Positions 1 through 64,000 of a stretch of DNA of 64,000 nt are shown piece by piece (position 1 is the stretch's first letter; each line of letters begins with the position of its first letter). The stretch is taken from the NCBI RefSeq assembly GCF_003967035.1, contig NZ_AP018560.1, forward strand, positions 2,279,501 to 2,343,500, given 5' to 3'. The position numbers and the translations under genes are program-made. This DNA comes from Aerosticca soli (GTDB lineage Bacteria > Pseudomonadota > Gammaproteobacteria > Xanthomonadales > Rhodanobacteraceae). Under the pieces are notes generated by a model. That model did no database searches. It was not told the DNA's origin and saw nothing but the letters and a program-made list of their open reading frames with translations.

Positions 1-1148
1 ACGAAAGCAAGATCGACAGCGCCTTCACCATCTACTACATGGCGGTGAACATCGGCTCGACGGTGTCGATGCTGCTGACGCCCTGGATCCGCGACTACGT
101 CGGCGCGCGCTACGGCGAGGACTGGGGCTGGCACACCGCCTTCGGCGCCTGCGCGGTCGGGCTGCTACTGGGCCTTGGCAACTACGCGCTGATGAGCCAC
201 ACCTTGAAGCATGTCGGCTCGCCGGCCGACGACAAGCCGGTCGACCTGCGGCGCCTGGCGCTGGTGCTGCTGGCCGGCGCGGCGATGGTGCTGGTCTCGG
301 CACTGATCCTGCAGAGCCTCATCGTGGCGCGGATCTGCGTGTACGCGGCCGGCGTGGTGATCCTGGGTATCTTCGTGCACCTCATCCGCAGCAGCCACCC
401 CGACGAGCGCGCCGGCCTGATCGCGGCGCTGGTGCTCACCATCCAGACCATCTTCTTCTTCATCTTCTACCAGCAGATGTCCACCTCGCTGAACCTGTTT
501 GCACAGCGCAACGTGGACCTCGATTTCAGCCTGTTCGGCGTGCACCTGTTCCGCTGGATTCCCGAGCAGTTCCAGTCGCTGAACGCGATCTGGATCGTGA
601 TCCTGAGCCCGATCCTGGTGATGATCTACAACGCGCTCGGCCGGCGCGGGCGCGATCTTTCCGTCGCCGCGAAATTCGCCTGGGGCTTCGTCGCGGTGGC
701 CGCGGGCTTCTTCATCTACGGCCTCGGCGCGCGCGGCGCGGTGGACGGCAAGGTGTCCTCCTGGATCATGGTCTGGGGCTATGGGCTGTATTCGCTGGGC
801 GAGCTGCTGGTCAGTGGCCTGGGCCTGGCGATGATCGCCCGCTACGTGCCCGCGCGCATGGGCGGCTTCATGATGGGCGCCTACTACGTGGCGGTCGGCA
901 TCTCGCAGTATCTGGGCAGCGTGGTGGCCAACATCGCGCACATTCCCGCGGGGCTCACCGACCCGGTGCAGTCGCTGGCCATCTACACCAGCCTGTTCAA
1001 CAAGCTGGGCTTCGTCGGCCTGCTCTGCACGATCATCGCCATCGCCGTGCTGCCGCTGATGAAGCGGCTCTCCAACCGCCACGCCGAGCACGCCGCGGCG
1101 GCCGATCCGCTGCCGCCGGTGCGCAGCGAGGAGTTGCCCCAGTCCTGA
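1..1148 (+). CDS. Proton-dependent oligopeptide transporter (POT/PTR family), C-terminal part
   Basis: This gene enters from the left edge; the open frame already runs at base 3, before the first in-window ATG at 39, so the start lies outside. About 381 residues are visible, roughly three quarters of a usual 480-520 residue POT transporter. The first residues read as the family signature FTIYYMAVNIGS, followed by many hydrophobic membrane segments and a hydrophilic tail that ends in a proline-rich stretch. POT proteins sit in the inner membrane and import di- and tripeptides with protons. Substrate cannot be read from this part, and the N-terminal ExxER proton site is not in view. The family call is firm; the exact member (DtpA-like or other) is not. 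Confidence 0.85.
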   Translation, partial: ESKIDSAFTIYYMAVNIGSTVSMLLTPWIRDYVGARYGEDWGWHTAFGACAVGLLLGLGNYALMSHTLKHVGSPADDKPVDLRRLALVLLAGAAMVLVSALILQSLIVARICVYAAGVVILGIFVHLIRSSHPDERAGLIAALVLTIQTIFFFIFYQQMSTSLNLFAQRNVDLDFSLFGVHLFRWIPEQFQSLNAIWIVILSPILVMIYNALGRRGRDLSVAAKFAWGFVAVAAGFFIYGLGARGAVDGKVSSWIMVWGYGLYSLGELLVSGLGLAMIARYVPARMGGFMMGAYYVAVGISQYLGSVVANIAHIPAGLTDPVQSLAIYTSLFNKLGFVGLLCTIIAIAVLPLMKRLSNRHAEHAAAADPLPPVRSEELPQS

Positions 1149-1172
1149 GCGGTTCTTTCAAGGCGACACGCC

Positions 1173-1193
1173 CGCGGCGCGACACGCGCCGCG
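1173..1193. repeat. 9-bp perfect hairpin behind the peptide transporter
   Basis: CGCGGCGCG and CGCGCCGCG pair around an ACA triloop, 25 bases after the transporter stop. No T-tract follows on either strand, so it is a strong G+C stem of uncertain role, perhaps protecting the 3' end of the transcript. Confidence 0.45.
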
Positions 1194-1245
1194 CTCCATG
1201 AACCCCAGGGGCTTGCCGCCCCGCTGTGGCCTCACCTGGCCGGAC

Positions 1246-1276
1246 CTGGAAGCGCCGACCCCATCGGCGCTTCCAG
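1246..1276 (+). terminator. 13-bp perfect hairpin, possible terminator of the peptide transporter
   Basis: CTGGAAGCGCCGA (1246-1258) pairs perfectly with TCGGCGCTTCCAG (1264-1276) around a 5-base loop. It lies between the transporter and regB, in the only long gap of this end. A run of T is lacking, so it is either a non-canonical terminator or a leader structure of the regBA transcript. Confidence 0.35.
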
Positions 1277-1401
1277 TCCCCTCCGAACGCCGCATGTGCA
1301 CCGTAAAGGGCCGCCCCATAAGACTTGAGACTTGCCACGCCGCCTGCCGAAAGCGGCCCGGCAAGCCACGGCGCCTTCCCACCCGATAACCGGCCACGCC
1401 C

Positions 1402-2661
1402 ATGACGCCCAACACTCCCAGCCGTCTCGGTCCCGCCGCCTTCGCGCGCACGCTGGCCTGGCTGCGGCTGTGCGCGGTGGCCGGCCAATGCGTGGCGGTG
1501 CTGGTCTGCGCGTTCTGGATGAAGCTGGCCATCCCGCTGCTGCCGCTCATGGTCGGCATCGGCACGCTGGCGGTGTTTGCGGTGTTCGCCGCCTGGCGGC
1601 TCGGCCAACCCTGGCCGGTGCGCGAATGGGAGACCTTGGGCTACGTCGCGGTGGACACGCTGGTGCTGGGCTACCTGCTGTATTTCACCGGCGGCGCGAC
1701 CAACCCGTTCATCAACCTGCTGCTGGTGCCGATCGCGCTGTCGGCGGCAGCGCTGTCGGGCATCGGCGTGCTGGCGGTGGCGCTGCTTGCCGGGCTGGCC
1801 TATCTGATCCTGCTCTGGCACTACGTGCCGCTGCCGCTGCCACCGCACCAGGGTTTCGCGCTGCACGTGATCGGCATGGGCGTGGACTTCGTCATCACCG
1901 CGCTGCTGCTCGGTTTCTTCATCCATCGCCTGGCGCATGCACTGCGCACCGAGCAGTTGCAGGTGCAGCGCGCCCGCGAACGGGCCCTGCGCGATGCCGG
2001 CATCCTGGCCATCGCCACCCAGGCGGCGGGCGCGGCGCACGAGCTCAACACTCCGCTCGGCACCATGTGCACGCTGCTGCCGGAACTGCGCCGCGAACAC
2101 GCCGGCGACGCCACGCTGGTCGCCGATCTCCAACTGCTGGAGACGCAGGTGGAACGCTGCCGCGGCATCCTGCGCGAGATGGTCGCCTTCGGCAAGGCGC
2201 AGCTCGCCCGCACGCCCGAGCGCATGACGCTGGAACGGCTGGTACACGGCTGCCGGGAGCGTTTCCAGCTGCTGCGCCCGGAGGCCGAGCTTACGATCGC
2301 ACTCGATGCGGACCTCGCCGGCCTCACACTCGACGTGCCCGCCGGCCTGCGCCACGCGCTCATCAATCTGCTCAACAACGCCGCCGAGGCCTCCGCCCAG
2401 CGCGGCTCGCACGCGGTCGCCCTGCAGATCCGCCGCGAGGACGCGTGGCTGGCCTTCTGCGTGCGCGATCACGGGCCGGGTTTCGCCGCCGGCCAGTCGC
2501 CGAGCCTGGGCGCCAGCGGCAAGCAGACCGGCCTGGGCCTCGGGCTGGCCCTGGCCGAGGCCACCGCCGAGCGGCTGCAGGGCGAGCTGGTGACCGGCAA
2601 CCATGCCGACGGCGCCGAGGTCTGCCTGCGTCTGCCGCTCGCCGCCATCGAAGTGCGCTGA
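1402..2661 (+). CDS. regB: Redox-sensing membrane histidine kinase, RegB/PrrB type
   Basis: This 419-residue kinase has six likely membrane segments in its first 190 residues, then a dimerisation/phosphoacceptor domain and an ATPase domain ending near residue 415. Two RegB hallmarks are visible: the ubiquinone-site heptapeptide GGATNPF at 97-103 and, after the H-box HELNTPLG (phosphorylated His213), a cysteine at 253 in VERCRGIL, matching the RegB redox box. The G-box reads TGLGLGLA. RegB kinases respond to quinone redox state and oxygen and phosphorylate RegA, whose gene starts 64 bases downstream. The ATG at 1402 gives the usual family N-terminus but has only a weak ribosome site. Targets in this organism are unknown. 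Confidence 0.9.
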   Translation: MTPNTPSRLGPAAFARTLAWLRLCAVAGQCVAVLVCAFWMKLAIPLLPLMVGIGTLAVFAVFAAWRLGQPWPVREWETLGYVAVDTLVLGYLLYFTGGATNPFINLLLVPIALSAAALSGIGVLAVALLAGLAYLILLWHYVPLPLPPHQGFALHVIGMGVDFVITALLLGFFIHRLAHALRTEQLQVQRARERALRDAGILAIATQAAGAAHELNTPLGTMCTLLPELRREHAGDATLVADLQLLETQVERCRGILREMVAFGKAQLARTPERMTLERLVHGCRERFQLLRPEAELTIALDADLAGLTLDVPAGLRHALINLLNNAAEASAQRGSHAVALQIRREDAWLAFCVRDHGPGFAAGQSPSLGASGKQTGLGLGLALAEATAERLQGELVTGNHADGAEVCLRLPLAAIEVR

Positions 2662-2725
2662 AGGCGCGCATCCGCGCCGCGCCTGCGGCAGAATGCCTGC
2701 TGCCCCTTCGAGGACCATTCAGCCG

Positions 2726-3304
2726 ATGACCGACCCTTCGCCCGCCTCGCGCACCCTGCTCCTCGTCGACGACGATGCCACTTTCGCCCGTGTGCTGGCG
2801 CGCGCGCTCGGTTCGCGCGGTTTCGAGGTGATCGGCGCGGACAACGCCGCGGACGCGCGCGAACTGGCAAGGCGCCACCAGCCGCGCTATTGCGTGCTGG
2901 ACCTGAAACTGGGCGACGAGAACGGGCTCAAGCTGATCCCCGAGCTGCATATGCTGGTGCCGCAGATGCGCATCCTGCTGCTGACCGGCTATGCCTCGAT
3001 CGCCACCGCGGTGGAGGCGATCAAGCGTGGCGCGCACGACTACCTCGCCAAGCCGGTGGATGCCGACGCCGTGGTGCGCGTGCTGCTGGACGACGACGGC
3101 CCGGGCGCGCCGGACGAGGAGCCGCCGGAAGCCCCGGAGGCCCCGCTCGCCCTGCGCCGGCTGGAATGGGAGCACATCCAGCGCGTGCTCACCGAGTGCG
3201 ACGGCAACATCTCCGAGACCGCGCGGCGGCTCGGCATGCACCGGCGCACGCTGCAGCGCAAGCTGGCCAAGCATCCGGTGCGCGAGCGACCGGGCGGCGA
3301 CTGA
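2726..3304 (+). CDS. regA: Response regulator RegA/PrrA/ActR type
   Basis: This 192-residue regulator pairs with the RegB kinase just upstream. Residues 8-125 form the receiver domain, with acidic residues in LLVDDD, the phosphorylated Asp59 in VLDLKLG, a Thr in LLTGYAS and the Lys in LAKP. A proline- and glutamate-rich linker leads to a short Fis-like DNA-binding domain near 145-185, with NISETARRLGMHRRTLQRKL as the helix-turn-helix. That compact form without an AAA+ domain is typical of RegA. The ATG at 2726 is chosen because the receiver domain begins right after it; the frame is open further upstream but lacks homology-like content. RegA proteins control redox, respiratory and carbon genes in other proteobacteria. 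Confidence 0.9.
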   Translation: MTDPSPASRTLLLVDDDATFARVLARALGSRGFEVIGADNAADARELARRHQPRYCVLDLKLGDENGLKLIPELHMLVPQMRILLLTGYASIATAVEAIKRGAHDYLAKPVDADAVVRVLLDDDGPGAPDEEPPEAPEAPLALRRLEWEHIQRVLTECDGNISETARRLGMHRRTLQRKLAKHPVRERPGGD

Positions 3305-3347
3305 AAAAACCGGCACCGCGATCCGGCGCCGAATGGGCGGCGCCTGC

Positions 3348-3399
3348 GCGCCCGCCGCCGCGGACCTATCGCCCTTTGGTACGACATGGCGGCGGGCGC
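3348..3399. repeat. 12-bp perfect inverted repeat before the CoA-transferase gene
   Basis: GCGCCCGCCGCC (3348-3359) and GGCGGCGGGCGC (3388-3399) form a perfect dyad with a 28-base loop in the 143-base gap between regA and the CoA-transferase. It could be a weak terminator or an RNA or DNA structure in the leader. No T-run follows. Confidence 0.35.
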
Positions 3400-3447
3400 T
3401 TCCCGTCGTATCCTTGGCGATGATCTTTCCGGCAAAGGTTCCACCCC

Positions 3448-4803
3448 ATGGACAAGGTTTATCCGAATGCGGCCGCGGCGCTCGAAGGGCTGCTGTTCGA
3501 CGGCATGACCATCGCCGCCGGGGGCTTTGGCCTGTGCGGCATCCCCGAAAACCTGATCGACGGCCTGCTCAAGGCCGGCACCCGCGAGCTCACCATCGTC
3601 GGCAACAACGCCGGCGTGGATGATTTCGGCATGGGTCTCCTGCTCAAGACCCGCCAGGTCCGCCGCGTGTACGCCTCCTACGTGGGCGAGAACAAGGAGT
3701 TCGAGCGCCAGGTGCTGGCCGGCGAACTCGAGCTGCACCTGGTGCCGCAGGGCACGCTGGCCGAGAAGCTGCGCGCCGGCGGCGCCGGCATTCCCGGTTT
3801 CTACACCCGCACCGGCTACGGCACGCTGCTCACCGAGGGCAAGGAGATCCACGTCTTCGACGGCAAGGAATACGTGCTCGAGGAAGCCATCCACAGCGAT
3901 CTCTCGCTGGTCAAGGCATGGAAGGGCGACGCGCTCGGCAACCTGGTGTTCCGCAAGACCGCGCGCAACTTCAACCCGATGATCGCCACCTGCGGCAAGG
4001 TGTGCGTGGCCGAGGTCGAGGAACTGGTGCCGGTGGGCGCGCTGGATCCGGACCAGATCCACGTGCCCGGCATCTACGTCGACCGCATCATCCAGGGCGA
4101 GAAATACGAAAAACGCATCGAGTTCCGCACCGTGGCCGGCGCCAACAGCGGCAAGGAGAGCCCGGCCCGCATCGCCATGGCCAAGCGCGCCGCCAAGGAA
4201 CTCCGCGACGGCTACTACGTCAATCTCGGCATCGGCATTCCGACCCTGGTCGCCAACTTCATCCCCGCGGGCATGAACGTGACCCTGCAGTCGGAGAACG
4301 GCCTGCTCGGCATCGGCCCGTTCCCGACCGAGGACCAGGTCGACCCGGACCTCATCAACGCCGGCAAGCAGACCATCACCGCGCTGCCGGGCGCGAGTTT
4401 CTTCTCCAGCGCCGAATCCTTCGCGATGATCCGCGGCGGGCATATCGACCTTTCCATCCTGGGCGGGCTCGAGGTTTCCTGCGCCGGCGACCTGGCCAAC
4501 TGGATGGTGCCGGGCAAGATGGTCAAGGGCCCGGGCGGCGCCATGGACCTGGTCAGCGGCGTCAAGCGCGTGGTGGTGCTGATGGAACACACCGCCAAGG
4601 ACGGCTCGCCCAAGATCAAGGAACACTGCGATCTGCCGCTCACCGGCAAGGCCTGCGTGGATCTCATCATCACCGACCTGGCCGTGTTCGAGGTCGACAA
4701 GGGCAAGGGCCTGACCCTGATCGAGCTCAGCCCGGGCGTCGGCGTGGAGGAGATCCGCGCCAAGACCGGCTGCGCCTTCCGGGTCGCCGCCGGACTGGGC
4801 TGA
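3448..4803 (+). CDS. 3-oxoacid CoA-transferase, A and B subunits fused (SCOT-like)
   Basis: At 451 residues this protein contains both halves of a class I CoA-transferase. Residues 1-225 resemble the A subunit, with the glycine-rich [12 protein letters not shown] near 25-36. Residues 240-451 resemble the B subunit, with [11 protein letters not shown] and the SENG motif whose Glu283 forms the CoA thioester. Such enzymes move CoA between succinyl-CoA and acetoacetate or a related 3-oxoacid, in ketone-body and branched-chain or aromatic catabolism. Many bacteria carry two adjacent genes, whereas here one frame runs through a short linker near residue 230, as in the mitochondrial enzyme. Substrate preference cannot be read from sequence. 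No thiolase or dehydrogenase gene lies beside it. Confidence 0.9.
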
Positions 4804-4846
4804 GCGGCGCATTGCCCGGCGCGACGGCCGCGGGCATCATGCCGGC

Positions 4847-5848
4847 ATGATGTCCGCCGCCGCCACGCCACCTTCGGACATGGTGGTCAACTGTGTCGCC
4901 TACCGGCGCGACGGCAGCCGCGTCGGCGACATCAGCCTGGATGCGATCAGCGACGTCCTCGAGACGCCCGACACCTTCGTCTGGGTCGGCCTGCACGAAC
5001 CGGACGAGGCCACGCTGCTCAAGCTGCAGGACGAGTTCAACCTGCACGACCTGGCCATCGAGGATGCGCACAAGGCGCACCAGCGCACCAAGATCGAAAC
5101 CTACGGCGACTCGCTGTTCCTGGTGGTGCAGACCGCGCAGCTCGTCGGCGGCAAACTGGCCTTCGGCGAGACCCACATCTTTCTCGGCCAGCGCTATCTG
5201 GTGACCATCCGCCACGGCGCCTCGCTGTCCTACACCCCGGCGCGGCGCGCCTGCGAGCAGAACCCGGAATTGCTCGCCTACGGGCCGAGCTACGGGCTCT
5301 ACGGCGTGCTCGACTTCATCGTCGACAACCTGCTGCCGATCGTGCGCGATTTCCGCGAGGAGCTGAGCGAGCTCGAGGCCGACGTGTTCGCCGACACCTT
5401 CAAGCGCGACACCATCAAGCGCCTCTACGACATGCAGCGCGACCTGATGACGCTGCGCCTGGCGGTGGCGCCGCTGCAGGACATCATCGGCCAGCTGGTG
5501 CGCCTGCACCCGCAGCTCATCCCGGAGGAGCTGCGGGTCTACTTCCGCGACGTCTACGACCACGTGTTCCGGGTCAATGAGTCGATCGGCGCGATGCGCG
5601 AGATGCTGACCGCGGCGCTCAACGTCAACCTCGCCCTGGTCACTCTCGGCCAGAACGAGGTGATGAAGCGCCTAGCCGGCTATGCCGCCCTGCTCGCCGC
5701 GCCGACCCTGATCACCAGCTGGTACGGCATGAACTTCCACCACATGCCGGAACTGGACAAGCCCTGGGCCTACCCGGCGATGATCGCGCTGATGGCCGGC
5801 GTGGTCGGCAGCATCTACGCCGGGCTCAAGCGCGCCCGCTGGCTGTGA
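4847..5848 (+). CDS. corA: CorA family magnesium/divalent metal transporter
   Basis: This 333-residue protein has a long soluble cytoplasmic N-terminal domain (about 1-265) and two C-terminal membrane helices. The invariant pore motif YGMN is present, with GMN at 294-296, followed by the periplasmic loop FHHMPEL and the last helix. CorA forms pentameric channels for Mg2+, and some members also pass Co2+ or Ni2+. The loop lacks the MPEF form of the E. coli protein but keeps M-P-E. Two ATGs lie in tandem at 4847 and 4850; the first is used. It stands 43 bases behind the CoA-transferase and converges on ribBA, so it may share the upstream transcript. Confidence 0.9.
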   Translation: MMSAAATPPSDMVVNCVAYRRDGSRVGDISLDAISDVLETPDTFVWVGLHEPDEATLLKLQDEFNLHDLAIEDAHKAHQRTKIETYGDSLFLVVQTAQLVGGKLAFGETHIFLGQRYLVTIRHGASLSYTPARRACEQNPELLAYGPSYGLYGVLDFIVDNLLPIVRDFREELSELEADVFADTFKRDTIKRLYDMQRDLMTLRLAVAPLQDIIGQLVRLHPQLIPEELRVYFRDVYDHVFRVNESIGAMREMLTAALNVNLALVTLGQNEVMKRLAGYAALLAAPTLITSWYGMNFHHMPELDKPWAYPAMIALMAGVVGSIYAGLKRARWL

Positions 5849-5909
5849 GCCTCCGCGGGCCGCCAGGCCCATCGCTTTCCGGCCGGGCGAGGCACCGGCG
5901 GCGAAGCGG

Positions 5910-7004
5910 TCAGACGTAGTCCACCACCTCGAGGCCGAAGCCGCCCAGGCCGACCAGCTTGCGCGGGGTGCCGAGCACGCGCAGCCGGCGCACGCCGAGG
6001 TCGCCCAGGATCTGCGCGCCGAGGCCGAGCTGGCGCCACTCCTGTTGCTCGCCGGCCGGGCCGGCCAGTGCCGGCGGCGTGCGGTGTTCCAGCCGGGCCA
6101 GCAGCGCCTCGGCGGTGTCCTCGCCGGAGAGCACCACCAGCACGCCGCGGCCTTCATCGGCGATGCGCCGCAGCGCGGCGGTGACGGTGAGGCCGAGATC
6201 CTCGCGCTTCAGATGCAGCACGTCCGACAGCGTGTTGCGCACATGCACGCGGGTCAGCACCGGTGCGCCGTCGTCCACACGGCCCTTGACCAGGGCGAAA
6301 TGCAGGTCATGACGCAGGAGATCGCGGTAGGCCACCAGATGGAACGGCCCGAATTCGGTTTCCACGTCCTCGGCCAGCACCCGCTGCACGGTCTTTTCCG
6401 TCTCCAGCCGATAGCGGATCAGATCGGCGATGGTGCCGATCTTGAGCCCGTGCCGGCGCGCGAAGGCCTCCAGTTCCGGCCGCCGCGCCATCGAGCCGTC
6501 CTCGTTCAGGATCTCGATCAGCACCGCCGCGGGCTCGAGGCCGGCCAGCCCGGCCAGATCGCAGCCGGCCTCGGTGTGTCCGGCACGGGTGAGCACACCG
6601 CCGGGACGGGCGATGAGCGGGAAGACGTGCCCGGGCTGGGACAGATCCTGCGGCTTGGCATCGGGCTTGACCGCGACCTGGATGGTGCGGGCGCGATCGT
6701 GGGCGGAAATGCCGGTGGTGACGCCCTGCGCGGCCTCGATCGATACCGTGAAGTTGGTGTGATAGGGCGAGGTGTTGTCGCTCACCATCGGCCTCAGGCC
6801 GAGTTGCCGCGCACGCTGCTCGGTGAGGGTCAGGCACAGGAGCCCCCGCGCCTCGCGGACCATGAAGTTGATGTCCTCGGGGCGCACCTTCTCGGCCGCC
6901 ATGATGAGGTCGCCCTCGTTTTCGCGGTCCTCGTCGTCGAGGATCACCACCATGCGGCCGGCGCGGATGTCGGCGAGGATGTCGGGAATCGGGTCGAAGC
7001 TCAT
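5910..7004 (-). CDS. ribB: 3,4-dihydroxy-2-butanone-4-phosphate synthase with degenerate GTP cyclohydrolase II domain
   Basis: The N-terminal domain (about 1-200 of 364) is a good 3,4-dihydroxy-2-butanone-4-phosphate synthase, with the acidic motif [10 protein letters not shown] and THT-like [11 protein letters not shown]. It makes the four-carbon precursor of riboflavin from ribulose 5-phosphate. The C-terminal half aligns in layout with GTP cyclohydrolase II ([41 protein letters not shown]) but contains no cysteine, so the three zinc ligands of active RibA are gone, and the RQEGRGIG segment is lost. It is therefore probably a RibB with a relic or regulatory second domain (RibBX type). The ATG at 7004 directly precedes the conserved N-terminus; the open frame upstream is not conserved-looking. 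ribE lies 43 bases upstream in the same operon. Confidence 0.9.
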
Positions 7005-7047
7005 CGGCGGCTCATGGCAGGTTGAAGGCGGCTTGGCACGGGCGGGC

Positions 7048-7692
7048 TCAGGCAAAGCCGTGACGCTCCAGAAAGGCGCGATCGAGGCCGCCTTCCGTCT
7101 GCCCGCCGACGAGCAGGCGCTCGACATAGCGGGCGATGAGATCGACCTCGATGTTCACCGCATCACCGACACGGCGGGCCTGGAAGGCGGTGTGCGCCAG
7201 GGTGTGCGGAATCAGGTTGACGCCGAAGCGGGTACCGTCGACTTCGTTGACGGTGAGGCTGGTGCCGTCGATGCACACCGACCCCTTGGCGGCGACGTAG
7301 CGGGCGAGCGCGGCGGGCAGCTCGAAGGTCCAGCGCTGCGAGCGGGCGTCCGGCGCGATGGCGACCACCTTGCCCAGGCCGTCCACGTGTCCGGACACCA
7401 GGTGTCCGCCCAGCCGGTCGGCCAGGCGCAGCGCCTTTTCCAGGTTCACCGGATCGCCCGGACGCAGGCCGCCCAAGGTGGTGAGCGCCAGCGTCTCGTT
7501 GGAAACGTCGGCGGCAAAGCCGCGCCCGGCGAGCGCGACCGCGGTCAGGCACACGCCGGACACGGCGATGGAATCGCCGGGCCTGACGTCGTCGAGATCG
7601 AGCCCGCCGGCCTCGATGTGCAGCCGCAGATCGCCGCCGCGCGGCTCGAGCCGCGCCACGTGGCCCACCGCCTGGACGATGCCGGTGAACAT
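7048..7692 (-). CDS. ribE: Riboflavin synthase alpha chain
   Basis: This 214-residue enzyme joins two molecules of 6,7-dimethyl-8-ribityllumazine to give riboflavin. It begins with the family-diagnostic MFTGIV and consists of two homologous lumazine-binding barrels; the second begins near residue 98 at [25 protein letters not shown] marks the second active-site region. The ATG at 7692 is preferred to a TTG two codons earlier. It is the first gene of a ribE-ribBA pair. No FMN riboswitch could be recognised in the 170 bases in front of it, and ribD and ribH are not in the window. Confidence 0.95.
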
Positions 7693-7866
7693 CAGCAAAG
7701 CACCGTCGGCAGGGGCGGCATCGAAGGGTGGCGGGGCATGGCGATCATCGTGGAATCCGCAGTGGTCTGGCTTGCCAGGGCCAAGGCGCGGCCGCGTCTT
7801 TAAGTGACGGGCCGCCCGGCCGAGTGCTTTTGAAAGTCTAACGGGCCTTCAGCATCCGGCGGGCAC

Positions 7867-7904
7867 AAAAAAACGGAGGGAGGCGGTTTTTTCGCCTCCC
7901 TCCG
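7867..7904 (-). terminator. Rho-independent terminator of clpA
   Basis: A perfect 12-bp stem (CGGAGGGAGGCG, 7874-7885, with CGCCTCCCTCCG, 7893-7904) is followed on the minus strand by seven T (plus-strand A7 at 7867-7873). It stands 27 bases behind the clpA stop and separates clpSA from ribE. Confidence 0.9.
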
Positions 7905-7931
7905 GCAGGACCGGCCAGGCCGGTGCAGGGC

Positions 7932-10202
<2,271 letters not shown>

Positions 10203-10269
10203 TCGGATCGTTCTCCACTTCGTAAAACGGGCGGCGGGATGCCGCGATGACCCCTATTTGGGGCCGCGC

Positions 10270-10596
10270 TCAGAGCTTTTCCATAGTGCATAACAAGGGA
10301 TGCTGATGGGCCCGTGAATACTCGTTGACCTGGGCCACCTTGGTTTCGGCCAACTCACGGGTATACACACCGCACACGCCCTTGCCGCGGGTGTGGACGT
10401 GCAGCATCACCTGCACGGCCTTTTCCTGGTCCATGCCGAAAAACCCGCGCAGGACTTCGACGACGAAATCCATCGGCGTGAAGTCGTCATTGATGAGCAC
10501 CACCTGATAGAGCGGTGGCCGGGCAAGCTCGGGCCGCGCCGTTTCCAGGGCGAGGCCGCGTTCCTGTTCGTGTTCGTGGTCGTTTTGATGAGCCAT
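10270..10596 (-). CDS. clpS: ATP-dependent Clp protease adaptor ClpS
   Basis: This 108-residue adaptor delivers N-end-rule substrates to ClpA. The disordered N-terminus (1-25) is rich in His, Glu and Arg, followed by the conserved core: [18 protein letters not shown] binds the N-degron, and [15 protein letters not shown] contacts ClpA. Length and order match the family. The ATG at 10596 is the last one before the core and gives the standard length. The gene precedes clpA in the usual clpS-clpA order and is divergent from nudJ, with a 132-base shared control region. Confidence 0.95.
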
Positions 10597-10677
10597 GCAA
10601 GCATCTGAGCCTTGACACAGACCGCCGCGCACGGACCGGCGCATCCCGCATCCGCCGCGACGGTTGATGTCCTGCAC

Positions 10678-10689
10678 AATGGCGCCATT
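10678..10689. promoter_or_regulatory. 12-bp palindrome in the clpS/nudJ divergent region
   Basis: AATGGCGCCATT is a perfect 12-base palindrome lying 40 bases before the nudJ ATG and 80 bases before clpS. It could be an operator half-site pair; no regulator is indicated, and chance is a real alternative. Confidence 0.2.
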
Positions 10690-10728
10690 TTCCCGGCGCA
10701 TCAAGTCCGCCTCATTGCCGAGCCTGCC

Positions 10729-11211
10729 ATGTCCCAAGCCGCCACACCCTGGTGTCCGCGCGTCACCGTCGCCTGCATCGTGAACGCCGGCGAGCGCTAC
10801 CTCATGGTCGAGGAGGAAGTGGCCGGGCGCGTGGTCTACAACCAGCCGGCCGGCCATCTGGAGGAAGGCGAAAGCCTGGTCCAGGCGGCGGCACGCGAAA
10901 CGCTGGAGGAGACCGGCTGGACGGTCGCGGTGCGCCACCTGGTCGGCATCTACCGCTGGCGCAGTCACGAGCACGGCGAGGTCGTGCTCCGATTCGCCTT
11001 CGCCGCCCAGGCGCTCCATCACGATGCGGCGCGGCCGCTGGATGCCGGCATCCGCCGCGCGCTCTGGCTCGATCGTCGGCAGATCGCCGCGCTCGGCGAC
11101 GAGCGCCTGCGCAGTCCGCTGGTGCTGGCCAGCATCGATGCCTGGCTCGCCGGCCGGCGTCTGCCGCTCGACGTACTCGAAGACCTGCCCGACGTAGCCC
11201 CATGCGCGTGA
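10729..11211 (+). CDS. nudJ: Nudix phosphohydrolase NudJ
   Basis: This 160-residue Nudix enzyme carries the complete Nudix box beginning at Gly42 ([20 protein letters not shown], continuing TGW). Its length and position next to mnmA match NudJ (YmfB) of E. coli, which hydrolyses thiamine pyrophosphates and nucleoside di- and triphosphates. The ATG at 10729 is preferred because the Nudix fold starts about ten residues later. The stop overlaps the mnmA start by ten bases, so the two are likely translationally coupled, as part of nudJ-mnmA-hflD. Confidence 0.88.
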
Positions 11212-12302
11212 TGGTCGGCCTTTCCGGCGGCGTCGACTCCTCGGTCGCCGCGCTGCTGCTCAAACAGGCCGGACAAGCGGTCGAGGGCCTGTTCATGCAG
11301 AACTGGGAGGATGACGGGCGTACCGGCCCGTGCCGCGCCGATGCCGACCGCAAGGATGCGGTGGCGGTGTGCGGGCGGCTGGCGCTGCCCTTCCATGCGC
11401 GCAATTTCGCCGCCGAATACTGGGACGGCGTGTTTGCGCACTTCCTCGCCGAATACCGCGCCGGCCGCACGCCCAACCCGGACGTGCTGTGCAACCGCGA
11501 GATCAAGTTCAAGACCTTCCTGGAGGAGGCCCGCGCGCTCGGCGCCGAGAAGATCGCCACCGGCCACTACGCCCGCATCGACCGACACGAAGGCGCCTAT
11601 CGCCTGCTGCGCGCGGCGGACGCGGCCAAGGACCAGACCTACTTCCTGCATGCGCTCGGCCAGACCCAGCTGGCCGCCACGCTGTTTCCGCTCGGCGGCC
11701 TGCTCAAGACGCAGGTGCGCGCGCTGGCCCGCGAGGCGGCGCTGCCCACGCACGCGAAGAAGGATTCGACCGGCATCTGCTTCATCGGCGAACGCGACTT
11801 CCGTGCTTTCCTGGCCCAGTACCTGCCGGCGCGCCCCGGGCCGATGCGCACGCCCGAGGGCCGGGAGGTGGGCGAGCACCAGGGCGTGATGTACTACACG
11901 CTGGGCCAGCGCCACGGCCTTGGCATCGGCGGGCGCGCGGGCACTGGCGGCGAGCCGTGGTACGTGGTCGGCAAGGACGTGGCGGCCAACGTGCTCTACG
12001 TCGCCCAGGGCGGCGAGAACCGCTGGCTGTATGCGCGCCGGGTACGCACCGAGACGCCGAGCTGGGTCGCCGGCCGACCGCCTGCCGCGCACTTCCGCTG
12101 CACCGCCAAGACGCGCTATCGCCAGAGCGATCAGCCGTGCACGGTGACGGTGCGCGAAGACGGCCTGGAAGCGTGGTTCGACCAGCCGCAGCGCGCGGTG
12201 ACGCCGGGGCAGTCGCTGGTGCTCTACGACGGCGAGCTCTGCCTGGGCGGCGCGGTGATCGCCGCCACCGACGCGCCGTTCGGCGGGCTGGGGGCAGCAT
12301 GA
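11202..12302 (+). CDS. mnmA: tRNA-specific 2-thiouridylase MnmA
   Basis: MnmA activates U34 of tRNA-Lys, -Glu and -Gln with ATP and inserts sulfur relayed by the Tus system. The 366-residue protein opens with the PP-loop [11 protein letters not shown]. Both catalytic cysteines are visible: Cys97 in [11 protein letters not shown] and Cys193 in [17 protein letters not shown] and the C-terminal beta-barrel are intact. The start at 11202 lies inside the nudJ end, and a second ATG three codons later is possible. The stop overlaps the hflD start in an ATGA. Confidence 0.97.
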
Positions 12303-12949
12303 GCGCCATGACCTTCCGGCAGGCCATGACCGAAGAGCGCGTGCTCGCCCTGGCCGGGCTGTTCCAGGGCGTCGGCCTGGCTTGCCAGTTCGCGCGCGAA
12401 GGCCGCTGCGACGAGACGGCGCTGGACGCCAGCCTGGCCAGCATCCTGCGCCGCGAGGCGCCGAGCGTCGCAGCCGTCTATGGCGGCGTCGCCGGCGTGC
12501 GGCTGGGTCTGCGCCAGCTGATCGCCCAGCTCGATGGCCGCGAACGTGATTTCACCCTCACCCGCATGGCGGTCGCCGTGCTGCGGCTGGAGCGCAGCCT
12601 GGCCCGGCATCCGGCGGTGCTCGAACGCTTGCAGCAGGGACTGGAGGCGGTACAGGCCCAGGCCGCCAGGCTCGGCCACGACTCGGCGGAGGTGATCGCC
12701 CGGCTCGATGCGCTGTACACCGCCACGCTGTCCACGCTGCAGCCGCGGATCCTGGTCGCCGGCGATCCGGACCTGCTCAAGCAGCCGGCGGTGGTGATCC
12801 GCATCCGCGCCTGCCTGCTCGCCGCGGTCCGCTCGGCGGTGCTCTGGCGGCAGCTGGGCGGCCGCCGCTGGCAGCTCCTCCTGCACCGGCGTCGCTGCTG
12901 CATGCTGGCGCGCGGGCTCCTGACCGGCGCGATCCTGGATCGCGGCTGA
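12299..12949 (+). CDS. hflD: HflD homologue (YcfC/DUF489 family)
   Basis: This 216-residue helical protein belongs to the family of E. coli HflD, a peripheral inner-membrane protein named for an effect on lambda CII stability; its role in bacterial physiology is not settled. The sequence shows [17 protein letters not shown] near 15-33 and [15 protein letters not shown] near 84-98, typical of the family, and a basic arginine-rich C-terminal tail. The ATGA overlap with mnmA reproduces the E. coli mnmA-hflD arrangement, but purB, which follows in E. coli, is replaced here by acnA after a 225-base gap. Confidence 0.88.
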
Positions 12950-13174
12950 CGCGCCGCCCGGCGCCGCATCGCGGCGAGGTGGGTGCTTCATCGCCGCGGG
13001 CGGCATCGCGCCAAGGCCCGGCGACCGCACCGGCCGCCTTCTCGATTGATGCCGCGCACGCCGGCTACCGCCGTTTTGGGCGATAATTGCGTGCTTTTTC
13101 ACCGGTGCCGGCCACCGACGATGCGTCGACCCGCCTTTAAAGCCGCAGCCTCAAAAGCCAGGAGCTCGAGCCCC

Positions 13175-15877
<2,703 letters not shown>

Positions 15878-15917
15878 CCGTCCGCTGCGGCGGGCGATCC
15901 GCCGCAGCGCCGTTCTC

Positions 15918-15949
15918 CCAAGCCCGCGTCGGCCACGGCGCGGGCTTGG
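15918..15949 (+). terminator. Hairpin behind acnA, possible terminator
   Basis: CCAAGCCCGCG (15918-15928) pairs perfectly with CGCGGGCTTGG (15939-15949) around a ten-base loop, 41 bases after the acnA stop. Only CGTTT follows, so termination may be weak or need Rho. The rest of the 290-base gap to the convergent SDR gene holds no recognisable gene. Confidence 0.5.
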
Positions 15950-16167
15950 CGTTTGTGCGCAGCCCCGGCGCCAGGCCCGTCGTCGATGCCGGCGGCCGAC
16001 GGCAAACGGGCCGTTCGTCGGCGCCGGTGCCGGCTGAAAAATCCTTCAAGGCTTGGGGCCGCGCAGCTTGCCGGTCCTTCAGCGGCCGCAAGGCGTCTGA
16101 TCGGCCCGTTCTTTGGGGCGGCAGCCAACTCGGCCGGCCGATGCGCGAACGCGACGCCGGTCAGCGA

Positions 16168-16992
16168 TCAGGCACCGCGTCCATAGCCGGCTTCGTCGAG
16201 CGCGGCGGCCGGGTCGTCGGCCCGCCAGCGGGTGGCGACCAGACGCCTGCCGGTCACCTCGCGCGCGGCATCGGAGAGCAGCCACAGGAGCGGCGGCACG
16301 ACGATCGCCGGATCGAGCAGCCCGGCCACGATTTCTGCCGGCAACCCAGGCGGGATCATGCCGGTGCGGGTGGCTCCGCCGGGCAGGAGCGCATTGACCG
16401 TGATGCCGGTGCCGGCCAGGTCCTGCGCCCAGATCGCGGTGGCCGACTCCAGCGCCGCCTTGGACGGCCCGTAGGGCGAGAAGCCGCGCCGGCGCATGGT
16501 GTCGCGGTTCATCGAGATGTTGACGATGCGGCCGCGCCCGGCGGCGAGCATGGCCGGCACCGCCGCCCGCGCCATCAGGAACGGGCCGTTGACGTTGGTG
16601 TCGATCACCATGCGCCAGACCTCCGGGTCCACCTCCCAGAAGCGCGTGGCCTCGGTGAGGAAACGCGGGCTCACGTATTTCATGCCGCGTCCGGCATTGT
16701 TGACGAGGATGTCCAGCCGCCCCCAGCGCGCGAGCGCGGCGGCGACCACGGCGGCGGCGTCCTCCTCGCGGGTGACGTCGGCACGCAGGGCGAGCCAGTG
16801 GTCTTCGCCGGCGATGGCCGCGGCTTCGGCAGCGACACGTTGCAGCTCGTCGAGCTCACGCGCCGCGGTGGCGATCACGCGCACGCCGGCGGCGAGCAGA
16901 CCGAGCGCCATCGCGCGGCCCAGGCCGCGGCCGCCGCCGGTGACGATGGCCACCTGGCCGGACAATTCGGGAGGCTTGGGCATGTCGTTCAT
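16168..16992 (-). CDS. Short-chain dehydrogenase/reductase (SDR) family oxidoreductase
   Basis: A 274-residue classical SDR. The nucleotide-binding motif TGGGRGLG lies near residues 18-25, NNAG near 102-105, the catalytic Ser in VNISMN and the YxxxK pair in SPYGPSK. The C-terminal tail of about 25 residues after the Rossmann fold is longer than in many SDRs. Substrate is not known. It is the last gene of three overlapping oxidoreductase genes; its ATG at 16992 overlaps the stop of the hydroxyacid dehydrogenase in ATGA. An alternative start three codons later is possible. It converges with acnA. Confidence 0.85.
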   Translation of the reverse strand: MNDMPKPPELSGQVAIVTGGGRGLGRAMALGLLAAGVRVIATAARELDELQRVAAEAAAIAGEDHWLALRADVTREEDAAAVVAAALARWGRLDILVNNAGRGMKYVSPRFLTEATRFWEVDPEVWRMVIDTNVNGPFLMARAAVPAMLAAGRGRIVNISMNRDTMRRRGFSPYGPSKAALESATAIWAQDLAGTGITVNALLPGGATRTGMIPPGLPAEIVAGLLDPAIVVPPLLWLLSDAAREVTGRRLVATRWRADDPAAALDEAGYGRGA

Positions 16993-17974
16993 GGGTCGAG
17001 ATAGAGGGTACGGTCGACCACGCCGTGCGGCGCCTGGCCGTCCAGATAGCGCAGGAGATTGGCGCAGGCGCGCTCCAGCACCACGTCGTCCCAGCCGGGC
17101 ACGCGTGCGGAGTTGTGCGGCGAGCCGATCACGTTGGGCAGGTCGAGAAAGGGGTGGTCCATGCGGAAGGCGCCGTGGCGGAACGGCTCCACCCACCAGG
17201 CGTCGATGCCGGCGGCGGCCTGCGGGTGGTCGCGCAGGAAATCGTACAGCGCGTGCTCGTCGATCAGTTCGCCGCGGGCGACGTTGATCAGGATGACGTC
17301 GTCCTTCAGCCAGCCGATCTCGCGCGGCCCCAGCACGCCGCGGGTGTCGCGGTCGAGCGGCAGACTGAGGATGACCAGATCGGTCCCGCGCAGCACGTCC
17401 TCGAGCCCGGCCAGCGTGCTGCAGCGCCACACCGGCGCGTCGGTGCGGCCGCTGCGATTGACCGCATGGATGCGCGCGCCGAACGGCGCGAGCAGCGCGG
17501 CGCAGGCGCGGCCGATGCCACCGAAACCCAGGATCGCCGCGGTCTTGCCGCGCAGGGTGCCGGTGAAGCTCATTTGATCGAACACGCCCTCGCGCATGCG
17601 TTCGTGGTTGTAGCGCAGCTTCTTGCACAAGGCGAGCGCCATCGCCAGCACGTGCTCGGCCATCGGCTCGGCGAAGGCGCCGACGTTGCTGGCGATCACC
17701 GTCTGCGGCGGGAAGCGGCGCATGTCCAGATGATCGACGCCGGCGGTGAGCACCTGCACGAAGCGCCAGGCCGGCGCCTCGGGCCAGGCATCACCGATCT
17801 CGCGCGCCGGCTGCATCGTGAGCAGGATGTCGGCCCGCGCGAGGGCGGCGGCACGCTCGCTGGCCGGCATGTCGGCCAGAAAGCGCAATTCCACGCGCCC
17901 GCCGAGCGCCTTTTCGAGCTTGGGGCGGGTGGCCGGCGAAATCGTCGCCAGCAGCAAGGGGCGGGCGGTGGCAT

Positions 17975-17978
<4 letters not shown>
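16989..17978 (-). CDS. D-isomer-specific 2-hydroxyacid dehydrogenase
   Basis: A 329-residue NAD(P)-dependent dehydrogenase with the cofactor motif ILGFGGIG (about residues 147-154). The catalytic Arg sits in NVARGELID, the Glu in AWWVEPF and the His in SPHNSA. Family members reduce 2-oxoacids to D-2-hydroxyacids or the reverse (glyoxylate/hydroxypyruvate reductase, phosphoglycerate dehydrogenase and others). The usual DVFEEEP segment is altered to DAWWVEP, which resembles a subgroup of uncharacterised members. It is translationally coupled to the aldo/keto reductase before it and the SDR after it. The exact substrate is open. Confidence 0.85.
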
Positions 17979-18961
<983 letters not shown>

Positions 18962-19039
18962 GATCGAAAACCTCCGCGATGGCCAAGGCCGCATGCTAAC
19001 GCCGGCATGCTTTCCTGCACGTGACAAGGCGGCGCGCTT

Positions 19040-20485
19040 CTAGGCCGCGGTGCCGCCCACGGTCATGCCGTCGATGCGCAGGGTCGGCTGGCCCACGCCC
19101 ACCGGCACGCTCTGGCCGTCCTTGCCGCACACGCCGACACCGTCGTCGAGCTTGAGGTCGTTGCCGATCATCGAGATGCGCTGCATCACCTCCGGCCCCG
19201 AGCCGATCAGGGTGGCGCCCTTGACCGGGGCGGTGATGCGGCCGTCCTCGATCAGATACGCCTCGCTGGCCGAGAACACGAACTTGCCGCTGGTGATGTC
19301 GACCTGGCCGCCGCCGAAGTTGACCGCATACAGGCCACGCTTGACCGAACGCAGGATTTCCTCCGGGTCGTGATGGCCGGCGCGCATGTAGGTGTTGGTC
19401 ATGCGCGGCATCGGCAGCTGGTTGAACGCCTCGCGGCGGCCGTTGCCGGTCGGCGCCATGCCCATCAGCCGCGCGTTGAGCTTGTCCTGCATGTAGCCCT
19501 TGAGGATGCCGTCCTCGATCAGCACGGTGCATTGGCTGGGCGTGCCCTCGTCGTCCACGCTGAGCGAGCCGCGCCGCCCCGGCAGGGTGCCGTCGTCGAC
19601 CACGGTGACGCCGGGCGCGGCGACGCGCTGGCCCAGCCTGCCGGCGAAGGCGGAACTGCCTTTGCGGTTGAAATCGCCCTCCAGGCCATGCCCCACCGCC
19701 TCGTGCAAGAGCACGCCCGGCCAGCCCGGACCGAGCACCACGGTCATCTGCCCGGCCGGCGCGTCCACGGCGTCGAGGTTGACCAAGGCCTGGCGCACTG
19801 CTTCCTCGGCGAAGGCCAGCGCGCGGCCGTTTTCCAGCAATTCCCGGTAACCGTAGCGGCCGCCGCCGCCGGCATGGCCCTGCTCGCGGCGGCCGTTGGA
19901 CTCGGCGATCACCTGCACGGACAGACGCACCAGCGGACGCACGTCCGCCGCCAGCGTGCCGTCGGAGCCGGCCACCAGCACGGTGTCCAGCACCGCGGCC
20001 AGGCTCACGATCACCTGGCTCACCCGCGGGTCGCGCGCCCGCGCATGGGCGTCGACCGCGCGCAGCAGGGCGATCTTTTCCTCGTTGGGCAGGCTCTCGA
20101 CCGGATCGATCGGCGGGTACAACGCGCGCCCGCGCGTCACCGCCAGCGGCCGCCCGACACCGGCGCCACCGGCATGGGCGATGGCGCGCGCGGCGCGCGC
20201 GGCCTCGACGAGCTGCGGCAGCACGATCTCGTCCGAATAGGCAAACCCGGTCTTCTCGCCGCTGATCGCGCGCACGCCCACGCCTTGTTCGATGGCGTGG
20301 CTGCCGCTCTTGACGATGCCCTCCTCGAGCATCCAGGACTCGCTGCGCGAGTGCTGGAAGTAGAGATCGGCGGCGTCGATGCCCGGCCCCATGAGCTGGG
20401 CGAACAGATGATCGAGATCGCCGGCGGCCAGGCCGCCCGGGACGAGCAGCCGGCTTTCGGCGAGGGCGAGCGGAGAATCGTTCAT
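19040..20485 (-). CDS. tldD: Metalloprotease TldD
   Basis: TldD pairs with TldE/PmbA to form a zinc protease that digests unfolded peptides and matures some small peptides such as microcin B17 and CcdA antitoxin. This 481-residue protein has the zinc motif [11 protein letters not shown] near 265-275 and the conserved C-terminal [18 protein letters not shown]. The start at 20485 gives the family length. No pmbA gene is in the window. It is the third gene of the conserved rng-yhdP-tldD order, with an 80-base gap after yhdP. Confidence 0.95.
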
Positions 20486-20565
20486 GCCAGAACCTTCGAG
20501 TCTGCGGGAGGAAAAAAGATGCGGGCCTTCGATATGGGGCCCGGGCCGGGGCATTGAAAGCACGC

Positions 20566-23500
20566 TCACTGACCGGCCGGCGCGCTGCGCTCGATCAGGG
20601 TCATCACCGGCTTGTCCCAGCTGCCGGTGACGCGGTAGCGCGCGGCCGCGGCCTTGTTGAGCCCATGGCCCAGGATGCCCTGCACGGCCAAGCCGGCGGC
20701 GGCGCCCACCGGGCCGCCCATGACCGCGCCGACCACCGGCAGGCTGCTGCCCACGTGCGGGACCACCCGCACGTCCTGGTCGTAGTCGCGCGCGCGCAAG
20801 CCGGCGCGGCCCTTGATGGTGATGTCGGCGGCCGGCCCCTTGATCTTCAGGTTGCCGGTGTAGGCATTGCCGTCGCCAAAGCGGAAATCGCCGGCAATGA
20901 GATCGAAAGCCAGCCCCTTGCCGAACACGTCGCCGAAATCCAGGGTGAGCCGGCGCGGCAGCTCGGTCAGCGAGACCAGCCCGAACAGACGCCCGACGCC
21001 CGGCTTGACCTCGAGGATGCGCCCGTCGCGGATTTCCACGTGCAGCGTGCCGTCCATGTCCGGCAGCGCGAACGAGCTCGGCGCGCCCGGCCAGCGGGCA
21101 TCCAGCCGGGCCCGGGTCTGGCCACCTTGGAATATCGGCTCGCCGCCCAGGCCAAGCGCATCGAGCAGGCTGTCGACGTCGGTGGCGGAAAAGTCGATGA
21201 CAAGGTGGGTATGGCTGTCGCGGGCATTGCCGTCCCAGTCGCCGCTGGCGCTGATCTGCACCTTGCGCGACAGCGCCCGCAGCGGATCGATGTGCATGCC
21301 GGTGGCGGTCGGCCAGCTTTCCAGCCGCGCCTGGCCGAGCCGGGCCTCGCCCAGGCGCAGGTCGTCCACCTGCAAATGGAACGGCGGCAAGCTGGCCGGA
21401 TCGATGCCGGTGGCCGCGGCCTCGGCCGGCGTGGCCGCCGGGCGCGCGGCGGCGGTGGTGTCCTGCGGCCAGTACAGGCGGTCGAGCTGCAAGGTCACGC
21501 CGCGCCGGCGCAGGTCCTGCTGTGGCACGCGCACGCGCCCGGCCAGGGCCGGTGCGTCGACGGTGAAGCCCATCACGTCGCCCTCGGGCTGCGCACGCAG
21601 GCGCATGGACGCGAATGGACGGCCGAACAGGAGTGCGGTACCGGCCGTCACGTCCAGGCTTTCGAGCCCCGGACCGCCGTCTGCGCCGGCGCCACCCGCC
21701 ACCTGCGCGATCCAGCCGCTGACATCCAGCTTCGCGGTCCGGCCGCGCACGCGCAGCCCCTGCGCAGGCGGCGCTTCCGGCGCGCCGTTGCCCAGCAGCA
21801 GGCTGCCGGCGAGCGGGCGGCCGTGCTCGTCGGGCAGCCGCAGGCGCGCCCGCAACACGTCGCGCAGCGCGAGTTGCAGATCCGCGCTGCCGGCCGGCAA
21901 GGGCAGGCGCAGCTGTAGCGGCAAGGCGTCCGCGGGGGCCTTGTCCAAGGGTGCCGGCAAGGCCACACGCATGCCCACGAGATCGGAACCGAGCGTGAGC
22001 ACGGGCGTCCACGGCGCGCGGGCGCCGTCGCGGCTGACAGCCAGGTCGATCCGGAAGGCGCTGCGGCCGCTGGCGACGGCTTTCAGCCAATCGAGCGCGG
22101 GCAGATCCTGAAGCAGCTCGGCGGTACCCAGGCGGCTGTCCAGATGCGCGGCAAAAGCGGTGTCGGGCCGGCCGGTGGCGCCGGCGATGTCGGCCTCCAC
22201 GGTGGCGGCCTGACCGCGGAAGCCGCCCTGCAGGGGCCCGAGATGGGCGCCATGCGCATCGAACCTGACCGGGCCGCCGAGCCTGGCCAGCGCCACCTTC
22301 CACGCCGGCGCCTTGAGGTCCATGTCCTTGAGCTGCGCGCGGCCGTCGACGCGCAGGGCGTCGGCGTTGCCGACTGGCAGCTGCAGCGTGAAATCGAAGT
22401 GCCCACTGCCGCCGAGTTCCAGTTTGGACAGCAGCTCGTCCTGCGACCGCGCGATCGGGCTCTGGCGCAGGAAATCGCGCAAGTGCATGCCGCTGCCGCC
22501 GCCCTGCACGGCAAGATCGAGCACGATGTCGCCGAAGTCGGCGATGCGCGCGCGGGCCGACTCGACCTGCACGCCGAGCGACTGGCCGCGATCGACATCC
22601 ACCTCCATGCCGTTGTCGACGAAGCTCGCCAGCGCGTGCAGCCCGTCGGCGCGTGGCCAGTCCTCGCCGTAGTCGAAGGTGAGTCCGTCGATCACGGCGC
22701 GGGCCTCGAAGCGGCCTTCGTGCTGGCGGAACGGCCAATCGGAAAGATCGCCGCGGATCAGCGCATCGGCCGCCTGGATGTGCCCGGCGACCAGCGCCCG
22801 GTTCAACCAGGCCTGCGCCGACGGCGGCATGCTGTGGACCGGCCAGAACAGCGGCGCGGCGGTGACTTCGGCATGGTCGATCCGCGCATAGAGATCGAGG
22901 AACGGCCGGCCGCCGGCCGCCGGCAGGACCGCCTCGCCGCGGGCCTGGCCGCCGAAGCCCGCACCCTCGAAAGCCAGGGCGTCGGTGCCCACGTGCCAGC
23001 CCTCCTCGGCCGGCCAGGCGACGATCTCGCCGTCCAGGCGGGCGAGCGCGAACGGCCGGGCGAACACCCGTGGCAGGGCCAGCGTGGTGGCCTGCGCCGG
23101 CAGCGCCAGCGCGAGTGCCTGGGGGTCCGCGCGCAGGCTGCCCTGCAGCGGCCCGAAGCCGGGCAGCGCGCCGACCGCATCGACACCGAGCGCGTGGAAG
23201 CTCGCCTGCGCCGTTTCCAGCCCCGCGCGACGCGACCAGCGCCCCACCGCCGCATCGAGCGTGCCGTGCGGATGTCCGTCACGCAGCCATTGCGCGAGCC
23301 CGGTCGGCAGGCCCGGCGACAGCGCGAGCCAGGGCAATAGATCGGCCAGCACCAGCCGGCGCGCGGCAAAGCGCAGCGTAAGGTCGGGCGTGCCCGCGTG
23401 GTCGAGGGCGAGCACCAGCGCGCCGCCGTCGTCGCCCGCAAAGTGCAGCAGGTCGCCGGCCTCCTGGCGGTCCAGAGCGACCAGTCCGTGGAAGGCGGGC

Positions 23501-24360
23501 ACCGCCACCGTGCCTTGCGGGCCGTCGACGGCGAGCCCGGTCAGGTCCGCGCGCAGGACGGCATGCGTCACCCTGCCCGCGCGCCAGTCCAGCCAGGCGG
23601 CGAGGTCGCCGTGCCCCGAACGTAGGCCGTAACCGCCCGGCGACGTCCCGTCGAGCAGCGCATGCAGATCGGCCTGCGTACCCGCCAGCCACAGCCGGCC
23701 GCGGCTGCCGTCGTCCAAAAAATCCCCCGCGCCGTGCCAGAGCCCGGGCGCCCCCTCGCGACGCAGCACGGCGCCGAAACGCACGCGCCGGCCCTGGCGG
23801 CTGAGGTGCAGGGTCTGCGCATGCAGCTGCATGTGCGTGCCGTGCGCCTCGTCGCTCAGGTTGACGCGCAGGTCATCCAGCCACAGCCCCAGCGAAAGCG
23901 GTCGCAGCGGCTCGCGCTCGTCGCCGCCGGTCGGCCCGATGCCGGCGATGTGCCAGCGTCCCTGCGCATCGCGGCTGAGGTCGAGCTCGAGTCCGCGCAC
24001 ACGCAGGTTGAGCAGATGCCCGGACGGCCGCAGCCAGCCGCGCAAATCGAGATCGAGCTCGAGCGCGGGCAGCCGCAGCGGCGCACCGCCGGTCGCGCTG
24101 CCGATGCTGACTTCGTGCAGCACGAAGCGGGGCCCATGCGGCTGCCAGTGCGCCTCCACCGTGGCCAGGCCGATCGGCCGGCCGAGCCGCGCGGACAACT
24201 GCGCGGCCAGCCACTGCGGATGGTCGGCGAGGATCGGCAACGTGAGCTGGGCGACCGCCACCAGCGCGGCGAACGCGACCAGCAGCGACCCCAGGGTGAA
24301 CCACAGCGCCCGGCCGAAACGGTGCAGCCGGCGCGCCCAGGCCGGTCCTAGCCCACGCAA
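20566..24360 (-). CDS. yhdP: YhdP family AsmA-like phospholipid transport protein
   Basis: At 1264 residues this is a typical YhdP, one of the large AsmA-like proteins thought to bridge inner and outer membranes and carry phospholipids outward. A single N-terminal membrane helix (about 18-40) anchors it, and the rest is beta-rich repeating structure. The C-terminal part contains the AsmA-like segment [20 protein letters not shown] and [20 protein letters not shown]. The start codon is TTG at 24360; no ATG lies before the membrane helix, so TTG is the best choice. Gene order rng-yhdP-tldD is the usual one. Confidence 0.92.
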
Positions 24361-24486
24361 GCGGATACCCGTCGGTGCGCCAGGGCGGTGCCGCCGGTGA
24401 CCGTCCCTGGACGATGGCGCCGCCCCACGCCAGTAGACGCCTGCGCCGCAGGCCGCAGCCCGGGCGCTCCGGCGGTCAGGCGATCC

Positions 24487-25962
24487 TCAAAGCAGCACCA
24501 CATCGAACTGTTCCTGCGCGTAATGTTCCTCGGCCTGGAAGCGTATGCTCTTGGCGATGAACTCTTCCAGTTCGGCGACCGCCGCCGATTCCTCCTCCAG
24601 GATGCGGCCGACCACCTTGGGGCTGGCCAGCACCAGCAGCGCCTGCGCGCTGAACTGGCGCACCGCGCGGGTGATCTCGCGGAAGATCTCGTAGGTCACC
24701 GTCTCGGCGGTCTTCACCGTGCCGCGCCCGCCGCAGGCCGGACACGGTTCGCACAGCTGACGCTCCAGACTTTCGGTGGTGCGCTTGCGGGTCATCTCCA
24801 CCAGGCCCAGCGGCGACATCGGATAGACCGTGGTCTTGGCGTGGTCGCGCGCCAGGCCCTTCTCCAGCGTGCGCAGCACCTGGCGACGGTGTTCCTCGTC
24901 GGTCATGTCGATGAAGTCGATGATGATGATGCCGCCCAGGTTGCGCAGCCGCAGCTGCCGCGCCGCCGCCTGCGCGGCCTCGAGGTTGGTGCGGTAGACG
25001 GTCTCCTCGAGATTGCGCGAACCGACGTAGCCGCCGGTGTTGACGTCGATGGTGGTCATCGCCTCGGTCTGGTCGATGATGAGATAACCGCCGGACTTGA
25101 GCGGCACCTGCTTGGTCAGCGCGCGCTGGATCTCGTCCTCGGCGCCGTAGAGGTCGAAGATCGGCCGCTCGCCCTCGTAGAGTTCGATGCGGTCGGCGAG
25201 CGAGGGCATGAACTTGCGCACGAACTTGAGCGCCTTGTCGAAGGTCTCGTGCGAATCCACGCGCACTTTCTCGATGTCCTCGTTGAGCAGGTCGCGCAGG
25301 CAGCGCAGGGGCAGCGAAAGCTCCTCGTAGACGCGCTCGCCGACCCGCGCACGGGCGATGTTCTCCTGCACCACGCGCCACACCTTGCCGAGGTAGGTGA
25401 CATCGAAGGCCAGCGCCTCGGCACTCTGCCCCTCGGCGTTGGTGCGCACGATGTAGCCCAGCGGGTCCTCGCCGACCAGCGCGGCCATCACCTCCTTGAG
25501 CCGCGCGCGCTCGGCCTCGTCCTCGATGCGCGCGGAGACGCCCAGCGTGCGCGAATGCGGCAGCAGCACGAGATAGCGCGAAGGAATGGACAGGTGCGTG
25601 GACAGCCGCGCCCCCTTGGAACCGATCGGGTCCTTGACCACCTGCACGATGATCTCCTGGCCCTCCTGGACCAGCTCGCCGATCGCCATCGCATGCGCGC
25701 CGCCGGGCGGCGGCTCGGCGTCCTCCGGCAGCGGTGGGCGCAGGATGTCGGCCGCGTGCAGAAAGGCGGCGCGCTCCAAGCCGATGTCCACGAACACCGC
25801 CTGCATGCCGGGCATCACCCGCTGCACACGGCCCTTGTAGATGTTGCCGACATAGCCGCGGCGGGAGGCCCGCTCGACGTAGACCTCCTGCAGCATGCCG
25901 TTTTCGATGACGCCAACGCGGGTTTCGCGCGGGGTCACGTTGATCAGGATTTCTTCGCTCAA
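24487..25962 (-). CDS. rng: Ribonuclease G
   Basis: RNase G is a single-strand endoribonuclease of the RNase E/G family that matures the 5' end of 16S rRNA and degrades some mRNAs. The 491-residue protein has an S1 domain (about 35-125, with RVQRVMPGMQAVFVDIG), the catalytic region IIIIDFIDM with DVNTGGYVG, and the zinc-link CPACGGRGTVKT near 402-413; it lacks the long C-terminal scaffold of RNase E. The start is TTG at 25962 (MSEEILINVTPRETRV), the only start that gives the family N-terminus. A TATAAA element at 26109-26114 (minus strand) is a weak promoter candidate in the 200-base gap upstream. Confidence 0.95.
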   Translation of the reverse strand: MSEEILINVTPRETRVGVIENGMLQEVYVERASRRGYVGNIYKGRVQRVMPGMQAVFVDIGLERAAFLHAADILRPPLPEDAEPPPGGAHAMAIGELVQEGQEIIVQVVKDPIGSKGARLSTHLSIPSRYLVLLPHSRTLGVSARIEDEAERARLKEVMAALVGEDPLGYIVRTNAEGQSAEALAFDVTYLGKVWRVVQENIARARVGERVYEELSLPLRCLRDLLNEDIEKVRVDSHETFDKALKFVRKFMPSLADRIELYEGERPIFDLYGAEDEIQRALTKQVPLKSGGYLIIDQTEAMTTIDVNTGGYVGSRNLEETVYRTNLEAAQAAARQLRLRNLGGIIIIDFIDMTDEEHRRQVLRTLEKGLARDHAKTTVYPMSPLGLVEMTRKRTTESLERQLCEPCPACGGRGTVKTAETVTYEIFREITRAVRQFSAQALLVLASPKVVGRILEEESAAVAELEEFIAKSIRFQAEEHYAQEQFDVVLL

Positions 25963-26162
25963 ACGCTTCGGCCCTCGGAAAAAGCTCGCTCGGCCTGGCC
26001 GCCGTCGCCATGCGCCAGAGAGCCGGAAGGCTTGCCGCGCCCGCCGGAACCAACGTTCTGCGGGTGCGACGGCCGCCGAGCTCCGCCAGGTGCCTTGATA
26101 AGTGACTGTTTATAGCGGCAGGGTGAATGCGCTGTCGATGCGCAAGACCAGGACCGCGACCT

Positions 26163-27347
26163 CTACGGGACCGACGGCACCGGCCCGGAACCGCCACGGC
26201 CGCGGCGCGGCCCGCCATCCTCGGCCGACGGACTGGGCGGCATGGCCGCGGCCGACGGATGCACCGGCGAGCGTGCGGCCGAGGCGACCTGGCGGCCTTC
26301 CCACTCGGCGCGCCAGCGCGGCAGCGCCTCGGGATAGTTGGCCTGCACGAAGGCGATCAGACCCTCGCGCACGCGACAGCGCAGATCCCAGTTGAGGCCC
26401 GAATCGGCCGAGCTCACCAGGGCCCGCAGCTGCACGCCGCGTTCGTTGGCGTCGGTCACCTGCAGCACGCAGACCCGTCCGTCCCATTCGGGCGCCGCCT
26501 TGCACAAGCGGTTGAGCTCCTCGCGCAGGGGTTCCATCGGCACGCGGTAGTCCAGCCACAGGAACACGCTGCCGATGAGCTGCGCGCCGGTGCGCGTCCA
26601 GTTCTGGAACGGGTGCTCGATGAACCAGTTGAGCGGCACCACCATGCGCCGCTCGTCCCAGATGCGCACGATGACGTAGGTGCCGGTGATTTCCTCGATG
26701 CGGCCCCACTCGCCCTCGATGATGACCACGTCGTCCAGCCGGATCGGCTGGGTCAGCGCGATCTGCAGACCGGCCACGAGATTGCTCAGCACCGGCTTGG
26801 CGGCCAGACCGAAGGCCAGGCCGGCGATGCCGGCGGAGGCCAGCAGGCTGGCGCCCAGCTGTTCGGCGCCCGGCACCCGCATCAGGGCGGCGGCGGCGCC
26901 GAGCAGGATCACCACCACGTCGGCCACCCGGCCGAGCACCTGCACCTGGGTGGCGATGCGGCGCGCCTGCAGGTTGTTCACCACGTCCAGCGGATGGCGC
27001 CGCACGGCCGCGTTCACCAGCGCATGGATGCAGCGCACCACGAGCCATGTGGTCAACCCGATCAACACGATGACCAGAAGACGCCATGGCAGCTCGAACC
27101 GGCGCAGGTCCGCGGCCGGCAGGCTGTGCAGGGCGAACGACAGCAGCAGCAGCGGCAGGAGCCAGTCCAGCGGCACCGAGGTCTTGGCCTTGAGATCGGC
27201 CAGGAAGGCACTGCGCCGGGCCAGCCGCGCAAAAATCGCGCGGACGATGGCGCGCAGCACCGCCGCGCTGGCCAAGGCGAGCACCGCCAGCACGCCGAGG
27301 CGCATCCAGATGCTTTGATCCCAGAGCTGTTCGAAACTTGCGAGCAT
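26163..27347 (-). CDS. MscS-type mechanosensitive ion channel
   Basis: A 394-residue inner-membrane channel. Four or five hydrophobic segments precede the conserved pore helix and beta-domain entry, ASLLASAGIAGLAFGLAAKP followed by VLSNLVAGLQIALTQPIRL and DDVVIIEGEWGRIEEI. These features mark MscS-family channels that open under membrane tension and release solutes in osmotic downshock. The C-terminus carries a proline/serine/glycine-rich tail of about 40 residues. The ATG at 27347 precedes the first membrane helix; the gene is divergent from the Dph6-like gene. The family also includes channels with unknown gating, so the physiological stimulus is inferred. Confidence 0.88.
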   Translation of the reverse strand: MLASFEQLWDQSIWMRLGVLAVLALASAAVLRAIVRAIFARLARRSAFLADLKAKTSVPLDWLLPLLLLSFALHSLPAADLRRFELPWRLLVIVLIGLTTWLVVRCIHALVNAAVRRHPLDVVNNLQARRIATQVQVLGRVADVVVILLGAAAALMRVPGAEQLGASLLASAGIAGLAFGLAAKPVLSNLVAGLQIALTQPIRLDDVVIIEGEWGRIEEITGTYVIVRIWDERRMVVPLNWFIEHPFQNWTRTGAQLIGSVFLWLDYRVPMEPLREELNRLCKAAPEWDGRVCVLQVTDANERGVQLRALVSSADSGLNWDLRCRVREGLIAFVQANYPEALPRWRAEWEGRQVASAARSPVHPSAAAMPPSPSAEDGGPRRGRGGSGPVPSVP

Positions 27348-27416
27348 TCGGCCAGCATGCCTGCGCCCCCGTTGGCAGGATGTGCAAAACCGTCCACTCA
27401 CGCTGCGGAGGCGCCC

Positions 27417-28091
27417 TTGCCCACTCCCATCCTGCTTGCCTGGAGCGGCGGCAAGGACTGCCTGCTCGCCCTCGCCCGCCTGCGTGCCAACCCGGCCTGG
27501 CGGGTGGTCGGGCTGCTCAGCACGGTCAACCGCCGCTTCGGGCGGGTGGCCATGCATGGCATCCGCCGCGACGTGCTCGCCGCCCAGGCCGCATCGCTCG
27601 ATCTACCGCTGCTGGAAGTGCCGATGGACTGGCCGGGCAGCAACGAGGCCTACGAGCAGGCGTACCGGCAGGCGTTGATCGCGGCCGACCGGCGCTGGCC
27701 CGGGCTGCGGCACTGCGCCTTCGGTGATCTGTATCTTGCCGACGTGCGCGCCTACCGCGAACGCCAGCTGGCCACGCTCGGGTGGACGGGCGTCTTCCCG
27801 CTGTGGGGCGAGGACACCCGCCGCCTGGCACGCCGTTTCATCGCCGAGGGCCACCGCGCCCACGTGTGCTGCGTCGACACCGCCCAACTGGACGCCAGGT
27901 TCAGCGGCGTAGCCTATGACGAGGCCTTCCTCGCCGACCTCCCCGAGGGCGTGGACCCCTGCGGCGAGCGCGGCGAATTCCACACCTTGAGCCACGCCGG
28001 CCCGCTGTTCAGCCGACCGCTCAACCTGCGCCGTGGCGAATCGCTGTTGCGCGACGGAAGGTTTCAGTTCACGGATTTCGTATCTGCATAA
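27417..28091 (+). CDS. Dph6-like ATP pyrophosphatase (diphthine-ammonia ligase family)
   Basis: The protein begins with a PP-loop, WSGGKDC, near residue 9 of 224, and carries the signature regions of the diphthine-ammonia ligase/MJ0570 family: FGDLYLADVRAYRE, PLWGED and DPCGERGEFHT. In eukaryotes and archaea this family amidates diphthine on EF2; bacteria have no diphthamide, so the reaction here is unknown, though ATP-driven adenylation is expected. A TTG at 27417 is chosen because GGAGG lies six bases before it and the PP-loop follows at once. An ATG at 27357 would add 20 residues without similarity and would leave almost no space to the divergent channel gene. Confidence 0.75.
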   Translation: MPTPILLAWSGGKDCLLALARLRANPAWRVVGLLSTVNRRFGRVAMHGIRRDVLAAQAASLDLPLLEVPMDWPGSNEAYEQAYRQALIAADRRWPGLRHCAFGDLYLADVRAYRERQLATLGWTGVFPLWGEDTRRLARRFIAEGHRAHVCCVDTAQLDARFSGVAYDEAFLADLPEGVDPCGERGEFHTLSHAGPLFSRPLNLRRGESLLRDGRFQFTDFVSA

Positions 28092-28112
28092 ATGAAATCA
28101 TATAGCACACAT

Positions 28113-28143
28113 AAAAAGGCCGCATACCTACAGGCATGCGGCC
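28113..28143 (-). terminator. Rho-independent terminator of the TonB-dependent receptor gene
   Basis: GGCCGCAT (28118-28125) pairs perfectly with ATGCGGCC (28136-28143). On the minus strand the stem is followed by five T (plus-strand A5 at 28113-28117). It lies 25 bases behind the receptor stop and between two convergent genes. Confidence 0.8.
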
Positions 28144-28167
28144 CAATATCACTACAAAAATTTCTAT

Positions 28168-31053
28168 TTAAAATTTCATAGAAATTCTGGTCCAATAATA
28201 CCGACCAACCGTGTCATAGGTGCGCTCGTCAGTATTGCCATTGAAACCATATTGCCACAACATCGGCGGCTTTTTGTCAAAAGCATTATCAATACCGACA
28301 TCTAAGCGGAAGTTCCAAGGCGTTTGGTAGCCGAACTGCAAATCGGTTTTTGCATAAGCGCCGGCATGGAAACTTTGCACACCCGTATCGGGATCCGAAG
28401 CCTGGGCAATCGTACTATAGCCACTCGGCGTCGCTACAATGTCACCAAAGCGTACCCGGCTGACATAACGCGTGCGAATGCTGGCATCAAAATCCCCAAG
28501 ACTCCACTGAACCCCGAGCAGCCCTCTTAGACGAGCAAAATTACCATCTCCTCCGTTGGCCGACGCATAGTATGTGCCAGCGAATTTATATTTGCTGCTG
28601 AGATCACCAGCAATAGCCTCACGGTTATACTCTTTGAGATACGTGGTATCCAATGTCACCACAAACGTACCAAAACTGAACTCAGGCAGCTTATAGCGTA
28701 CGCCAAAATCTATACCAGAAACATCCAGCCGACCAACATTTTGTTCAGTGTTATTGACTGTATCGATTTCACCATTGACCGGATTACGGGTGATAAGACC
28801 ACAATAACGACTGAAATTATAACATTGGTCGATAATGGTTTGAGTGCCGATGTTTCCGATAGTATCTTTCAAATAGATACGCCACAGATCCGCTGAGAGA
28901 GAAAGCCCCTCAATATAATGAGGATCATAGACAAATCCCCACGAAATAGACCGTCCATGCTCAGGCTTTAAAGAACTATTGCTCCCGTAAAGCGAACGGG
29001 TTTGAGATTGCCCCTGAACAAATCCTGGAGAAGCACCAGCACAAGCCGGATTGCCTGCTGCATAACCTGCACCAGAGCAAGGATCCTTATACGTATCAGA
29101 GCTCGGCGTAACCCCACCAAACAGATCACTGATCGTCGGCGCGCGGAAGACTTGATCAACCGTGCCGCGAATCAAAAGGTCATCAACAGGCCTATATTCA
29201 AATCCTACTCGACCATTCTTGGTTGAGCCCGCCTTGGAGAACTTCGAATAACGCCCACCAAGAGTAATATTCATAGATTTGACAAAAGGCTGGTCAGCAA
29301 GCAGAGGAACAAAAAGCTCTCCATACAGTTCTTTGACATTGGTGCTACCAGACTGAGCAGCCCTGCAAGCATCGGTACTTGTCAAACAAGTGCCGGCTTC
29401 CGGATCAGTAATCAACGAAACAAAATCCGGAGTCAATGAGGAGGTATCTTTCCGGTATTCTGCCCCTATCGAAGCACTGACCGCCCCGGCCGGCAAATTG
29501 AAAAGTTCACCATTGGCTGTAGCATAGGCCGTCTTTTCACTCGCATAACTTTGACTGGATGGCGTTACCCGAAGTTTGGCAAGCGCGTCGGCCGAAGTCT
29601 GTGGATTAAACAAATTGACCGGCACACAGTTGGATATTGGGTTGCTTGGTGTACCACAAGTGGGCACTCCATTATCATAAAAAGATGGACCAACCGCCTG
29701 CGCCAGACCTGCGTTATAATAATACCCTGTGAAGGACGATTTCTGCGTGGTACGTGCCCATACCACGCCGGCATCCCACTGCCATGTGGACTGTCCGAAC
29801 TGGCCTCGGAAACCCATGTTCATCTGATCTGCTTGGGTACTATATTTTCCAAGTCGATCGCCGCCCACGACATCACGCCAGCCGCCAGAACTTATGTCTA
29901 CCCCGAAAGGATTATAAATGCTGTTTTTCGAGAGAGGCGCGCCAATCTCAGTAAACAACAATGGCAACGGCGCAAGCTCATAGTTTGAACGGGTTTTTTG
30001 GGTAAAACCTGTAAAATACGCCTGCACCTTGTCGCTAAAATCATAATTGCCATTGACAAAAATGCCACCACGCTCGGCTGGCGTCATCTCCAGGTTATAA
30101 GGCGCGTAATTATACGTATCATTCCCAGGACCCGAACCCTTGTAACAGCGGAAATCCGATGGGCTAGTACCTGGCCGCCCATCAATACGAGTCAGCTTAC
30201 TGCAATTGAAACCAAGCGCAGCCGCCACACCTGGGGGAAGGTCGTAACGCCCTCCGGGTATATTTGAAGAACCCTGCGCAAAAATATCGCCAAAATCATT
30301 ATAAAGAGCCACCTTTGAAAAATCGCGCCGTCCAGCACTTATGGCGTCCTGCTTGTTATAATTCACGCCAACCGAAATATTTCCTTTTTCACCATTCTGA
30401 CCAAAAACCGCCGAAAATCCACGTCGTTTACCATCCCCCCCATGATCGGACAATCCATAGTCAACGTTGAATTGCGCCCCTTGAAAATTCTTGCGGGTTA
30501 TAAAATTGACCACGCCACCGATCGCGTCGGAGCCGTAGATCGTAGAGGCACCGTCTTTCAAGACTTCAACTCTCTCGATCATGGCAAGTGGAATGGAATT
30601 CAGATCTTGATAAGCCAAGCGATGGCCATCAAGCAAGAGCAGTGTACGCTGCGAACCCAAGCCACGAAGTGAAACGGTCGATGCACCGTCTCCACCACCA
30701 TTATTAACCGTCGGATTGGTCGCGGCACCAGCAATTTCCGGTAGCTGCTGAACCAAATCGCCGAGCGTCACTTTGCCGGTACGCTCGATTTGCGCACGAT
30801 CGATAGTAACAACCGGGTTAACGGTTTCAACGTCGACACGGCGAATGCGCGAACCAGTGACCGTCACTGCCTCCAGCTGCTTCGCCTGTTTGCTATCTGG
30901 AGCGGCTTGACCGCCACCTTGTGCAGCCGACTGAGTGGTTGCCGTGTCACCCGCCGGATTGGCATCCTGCGCATAAGCGGTGGCAACGAAACCCGCCCCC
31001 ATTACAAAAGCGGCGCGAATGGCCAGTCCAAGTCGATTTTTGTAGACTTTCAT
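28168..31053 (-). CDS. TonB-dependent outer-membrane receptor, low G+C
   Basis: A complete 961-residue receptor. Residues 1-28 form a signal peptide ending in AYAQ-like cleavage sequence, followed by a Gln/Ala-rich linker, the plug domain (about 58-185, with EAVTVTGSRI, STVSLRGLG and DGASTIYGSDAIGGVVNF) and a 22-strand-type barrel ending in ISMKF with a terminal Phe. Such proteins take up iron complexes, vitamins or saccharides with TonB energy. Ligand is unknown. Hand counts of three 60-base rows in the gene gave 42, 45 and 55% G+C, against 73% in a row of the neighbouring gene, which suggests acquisition. The ATG at 31053 has a strong GGGGAG ribosome site. No transporter, TonB or regulator gene adjoins it. 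Confidence 0.92.
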   Translation of the reverse strand: MKVYKNRLGLAIRAAFVMGAGFVATAYAQDANPAGDTATTQSAAQGGGQAAPDSKQAKQLEAVTVTGSRIRRVDVETVNPVVTIDRAQIERTGKVTLGDLVQQLPEIAGAATNPTVNNGGGDGASTVSLRGLGSQRTLLLLDGHRLAYQDLNSIPLAMIERVEVLKDGASTIYGSDAIGGVVNFITRKNFQGAQFNVDYGLSDHGGDGKRRGFSAVFGQNGEKGNISVGVNYNKQDAISAGRRDFSKVALYNDFGDIFAQGSSNIPGGRYDLPPGVAAALGFNCSKLTRIDGRPGTSPSDFRCYKGSGPGNDTYNYAPYNLEMTPAERGGIFVNGNYDFSDKVQAYFTGFTQKTRSNYELAPLPLLFTEIGAPLSKNSIYNPFGVDISSGGWRDVVGGDRLGKYSTQADQMNMGFRGQFGQSTWQWDAGVVWARTTQKSSFTGYYYNAGLAQAVGPSFYDNGVPTCGTPSNPISNCVPVNLFNPQTSADALAKLRVTPSSQSYASEKTAYATANGELFNLPAGAVSASIGAEYRKDTSSLTPDFVSLITDPEAGTCLTSTDACRAAQSGSTNVKELYGELFVPLLADQPFVKSMNITLGGRYSKFSKAGSTKNGRVGFEYRPVDDLLIRGTVDQVFRAPTISDLFGGVTPSSDTYKDPCSGAGYAAGNPACAGASPGFVQGQSQTRSLYGSNSSLKPEHGRSISWGFVYDPHYIEGLSLSADLWRIYLKDTIGNIGTQTIIDQCYNFSRYCGLITRNPVNGEIDTVNNTEQNVGRLDVSGIDFGVRYKLPEFSFGTFVVTLDTTYLKEYNREAIAGDLSSKYKFAGTYYASANGGDGNFARLRGLLGVQWSLGDFDASIRTRYVSRVRFGDIVATPSGYSTIAQASDPDTGVQSFHAGAYAKTDLQFGYQTPWNFRLDVGIDNAFDKKPPMLWQYGFNGNTDERTYDTVGRYYWTRISMKF

Positions 31054-31147
31054 GTGAGCTCCCCTATTTTTGACGGAAAGTCATTGGCCGAAGCCAGATA
31101 ACGCCGAACCTGCTGAACCACCCAGTTGTCGAGCTGGGGTGACCCAA

Positions 31148-31175
31148 GTATTACGTTTTTGTGATGACGGAACAA
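31148..31175 (-). promoter_or_regulatory. Candidate promoter of the TonB-dependent receptor
   Basis: On the minus strand TTGTTC (31170-31175) and TAATAC (31148-31153) are spaced by 16 bases, a fair sigma-70 match, in the 145-base A+T-richer gap behind kdpE. A dyad (CACCCAG with CTGGGGTG, 31119-31141) would lie in the leader of the message, about 65 bases before the ATG. Confidence 0.35.
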
Positions 31176-31198
31176 GCGTGCCCGCAGCCAACGTCCCA

Positions 31199-31903
31199 TC
31201 AATCCATCCGCCCGCCCTGGAAGCGATATCCAACGCCCGGCTCGGTCTTGAGCCACCGCGGCGCGGCCGGATCATCGCCGAGCTTCTGGCGCAGCTTGCC
31301 GACCACGATGCGCAGGTAATGGGTATCGTGCACGTGGCTCGGTCCCCAGATCTCGCGCAGCAGTTGCTGCTGCGTCACCACCCGGCCGGCGTGGCGCAGC
31401 AGCAGGGCAAGCACGGCGTATTCCTTGCGCGTGAGCGCGACCGGCGCACCGTCGAGCCACACCTCGCGACGGGCCTGATCGATGACCAATCGACCGTCGT
31501 CGTAACGTGGCGGCGCAGCGCCGGCGGGCGCGACGCGGTCGCGCAGCAGCGCGCGCAGACGCGCCATCAGTTCCTGGATACCGAACGGCTTGGTCACGTA
31601 GTCGTTGGCGCCGCCGTCCAGCGCGCGTACCTTCTCGTCCTCGGCGTCGCGCACCGACAGCATCAGCACCGGCACCTGGCTCCACTGGCGCAGCTCGGCC
31701 AGCACCTCGTGGCCCTCGCGGTCGGGCAGGCCGATGTCGAGGATCACCAGGTCCGGCGAGCGCGTGGCGGCCAGCGCCAGGCCCGCGGCGGCATCGGCCG
31801 CGAGCAGCACCTCGTAGCCTTCCGCGCGCAGGCCGATGTCGAGGAAGCGGCGGATCTGCGCCTCGTCGTCGATGACCAGCACGCGCGGGACAGGAGCGTT
31901 CAT
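31199..31903 (-). CDS. kdpE: Potassium-responsive response regulator KdpE
   Basis: An OmpR/PhoB-type regulator of 234 residues. The receiver domain (1-120) has the phosphorylated Asp56 in VILDIGLPD and the Lys in VTKPFG; the winged-helix domain (130-230) ends with TEPGVGYRF. KdpE is phosphorylated by KdpD and activates the kdp promoter when potassium is limiting. Its start overlaps the kdpD stop in ATGA. It closes the kdp gene set; the next gene on the strand is the low-G+C receptor. Confidence 0.95.
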   Translation of the reverse strand: MNAPVPRVLVIDDEAQIRRFLDIGLRAEGYEVLLAADAAAGLALAATRSPDLVILDIGLPDREGHEVLAELRQWSQVPVLMLSVRDAEDEKVRALDGGANDYVTKPFGIQELMARLRALLRDRVAPAGAAPPRYDDGRLVIDQARREVWLDGAPVALTRKEYAVLALLLRHAGRVVTQQQLLREIWGPSHVHDTHYLRIVVGKLRQKLGDDPAAPRWLKTEPGVGYRFQGGRMD

Positions 31904-34560
31904 GGGGCCGAATCGGGCGGCGGCGGCAGCGGCAGGGCGATGCGAATGGTGGTGCCTCCGCCGGCGCGGGGCAAGGCCTCCACACTGCCGCCGTGCGCAC
32001 CGATCATGCCGCGGCAGATCGCCAGCCCCAGCCCGGTGCCCTGCGGCGAGCGGTCGCCGCGCGACACCGAGTAGAACATGTCGAAGATGCGCGCGCGCTC
32101 CTCCTCCGGGATGCCGGGGCCGCGGTCGCCCACCTCGATCAGCAGCCGCTCGCCCACCACGCGCGCCTCCACGTGCACGGCCTGGTCCGGCGGGGAGAAG
32201 CGCGCGGCGTTCTCCAGGATGTTGAACAGCGCCTGCTCGATCAATGCGGGGTGCACGTAGAGCAGCACGGTGTCGGCCGGCAGCGCCATGTCCACGCGCA
32301 GCTCGGGGAACAGCCGGCGCAGGCGCGCCACGGCGGCGGCGGCGATCTCGGCCACGTCCACCCAGTCGCGGTTGAGCTTGAGCGTGCCGTGACCGAGCCG
32401 GGTCATGTCGAGCAGGTTCTGGATGTAGCGGTCCAGCCGCTGGCCCTCGCCCAGGATGGCTTCCAGCAGCTGGGCGCGCTCCTCCGCCGGCAGCTGCCCG
32501 CCGTAGCTGGCCAGCGTGCCGGCCGCGCCGATCATCGAGGCCAGCGGCGAACGCAGGTCGTGCGAGACCGAGGACAGCAGTGCGCTGCGCAGCCGCTCGG
32601 TCTCGCCCTGCACGCGCGCGCTCTCCAGCTCCTCCGCCAGCCGCGCCCGCTCCAGCGCCAGACCGATGTCCTGCGCCATCGCCAGCGCCAGGCCGCGGCG
32701 GTCGGCGTCGGGCTCGCCCTCCTCCGCGCCGAAGCGCAGTGCGGCGGCGCCGAGCGGGTTGTCGTCGCTGCCCAGCGGCAGGGTCCAGCAGCCGGCGGCG
32801 TTGAGGGTGTCGGTGTAGCGGCCGGCGGGCTCCGCGTGGCGGTCGCTCCAGTCGGCGGCGGCCACGTCCTGCGCGCTCAGCGCCAGGCCGCGCGGCCAGG
32901 TCGAGAGCACCCGCATCGTCCTGTCCGCGTCGCGGCCCAGGATCGCCGCCTGCGCGCCCAGCGCCTGCGCCAGCGCCTGCGCGCCCACGTCGCGCACGCC
33001 CTCGGCGTCGGCGCTGGCGGCCAGCCGCTGCCCCAGCGCCAGCAGCGCCCGCGCGCGCGTCTGCGCGCCGCGCAGCGATTCCACCTGGGTGGCCAGGCGG
33101 GTCGCCATGCGGCTGCACACCAGCGCCACCACCAGGAACAGCAGCACCGCCAGCACGTCGTCCACGTTGGCGATGGCGAGCGTGTAGCGCGGCGGCGCGA
33201 AGAAGAAGTTGTAGCCGAGGAAGCACAGCACGGCCGTATAGACGGCCACGAGCATGCGCGTGCGCGAGGCCACCGCCAGCACGGCGGTGAGGAAGATCAG
33301 CGCGAGGTTGGCCACCGACAGGTAGCGGTCGGCCAGGAACGCCAGGCCGAAGGCCGCCAGCGTGGCCAGCGTGGCGAAGGCGTACTCGCGGCGCGTGCCG
33401 CGGCCGCCGGGCAGCTGCAGGCGCCGCCGCGCCCGCGCGCGCTCGGCCGGAGTGGCGATGATCGCCAGCTCCAGGTGCGCGCCGCGGCGCAGCAGCTGCT
33501 GGGTGAGCGACAGGCCCAGCATGCGCGCCAGCGGCCGCTCGCGCGTGCGTCCCAGGATGATCTGCCCCACGCCCTCGCGGTCGGCGTGCGCCAGCAGCTC
33601 GTCGGCGACCGCCGGCCCGCGCAGGATCACCGCGTCGCCGCCGAGCCGGCGCGCTAGCCGCATCGCCGCGTCGACGCGCTCGCGGCGGGCCGGCTCGACC
33701 GCGCCGCCGGTGTCGACGAAGGCCACGCTCCACGGCGCGCCGCGCCTCTCGGCGATGCGCCGCGCCACGCGCACCAGGTACTCGCTCTGCGCGTGGCCGT
33801 CGATCGCGGCCAGCACGCGCCGGCGCACCGGCATGGCGCCGCCGCGCGCCAGCATGTGCTCGCGCAGGTCGCTCTCCACGTGGCTGGCGATCGTCTCCAC
33901 CGCCAGCTCGCGCAGCGCGGCGAGGTTGGTGGGCGAGAAGAAGGCGTCCAGCGCCGCCGCCGCGGTCTCGGGCACGTACACCTTGCCCTGCTTGAGCCGC
34001 TCGATCAGCTCGCGCGGCGGCAGGTCCACCAGCACGATGTCGCGGGCGCGATCGAGGAAGGCATCCGGCACCGTCTCGCGCACGGTGATGCCGGTGATGC
34101 GACGCACCTGATCGTTGAGGCTTTCCAGGTGCTGCACGTTGAGCGTGGTGTAGACCTCGATGCCAGCATCGAGCAGTTCGGCCACGTCCTGCCAGCGCCG
34201 CTCGTGACGGCTGCCCGGCAGGTTGCGATGCGCCAGTTCGTCGACCAGCAGCACCGCCGGCCGGCGCGCCAGCGCGGCGTCGAGGTCGAATTCCTCGAAA
34301 TCGCGATCGCGATGACGCACGCGGCGACGCGGCAACACCTCCAGGTCTTCGAGCAGGGCAGCGGTCTCGGTGCGACCGTGCGTTTCCACCACGCCCGCCA
34401 CCACATCCACGCCCTGACGCTTCAATTCGCGCGCGGCCGACAGCATCGCGTAGGTCTTGCCCACGCCGGGCGCGGCGCCCAGAAAGACCTTCAGCCGACG
34501 CTGTTCCTCCTGCGCGGCGTCGAGCAGAGCATCCGCGCGGACCTGGCGATCGTCGTTCAT
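31900..34560 (-). CDS. kdpD: Sensor histidine kinase KdpD
   Basis: This 886-residue kinase senses low potassium and osmotic or ionic stress. The N-terminal KdpD domain starts with a Walker [10 protein letters not shown], near residue 28, and a universal-stress-type domain follows at about 250-370. Four membrane helices lie near 395-495, then a GAF-like region, the H-box SHDLRSPL with phosphorylated His667, and the ATPase domain with DRGPGIP and GTGLGLAI. All expected parts are intact. The ATG at 34560 lies 29 bases after kdpC. The stop overlaps the kdpE start. Confidence 0.97.
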
Positions 34561-34589
34561 GCGCGCTCGTTGCGGTGAGGAATCCTACG

Positions 34590-35168
34590 TTAGCGCTTTG
34601 ACAGGGCATCCAGCGCGAGGTTGAGTTTCAGCACGTTGACGCGCGGCTCGCCGAGCACGCCGAACTGACGGCCGCTCGTGTGCTCGCGGATCAGTGACTC
34701 GACCCGGGCCTGCGTCAAACCGCGGACACGCGCCACACGCGCGGACTGGTAATACGCGGCGGACGGGCTGATTTCCGGATCGAGGCCGCTGCCGGAGGCG
34801 GTGACCAGGTCCACCGGGATCGGCGCATGATTGCCGGGATCGGCCGTTCGCAGCGCGGCGATGCGCTGCTTCACCGCGTCGGCCAGTGCCGGGTTGCTCG
34901 GCCCGAGGTTGGAACCGCCCGAGGCCACGGCGTTGTTCGCCATCGGGCTGGTAGCCGAAGGCCGCCCCCAGAAATACCCGGGATCGGTGAATGACTGGCC
35001 GATCAGCGCCGAGCCGGTCGGCCGGCCCTCGCGCATCACCAGACTGCCGGCCGCCTGCGTCGGAAACAACGCCGCCGCCAGTCCGGTGACGAGCAGCGGA
35101 TAGGCCAGCCCGGTGATGACGCTCATCGCCAGCAGCATGGACAACGATTGACGCAGCAGCCTGTACAT
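34590..35168 (-). CDS. kdpC: Potassium-transporting ATPase subunit KdpC
   Basis: KdpC (192 residues) is the single-helix periplasmic subunit of the KdpFABC pump. The membrane helix is near residues 10-33, followed by [13 protein letters not shown] and the conserved [18 protein letters not shown]. Length is normal. It is separated from kdpB by an inserted porin gene, with a 63-base gap to that gene. kdpD follows 29 bases later. Confidence 0.96.
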
Positions 35169-35231
35169 TTCGCACCTCGATGTTCACGAAAAAACGTAGC
35201 GGCCGCACTGACCGCTGCGCATTGCCGGACG

Positions 35232-36059
35232 CTAGAAAGTCCCTTGCACCATCACGAAGCCGCGCGTGCCGCCGACGTCGCGGGTATCGCCGGCATCCTG
35301 GAAACTCACCGTGTCGTTGTAGAAACCCGTGTTGGTGGCATGGGTGACACCCAGGCTCAGCGACCAGTGCGCGACGAACTGGTATTTGAGCGTGGCGCCG
35401 AAATCGTTGTAGCTCGGATTGCGCGCGCCGCCGGACGTCGGCGTGACCAGCTTGGTGGAGTAATCGGTGTGAGCGGCGTGCAGACCGAGCGTCCACTCCG
35501 GATCGAGCGGGAAACTGGCGTCGATCTGGTAGTACTCGGTGCCGCGCGAATCGTCGCGATAACCCTGTTCGGTATCGACGCCGAAATAATCGGTAAGCGC
35601 GCGGTTGTACTTCACGGTGAACTGCTTCCAGGTGAGCGCGAACTGGGCCTCGACGGTGTTGAAGTTGCGCGAGGGCAGCCCGGCTTCGTCCAGATTGCCG
35701 CCGGGATAGAAGTAGCCGTAGACGCCGGCCCGCCACGACCAATCGGTGGCGAAGCTGCGGCCATAGTTGGCGTACAAGTCCCATTCCATGGACGCGCCGG
35801 GATAGGTCTTGTCGCTGATGCTGGACGCCCAGGTGCCGGCGGCGAAGCCGTTGGCGGCGGTGTAGTCGGCGCCGCCCTGGATCGCCGGATGTCCCCAGCT
35901 CTGGGTGAGCCCGCGGAACACGTAGTCGCTGACCACAGCGACGTTGCCGGTGACCGGAGTCGGGGCATCTTCGGCCCTCAAGGCGGGACTTGCCGTCAGC
36001 AAAAGCAGGCTGCCGGCAAGCACGGATCGAAGCAAACTGACTGATACGGTCTTGTGCAT
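35232..36059 (-). CDS. Gcw_chp/TorF-family putative outer-membrane porin, inside the kdp cluster
   Basis: A 275-residue protein with a cleavable signal peptide (about 1-29, ending LRAEDAP) and a beta-rich body typical of the Gcw_chp (TorF) family: VTGNVAVVSDYVFRGLTQSW after the signal, YPGGNLDEAG in the middle and a terminal aromatic, VQGTF. The family is an outer-membrane channel type with poorly known substrates. The ATG at 36059 follows a strong GAGGGG ribosome site. Its place between kdpB and kdpC on the same strand suggests that it helps potassium reach the periplasm when Kdp is induced; this role is inferred from context only. Confidence 0.85.
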   Translation of the reverse strand: MHKTVSVSLLRSVLAGSLLLLTASPALRAEDAPTPVTGNVAVVSDYVFRGLTQSWGHPAIQGGADYTAANGFAAGTWASSISDKTYPGASMEWDLYANYGRSFATDWSWRAGVYGYFYPGGNLDEAGLPSRNFNTVEAQFALTWKQFTVKYNRALTDYFGVDTEQGYRDDSRGTEYYQIDASFPLDPEWTLGLHAAHTDYSTKLVTPTSGGARNPSYNDFGATLKYQFVAHWSLSLGVTHATNTGFYNDTVSFQDAGDTRDVGGTRGFVMVQGTF

Positions 36060-36219
36060 GGTGATCCCCTCGCATGGCGTTACGGTGGTTGGATTGCGCG
36101 ACGACGCGTCGACGCATGGATGCTGCGTCGCAACATCCGGCTCCACAGTAACAGCACTTGCCGTCGGCTGTCCGGATGTCCAGACGGCCGTAGCGCAATC
36201 GTCCGGTACGCGCCTTGGC

Positions 36220-36249
36220 GAAGACGCAAACCCTGCGTGGTGCGTCTTC
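36220..36249 (-). repeat. 9-bp hairpin at the kdpB stop codon
   Basis: GAAGACGCA (36220-36228) pairs with TGCGTCTTC (36241-36249) around a 12-base loop; the stem begins within the kdpB stop codon. There is no T-tract. It may lower read-through from kdpB into the 188-base gap before the porin, or stabilise the kdpFAB part of the message. The gap itself holds no gene I can recognise. Confidence 0.35.
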
Positions 36250-38320
36250 ATGAAAGCCCCAGCATGACCAGCAGCAGGTCGATCGCCTTGATGCCCGCGA
36301 ACGGCACGGCAATGCCGCCCAGGCCGTAGACCAGCAGGTTGCGGCGCAGCAGCGCGCCGGCGCCGAGCGCGCGGTACTTCACGCCCCGCAACGCCAGCGG
36401 AATCAACGCGATGATGATCAGCGCGTTGAAGATCACCGCCGACAGGATCGCGCTCTGCGGCGTGGCCAGATGCATCACGTTGAGTGCGTTCAGCGCCGGA
36501 TAGGTGCTGGCGAAGGCCGCCGGGATGATCGCGAAATACTTGGCGATGTCGTTGGCGATCGAGAAAGTGGTCAGCGCGCCGCGGGTGATCAACATCTGCT
36601 TGCCGATCTCGACCACCTCGATCAGCTTGGTCGGATTGGAGTCGAGATCGACCATGTTGCCGGCTTCCCTCGCCGCCTGCGTGCCGGTGTTCATCGCCAC
36701 CGCCACGTCGGCCTGGGCCAGCGCGGGCGCATCGTTGGTGCCGTCGCCGCACATGGCCACCAGCCGGTTTTCGGCCTGGATGTCGCGGATCAGCTTGAGC
36801 TTGGTCTCCGGCGTGGCCTCGGCGAGGAAGTCGTCCACGCCGGCTTCGGCCGCGATGGCCGCCGCGGTGAGCGGGTTGTCGCCGGTGATCATCACCGTCC
36901 TGATGCCCATCCGGCGCATCTGCGCGAAGCGTTCCTTGATGCCGCTCTTGACGATGTCCTTCAACTCGATCACGCCCAGCGCCGTCGCGTCATCGGCTAC
37001 CACCAGCGGTGTGGCGCCGCGCCGGGCGACCTCTTCGGCGGCCTGCCTGACCGCAGGCGGCAGATACGCGCCGGCGGCGGCCAGATGACGTTCCACCGCA
37101 TCCAGCGCGCCCTTGCGGATGCGCCGCGTATCGAGATCCACGCCGCTCATGCGGGTCTGCGCGCTGAACGGCACGAACTGCGCGTGCACGGCTTCCGGTG
37201 CCGGTTCATGCAGGCCGAAACGCTCTTGGGCCAGAGCCACGATGCTGCGGCCTTCCGGTGTCTCGTCGGCCAGCGAGGCGAGCTGCGCGACCTCGGCCAG
37301 CCGGCGCTCGTCCACGCCAGGCGCGGCATGAAAGGCCACCGCCTGGCGATTGCCGAGCGTGATCGTGCCGGTCTTGTCCAAGAGCAGCACGTCCACGTCG
37401 CCGGCCGCCTCGACCGCGCGGCCGGAGGTGGCGATCACGTTGGCGCGGATCATCCGGTCCATGCCGGCGATGCCGATCGCCGACAGCAGCGCGCCGATGG
37501 TGGTCGGGATCAGGCACACCAGCAGGGCGACCAGCACGGTCAGCGTGATTGGCCGGCCGTGGCCGGAAGCCTGCACGCTGTAGATCGAGTACGGCAGCAA
37601 CGTGGCGCAGGCGAGCAGGAAGATCAGCGTGAACTTGGCGAGCAGGATGGTCAGCGCGATCTCGTTCGGCGTCTTGCGCCGCGCGGCGCCCTCCACCATC
37701 GCGATCATGCGGTCGAGGAAGCTCTCGCCAGGGTTGCGGGTGATGCGCACCACCAGCCAGTCCGACAGCAGCTTGGTGCCGCCGGTGACCGCGCTCAGGT
37801 CGCCGCCGGATTCGCGGATCACCGGCGCGGACTCGCCGGTGATCGCGCTCTCGTCCACGCTGGCGACGCCTTCCACCGCCTCGCCGTCGCCGGGAATCGG
37901 ATCGCCCGCCTCGACCAGCACGAAATCTCCCGCGCGCAGTTCGCCCGAGGGCGTGAAAGTGATGGCGGCGCGGTGATCGGCGGCAGCCAGTTTCTTGGCG
38001 ATCACGTCCTTGCGCGAGCTGCGCAACGCGGCGGCTTGCGCCTTGCCGCGGCCTTCGGCGAGCGCCTCGGCGAAATTGGCGAACAGCAGGGTGAACCACA
38101 GCCACGCGCTGATCCAGAAGATGAAACCGACCGGCGCCTCGCCGTGGCCGGCGAGCGCCTGCACCCACAGCAGCGTGGTCAGCACGCTGCACACGAACAC
38201 GACGAACATCACCGGATTGCGGAACTGCACGCGCGGCGACAGCTTGCGGAACGCATCGGCCGCGGCCTTGAGCGCGAGCGTGCGGTCGAAGCCGCTTGCG
38301 GCATGGGTATGCGTATTCAT
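36248..38320 (-). CDS. kdpB: Potassium-transporting P-type ATPase subunit KdpB
   Basis: The catalytic subunit (690 residues) couples ATP hydrolysis to potassium import. The phosphorylated residue is Asp315 in [16 protein letters not shown] lies in the actuator domain (AITGESAPV) and [14 protein letters not shown] and [11 protein letters not shown] in the phosphorylation domain are intact. The ATG at 38320 lies three bases behind the kdpA stop. The protein ends at a usual last membrane helix, with no sign of truncation. Confidence 0.98.
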
Positions 38321-38323
38321 CGA

Positions 38324-40129
38324 TCAATGTCCCGCCATCAGGTATTCGGCGATCGGCCCGAGCGCGAGCGCCGGCAGGAAGGTCAGTGCGCCGACCACGA
38401 TCACCACGCAGGTCAGCAGCACCACGAACAGCGGCGTGTGCGTGGGCAAGGTGCCGGCCGAAACCGGCACGCGCCCCTTGCCGGCCAGCGAACCGGCCAT
38501 GGCCAGCATCGCGATGGCCAGCGGGAAGCGCGCGAGGAACATGCACACGCCCAGCAGCACGTTCCAGAACGGCGTGTTCGCCGAGAGTCCGCCGAAGGCG
38601 CTGCCGTTGTTGTTGGAGGCCGAGCTCACCGCGTAGAGCACCTCGCTGAAGCCGTGCGCGCCGGGGTTGGCGATACCGGCCACACCGGCCGGCGCCAGCA
38701 CGGCGATCGCGGTGCCGATCACCACCAGCGCGCATGGCAGCAGCACCGCCAGACTCGCCATCTTCATCTCGTGCGCCTCGAGCTTCTTGCCCAGGTATTC
38801 GGGCGTGCGGCCCACCATCAGGCCGGCGATGAACACCGCCACCACGGCGAAGGCCAGCATGCCGTACAGGCCCGAACCAACGCCGCCGAACACCACCTCG
38901 CCGAGCTGCATCAGCCACATCGGCACCAGGCCGCCGAGCGGCGTCAGCGAGTCGTGCATCGCGTTCACCGCGCCGCAGGAAGCGGCCGTGGTGATCGTGG
39001 CGAACAGGCCGGAAGAGGCGATGCCGAAGCGCGTTTCCTTGCCCTCCATGTTGCCGCCGGCCTGCAGCGCGGAAGCCTGCTGATCCACCGCCAGCCCGTG
39101 CAGCGCCGGGTTGCCGGCCTGCTCGGCCGCGACCGCGCCGATCGCCAGCGGCACGAAGATCACCAGCATGACGGCGAGAATCGCCCAGCCCTGCCGACGA
39201 TCGCCGACCATCTGGCCGAAGGCGAGGCACAGCCCGCCGGGAATCAGGAAGATCGCCAGCATCTCGACGAAGTTGGAAAGCGGCGTCGGGTTTTCGAACG
39301 GATGCGCGGAGTTGGCGTTGAAGAAACCGCCGCCGTTGGTGCCCAGGTGCTTGATCGCGATCTGCGAGGCCGCTGGTCCCATCGGCAGGGTCTGCGTGGT
39401 CACCGCGATCTCGCGCGTCAGTGCGTGGCCGGCTGCATCCTGGCGCGCGTTGCCGGCGGCGTCCTTGAGCGTCTCGGTGTAGCTGGTGGCCTGTACCACC
39501 GGCACGTCCACGTAGGGTTTGAAGTTCTGCACCACGCCCTGCGACACCAGCACCAGCGCCATCAGCAGCGACAGCGGCAGCAGCACGTACAGCGTGCCGC
39601 GGGTGAGATCCACCCAGAAGTTGCCCAGGCCCCGGGCGCTGCGGCGGACGAAACCGCGCACGACCGCCACCAGTACCGCGATGCCGGTGGCGGCGGAGAG
39701 GAAGTTCTGCACCGCCAGCCCCAGCATCTGGGTGAGATAGCTCATCGTCGACTCGCCGGCGTAGCCCTGCCAGTTGGTATTCGTGGCGAAACTGATCGCG
39801 GTGTTCATCGCCGAGTCGGGTGCCACCGCGCCGAAATGCTGCGGGTTCAGCGGCAGCCACTGCTGCACGCGCTGCAGTAGATAAACGGCCAGCAGACCCA
39901 GTACGTTGAACGCGAGCATGGCCAGCGCGTAGCGCTTCCAGCCCATGTCCTCGGCGGGGTCGATGCCGCACAGGCGGTAGAGGCCACGCTCGATCGGCGC
40001 GCCCCAACGGGTGACGCGACTGCCAGGCGCATCGGCGAACACCCGCGCCATGTACCCGCCCATCGGCCTCACCAGCGCGAGCAGCACGGCCAGGAACAGG
40101 CCGATCTGGAGATAGTCGTTGGCAGTCAT
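38324..40129 (-). CDS. kdpA: Potassium-transporting ATPase subunit KdpA
   Basis: The channel-like subunit that binds potassium, 601 residues with about ten membrane segments. Selectivity-filter regions are recognisable as [48 protein letters not shown] and [12 protein letters not shown]. The ATG at 40129 ([12 protein letters not shown]) is preferred over an in-frame start eleven codons earlier because it overlaps the kdpF stop in ATGA and matches the family start. Confidence 0.98.
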
Positions 40130-40218
40130 TCGAACCACTCCGGCTTGAGCAACGCCACGCACAGGTAGCCCGTGAGCGCCACGGCGATGACGATAGCCGC
40201 CGCATACATCAGGGTCAT
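40126..40218 (-). CDS. kdpF: Potassium-transporting ATPase subunit KdpF
   Basis: A 30-residue single-helix membrane peptide, [20 protein letters not shown] followed by [10 protein letters not shown], with the KPE(W/R)F ending characteristic of KdpF. It stabilises the KdpABC complex. A strong GGAGG ribosome site lies nine bases before the ATG. Its stop overlaps the kdpA start. Confidence 0.93.
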
Positions 40219-40237
40219 GGGATGTTTCCTCCGGAAC

Positions 40238-40327
40238 TCAGCAACGACCGAGCCGCTCGCAGAGCCGCAGAAAGCCGTACGTCGCGGCCACCAGCACGAC
40301 GGCGAAGAGCAGATAGACGAAATCCAT
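40238..40327 (-). CDS. Small membrane ORF leading the kdp operon
   Basis: A 29-residue reading frame lies 19 bases upstream of kdpF. It reads MDFVYLLFAVVLVAATYGFL, then RLCERLGRC, that is one hydrophobic helix followed by a short basic tail with two cysteines. A weak AAGG ribosome site lies about 12 bases before the ATG. Its stop codon is just before the GGAGG of kdpF, so coupling is possible. From memory, similar short frames occur in front of kdpF in other bacteria and are usually left unnamed. It may be an accessory subunit of the pump or a leader peptide. Confidence 0.6.
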   Translation of the reverse strand: MDFVYLLFAVVLVAATYGFLRLCERLGRC

Positions 40328-40410
40328 CGAAATGCACGCCTTGCGATGACGACGGCGCGCACTCTAGGCGTCGGCGCATAAGAAAGGGGTAGCGCGAAGC
40401 CGCCCGGGCA

Positions 40411-40430
40411 TATAAAAGCCGTAAAAAAAT
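40411..40430 (-). promoter_or_regulatory. Candidate KdpE-binding site of the kdp operon
   Basis: On the minus strand ATTTTTTTACGGCTTTTATA holds two T-rich half-sites (TTTTTAC and TTTTATA), similar to the T-rich KdpE site of E. coli kdp, though the two halves appear in swapped order. It is the only A+T-rich patch in the gap and lies 84 bases before the first kdp ORF. The gap is shared with the divergent thioredoxin gene. Confidence 0.4.
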
Positions 40431-40484
40431 CGCGGCTTGCGCAGCGCGATCTCGCCAGGCACAAGTCCCGGAGGGCCCACTCCC

Positions 40485-42125
40485 ATGCTTGCACCGATGC
40501 TGATCTACGTGGGCGGGCTGTTGAGCCTGGCGTGCCCTGGCCTCTGGCTGCTGTTGCCGTTCTTTGGCCTCGCCGGCACGCAGACGACCTTCCCGCGGCG
40601 AGGCATGCCGATGCTGGCCGGCATGACGATCACCGCAACGGCCATGCTGTATGCCGGGAGCCGCGATGGCGCCTGGCTGCCGCGCATCGGCCTGCCCCTA
40701 CGGGCGTTCGCGCTGATCGCGCTGGCAGGGACCGCCCTGCGCAGACTGGCAGCGCGCGAACCGTCGCCGCTCGCCGCGCATCGCACCGGGGGCCCGGGCC
40801 GCCGGGCGCTGGCGCTCGGCGCGGCGATGGGCCTGGCATGGCTGCCCGATGCCAGCCCCATGGCCGATCTGATCCGGACCAGCGCGGCGCACGAGGAATC
40901 CGCTCCGGTCGCGATCATGATCCTGCTCACCTACGTCCTCGGCGCCGCCAGCGTGCTCGTGCTGGCCGGCGAGCTGCTGGTCGGGATCGCCACGGCGATA
41001 CGACCGTCGGCGCGGCTGCGTCGCCTCGGCGGCGCACTCGCGCTGGCTGCCGCCATGCTCCTCGTCCTGCGCCCGCCGCAAGGCACGGCATCCGGCGAAA
41101 GCGCGCTCGAAAGGCGGCTCGTGGACGTGCTGCAGGCCCAGTCCGCCCAGGCCGCGGAACTGCCCTCACGCGCCGCGATGCCGTCGCTGGACGGTGCCAC
41201 GGCCTGGCTCAACAGCCCGCCGCTCGACCGCACCATGCTGCGCGGCAAGGTGGTGCTGGTCGACTTCTGGACCTACTCGTGCATCAACTGCCTGCGTGCA
41301 CTGCCCTACGTGCGCGCCTGGTACGACAAGTACAAGGATCATGGTCTGGTGGTGATCGGCGTGCACGCGCCGGAGTTCGACTTCGAAAAGGACCCGGCCC
41401 ATGTCCGCCGCGCGGTGCGTGAGCTTGGCATCACCTATCCGGTGGCCATCGACGACGACTATGCGATCTGGAACGGCTTCGGCAATCAGTACTGGCCCGC
41501 GCACTATTTCATCGACGCCCAGGGCATCGTCCGCGGCCGCCACTATGGCGAGGGCGACTACGCCCGCAGCGAGGACACCCTGCGCGCGCTCCTGACCGAG
41601 GCCGGACGGCGTGATCTGCCGGCCGGTTACGTCCAGCCGCGCGCGCAAGGCGCACAGGCGCCCGACTCGCAGACGCCGGCGCGCTCGCCGGAAACCTATC
41701 TGGGCCACGCCCGCGCCGAGCGGTTTGCCGGCGGCCGCCTGCTGCGCGACGAGACTGGGGATTACCACCCGCCCGCACGGCTGGCCGTCGACGAATGGGC
41801 GCTGGCCGGGCGCTGGCGGGTCGGCGCCCAATCCGTGACCGCGTTGGCGGCGAACGACCGCATTCTGTACCGCTTCCGTGGCCGCGATCTCCACCTCGTG
41901 CTGGCACCGATGGCGGACGGCCGCGCAGTGCGTTTTCGCATCACCCTCGATGGCAAGCCGCCGGCCGCCGACCATGGCGTCGACGTCGATGCCGACGGCA
42001 ACGGCACGGTGACCACGCAACGCCTTTACCAGCTCGTGCGCCAGCATGAGGGCAATGGCGAGCGCGAGTTCGCGATCGAATTCCTCGATCCCGGCGTACG
42101 CGCCTACGCCTTCACCTTCGGCTGA
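40485..42125 (+). CDS. DipZ-like protein: cysteine-less DsbD-type membrane domain fused to thioredoxin and beta-sandwich domains
   Basis: The 546-residue protein is laid out like DipZ. Six likely membrane segments occupy residues 1-205, then a periplasmic TlpA/thioredoxin-like domain (about 245-400) with the redox motif Cys266-Ile-Asn-Cys269 in YSCINCLRALPY, then a C-terminal beta-sandwich (about 415-546). In working DipZ/CcdA domains, two membrane cysteines (in PC(I/T)LP and WAPCAGP contexts) pass electrons outward. Here the matching places read ACPGLWLL and LAWLPDASP, so at least the second cysteine is lost and the first is displaced by one residue. The membrane part may only anchor the thioredoxin domain. 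The ATG at 40485 has a good GGAGGG site. Confidence 0.8.
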   Translation: MLAPMLIYVGGLLSLACPGLWLLLPFFGLAGTQTTFPRRGMPMLAGMTITATAMLYAGSRDGAWLPRIGLPLRAFALIALAGTALRRLAAREPSPLAAHRTGGPGRRALALGAAMGLAWLPDASPMADLIRTSAAHEESAPVAIMILLTYVLGAASVLVLAGELLVGIATAIRPSARLRRLGGALALAAAMLLVLRPPQGTASGESALERRLVDVLQAQSAQAAELPSRAAMPSLDGATAWLNSPPLDRTMLRGKVVLVDFWTYSCINCLRALPYVRAWYDKYKDHGLVVIGVHAPEFDFEKDPAHVRRAVRELGITYPVAIDDDYAIWNGFGNQYWPAHYFIDAQGIVRGRHYGEGDYARSEDTLRALLTEAGRRDLPAGYVQPRAQGAQAPDSQTPARSPETYLGHARAERFAGGRLLRDETGDYHPPARLAVDEWALAGRWRVGAQSVTALAANDRILYRFRGRDLHLVLAPMADGRAVRFRITLDGKPPAADHGVDVDADGNGTVTTQRLYQLVRQHEGNGEREFAIEFLDPGVRAYAFTFG

Positions 42126-42267
42126 CGAGCGGGCACCGCTCGGCGCGACGGCAGCGCGGCGCCGCGCTGCTGCACGACCACCGGCGGTCGGCCGCATCCG
42201 GCCCGCGGCGCGGCGGCCTGCGCGATGGCATGCCAGCCGAGCGACGACGTGCCGCAAGGACGGTGGC

Positions 42268-42918
42268 TCAAGCGCCCGCGCGGGTCCGGTACGGCGCGAG
42301 CAGCGCCGGTTCGTCGCTGAGCCCGGCCGGCAGCAGATAGCGCGGTTCGCGCCCCTGGGCGATGAGTTCGCGCACGCGGGTGGCGGAGATTTCGAGCGGC
42401 GTGACCGGCAGCGCGAGCACGCGGCCGGCAGGCTCGCGGCGCAGGAGCGCAGGATCGTCGACCCGGCGCCGCGCCACCGTCTCGCGCAACGCCTGCGGGC
42501 AGCCGGGCTCGGTGCCCGGCCGCGTCAGCACGCCGATGTGCGCGAGCGCGAAGAGTTTCTGCCAGCGATGCCAGCTCGTCAGGCCGGCGAAGGCGTCCTC
42601 GCCGAGCAGCAGCACCAAAGGCCGCGTGCCCTGCTCCGCACGCAGGTCGAGCAGGGTGTCGACGGTGTAGGACGGCCCGGCGCGATCGAGCTCGCGGGTG
42701 TCCAGGACCAGCCGCGACTGGCCGCGCAGCGCAATGCGCAGCATGGCCGCGCGGGTGGCCGCGTCGGCTACCGGCGGCGGCCGGTGCGGCGGCTGGCGGG
42801 CGGGCAGCAGGCGCACCTCGGCATCGAGCAGCTCGGCCGCCTCCCAGGCGGCATTCAAGTGCCCCAGATGGACCGGATCGAAGGTGCCGCCGAGGATCGC
42901 GAGCGGCCGGTCGTTCAT
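42268..42918 (-). CDS. nadD: Nicotinate-nucleotide adenylyltransferase
   Basis: NadD (216 residues) adenylates nicotinate mononucleotide in NAD synthesis. The nucleotidyltransferase motif GGTFDPVHLGHL is at residues 10-21, and the second motif is ISATRVRELI. The ATG at 42918 overlaps the holA stop in ATGA. In most relatives rsfS and rlmH follow; here the operon ends after nadD and the next gene converges. Confidence 0.96.
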   Translation of the reverse strand: MNDRPLAILGGTFDPVHLGHLNAAWEAAELLDAEVRLLPARQPPHRPPPVADAATRAAMLRIALRGQSRLVLDTRELDRAGPSYTVDTLLDLRAEQGTRPLVLLLGEDAFAGLTSWHRWQKLFALAHIGVLTRPGTEPGCPQALRETVARRRVDDPALLRREPAGRVLALPVTPLEISATRVRELIAQGREPRYLLPAGLSDEPALLAPYRTRAGA

Positions 42919-43937
42919 AACAGCACGGCCGCGCGCGGCACGGCGATGGCGGCGAGGAGACGTTCGGCTTCGCGCCAGGCATCGCCGGTCGCGCGCCCCT
43001 TGGCGATGCAGTCGATGCGCGCGGCTTGTGCCAGACAGGCCTGCCAGTGTTCGCGCGGGGCGCGGCGCAGCGCCTTGCGGAACAGCTGTTCGCGCGCCGG
43101 CCACAGCCGTTCGGCGCGGGCCTGGGCGGCGAAGTCGCGCGCCTCGGCCAGCCGCAAAAGGAGCTGCAGCTGGTTGACCAGCCAGCCCATCAGCGCGATC
43201 AGCTCCTCGCCCTCATCGCGCAGCCCGGCCAGGATGTGCAGCGCCCGCGCGCCCTCGCCGGCAAAGGCTGCATCGGCGAGCTTGAAGACGTCGTAGCGTG
43301 CGCTGTCGGCGATCAGCGCTTCCATCTGCGCGGCGTCGATGGGCGCGCCGGCGCGATCGGCGGACGGCACCAGTACGGCGAGCTTGGCGATCTCCTGCGC
43401 CGCGGCGAGCAGGTTGCCCTCCATCCGCTCGGCGAGCAGCGCCAGGGCCTCACCGGTGGCGGTGAGGCCGTGCGCGGCCAGCCGCTCGCCGAGCCAGGCT
43501 TCCCACTCCTGCGGTCGCGGCGCGTTGAACACCACCATCACGCCGGTCTCGTCGAGCTTCCGGGTCCATGCGCCCTCGTGCTTGCCGCTCCACTCGGTGG
43601 CAGTGATCAGCAGCACGGTGTCCGGCGGCGGACTGGCGCAGAACTCGGCGATGGCCTTGGCGCCCTCGACACCGGGACGTCCGCCGGGCAGGCGCAGGTC
43701 GAGCAGTCGGCGGCTGGAAAACAGCGATAAGCCCGCCGCCGCACGGGCGAGCCCGTCCCAGTCGAAGGAGGGCCCGGCGTCGAGCACCTCGCGCTCGGCA
43801 TAACCCAGTCGACGCGCCTGCGCGCGCAGCGCATCGGCCGCCTCCAGCACCAGGAGTTCCTCACCGGCCAGCAGATAGACCGGCGCCAGACGGTCGCCGG
43901 CCAGGGCCTTGCGCCACTGGGCAGGACCAAGCGGCAT
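42915..43937 (-). CDS. holA: DNA polymerase III subunit delta
   Basis: HolA (340 residues) is the beta-clamp-opening subunit of the clamp loader. The N-terminal region YLLAGEELLVLEAADALRAQ, the FSSRRLLDLRLPGG segment and the helical C-terminal collar (about 215-335) match the family, as does the length. It follows lptE with a gap of four bases and overlaps nadD, the conserved leuS-lptE-holA-nadD order. Confidence 0.95.
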   Translation of the reverse strand: MPLGPAQWRKALAGDRLAPVYLLAGEELLVLEAADALRAQARRLGYAEREVLDAGPSFDWDGLARAAAGLSLFSSRRLLDLRLPGGRPGVEGAKAIAEFCASPPPDTVLLITATEWSGKHEGAWTRKLDETGVMVVFNAPRPQEWEAWLGERLAAHGLTATGEALALLAERMEGNLLAAAQEIAKLAVLVPSADRAGAPIDAAQMEALIADSARYDVFKLADAAFAGEGARALHILAGLRDEGEELIALMGWLVNQLQLLLRLAEARDFAAQARAERLWPAREQLFRKALRRAPREHWQACLAQAARIDCIAKGRATGDAWREAERLLAAIAVPRAAVLL

Positions 43938-43941
43938 GGGG

Positions 43942-47183
<3,242 letters not shown>

Positions 47184-47216
47184 TCAAGAACCGCGCAGCC
47201 TAGCAGAATCGCCCCA

Positions 47217-47837
47217 TTACCCGGGACGCACCGCCGGCCCGGCCGGCGCGGACGGACACGTCGGTGCGCGCCCGGCCAGCAGCGGCCGGGCGGCCGCGGC
47301 GATCTGCGTGGCCAGACGGGCCAGCGCGCGCTGGTGCGCGGCCACCAGCGCGGCCGGCTCGGCACTGGCCGCCGGCTCGTCGATGGCGCTCGCGCAGCTG
47401 GCGAGCGGCCCGCCGGCGCCCATGCGCACACTCCAGGCCGCGTCGATGCGCACCACCGCGCCCGGCCCCGAGTCGAAACGGCGCAGATCCACCCGCACGC
47501 GCAACCGCGGCCGCCCACCGGCCGGTTGGCCACTGGCATCGGCGGCGCCCAGCGCGTCGACCAGATCGAGCGACAACGCACTGCGCAGCTCGTCGGGCAG
47601 CGGCGCGATCCAGCGCTCGCCGTCGAGCACGCCAAGGTCGCTGGCGCCGGTGCGCAGCACCAGCTGCGGCCGGTCCACCTGCGCCGGGACGCCGACCGGG
47701 GCGAGCTCGAACTCGAACGGCGCGTCGGCGGGCGCGGCACGCGCATCGGCCGGCGGCACCAGCGTGTAGTAGTGCGGCGGCGACGAGGCACAGGCGGCCA
47801 GCGCCAGGGCGAGCAGCGGCAGGAGGCGGCGGATCAT
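47217..47837 (-). CDS. pqiC: PqiC-like outer-membrane lipoprotein (ABC-type transport auxiliary)
   Basis: A 206-residue lipoprotein with the lipobox LAAC and lipidated Cys16, then SSPPHYYTL, the typical start of the PqiC/YmbA family. In E. coli PqiC sits in the outer membrane and meets the end of the PqiB tunnel. Its ATG at 47837 overlaps the pqiB stop in ATGA. The last 15 residues are proline- and alanine-rich. Ends the pqiA-pqiA-pqiB-pqiC operon. Confidence 0.88.
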   Translation of the reverse strand: MIRRLLPLLALALAACASSPPHYYTLVPPADARAAPADAPFEFELAPVGVPAQVDRPQLVLRTGASDLGVLDGERWIAPLPDELRSALSLDLVDALGAADASGQPAGGRPRLRVRVDLRRFDSGPGAVVRIDAAWSVRMGAGGPLASCASAIDEPAASAEPAALVAAHQRALARLATQIAAAARPLLAGRAPTCPSAPAGPAVRPG

Positions 47838-49483
47838 GGCTTGCGTCCGGGGGAAGGTGGGGCCGGCGGCGGCGGTGCATCCTGGCGCCCGCGCAACAGC
47901 GCCTCGGGATGGACGCCGAGATAATCGGTGAGCGCGCGCAGCGAGCGGGCCATGCGTTGCAGCTGCTCCAGGGTATCGCCGAGCTCGCGCTGCAGCGGCG
48001 CGTCGGCCGAAAGGGCACCGTTGGCGCTGTGCAGCGTCTGCTGGGCGCCCTCCAAGGTGCGGTTGAGCTGTGGCAACAGCTGTCCGTTGACCTGCTTGAG
48101 CGCGCCGTCGAGGCCGGCCAGGCTGTCGTCCAGATGCCGGCCGATGCTGTCGAACGGGATCTTCTGCACCTTGTCGACGATCTGCACCACCTGTTCCTGC
48201 AGCTTGTCGAAGCTGCCGGGCGCGGTGGGCAGTTCCAGCGGCTTGGCCCGGGGGTCGAACGTCGCCTTGGGCGCATTCGGCACGAAATCCAGGGCGACGT
48301 ACATCTGCCCGGTCAGCAGGTTGCCGACCCGCATCTGCGCGCGCAGGCCGTGCGCGACCAGGGTGCCGAGCAGCCCTTCCTCGCCGCCGTGGCTCGCCGC
48401 CGCGGCGGCGAGCTTCTCGTAGGCGCGCCCCAGCCGCTGCGGATAGAGCAGCGCGCCGACCAGCGCCGGGAAACGCTGGCGCCCGGCGTCGTAGTCGAGA
48501 TTGATCGAGACTACCCGGCCGATGTTGACGCCGAGGAACTCCACCGGCGCACCGACGGCCAGGCCGCGCACGGACTGGTCGAAGCGCATGCGCACGTACT
48601 GTCCCGGGCCGTCCGGCGGCGCCATCGCCGTGGCGCGGTCGGCGAACAGGGTGAAGCGGGTGTCCTCCGCGGCCGGCGTGGTGTCGTGCGGGCCAGGCGG
48701 ATCCTGGAAGGCCACGCCGCCGGCGATCACGGTGGCCAGCGACTGGCTGTTGACCTTGAGCCCGTCCGCGCCCAGCGAGACGTCCACGCCGCTCGCATTC
48801 CAAAAGCGCGCCGAGCGCGTCACGTAGCGGTCGTTGGGGCCGTCGACGAAAATGCGCAGGGTGACGCCCTTGCCGTCCTCGTCGAGCTGGTAGGAGGACA
48901 CCCGGCCGACCCGGATGCGGCGGTAATAGACCGGCGAGCCGATGTCCAGCGAGCCCAGGTCGTCGCTGTGCAGGACGAAGCTCTTGCCCGGCGCGCCACG
49001 CATCACGGCCGGCGGATTTTCCAGGCCGACGAAGAACGCCTTGCGTTCCTGTGAATCGCCGACATCGGCGCCGATGTAGCTGCCCGAAAGCAGCGTGCCG
49101 ACGCCGGATACGCCGCCCAGGCCGATGCGCGGACGCTCGACCCAGTAGCGCGTGCCGGCGGTGGCGAAGCTCTCGGCGCTCTTGTTGAGCGCCACCTTGA
49201 CGATCACCCGCTTGCGGTCCTCGCTGAGATCGACCGCCTCGACCCTGCCGATCACCACGTTCTTGTACTTGACCTCGGTCTTGTCGGCCTCCACGCCCTC
49301 GGCGCTGGCGAAGCTGATGCGGATGGTCGGCCCCTGCTGCAGCCAGGCCTTGACCGCCAGTGAAAGGCCGACCAGGGCGGCCAGGGTCGGCACCAGCCAG
49401 ATCAGCGAGGCGTTCAGGCGCCGCCGCCGCACGGCCGGCTCGGGCAGGTCATCGTAGGGGCCGGGCTTGTGCTCGTCGCTCAT
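47834..49483 (-). CDS. pqiB: PqiB-type MCE protein (intermembrane transport)
   Basis: A 549-residue MCE protein. One membrane helix lies near residues 25-45, followed by three MCE (MlaD) domains at about 48-140, 165-255 and 290-385; each shows a hydrophobic core with glycine loops such as VGTLLSGSYIGADVG. A helical C-terminal region (about 430-520) ends in a proline-rich tail. In E. coli PqiB stacks as hexamers to form a tunnel across the periplasm for lipids. The ATG at 49483 overlaps the preceding pqiA-type gene. Confidence 0.92.
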   Translation of the reverse strand: MSDEHKPGPYDDLPEPAVRRRRLNASLIWLVPTLAALVGLSLAVKAWLQQGPTIRISFASAEGVEADKTEVKYKNVVIGRVEAVDLSEDRKRVIVKVALNKSAESFATAGTRYWVERPRIGLGGVSGVGTLLSGSYIGADVGDSQERKAFFVGLENPPAVMRGAPGKSFVLHSDDLGSLDIGSPVYYRRIRVGRVSSYQLDEDGKGVTLRIFVDGPNDRYVTRSARFWNASGVDVSLGADGLKVNSQSLATVIAGGVAFQDPPGPHDTTPAAEDTRFTLFADRATAMAPPDGPGQYVRMRFDQSVRGLAVGAPVEFLGVNIGRVVSINLDYDAGRQRFPALVGALLYPQRLGRAYEKLAAAAASHGGEEGLLGTLVAHGLRAQMRVGNLLTGQMYVALDFVPNAPKATFDPRAKPLELPTAPGSFDKLQEQVVQIVDKVQKIPFDSIGRHLDDSLAGLDGALKQVNGQLLPQLNRTLEGAQQTLHSANGALSADAPLQRELGDTLEQLQRMARSLRALTDYLGVHPEALLRGRQDAPPPPAPPSPGRKP

Positions 49484-50106
49484 GGAGCATCCTTGTCGGT
49501 ATCCCAAGTCAGGCGGGGATCGAAACTCATCGAGGCCAGCATGGTGAGGATCACCGTGAGGCCGAAGTAAATCACGCCGGGCAGCGGCTCCACCTCGCTG
49601 AAGAAACCGAAGCGCACCAGCGCGGTGAGCAGCGAGACCACGAACACGTCCAGCATCGACCAGTAGCCGATCAGGTCGACCAGCCGGTACAGCCGCGCAC
49701 GCTGCACCTGCGCCCAGCGGCTGCGGCGCTGGGCGCACACCAGCAGCGTGGCAAGCACGACGAACTTGAGCATCGGCACCATGATGCTGGCGGCGAACAC
49801 AATCACCGCCAGGTCCGGCGAGCCCTTGACCCACAGCTCGACGACGCCGCTCAGGATGGTGTTGTCGTCCACGTCGCCCAGACTGACCGTGCGCATGATC
49901 GGCAGCAGGTTGGCCGGTATGTAGAAGATAAAGGCGGCGATCAGGAACGCCCAGCTGCGCGCCAGGCTGCCGGCCTTGCGCCGGCGCAGGACGGCGCCGC
50001 AGCGCGGGCAGGCCGCCTGCGCCAGCGGTCCCGGCGCCCGGCAGACCTGGCCGCACACGGTGCAGCCGACCAGGCCGAGCTCGACCGCGCGCGGCGGCGC
50101 GCTCAT
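49480..50106 (-). CDS. PqiA-domain membrane protein, second copy
   Basis: A 208-residue protein with one PqiA domain. A zinc-ribbon-like head (CTVCGQVC at 15-22 and CPRCGAVL near 33) precedes four membrane segments; FIPANLLPIM-like sequence (FYIPANLLPIMRT) is diagnostic. It corresponds to the second half of E. coli PqiA. ATGA overlaps join it to both neighbours. The partner half is the gene just upstream. Confidence 0.88.
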   Translation of the reverse strand: MSAPPRAVELGLVGCTVCGQVCRAPGPLAQAACPRCGAVLRRRKAGSLARSWAFLIAAFIFYIPANLLPIMRTVSLGDVDDNTILSGVVELWVKGSPDLAVIVFAASIMVPMLKFVVLATLLVCAQRRSRWAQVQRARLYRLVDLIGYWSMLDVFVVSLLTALVRFGFFSEVEPLPGVIYFGLTVILTMLASMSFDPRLTWDTDKDAP

Positions 50107-50708
50107 GCCGCCGGCTCCCGGGCCAGCTCCCACAGGCGGCGCAGGTCCACGCCGGAGAACACCGTGATCAGCATCATCAAGGCGACATAGCCGTACAGGC
50201 CGGGGTCGGTCGCCACCTCGAAATACGCGCGCACCTTGACGATCGCCACCAACGTGCCGAGCACGAACACCTCGTTCATCGTCCACGGCCGCAGATAGTG
50301 CAGCGCCACCATCGCCGGCCGGAAACCCGCCCCGCGCCGGCCGCGCCGGGCCTGGACCAGCACCAGGCCGAGCAGCAGCATGCGCAGCGCCGGGAAGAAG
50401 AACAGCGTCGCCGCCGCGATCACCGCCACGATCGGCGCGCCGCGCTCCCACATCGCCAGGATCACGCCCCACAGCCGCGCCGAGACGTGCTGGCCGTTGA
50501 GGCCCAGGGTCACGATCGGCCAGACGTTGGCCACCACGAAGACGATGCCCGAGGTCAGCACCAGCGCGAGCAACTCGTTCACGCCCAGCCCGTGATGGCG
50601 GTCGAGTTCCGCGCCGCAGCAGGCACAGCGCGCCACCTCGCCGCGCGAGAGCGGCCGGCGCCGGTGGACGGTGTCGCAGTCCTCGCAGATCTGCAAAGAG
50701 GTATCCAA
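50103..50708 (-). CDS. PqiA-domain membrane protein, first copy
   Basis: A 201-residue protein with one PqiA domain: CEDC near residues 8-11 and CACC near 28-31 form a zinc-ribbon head, followed by four membrane segments. It matches the first half of the 417-residue E. coli PqiA, so the two-domain protein is split into two genes here. The start codon is TTG at 50708; no ATG precedes the cysteine pairs. It is first in the operon, divergent from the CnoX-like gene with a 139-base gap between. Confidence 0.85.
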   Translation of the reverse strand: MDTSLQICEDCDTVHRRRPLSRGEVARCACCGAELDRHHGLGVNELLALVLTSGIVFVVANVWPIVTLGLNGQHVSARLWGVILAMWERGAPIVAVIAAATLFFFPALRMLLLGLVLVQARRGRRGAGFRPAMVALHYLRPWTMNEVFVLGTLVAIVKVRAYFEVATDPGLYGYVALMMLITVFSGVDLRRLWELAREPAA

Positions 50709-50847
50709 GGGTCTTTTACGAAGCGGAATCGTCGGAAGGTTCCATCATGATGCCGGAATGCGTGCAGATGGCGTCGTGGCGTCTTGATATCCTGCGCGCC
50801 GGCCCCGATCTGCCTGCGATGGATTTTCTTTTGTCGGAGAGGTTTTC

Positions 50848-51705
50848 GTGAGCGCGACGCAGCCGGCTGTCATCGTCGATGTCGACCCCAGCAATTTCGA
50901 GACCGAGGTATTGCAGGCCTCGCTCGAGACGCCGGTGCTGGTGGACTTCTGGGCCACCTGGTGCGGGCCGTGCAAGAGCCTGGGGCCGCTATTGGAAAAG
51001 CTCGCCGGCGAATATGCCGGTGCCTTCCGTCTGGCCAAGGTCGACGTGGACAAGAACCAGGAGCTGGCCGCCATGTTCGGCATCCGTTCGGTGCCGACGG
51101 TGATGCTGGTCAAGGACGGGCAGATCCTGGACGGCTTCGCCGGCGCGCTGCCGGAAGGCGCGCTGCGCGAGTTCCTCGGCCGCTACGTGCAGCCTGCCGA
51201 GCCCGCGCCCGAGGCCGCGCCGGCCGCAGCGGAAACGCCCGAGCAGGCGATCAACCGCCTGCAGCAGGCCATCGCCGCCGAACCCGACCGCGCGGAGCTC
51301 AAGCTGGAACTGGCCGAGGCGCTGATGCGCGCGGGCCAGACCGCCGCGGCCGAGGCGGAACTCGAGGCACTGCCGGCCAACCTCGCCACCGATGCCCGCG
51401 CGGTACGCCTGCGCAGCCAGCTCGAGCTCGTCCGCGCGCTGGAAGGCGCGCCCTCGCGCCAGGCCCTGGAACAGCGCATCGCCGCCGATCCGGACGACTG
51501 GGCCGCACGCGAGCTGCTCGGCATCCGGCTGCTGCTCGAAGGCGAGCCGGCCGCGGGGCTGGAGCAATTCCTAACCATCTTGGAGCGCGCCCGCGACTGG
51601 AACGACGGCGCGGCCAGGAAGCGCCTGCTGCAGGCCTTCGCCACGCTCGACGATGCCGCGCTGGTCGGCCAGTACCGCCGCCGCATGGCCTCGCTGCTGT
51701 TCTAA
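50848..51705 (+). CDS. cnoX: CnoX/YbbN-like thioredoxin-TPR protein
   Basis: The first 110 residues of 285 form a thioredoxin domain with an intact WCGPC active site (Cys39, Cys42) and the cis-proline in SVPTVML. Residues 125-285 are alpha-helical TPR-like repeats ending in a final hydrophobic helix. This is the layout of CnoX (YbbN), a holdase that hands clients to GroEL or DnaK; in E. coli the first cysteine is absent and the protein lacks oxidoreductase activity, whereas here both are present. The start is GTG at 50848, behind GGAGAGG. Confidence 0.88.
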   Translation: MSATQPAVIVDVDPSNFETEVLQASLETPVLVDFWATWCGPCKSLGPLLEKLAGEYAGAFRLAKVDVDKNQELAAMFGIRSVPTVMLVKDGQILDGFAGALPEGALREFLGRYVQPAEPAPEAAPAAAETPEQAINRLQQAIAAEPDRAELKLELAEALMRAGQTAAAEAELEALPANLATDARAVRLRSQLELVRALEGAPSRQALEQRIAADPDDWAARELLGIRLLLEGEPAAGLEQFLTILERARDWNDGAARKRLLQAFATLDDAALVGQYRRRMASLLF

Positions 51706-51722
51706 AAACGTTTCGCGGCGGG

Positions 51723-52379
51723 TCACTCCCGCTCGAAACGCCCCAATTCCTCCAGCATCGCCTGGGCGCGGGTGAGCGTGCGTCCGGCAAGGCTGTCCTC
51801 CAGGACGCGGCGCAAGCCCAGCCGACGCAGCAGTCCATAAGCGACGCCGACCGCCAGCGGCGATCCCAGTAGCGAACTCCATAGCCAGCGACCGTCCACC
51901 TGCGCCCACACGTCATCGCCGGTGCGATCCATGCCGTACTGGGCCAGCATCAACAGCGCCGGTATCCAGATCACGCTGCCCAGCACGGCGAACACCGGCG
52001 CCTCCACCTTCAGCCGCCAGCAGCGCAGCTCCGCGATGCGACGCTGGATCTCCACCACCGGCGCGGCGGGATCGATGCCGCGGGCCATGGCGAACACGCG
52101 CGCCGGAAAAATGATCGACAGCGTGCCGAAGACCTGCATCGCGATGCCGCAGGCCATCGCCTGCCAGATGCCCACGTGCGCGGACCAGAAGCCGATGCCC
52201 CACAGCGCAATGGCGATGCCGAGCACGATCAGCGCGGATTGTCCCCACAGCAAGGGCCGCAGGCTGCGCCGGACGCGACCGGCGCGCAGGTCGCGGAACA
52301 TCCAGTCGTCCAGCGCCTGACGGCTTTCGAGCCGGCGATCCAGCGTCTGCCAGGCCTGCTTCAATGCGTCGAGTTCCAT
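51723..52379 (-). CDS. Membrane protein encoded with an ECF sigma factor
   Basis: A 218-residue protein of no family I recognise. A charged N-terminal helix (about 1-40) is followed by four likely membrane segments near 43-66, 68-92, 129-150 and 165-184, and an acidic/basic C-terminal helix. It has no zinc-binding anti-sigma (ZAS) signature and no catalytic motif visible. It starts three bases after the ECF sigma-factor stop, so the pair is almost certainly cotranscribed. That placement suggests an anti-sigma or signal-sensing role, an inference from context only. Confidence 0.75.
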   Translation of the reverse strand: MELDALKQAWQTLDRRLESRQALDDWMFRDLRAGRVRRSLRPLLWGQSALIVLGIAIALWGIGFWSAHVGIWQAMACGIAMQVFGTLSIIFPARVFAMARGIDPAAPVVEIQRRIAELRCWRLKVEAPVFAVLGSVIWIPALLMLAQYGMDRTGDDVWAQVDGRWLWSSLLGSPLAVGVAYGLLRRLGLRRVLEDSLAGRTLTRAQAMLEELGRFERE

Positions 52380-52382
52380 GGG

Positions 52383-52904
52383 TCATGCTCCGGTGGGGGC
52401 CGCGCCGGTCATCTGGCCGCGCAGCTTCTGCTTGATGCGACCGAGCTTGGTCGCCACGTTGGTTTCGCTGATGCCGAGGATCTCGGCGATCTCGGCGTAA
52501 CTCCTGTCTTCCAGGTACAGCAGCATCAGCGCACGGTTGAGCGCGTCGAGGTTCTCGATCAGCGCGTGCAGCGCGGCGAGGCGCTCGTCGGGCTCGGGCA
52601 TGCCTTCGCCGCCGATACTTTCCAGGTGATGCGCCTCCAGCGGCTCCAGCCGGCCGTTCCATGCACCGCCCGCGCGCCATTGCGAGATCGCCACGTTCAG
52701 CGCCACGCGATACAGCCAGGTCGAGAACTTCGCCCGCTGCGGGTCGTAGCGCGCGAACGAGCGCCAGGCCTGCAGGGCGATCTCCTGCGCCAGGTCGCGG
52801 CGATCCTCCGCATGCGCGGCATACAGCGCGGCGACCTTGAACACGATGCGTCCGTGCGTCGAGAGCAGGATCTGGAAGGCATGCGGATCGGGTCGTAGGG
52901 TCAT
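52383..52904 (-). CDS. ECF-type RNA polymerase sigma factor
   Basis: A 173-residue sigma-70 family factor. Region 2 is near 20-90 (DRRDLAQEIALQAWRSFARY and FSTWLYRVALNVA), and region 4 near 115-165 carries the helix-turn-helix SYAEIAEILGISETNVATKL. No region 1.1 or 3 is present, which places it in the extracytoplasmic-function group. The ATG at 52904 precedes region 2 by about 15 residues. The partner membrane protein gene follows at once. It is divergent from a Nudix gene. Target promoters are unknown. Confidence 0.9.
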   Translation of the reverse strand: MTLRPDPHAFQILLSTHGRIVFKVAALYAAHAEDRRDLAQEIALQAWRSFARYDPQRAKFSTWLYRVALNVAISQWRAGGAWNGRLEPLEAHHLESIGGEGMPEPDERLAALHALIENLDALNRALMLLYLEDRSYAEIAEILGISETNVATKLGRIKQKLRGQMTGAAPTGA

Positions 52905-53032
52905 GCGTGCTTGGGCTCTGCCGTCGTCGAAAGCATGATTCGCCGGCGGCGGAAATAAATCACGGCGCCGGCCGGGTTGTCGGCGCCGGCACGGCGCGTC
53001 ACCATGCCCGATCCGACTTCGAGATCCGCGCC

Positions 53033-53590
53033 ATGACGATTGCCGAACCCGCGATCCCGCCCGACGCAACGGCCCCGGAGGAAACCCTCTGCCAGGGTCG
53101 CTGGCTCAGCCTGCGCCGGCGCGGCCGCTGGGAATACGCGGTGCGCAACAACCCCGGCGGCGCGGTGATCATCCTGGCGGTGACGCCCGAGGACCGCGTG
53201 CTGTTCGTCGAGCAGTACCGCGTCGCCATCCTCAAGCGCACCATCGAGATGCCGGCCGGCCTGGTCGGCGACATCGACGCCGGCGAGGACGCGCTCGCCG
53301 CCGCGCGGCGCGAGCTGGAGGAAGAGACCGGGTACCGTTGCGGACGGCTGGAGTTCATCCACGCCGGACCGTCCTCCTCGGGCATGAGCAACGAGATGAT
53401 CGCCTTCGTGCGCGCCTACGATCTGGTCAAGAGCGGACCAGGCGGCGGCGATGCGACCGAAAGCATCGTGGTGCACGAAATCCCGCGCCAGGAGGCCGGC
53501 CGCTGGCTGTTCGGCCGCGATGCGGAAGGCTATTCGATCGACCCCAAGCTCTTCGCCGGCCTGTGGTTCATCGAGCACGGCCGCAGGTAG
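53033..53590 (+). CDS. Nudix hydrolase, ADP-ribose pyrophosphatase-like
   Basis: A 185-residue Nudix enzyme with the full Nudix box starting at Gly84 (GEDALAAARRELEEETGY). The flanking EMPAGLV and SSGMSNEMIAF resemble NudF/ADP-ribose pyrophosphatases, which cut ADP-ribose or sugar nucleotides. The ATG at 53033 is the last before the conserved part, and an upstream in-frame start would add 42 residues overlapping the divergent sigma gene region. PAP2 phosphatase follows after 73 bases. Confidence 0.8.
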   Translation: MTIAEPAIPPDATAPEETLCQGRWLSLRRRGRWEYAVRNNPGGAVIILAVTPEDRVLFVEQYRVAILKRTIEMPAGLVGDIDAGEDALAAARRELEEETGYRCGRLEFIHAGPSSSGMSNEMIAFVRAYDLVKSGPGGGDATESIVVHEIPRQEAGRWLFGRDAEGYSIDPKLFAGLWFIEHGRR

Positions 53591-53663
53591 CGCGTTTTTT
53601 GCAAAGCCGGCACCTGACCACAGGGGCCGATGACCCCAAGGCTTTTTCATCGGCGAAAGACCC

Positions 53664-54623
53664 ATGTTCGAGATCGAGCCCATTCTGTGGTTGCAGGCGC
53701 ACGGCAATGCGGCACTGACCTGGCTGATGCACGCGGTGAGCGCGTTCGGCCAGGCCGAGGCCTATGCGGCGCTGCTGCTGGTGTTGATGTTCGGCGTACG
53801 CCTGCGTCCCGCGCTGGGCCTGCTGTTCGTGCTCGGCCTCGCCGGCTGCCTGGTCGGCGCGGCCAAGACGACGTTCGCCCTGCCGCGGCCGCCGGATGTC
53901 GACGTCCGGGTGCGCATCCGCCACGTGGACGAAGGCCACGCGCTGGCCGAGCACGGTGGCGCACGCTCGTTCTGGGCGTTGCCCGAGCCGCGCGCCATCG
54001 CGCTGAAACGGCAGCTCGCGCCAGGCGACTATGGCTTCGTCAGCACCCACGTCGCCACGGCGGCGGCGAGCGTGTTCGGGGTGATCGCGCTGTTTGCCGT
54101 ACGGGCGTGGCGCTGGCGCCTCGCACTCGCCGCCTGGCCGCTGCTGATGGCGCTCTCGCGCCTGTATCTGGGCCGACACTTCCTCGCCGACGTGTGCGGC
54201 GGTTATTTCGTCGGGATGATCGCCGGGCTGGCCGGCGCCTGGCTCTATACCCGCGCCGCGACCGGACGGCGCCTGCGCCTGGGCTTGCTCGGCGGCGCGC
54301 TGCTGCTCGCGGCAGCGGCGCTGGCCGGGCCCTATGTCGCGGTCGCCAGCGCCGGCGCCCTGCTCGGCGCCCTGCTCGCTCTGCCGGTGCTCGACCGGCT
54401 CGCGCCGGCGACGGAGGGCGGCGGCCTCGCCCGACGGCTGGCCCGCATCCTCGTCGCCGGCGCGACGGTCGCCGTGGGCGGCTTCATCCTGCATGGCCTG
54501 CTGCGCGTCGCCCACGCACAGACCCCGGCGATGCTGCTGCTCGCCTGGGCGCTCGGCCTGCCCGCGGTACTGGCGCTGGCCTTGCTCATGCTGCGCCGGC
54601 TGGGCCTGTACCGGCCCGCGTGA
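53664..54623 (+). CDS. PAP2-family membrane phosphatase
   Basis: A 319-residue membrane protein. The three PAP2 motifs are readable: KTTFALPRP (motif 1), FVSTHVAT (motif 2, SxH form) and SRLYLGRHFLADV (motif 3, with the nucleophilic His). Such enzymes dephosphorylate lipid phosphates, undecaprenyl pyrophosphate or related substrates on the periplasmic side. Motifs 1-3 occupy residues 70-180; the last 140 residues add three or four further membrane segments not needed for PAP2 activity. It is convergent with recD. Confidence 0.85.
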   Translation: MFEIEPILWLQAHGNAALTWLMHAVSAFGQAEAYAALLLVLMFGVRLRPALGLLFVLGLAGCLVGAAKTTFALPRPPDVDVRVRIRHVDEGHALAEHGGARSFWALPEPRAIALKRQLAPGDYGFVSTHVATAAASVFGVIALFAVRAWRWRLALAAWPLLMALSRLYLGRHFLADVCGGYFVGMIAGLAGAWLYTRAATGRRLRLGLLGGALLLAAAALAGPYVAVASAGALLGALLALPVLDRLAPATEGGGLARRLARILVAGATVAVGGFILHGLLRVAHAQTPAMLLLAWALGLPAVLALALLMLRRLGLYRPA

Positions 54624-54709
54624 GGCCATCGCGCCGGCCGCGACGGCCACCGCTTTAAGACGATTACGGTGAGGGTGACAAAGGCGCCGCGCGCCGAGAC
54701 GGTGGCGGA

Positions 54710-56488
54710 TCACGCCAGCCGTTCGCGCAGCCCGCCGATGCGGTACAGCGGCCGCGCCAGCGCCGCGGCGACCACGGCCTCGCCGGCCCAGAGTTCCACC
54801 TGCGCCTTCGCGCGCGAGAGGCCGGTGTAGAGCAGCTGCCGCGACAGGATGCGCTGCGCCGGATCGGGCGGCAGCAGCACGGCGACGTGTGCGTATTCGG
54901 AGCCCTGCGCCTTGTGCACGGTGAGCGCGAAGGCGCCCTCGTGCGCCGGCAACGCGGCGGGCGCAAAGGCGCGCGCCGTGGGCCGGCCGTCGGCATCGCT
55001 GCTCTCGAACCATACCCGCAGGCGGCCGTCCGCATCGGCCAGACACAGGCCGACGTCGCCGTTGAACAGGCGCGCGGCGTAGTCGTTGCGCACGACGAGC
55101 ACCGCGCGGCCGGGATACCACTCGCGATCCTCCGGCACGCCCCAGGCTTCCTTGAGCCTGCGGCCGAGCCAGGCATCGACCGCCGGCGCACCATGCGGCC
55201 CCTCGCGCAACGCGCACAGCAGCTGCCGGCGCGACAGCGCACGCAACGCGGCGAGCGCCTGCGCCGCCGCCGCGGTGTCGTCGGCGGCCGGCAGCCTCGG
55301 TCGCGGCAGCGTGGCGGCGAGCACCTCGGCCCAGCCCTGCAAGGCCTGGCGATAGGCCGCGCCCGCGGTCACGTCGCGCCATTGGGCCTGATCGCCGGCG
55401 GCGGCGAAGGCCGCGCGCAACGCCGCCGCCTCGCCCTTGCGCACGGCATCGTTGATGGCGGCCAGCGGACGCTCGGCGCGGAAGCTGTGGGTCAGCCGCA
55501 CCAGCACCGGCGAGGTCCGCGCCTCCAGCGCGACGACGAGGTCCAGCAGCACGCTGCCGATGCCGACCGGCGCGAGCTGATCGGCATCGCCGACCAGGAT
55601 CAGCGTCGCCTCCGGGCGCAGGGCTTCGAGCAAGGCGCGCAGGGTCGGCAGGTCGACCATCGAGGCCTCGTCGACCACGACGAGGTCGGCGGCGAGCGGA
55701 TGCGCACGGTCGCGTGTGTAGCGGTTGCGGTGCGGGTCGTAGCCGAGCAGTCGATGCAGGGTGAGCGCCTCGCCGTCGGGCAGGCGATCGAGCAGCGCGC
55801 GCCAGGTCTCCGGCAGCGATGCGTTGGTGCTTTCCAGCAACGCCTGCCGGCCCGCGCGCAGCGACTGCACCAGCCGCTGCGCCGCCTTGCCGGTCGGCGC
55901 GGCCACGGCGATGCGCGCGTCCGGCATGGCCTTGAGATGCATCAGCAGCATGCGCAGCACGGTGGTGGTCTTGCCGGTGCCGGGACCGCCGGTGAGCACG
56001 AACAGCCGGCTCGCGCCGACGCGACGCACCGCCTCGCGCTGGCTGGCCACGGCCGCCGGATCGCCGCCGGGAAACAGCGCGTCGAGGTCGGCCTCGTCCA
56101 CCGCAACCGCGGCAGAGGCGGCCAGCCGCTCGCCCAGCAGCGCGGCGAGCGCGCACTCGTCGGCATGGTTGCGCCACAGATAGAACCGTCCGGCCGCGTC
56201 GAGCACGAACGGTGTCGGCACGCGGCCGTCGCCGAGCAACGGCTCGCCGCGCAGCGTATCGAGCCGTGCGTCATCCAACGGTGCGAGGCCATAACGCAGC
56301 GCCTCCTCGCCGGCGAGCGGCAGCGCCGCATCGCCCTCGCCATCGGCGAACGCGGCCCAGGCGGCGAGCCGCGCCAGCAAAGGCGAGCCGCCATGCGCAC
56401 GCGTCCAGCGCCACAAGGCGCGATCGAGCGGCCGCCAGGCCGCTTCGGCCGGCAGCTCGGGCCCATGATCGAAGCCGAATGCGCTCAT
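54710..56488 (-). CDS. recD: Exodeoxyribonuclease V alpha subunit RecD
   Basis: RecD (592 residues) is the fast 5'-3' helicase of RecBCD. Walker A is GGPGTGKT at 167-174, the DEAS box is VVVDEASMVD, and the C-terminal motifs LTVHKAQGSEYAHV and LLYTGLSRAK are intact. The ATG at 56488 overlaps the recB stop in ATGA. The gene is last in recC-recB-recD, and a convergent PAP2 gene lies 86 bases away. Confidence 0.96.
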   Translation of the reverse strand: MSAFGFDHGPELPAEAAWRPLDRALWRWTRAHGGSPLLARLAAWAAFADGEGDAALPLAGEEALRYGLAPLDDARLDTLRGEPLLGDGRVPTPFVLDAAGRFYLWRNHADECALAALLGERLAASAAVAVDEADLDALFPGGDPAAVASQREAVRRVGASRLFVLTGGPGTGKTTTVLRMLLMHLKAMPDARIAVAAPTGKAAQRLVQSLRAGRQALLESTNASLPETWRALLDRLPDGEALTLHRLLGYDPHRNRYTRDRAHPLAADLVVVDEASMVDLPTLRALLEALRPEATLILVGDADQLAPVGIGSVLLDLVVALEARTSPVLVRLTHSFRAERPLAAINDAVRKGEAAALRAAFAAAGDQAQWRDVTAGAAYRQALQGWAEVLAATLPRPRLPAADDTAAAAQALAALRALSRRQLLCALREGPHGAPAVDAWLGRRLKEAWGVPEDREWYPGRAVLVVRNDYAARLFNGDVGLCLADADGRLRVWFESSDADGRPTARAFAPAALPAHEGAFALTVHKAQGSEYAHVAVLLPPDPAQRILSRQLLYTGLSRAKAQVELWAGEAVVAAALARPLYRIGGLRERLA

Positions 56489-59400
56489 GCGGCCTCCGCA
56501 GGCGCGCCCAGCGCGCGGTCGACGGCATCGAGCAGCGCCTCGTCGAAGCGTTGCCGCCAAAGGCCGGCCCTGGGCGCGAGACCGGCCGCGCGCACGAACA
56601 GGTACACCGCATCGCCCAGCCGTTGGGAACGTGCATAACGCGGCACGCGCCGGCGCAGGTAGCGATCGAGCGCCAGCGTGTAGAGCAGCGCCTGGAAACG
56701 GTAGTGATGCGCGTCCATCGCGGCGCCCAGCTGTTCGGGTCGATAGGCGTCCAGGGTGTCGCCCAGCCAGTTGCTCTTGTAGTCGAGCACGTGGAAGCGC
56801 CCGGCGTGTTCGAAGACGAGGTCGATCTTGCCGCTCATCAGCCCGCGCAGGGTGCCGGCCGCGCCGCGCGGCACGAGCGCAGGCTCGCCGTGTTCGGCAC
56901 AGGCGCGGCGCACGGCGGCGAGGGAGACATCGTCGAGCAGGTAATGGAACGCCATCTCGGCGCGCTGCGCCCGCGGCGGCAAGGCGGCGAGCGTGCAGCC
57001 GGGCAGGATCTCGGCCGCGAGCGTCGCTTCGGTGCGTGCGGCGATGCGCGCCACCAGCGCCTCGGCCTCGTCGCCCTCGCGGACGCCTTCTTCGAGCAGA
57101 CAGCGGCGGATCAGCGCGGACTGCTCCGCCATCGACAAACCCGGCACGCGCCGCTCGAAGATGGCATGCAGCGCGTTGCCAAACGCCGCGCCACGCCAGG
57201 GCGAGAGCGCGAGCAGCTCGGGGTGCGGGGCGGCGACCGCAGCGGCGGGCAGCGCGTCGATGTCCGCGGCCACGGCCGGCAGGCCGAGCTCGTCGGCGGC
57301 GGGCGGCTCCTCCAGCGCCGTGCCCTGCACATGGGCCAGCGCGGAAAAGCTCCACAGCTGACGCATGGGCCGCGCCGGCGGCAGCGGCAAGGCACGCAGT
57401 GCGGACGCGGCATCCCCACGCTCCGGTGCATGGCAAAGGCGCGGCCATGGCCAGTCGTCGCGACGGAAGTCGACGCCATCGAGGCGATCCAGGACTGCCT
57501 CACCGTTGCGCCATGCGCGATCCAGCATGGCGTCGAGCGCGGAACGATGAGGATCGACGAGCGGCGCCTTGGTCTTGCCGTCCGCGCAGCGCGTGGGCGG
57601 CAAGGCGTAGACGTGGCACGCCAGCCTGGCGCGGGTCAGCGCCACGTAGAGGATGCGAAAGCGCTCGTCCTGATCCTCACGCGCGGCCTGCGCGCAGGCC
57701 TCGGCATGATCGGGACCGCCGAGCACCAGCTCGCGTTCACCCTCGGCGCAGCTGCGCAGCGGCAGCTTGATGTCGCGACCCTCGTGCGCCCACATCAGCG
57801 GCAACAGCACGACCGGGAACTCAAGGCCCTTGCTCTTGTGCAGCGTCATGAGCTGCACGCGGCGCGTGTCCGACTCGATGCGCTGCTGACGTTCCTCGTC
57901 CTCGGCGGCATCCTCGTCACGCTGCGCGGCCAGCCAGTCGATGAGCTGGGCGCTGCCGGGGCGTTCGCGCTCGCGCTGCTGCAGCAGCTCGCCGAGGTGG
58001 CGCAGGTCGGTGAGGTCGCGCTCGCCCTCGACCCCGGCCAGGAACCGCGGTGCCGCCGCGGCGAGCAGCGACTGCACCAGCGCCAGCACGCCTTCCTGGC
58101 GCCATTGGCGCTGCCACTCGGTGAAGCGCTGCACCTCGGCCAGCCATCGCGCCGGGGTTTGCTCCAACGCACGCAAGCAGTCGAGCGGCACACCGAGCAG
58201 GCGCGTGGTCAGCGCGGCCCGCATCACGCCTTCCTCGCGATGCTCGACGGCGTAGAGAACGAGCTGCAGTTCGCGCGCGATCTCGGTGGCAAAGACGTTG
58301 CTGCGGCCCGCGCCCGCGCAGGGCACGCCGCGCTGCTGCAGCTTGCGGCGCAACTGGGCGATATGTGTGTTCTGAGGCAGCAGCACGGCCAGATCGCCCG
58401 GTTGCAGCGGCACCTCGCCGATGCGGTGCGTGCCGGCCAGCAGCGCCACGATGTGGTTGGCGCAGGCCTCCAGGGCGGCGTCCACGCGGTCGTCCTTGTT
58501 CGCCGGCGGTTCGGCGCGAAAATGCAGCACCAGCGGCCGCCCCAGCGGCCGGCCGTCCACGGTGAGCGGCGCGATGTCGGCGCCGGCGCGCATCGGCTCG
58601 TAGACGATGTCCTGCGTGAATTGCGAGAGCGCCTTTCCGGCGGCGGCGTGGAAGGCATTGAGCCCGGCGATGAGCTTGCCGGTGGAACGGTAGTTGACCG
58701 CCAACCGCAGCCGGCAGTCGGCGCTGCGCGCGGCTTGCAGATAGGTGTGGATGTCGCCGCCGCGGAAACGGTAGATGGCCTGCTTGGGATCGCCGATCAT
58801 CACCAGCCGGCCGCGCCGGGCGCCGTGCGCGTCGCGGTAGATGGCATCGAGGATCGCGTACTGGCGCGCGTCGGTGTCCTGGAACTCGTCCACCAGCGCC
58901 ACCGGCCAGGCGCGAAAGAGCGCATCGGCGAGCGCGTTGCCCGGCGCGAGCGCCTCGCGCACGCGGTCGATCAGGCTGTCGAAACCGATCTCGTCGCGCT
59001 CGCGCAGGCGCGCCTCGCGGCGGGCGAGCAGTCGCTTGCGGTAGCGTTCCAGCGCCGCGCTGCGCGCCGGCAGCTCCGGGTCGGTGAGCAAGGCGGCGGT
59101 CTTGCGCGCGAAGGCGAGCAGCGGATCGTCTTCGGCGGCCGCGACCAGGGCCGGCTTGAGCTGGGTTTCCAGCGGTGCCGACAGGTCCTCGCACACCTTT
59201 TTGGGCAGCGCGCGGCTGCGGTCGCCGGCCTCGATGTAGTCGGCCAGCGTCAACAAGGCTTTTTTCAACCGGCTGTTACTCGCCTTGAACTGCGCGCCAT
59301 CGCCGATCCATGCGCGGATCCGCGCCGCCTGCTCGGGCCGCATCAGCGCATCGATGGCTGCCTCCCCGATCACCTGCACGCGCACGCCGGGCTCGATCGC

Positions 59401-60024
59401 CGCCTTCAGCGCATCGGTGAACTTTTTGCGGCCGCCCTTCCACCAGGCCCGGTCGCCGGCGTCGAGCTCGTCCGGCGACTGCGCCAGCTCGCGCCACTGG
59501 TCGGTGACGAGCTCGGCATCCAGCGCCGCGGTCGCCACCATCGCACCGCCGCCGAGTGCGCCGCCGCTTTCCAGCGGATGGGCATCGAGCACGCGCCGGC
59601 ACAGCGCGTGCAGCGTGCCGACCGGGGCGAGATCGAGCTCGGCCTCGGCCAGCTTCAGGCGCAGCGCATCGCTGGCCGCGGGCGCCGTCTCGTCCTGCCA
59701 GCGCCGCTGCAGCCAGCGCAGGTCCTCCGGCGCGCCGTCCCCGACGCGGAAGCCGGCCTCGAAGCGCCGCGCCTGGCGCACGGCCCAGCGCAGCCTTGCG
59801 CGGATGCGTTCGCGCAGTTCCTGCGCGGCGGCGTCGGTGAAGGTGGTGACCACCAGCTGGCGCGGCGTGAGGCCCTGCTCCAGCAGCAGGCGCAGGTACA
59901 GCACGGCGATGGTCCAGGTCTTGCCGGTGCCGGCGCTGGCTTCGATCAGGCAGCGCCCGCCCGCGCCCTCCGCGTGGGTCAGCGGCAACGCGGTCCAGCC
60001 GGCGACCACGGCAGGATCAGTCAT
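56485..60024 (-). CDS. recB: Exodeoxyribonuclease V beta subunit RecB
   Basis: RecB (1179 residues) is the 3'-5' helicase and nuclease of the RecBCD complex. The Walker A ASAGTGKT is at residues 29-36, and helicase motifs include FTDAAAQELRERI and VDEFQDTDARQY. The C-terminal nuclease domain keeps KIDLVFEHAGRFHVLDYKSN, with Asp1081 and Lys of the DYK triad, and the Q-x-Y of QALLYTLAL. The ATG at 60024 is chosen since GGAGG lies nine bases before it; an ATG at 60033 abuts that site. It overlaps recC by eight bases and recD by four. Confidence 0.96.
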   Translation of the reverse strand: MTDPAVVAGWTALPLTHAEGAGGRCLIEASAGTGKTWTIAVLYLRLLLEQGLTPRQLVVTTFTDAAAQELRERIRARLRWAVRQARRFEAGFRVGDGAPEDLRWLQRRWQDETAPAASDALRLKLAEAELDLAPVGTLHALCRRVLDAHPLESGGALGGGAMVATAALDAELVTDQWRELAQSPDELDAGDRAWWKGGRKKFTDALKAAIEPGVRVQVIGEAAIDALMRPEQAARIRAWIGDGAQFKASNSRLKKALLTLADYIEAGDRSRALPKKVCEDLSAPLETQLKPALVAAAEDDPLLAFARKTAALLTDPELPARSAALERYRKRLLARREARLRERDEIGFDSLIDRVREALAPGNALADALFRAWPVALVDEFQDTDARQYAILDAIYRDAHGARRGRLVMIGDPKQAIYRFRGGDIHTYLQAARSADCRLRLAVNYRSTGKLIAGLNAFHAAAGKALSQFTQDIVYEPMRAGADIAPLTVDGRPLGRPLVLHFRAEPPANKDDRVDAALEACANHIVALLAGTHRIGEVPLQPGDLAVLLPQNTHIAQLRRKLQQRGVPCAGAGRSNVFATEIARELQLVLYAVEHREEGVMRAALTTRLLGVPLDCLRALEQTPARWLAEVQRFTEWQRQWRQEGVLALVQSLLAAAAPRFLAGVEGERDLTDLRHLGELLQQRERERPGSAQLIDWLAAQRDEDAAEDEERQQRIESDTRRVQLMTLHKSKGLEFPVVLLPLMWAHEGRDIKLPLRSCAEGERELVLGGPDHAEACAQAAREDQDERFRILYVALTRARLACHVYALPPTRCADGKTKAPLVDPHRSALDAMLDRAWRNGEAVLDRLDGVDFRRDDWPWPRLCHAPERGDAASALRALPLPPARPMRQLWSFSALAHVQGTALEEPPAADELGLPAVAADIDALPAAAVAAPHPELLALSPWRGAAFGNALHAIFERRVPGLSMAEQSALIRRCLLEEGVREGDEAEALVARIAARTEATLAAEILPGCTLAALPPRAQRAEMAFHYLLDDVSLAAVRRACAEHGEPALVPRGAAGTLRGLMSGKIDLVFEHAGRFHVLDYKSNWLGDTLDAYRPEQLGAAMDAHHYRFQALLYTLALDRYLRRRVPRYARSQRLGDAVYLFVRAAGLAPRAGLWRQRFDEALLDAVDRALGAPAEAA

Positions 60025-63000
60025 GCGAGGCATCCTCCAGCAGGATCAATCGGGCGAGCCTCTCGGCGATCTCGACCAAGGCCTCGTAATCGGCATCACC
60101 CGGCGTGAAGCTCGCCTCGCCGGCGAGCAGGCGCGCATAGCCCGGCGCGTAGTCGCGTTCGCCATGCTTGTGGGAATGGCCGATCCAGCAAGCGTCGATG
60201 TTGGGCGTGCCGTTCTTTTTTCGACCCTCGATCACGCTCCAGCTGGTCTTGGGGAAATACCACGCGGGCAACTCGTTGCCGGCGCGCAGCCACAGCGCGA
60301 CCAGCGCGGCGAGCCGGGATTCGAGCTCGGCATGCAGCGCCGCGCGCGCGGTGGCATCGGCGGCGCGGTAGCGTTCGTCCCAGCCATTGAGCTTTTGGGG
60401 CCACACGGGTGACTCATCGTCGGTGAGCAGCACGACGCGCACCGGCATCGACGGCGGCGTCGCACGGCGCAGCAGGGCCCATTCGATGAACAGCGGCACG
60501 CGCTTGCCGAAGTCGAGGGCATCCTCTTTCCTGCCGGGAAAGCATTCGAGCAGCCAGCGGCTGCCGGCGTATTCGTACACGCGGCCGAGCTCGCCTTGCA
60601 GGCGCAAGGCGCCGAGCCTCTCGTCCACCGCGATCGGCGTGCGCGGCGGCAGGCCGTCCACGAACAGCGGCAGACGGCGCGCGCGCTCGAACACCGCCAG
60701 CACCTGCGCGCGCTCGTTTTCCCACGCCTCCAGGCCGGGACGACCGGGCGGCAGCAGGCCGGTCAGGGCCAGCCAGTCAGGGATCTGCTGAAGTGCCTCC
60801 GGCCCGCGCTCGAGCGCCTCCAGCAGCAGGCGGCAACCGATCCGGTCGCGCGCGTCGGTGCGTGCATCGAGCGACTCCGCCTCGGCCAGCCGCCCTTCCT
60901 CTAGCGCGTCCAGACGCACGCCGAGCCGGTCGCGCAGGAGCTGCCGGGCCGGGTCGCGGTACCAGGCGACGAGCTCGCGCAGGGTGAGGGCGTCCGGCGT
61001 CTGCGCCGCCCCGGCGCCGGCCGGTTTTTCGTCGCGCGCGGCGGTGGCGGCATGCAGCGCGGCGAGCTCGCCGCGGAAGGAGAACAGCCGGGGATCGCTG
61101 CCATCGAAATAGCGCGCGTCGAAGGGTTGCAGCGGATGCCGGACGCACCAGGGCCGCGGCCTCGGCGCATCGTCCGCCGTGTCCCCGTCATCGGCCAGCC
61201 CGGCCTGCGCGTCGAGCAGGTCGAGCAGCTCGCCGAGCGGCGCGGCCGGGTTGCGTGGCTTGCCGTCGCGCACGTCCTCGCCGAGATAGGACAGGTGCAG
61301 CACGTCGCGCGCGGCCATCAGCGTTTCCAGAAACAGATAGCGGTCGTCGCTGCGCACGTCGCGGTCGCCCAGGCGCGGATGGCGCGCGATGAGGTCGAGG
61401 CCGGACGCGCCGCCGCGCGGAAACGCGCCCTCGTCGAGGCCGAGCACGGCGATCACGCGGAACGGGATCGCGCGCTGCGGCACCATGCCGCAAAAGGTGA
61501 CGCCACCGAGCAGGAAGCGCTGCCGTTCCGGCGCGGCGGCGAGGCGTTCGCGCAGCACCTCGCGCACCACGGCGAAGTCGAGTTCCGGATCGAGCCCGGC
61601 GTCTGCGCATTCGGTCGCGGTGGCGTGGATCAGCCGGCGCAGCAGCGCCAGCGCCTCGGTGCCGGCGGCATCGTCCGCATCGATGCGGAACAATGCATCG
61701 AGCAGTTGCTCGAGCCGCACCGCCCAGGCCGAGGCGCGTCGCGGCGTCAGCGCGTCGCGGTGCAGCGCGGCCAGTTCGCACAACAGCCGGTCCAGCGCGC
61801 CGAGCACCGTCGCCTGGGCGCCGCCGACGCCGGCCAGCGGCCACAGCGCGCCGCCGGGCAGGTCGAGCCTGGCTTGCAGGTCGCCCATGACGAAACCGGC
61901 GAGCAGGCGGTCCATGCCCCAGGCGAAGGTGTGCTCGGCGATCGGCGGCACGTCGAAGCCCGCGCGCCAGGCGCCATCCAGGCCCCAGGCCACGCGCGCC
62001 TCGGCGAGCCACAGGCCGAGGCGTTCGATGTCCTCCTCGCCCAGTTCGAGCGCACGCGCGATCGGCGGCGTGTGCAAAAGATCGAGCACCTCCGGCGCGG
62101 TGAGCCGCGCGCCGGGCGTGCCGAGCAGGCGCTCGAAGGCCTCGAGAAGGGGATGCGCCTGCGCCACCGCGACGTCGGCCAGGTGATAGGGCAAAGGCCC
62201 CTGCGTGCGGCCGGGTGCGCCGAACACCGCCGGCAGCAACGGCACGTAGGCGCCGATGTCCGGCGCCATCACCACGATGTCGGCAGGCTCCAGCTCGGGC
62301 CGCTCGGCAAGCTCGCGCAGCAGCGCGTCGCGCAGCACTTCCAGTTCGCGCAGGCGGGTGTGGCACACATGCACGCGCAGCGAACGGTCGTGCAGCGCGG
62401 CCTCCTCGCGCGATGGCCGGAGCACCGCCACGTCGAGCCGGCGGATGCTTTCCTGGACCTGGCCGAGCAGGCTGTCCGGTGGCGACGCGGCGCGGTCCTC
62501 GTCCTGCCAGTGGCGCACGTCCATGCGCACATCCTCGAGCGCGGCGAGGGCGAGCATGAAGTGCTGGCCGAGCCGGCCCCAGTCGGCGAGCAGCGGATGC
62601 GCGCTGTCCTCGACGAAGAAGGCTTCGCCGGTGTCGCCCTCGGCCAGCCGTGCGAGGCGCTCGCGCCATTGCGCGCGCGTGCCGCGCAGGCCGGCCCAGT
62701 ATTCGCGGCAGGGGTCGGGCACGTAGAGCATCACCGGACGATGGCGCGCCACCGCGGCGAGGACGGCGAGCTCCATCGGCGCGAGATGGCTCAGGCCGAA
62801 CACGTGCAGCGGTTCGCGCGACGGCGCGGGTGGCGCCTCGGCGAGCGTGTGCAGCAGCGTCCTGAGCACCTGCGCGCGATGCGGCTGTTCGATCGTCCGG
62901 CGCAAGGCGCGCCACAGCGGCGCAAGGAACGTCGGCTCGGGTACCGCGTCGCGCCCGGCTTCCCAGGCGGCGAGCCAGTCCGGCCGATAGACCATGGCCT

Positions 63001-63442
63001 GCGAATACAGCCGTGCCAGATGATCGGCGAGCCGGTAACGGCGGCGCGCGGCATCGTCACCGGCAAGGTAGCCGCGCAAATGCGGATCGTCGGTTTCGGC
63101 CAGCAGTGCGTGGATGCGCCAGCGCAGCCGCTCGCGTCGGTAAGGCGCGAGCGCCACCGCCGCCGCGCCGAGCGTGGTGCGCGCGAGCGCATCCAGCCAG
63201 TCGCTCGGCAGCACGATGTCCAGGTTGGCGACGATGCCGCCGGCACCGCGCCGCCGCGCCAGTGCGCCGAGCAGCCACTGGCGCATGCCGGGATGCGCGG
63301 CGATCACCGTCTGCGCAGCGAGCGCGTCGGCCGGCGCCACCTCGTCGAGCAGGGTCAGCAGCGGATCGAGCAGCGCCTCCAGCCGGCTGGCGCGGATGAC
63401 GTGGATGCCGCCTTCGGCATCATCGGAAAACAGGGCGTGCAT
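60017..63442 (-). CDS. recC: Exodeoxyribonuclease V gamma subunit RecC
   Basis: RecC (1141 residues) splits the duplex and recognises Chi in the RecBCD machine. It shows a helicase-like fold with lost motifs: DIVLPSDWLDALA near 80-92, VMAPDIGAYVPLLPAVFG near 330, GGVTFCGMVPQRAIPFRVIA near 640, and a C-terminal nuclease-like region. The ATG at 63442 (MHALFSDDAEGGIHVIRASR) is the family start; the longer open frame upstream lacks such character. First gene of recC-recB-recD; no ptrA is present between them. Confidence 0.95.
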   Translation of the reverse strand: MHALFSDDAEGGIHVIRASRLEALLDPLLTLLDEVAPADALAAQTVIAAHPGMRQWLLGALARRRGAGGIVANLDIVLPSDWLDALARTTLGAAAVALAPYRRERLRWRIHALLAETDDPHLRGYLAGDDAARRRYRLADHLARLYSQAMVYRPDWLAAWEAGRDAVPEPTFLAPLWRALRRTIEQPHRAQVLRTLLHTLAEAPPAPSREPLHVFGLSHLAPMELAVLAAVARHRPVMLYVPDPCREYWAGLRGTRAQWRERLARLAEGDTGEAFFVEDSAHPLLADWGRLGQHFMLALAALEDVRMDVRHWQDEDRAASPPDSLLGQVQESIRRLDVAVLRPSREEAALHDRSLRVHVCHTRLRELEVLRDALLRELAERPELEPADIVVMAPDIGAYVPLLPAVFGAPGRTQGPLPYHLADVAVAQAHPLLEAFERLLGTPGARLTAPEVLDLLHTPPIARALELGEEDIERLGLWLAEARVAWGLDGAWRAGFDVPPIAEHTFAWGMDRLLAGFVMGDLQARLDLPGGALWPLAGVGGAQATVLGALDRLLCELAALHRDALTPRRASAWAVRLEQLLDALFRIDADDAAGTEALALLRRLIHATATECADAGLDPELDFAVVREVLRERLAAAPERQRFLLGGVTFCGMVPQRAIPFRVIAVLGLDEGAFPRGGASGLDLIARHPRLGDRDVRSDDRYLFLETLMAARDVLHLSYLGEDVRDGKPRNPAAPLGELLDLLDAQAGLADDGDTADDAPRPRPWCVRHPLQPFDARYFDGSDPRLFSFRGELAALHAATAARDEKPAGAGAAQTPDALTLRELVAWYRDPARQLLRDRLGVRLDALEEGRLAEAESLDARTDARDRIGCRLLLEALERGPEALQQIPDWLALTGLLPPGRPGLEAWENERAQVLAVFERARRLPLFVDGLPPRTPIAVDERLGALRLQGELGRVYEYAGSRWLLECFPGRKEDALDFGKRVPLFIEWALLRRATPPSMPVRVVLLTDDESPVWPQKLNGWDERYRAADATARAALHAELESRLAALVALWLRAGNELPAWYFPKTSWSVIEGRKKNGTPNIDACWIGHSHKHGERDYAPGYARLLAGEASFTPGDADYEALVEIAERLARLILLEDASHD

Positions 63443-63488
63443 GACCCGATGATACGCAGCAGGCGTCGCACCGCCTGCGACGGTGAAA

Positions 63489-64000
63489 TCAGCGCCGCGC
63501 CAGGGCGAGCAGCTCGCCGGTATAGGTTTCCTCGAGCGCGGCGAAGGGCCTGCCTTCGCCATCGACGAGCAGCGCGCGATGCCGGAGCACCGCGGCGGTG
63601 GCCGCTGGCCAATCCGAATCGGACGTCGGCGCCCACAGCCGCCGGACCTCGAGTGTCTGGCGACGATAGCCGAGCGCGAGCACGGCCTTGCCGAACGGCG
63701 TGGCGCCGGTATCCAGCCGATGGTTCATCGCCGCATCGAGGCGCCCGGACAGGTACCAGTTCTCCGCCTCGGAAAGCACGCGGCCGGCACAGGTCAGACG
63801 CACGTGGCGATACTTGACCGGCGTGTCCGCGCCGACGCCCAGCTGCCCGCGCAACTCGTCCGGCAGCGGACGGGGCGCAGCGTCCACGCGCTCGGCCAGC
63901 ACCCCTTCGGGCGCGACGAGGCCATGCGCGGCGCACCAGCGCTCCAGCGTCAGCGTGGCGCTGGCATGGGCGAGCAGTTCGTCGTTGAGCGCCTGCAGCA
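63489..64000 (-). CDS. Chorismate-lyase-like protein, N-terminus beyond the window
   Basis: The frame is open to the right edge, so only the last 169 residues are seen. The visible part has RYRHV-like beta structure (TPVKYRHVRLTCAGRVLSEA), ENWYLSGRL, MNHRLDTGATPFGKAV and a final ALEETYTGELL, the layout of the chorismate lyase-like (UbiC/UTRA) fold as found in uncharacterised bacterial proteins. A GTG at 63902 is an internal possibility but sequence before it is coherent protein (LERWCAAHGL), so the gene very likely continues. Whether it is a true UbiC or a relative cannot be decided; no ubiA is in view. It ends 46 bases before recC. Confidence 0.6.
   Translation of the reverse strand, partial: LQALNDELLAHASATLTLERWCAAHGLVAPEGVLAERVDAAPRPLPDELRGQLGVGADTPVKYRHVRLTCAGRVLSEAENWYLSGRLDAAMNHRLDTGATPFGKAVLALGYRRQTLEVRRLWAPTSDSDWPAATAAVLRHRALLVDGEGRPFAALEETYTGELLALARR

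What the first reader, a model, noticed from the sequence alone, without database searches (positions are those of the whole stretch)
28092..31198. Low-G+C TonB-dependent receptor island in a 70% G+C genome
Three 60-base rows in the receptor gene counted by hand at 42, 45 and 55% G+C against 73% in a row of the neighbour. The reading frame is complete with its own terminator and a candidate promoter, but no mobility gene or repeat flanks it. It looks like a single transferred gene, or the remnant of a larger island, that stays functional. The ligand is unknown and there is no partner transporter.
Basis: partly seen in the sequence, partly recalled or inferred. Interest (0 to 1): 0.65.

Follow-up and report, generated by a model that had tools for sequence, protein, structure and literature searches.

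The report
Foreign receptor gene replacing mug
A single outer-membrane uptake-receptor gene from a much lower-G+C bacterium has taken the place of a DNA-repair gene (mug) between two otherwise conserved neighbours: a clear but ordinary case of one-gene horizontal transfer.

Summary
Window 28168-31053 (-) is an intact 961-aa TonB-dependent receptor, 49.6% G+C (GC3 0.46), in a genome sampled at 68% (sd 3-4%). In the nearest relative (KdpE 92-93% identical) and in a second genome, the order is dph6-like > mug > < kdpE. In a third, mug abuts kdpE at a contig end. mug (G/U-mismatch DNA glycosylase) directly follows dph6-like in 28 of 29 relatives and has no match anywhere in this genome. So about 3.1 kb of foreign DNA (receptor, own terminator, own upstream spacer) replaced mug and the last codons of both neighbours. 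The barrel groups (support 100) with receptors of two distant genera of the family. Those homologues are 60-66% G+C, so the immediate donor is a low-G+C relative not in the collections. In 8 of 9 of those genera's loci a TPR-sulfotransferase follows the receptor; here the receptor came alone. No integrase, IS, tRNA or flanking repeat was found. It is not unique: 3 of 23 receptors in this genome are low-G+C. Mechanism: TonB-powered uptake of an unknown ligand, acquired by illegitimate recombination. Interest is low to moderate.

The parts
28168..31053 (-). TonB-dependent receptor, 961 aa, G+C 0.496, GC3 0.457
   Evidence: ORF; PF07715 Plug 1.6e-25 and PF00593 barrel 9.2e-31; composition
28080..31220 (.). 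exchanged foreign segment: replaces mug and the 3' tails of dph6-like and kdpE
   Evidence: blastn homology to relatives G007/G226 ends at 28079 and resumes at 31219-31221; junction sequences
28117..28144 (-). intrinsic terminator of the receptor gene (12-bp stem, T-run)
   Evidence: fold z-score -5.8 for the 3' region
31054..31198 (-). upstream spacer of the receptor, G+C 0.545, no meaningful match in other loci; presumed promoter region, promoter not shown
27417..28091 (+). dph6-like (PF01902) gene; last codons replaced by foreign sequence (FVSA*)
31199..31903 (-). kdpE response regulator; C-terminal residues replaced
   Evidence: best NCBIfam model is KdpE, below that model's cut-off; 92-93% identical in G007
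26163..27557 (-). MscS-like channel gene between rng and dph6-like (context; absent where rng and dph6-like are adjacent in G226 and G015)

Best explanation
A self-contained receptor gene (coding region, terminator and upstream spacer, about 3.1 kb) from an unsampled lower-G+C relative, probably within the same order, was inserted between dph6-like and kdpE by illegitimate or end-joining recombination. It deleted mug and the last codons of both neighbours. The gene remains intact and most likely makes a working outer-membrane active transporter: the ligand binds the barrel and plug outside, TonB pulls on the N-terminal TonB box, and the ligand enters the periplasm. Shown: composition, intactness, phylogenetic position of the barrel, mug at this site in relatives, no mug match in this genome. 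Inferred: transfer as one event, expression, TonB coupling. Unknown: the ligand and the donor.
For: Composition far outside the genome and outside the other homologues read, GC3 0.62-0.97. Nearest relative G007 has dph6-mug-kdpE at this locus (KdpE 92-93%) and only a 37%-identical receptor elsewhere. G226 has the same order; G235 has mug abutting kdpE. mug follows dph6-like in 28 of 29 loci, occurs in 173 of 232 family genomes, and has no match here. The barrel joins the g5/g15 clade at SH-aLRT 100, and grouping it with the g14/g19 receptors is rejected, p-AU 0.0001. Junctions fall inside the 3' ends of both neighbours. Plug and barrel are complete and the C-terminus ends in Phe.
Against: No donor with matching composition was found in the family, order and class genomes searched or in plasmids (best 31-32%). 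No mobility gene or target repeat marks the mechanism. The genus has only one genome here, so strain-level polymorphism could not be seen. mug loss and receptor gain could be two separate events. The plug domain does not clearly place with the same clade as the barrel.
Confidence: 0.82

Rival explanations
1. A native, vertically inherited receptor whose base composition drifted or is kept low by selection.
For: Homologues are widespread in the family; two other receptors and a PilY1-like gene in this genome are also low in G+C.
Against: 20 of 23 plug-containing genes in this genome are 0.60-0.68 G+C; the other homologues read have GC3 of at least 0.62; the nearest genus lacks the clade and holds mug at the site.
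Confidence: 0.05
2. Remnant of a larger low-G+C island that first carried the receptor with its sulfotransferase/hydroxylase cluster or mobility genes, since eroded to one gene.
For: 8 of 9 closest homologues have a TPR-sulfotransferase directly downstream, 7 also an Asp beta-hydroxylase; a low-G+C receptor plus TPR-sulfotransferase exists elsewhere in this genome.
Against: The receptor ends in its own terminator and both junctions are sharp, with only 76 and 145 nt of spacer and no gene fragments seen; the compositional similarity to the other island is within noise.
Confidence: 0.1
3. Assembly artefact or contaminating DNA joined into the contig.
For: Only one genome of the genus is available.
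Against: The genome is a single 2.87-Mb contig, 99.97% complete with 0 contamination; the reading frame is intact and both neighbours keep plausible stops.
Confidence: 0.03

Closest known systems
TonB-dependent receptors with Plug (PF07715) and barrel (PF00593)
   Same: Both domains over their cut-offs, signal-peptide-like start, candidate TonB box, C-terminal Phe.
   Different: No curated NCBIfam subfamily reached: best TonB-B12 at 99 bits against a cut-off of 600; solved structures align mainly over the plug region. Ligand class unassigned.
Receptors of genera g5 and g15 of the same family (e.g. L009, L010, L042-L047), 56-58% identical
   Same: One clade with the query, full-length alignment.
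   Different: G+C 0.60-0.66, a different locus, and in 8 of 9 followed by a TPR-sulfotransferase, in 7 with an Asp beta-hydroxylase.
Horizontally exchanged TonB-dependent transporters in Xanthomonas (PMC6090828)
   Same: Four TonB-dependent transporter genes are listed there among the bean-specificity candidates, three of them flagged recombinant and all four flagged HGT.
   Different: None of the four is marked for atypical G+C in that table; here the gene is strongly atypical and replaced a repair gene.

Membership tests
TonB-dependent receptor | N-terminal plug domain (PF07715) | tested here: met
   90.1 bits against cut-off 23.9, residues 76-181
TonB-dependent receptor | C-terminal beta-barrel (PF00593) | tested here: met
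   108.6 bits against cut-off 27, residues 381-923
TonB-dependent receptor | signal peptide, TonB box, terminal aromatic residue | tested here: inconclusive
   Read by eye: signal-like N-terminus, LEAVTVTGSRI at about residue 60, final Phe; no dedicated predictor was run
TonB-dependent receptor | energy-coupled ligand uptake | not testable with these tools
   needs experiment
Horizontally acquired gene | composition unlike the genome | tested here: met
Horizontally acquired gene | gene tree conflicts with species relations | tested here: met
   Groups with g5/g15 while KdpE and the locus place the genome next to G007; no full species tree was built
Horizontally acquired gene | site without the gene in relatives | tested here: met
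   G007, G226 and G235 carry mug there instead
Mobile genetic element / genomic island | integrase, transposase, tRNA target or flanking direct repeats | tested here: not met
   none found next to the gene

The most novel reading that the evidence does not exclude
The receptor belongs to an undescribed receptor system in which a TPR-sulfotransferase and an Fe(II)/2-oxoglutarate-type hydroxylase modify the receptor or its ligand. Here the captured receptor works with the enzyme encoded in another low-G+C island of the same genome (2,717,936-2,719,489), so two foreign pieces together form one function.
Probability: 0.08. Interest if true: 0.55.

Novelty: new member of a known kind. Interest (0 to 1): 0.3.

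Why it matters
It is a clean example of a one-gene exchange in which a surface receptor was gained and a DNA-repair gene (mug) lost at the same spot, without visible mobility machinery. It also shows that low-G+C surface receptors recur in this high-G+C genome, and that this receptor family usually sits with, and can move without, a sulfotransferase/hydroxylase module whose role is unknown.

Tried and rejected
Donor search: 61 relatives, 234 family, 369 class and 399 order genomes, viral contigs, plasmids and GTDB contigs gave no low-G+C close homologue. Structure prediction with a three-row alignment failed (pLDDT 26), so no fold search was run. The idea that this gene and the second low-G+C receptor island share one donor: dinucleotide distance looked small (0.03-0.04), but the two halves of the query differ by 0.076 and codon usage gives no special link, so it was dropped. 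Plug/barrel mosaicism: the plug falls outside the barrel's clade, but no starred branch supports it. Known RNA family (Rfam) in 27000-32500: none. Literature searches found nothing on receptor-sulfotransferase operons in the held library. A guess at the species name from memory could not be checked and is not used.

Full report
OBSERVATION. The receptor gene is real and the G+C drop is real. 1-kb windows across 28001-30500 read 0.466-0.53 while the surroundings read 0.65-0.76. The gene (28168-31053, minus strand) is 0.496 with GC1 0.55, GC2 0.48 and GC3 0.457; its 76-nt 3' flank is 0.38 and its 145-nt upstream spacer 0.545, against 0.70-0.71 in both neighbouring genes. In 228 pieces of 2.9 kb sampled across the genome the mean is 0.681 (sd 0.033) and two pieces fall below 0.55; the dinucleotide signature is also far off (0.142 against 0.061 +/- 0.022; 2 of 228 as far).

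WHAT IT ENCODES. A 961-aa TonB-dependent receptor with Plug and barrel domains, a signal-like start, LEAVTVTGSRI as candidate TonB box and a terminal Phe. It fits no curated NCBIfam subfamily: all hits are far below cut-off. Solved structures match mainly over the plug region. A strong terminator lies at 28144-28117 (z = -5.8). No promoter above chance was found.

THE SITE. The genome is one 2.87-Mb contig and the only one of its genus held. In relative G007 (KdpE 92-93% identical) dph6-like lies at C3:202552-203217 (+) and kdpE at 203782-204459 (-), with one gene between: a 178-aa UDG-superfamily protein whose best model is the G/U-mismatch DNA glycosylase Mug, PF03167. The Mug model's own cut-off is not reached (103.7 against 144 bits), so the exact enzyme name is likely rather than certain. 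G226 has the same order, and in G235 mug abuts kdpE at a contig end. mug directly follows dph6-like in 28 of 29 relatives' loci examined and is found in 173 of 232 family genomes, but the same query finds nothing in this genome even at E = 10. Homology to the relatives stops at about 28079, inside the last codons of dph6-like, and resumes at 31219-31221, inside the last codons of kdpE. The simplest reading is one replacement: foreign receptor in, mug out. Two separate events cannot be excluded.

ORIGIN. The best homologues are 56-58% identical and lie in genera g5 and g15 of the same family. The barrel forms one clade with them (SH-aLRT 100) and forcing it with the g14/g19 receptors is rejected. 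The 180-column plug tree leaves it outside that clade without strong support. The other homologues read have GC3 of at least 0.62 (one row, L172, was read in the wrong frame and is not counted), so the direct donor is not in the sample; wider searches found none closer. The nearest genus has only a 37% match. The conclusion is transfer from an unsampled lower-G+C lineage, probably within the order.

PARTNERS. In the g5/g15 loci the receptor is followed by a TPR-sulfotransferase (PF13469) in 8 of 9 cases, with an Asp/Asn beta-hydroxylase (PF05118) in 7, and in 16 of 20 loci examined overall a member of the TPR-sulfotransferase cluster is beside or near the receptor. Gene calls there come from a simple script, and only representatives were scanned against Pfam. 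None of these is near the receptor here; this genome has three PF13469 matches, all outside the window. One of them, at 2,717,936-2,719,489, sits in another low-G+C stretch beside another low-G+C receptor. Whether it serves the window's receptor is speculation.

CONTEXT. Of 23 plug-containing genes in the genome, 3 are low in G+C (this one, about 381,557-384,625 and 2,714,796-2,717,843), the rest being 0.60-0.68. A PilY1-like gene is also low. So the genome has taken up, or keeps, several low-G+C surface genes.

MECHANISM. Most likely a TonB-powered importer of an unknown organic or metal-bound ligand. Activity is inferred from intactness; coupling to TonB and expression were not shown. Transfer most likely occurred by DNA uptake and illegitimate recombination, because no integrase, IS, tRNA or credible repeat is present.

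VERDICT. Composition and single-gene transfer are confirmed; 'empty site' is corrected to 'replacement of mug'. A known kind of event, with precedent for transferred TonB-dependent transporters in Xanthomonas (PMC6090828).

Noticed in passing
L067-L085 (e.g. L069:7766-14405): Close homologues of the receptor lie in a conserved cluster: unknown protein, receptor, TPR-sulfotransferase, then sulfotransferase and/or Asp beta-hydroxylase or 2OG-Fe(II) oxygenase. No description found in the paper library.
   Followed up: partly
L164:14796-19489 (genome 2,714,796-2,719,489): Second low-G+C stretch (about 0.46-0.51): CarboxypepD_reg-type receptor plus TPR-sulfotransferase.
   Followed up: partly
L202:5558-8626 (genome about 381,557-384,625): Third low-G+C receptor (0.52-0.54), alone between a predicted phosphoesterase and a predicted phosphodiesterase gene (read by eye).
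   Followed up: partly
L161:909-5572 (genome about 1,900,909-1,905,572): A PilY1-like gene and the 5' neighbour, pilus-assembly-like (both identified by eye), lie in a stretch of about 0.51 G+C.
   Followed up: no
window 26163-27557: MscS-like gene sits between rng and dph6-like; in G226 and G015 rng and dph6-like are adjacent, and in G007 other genes occupy the gap, so this junction varies too.
   Followed up: partly
L196 (genome 1,731,616-1,731,951): Plug domain in a 377-aa open frame with six stops within the next 1.2 kb: likely a decayed or truncated receptor.
   Followed up: no
L054 and L055: Identical 1023-aa receptors in two genomes assigned to different genera (g25, g19), each in a fragmented assembly: contamination or very recent transfer.
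   Followed up: no
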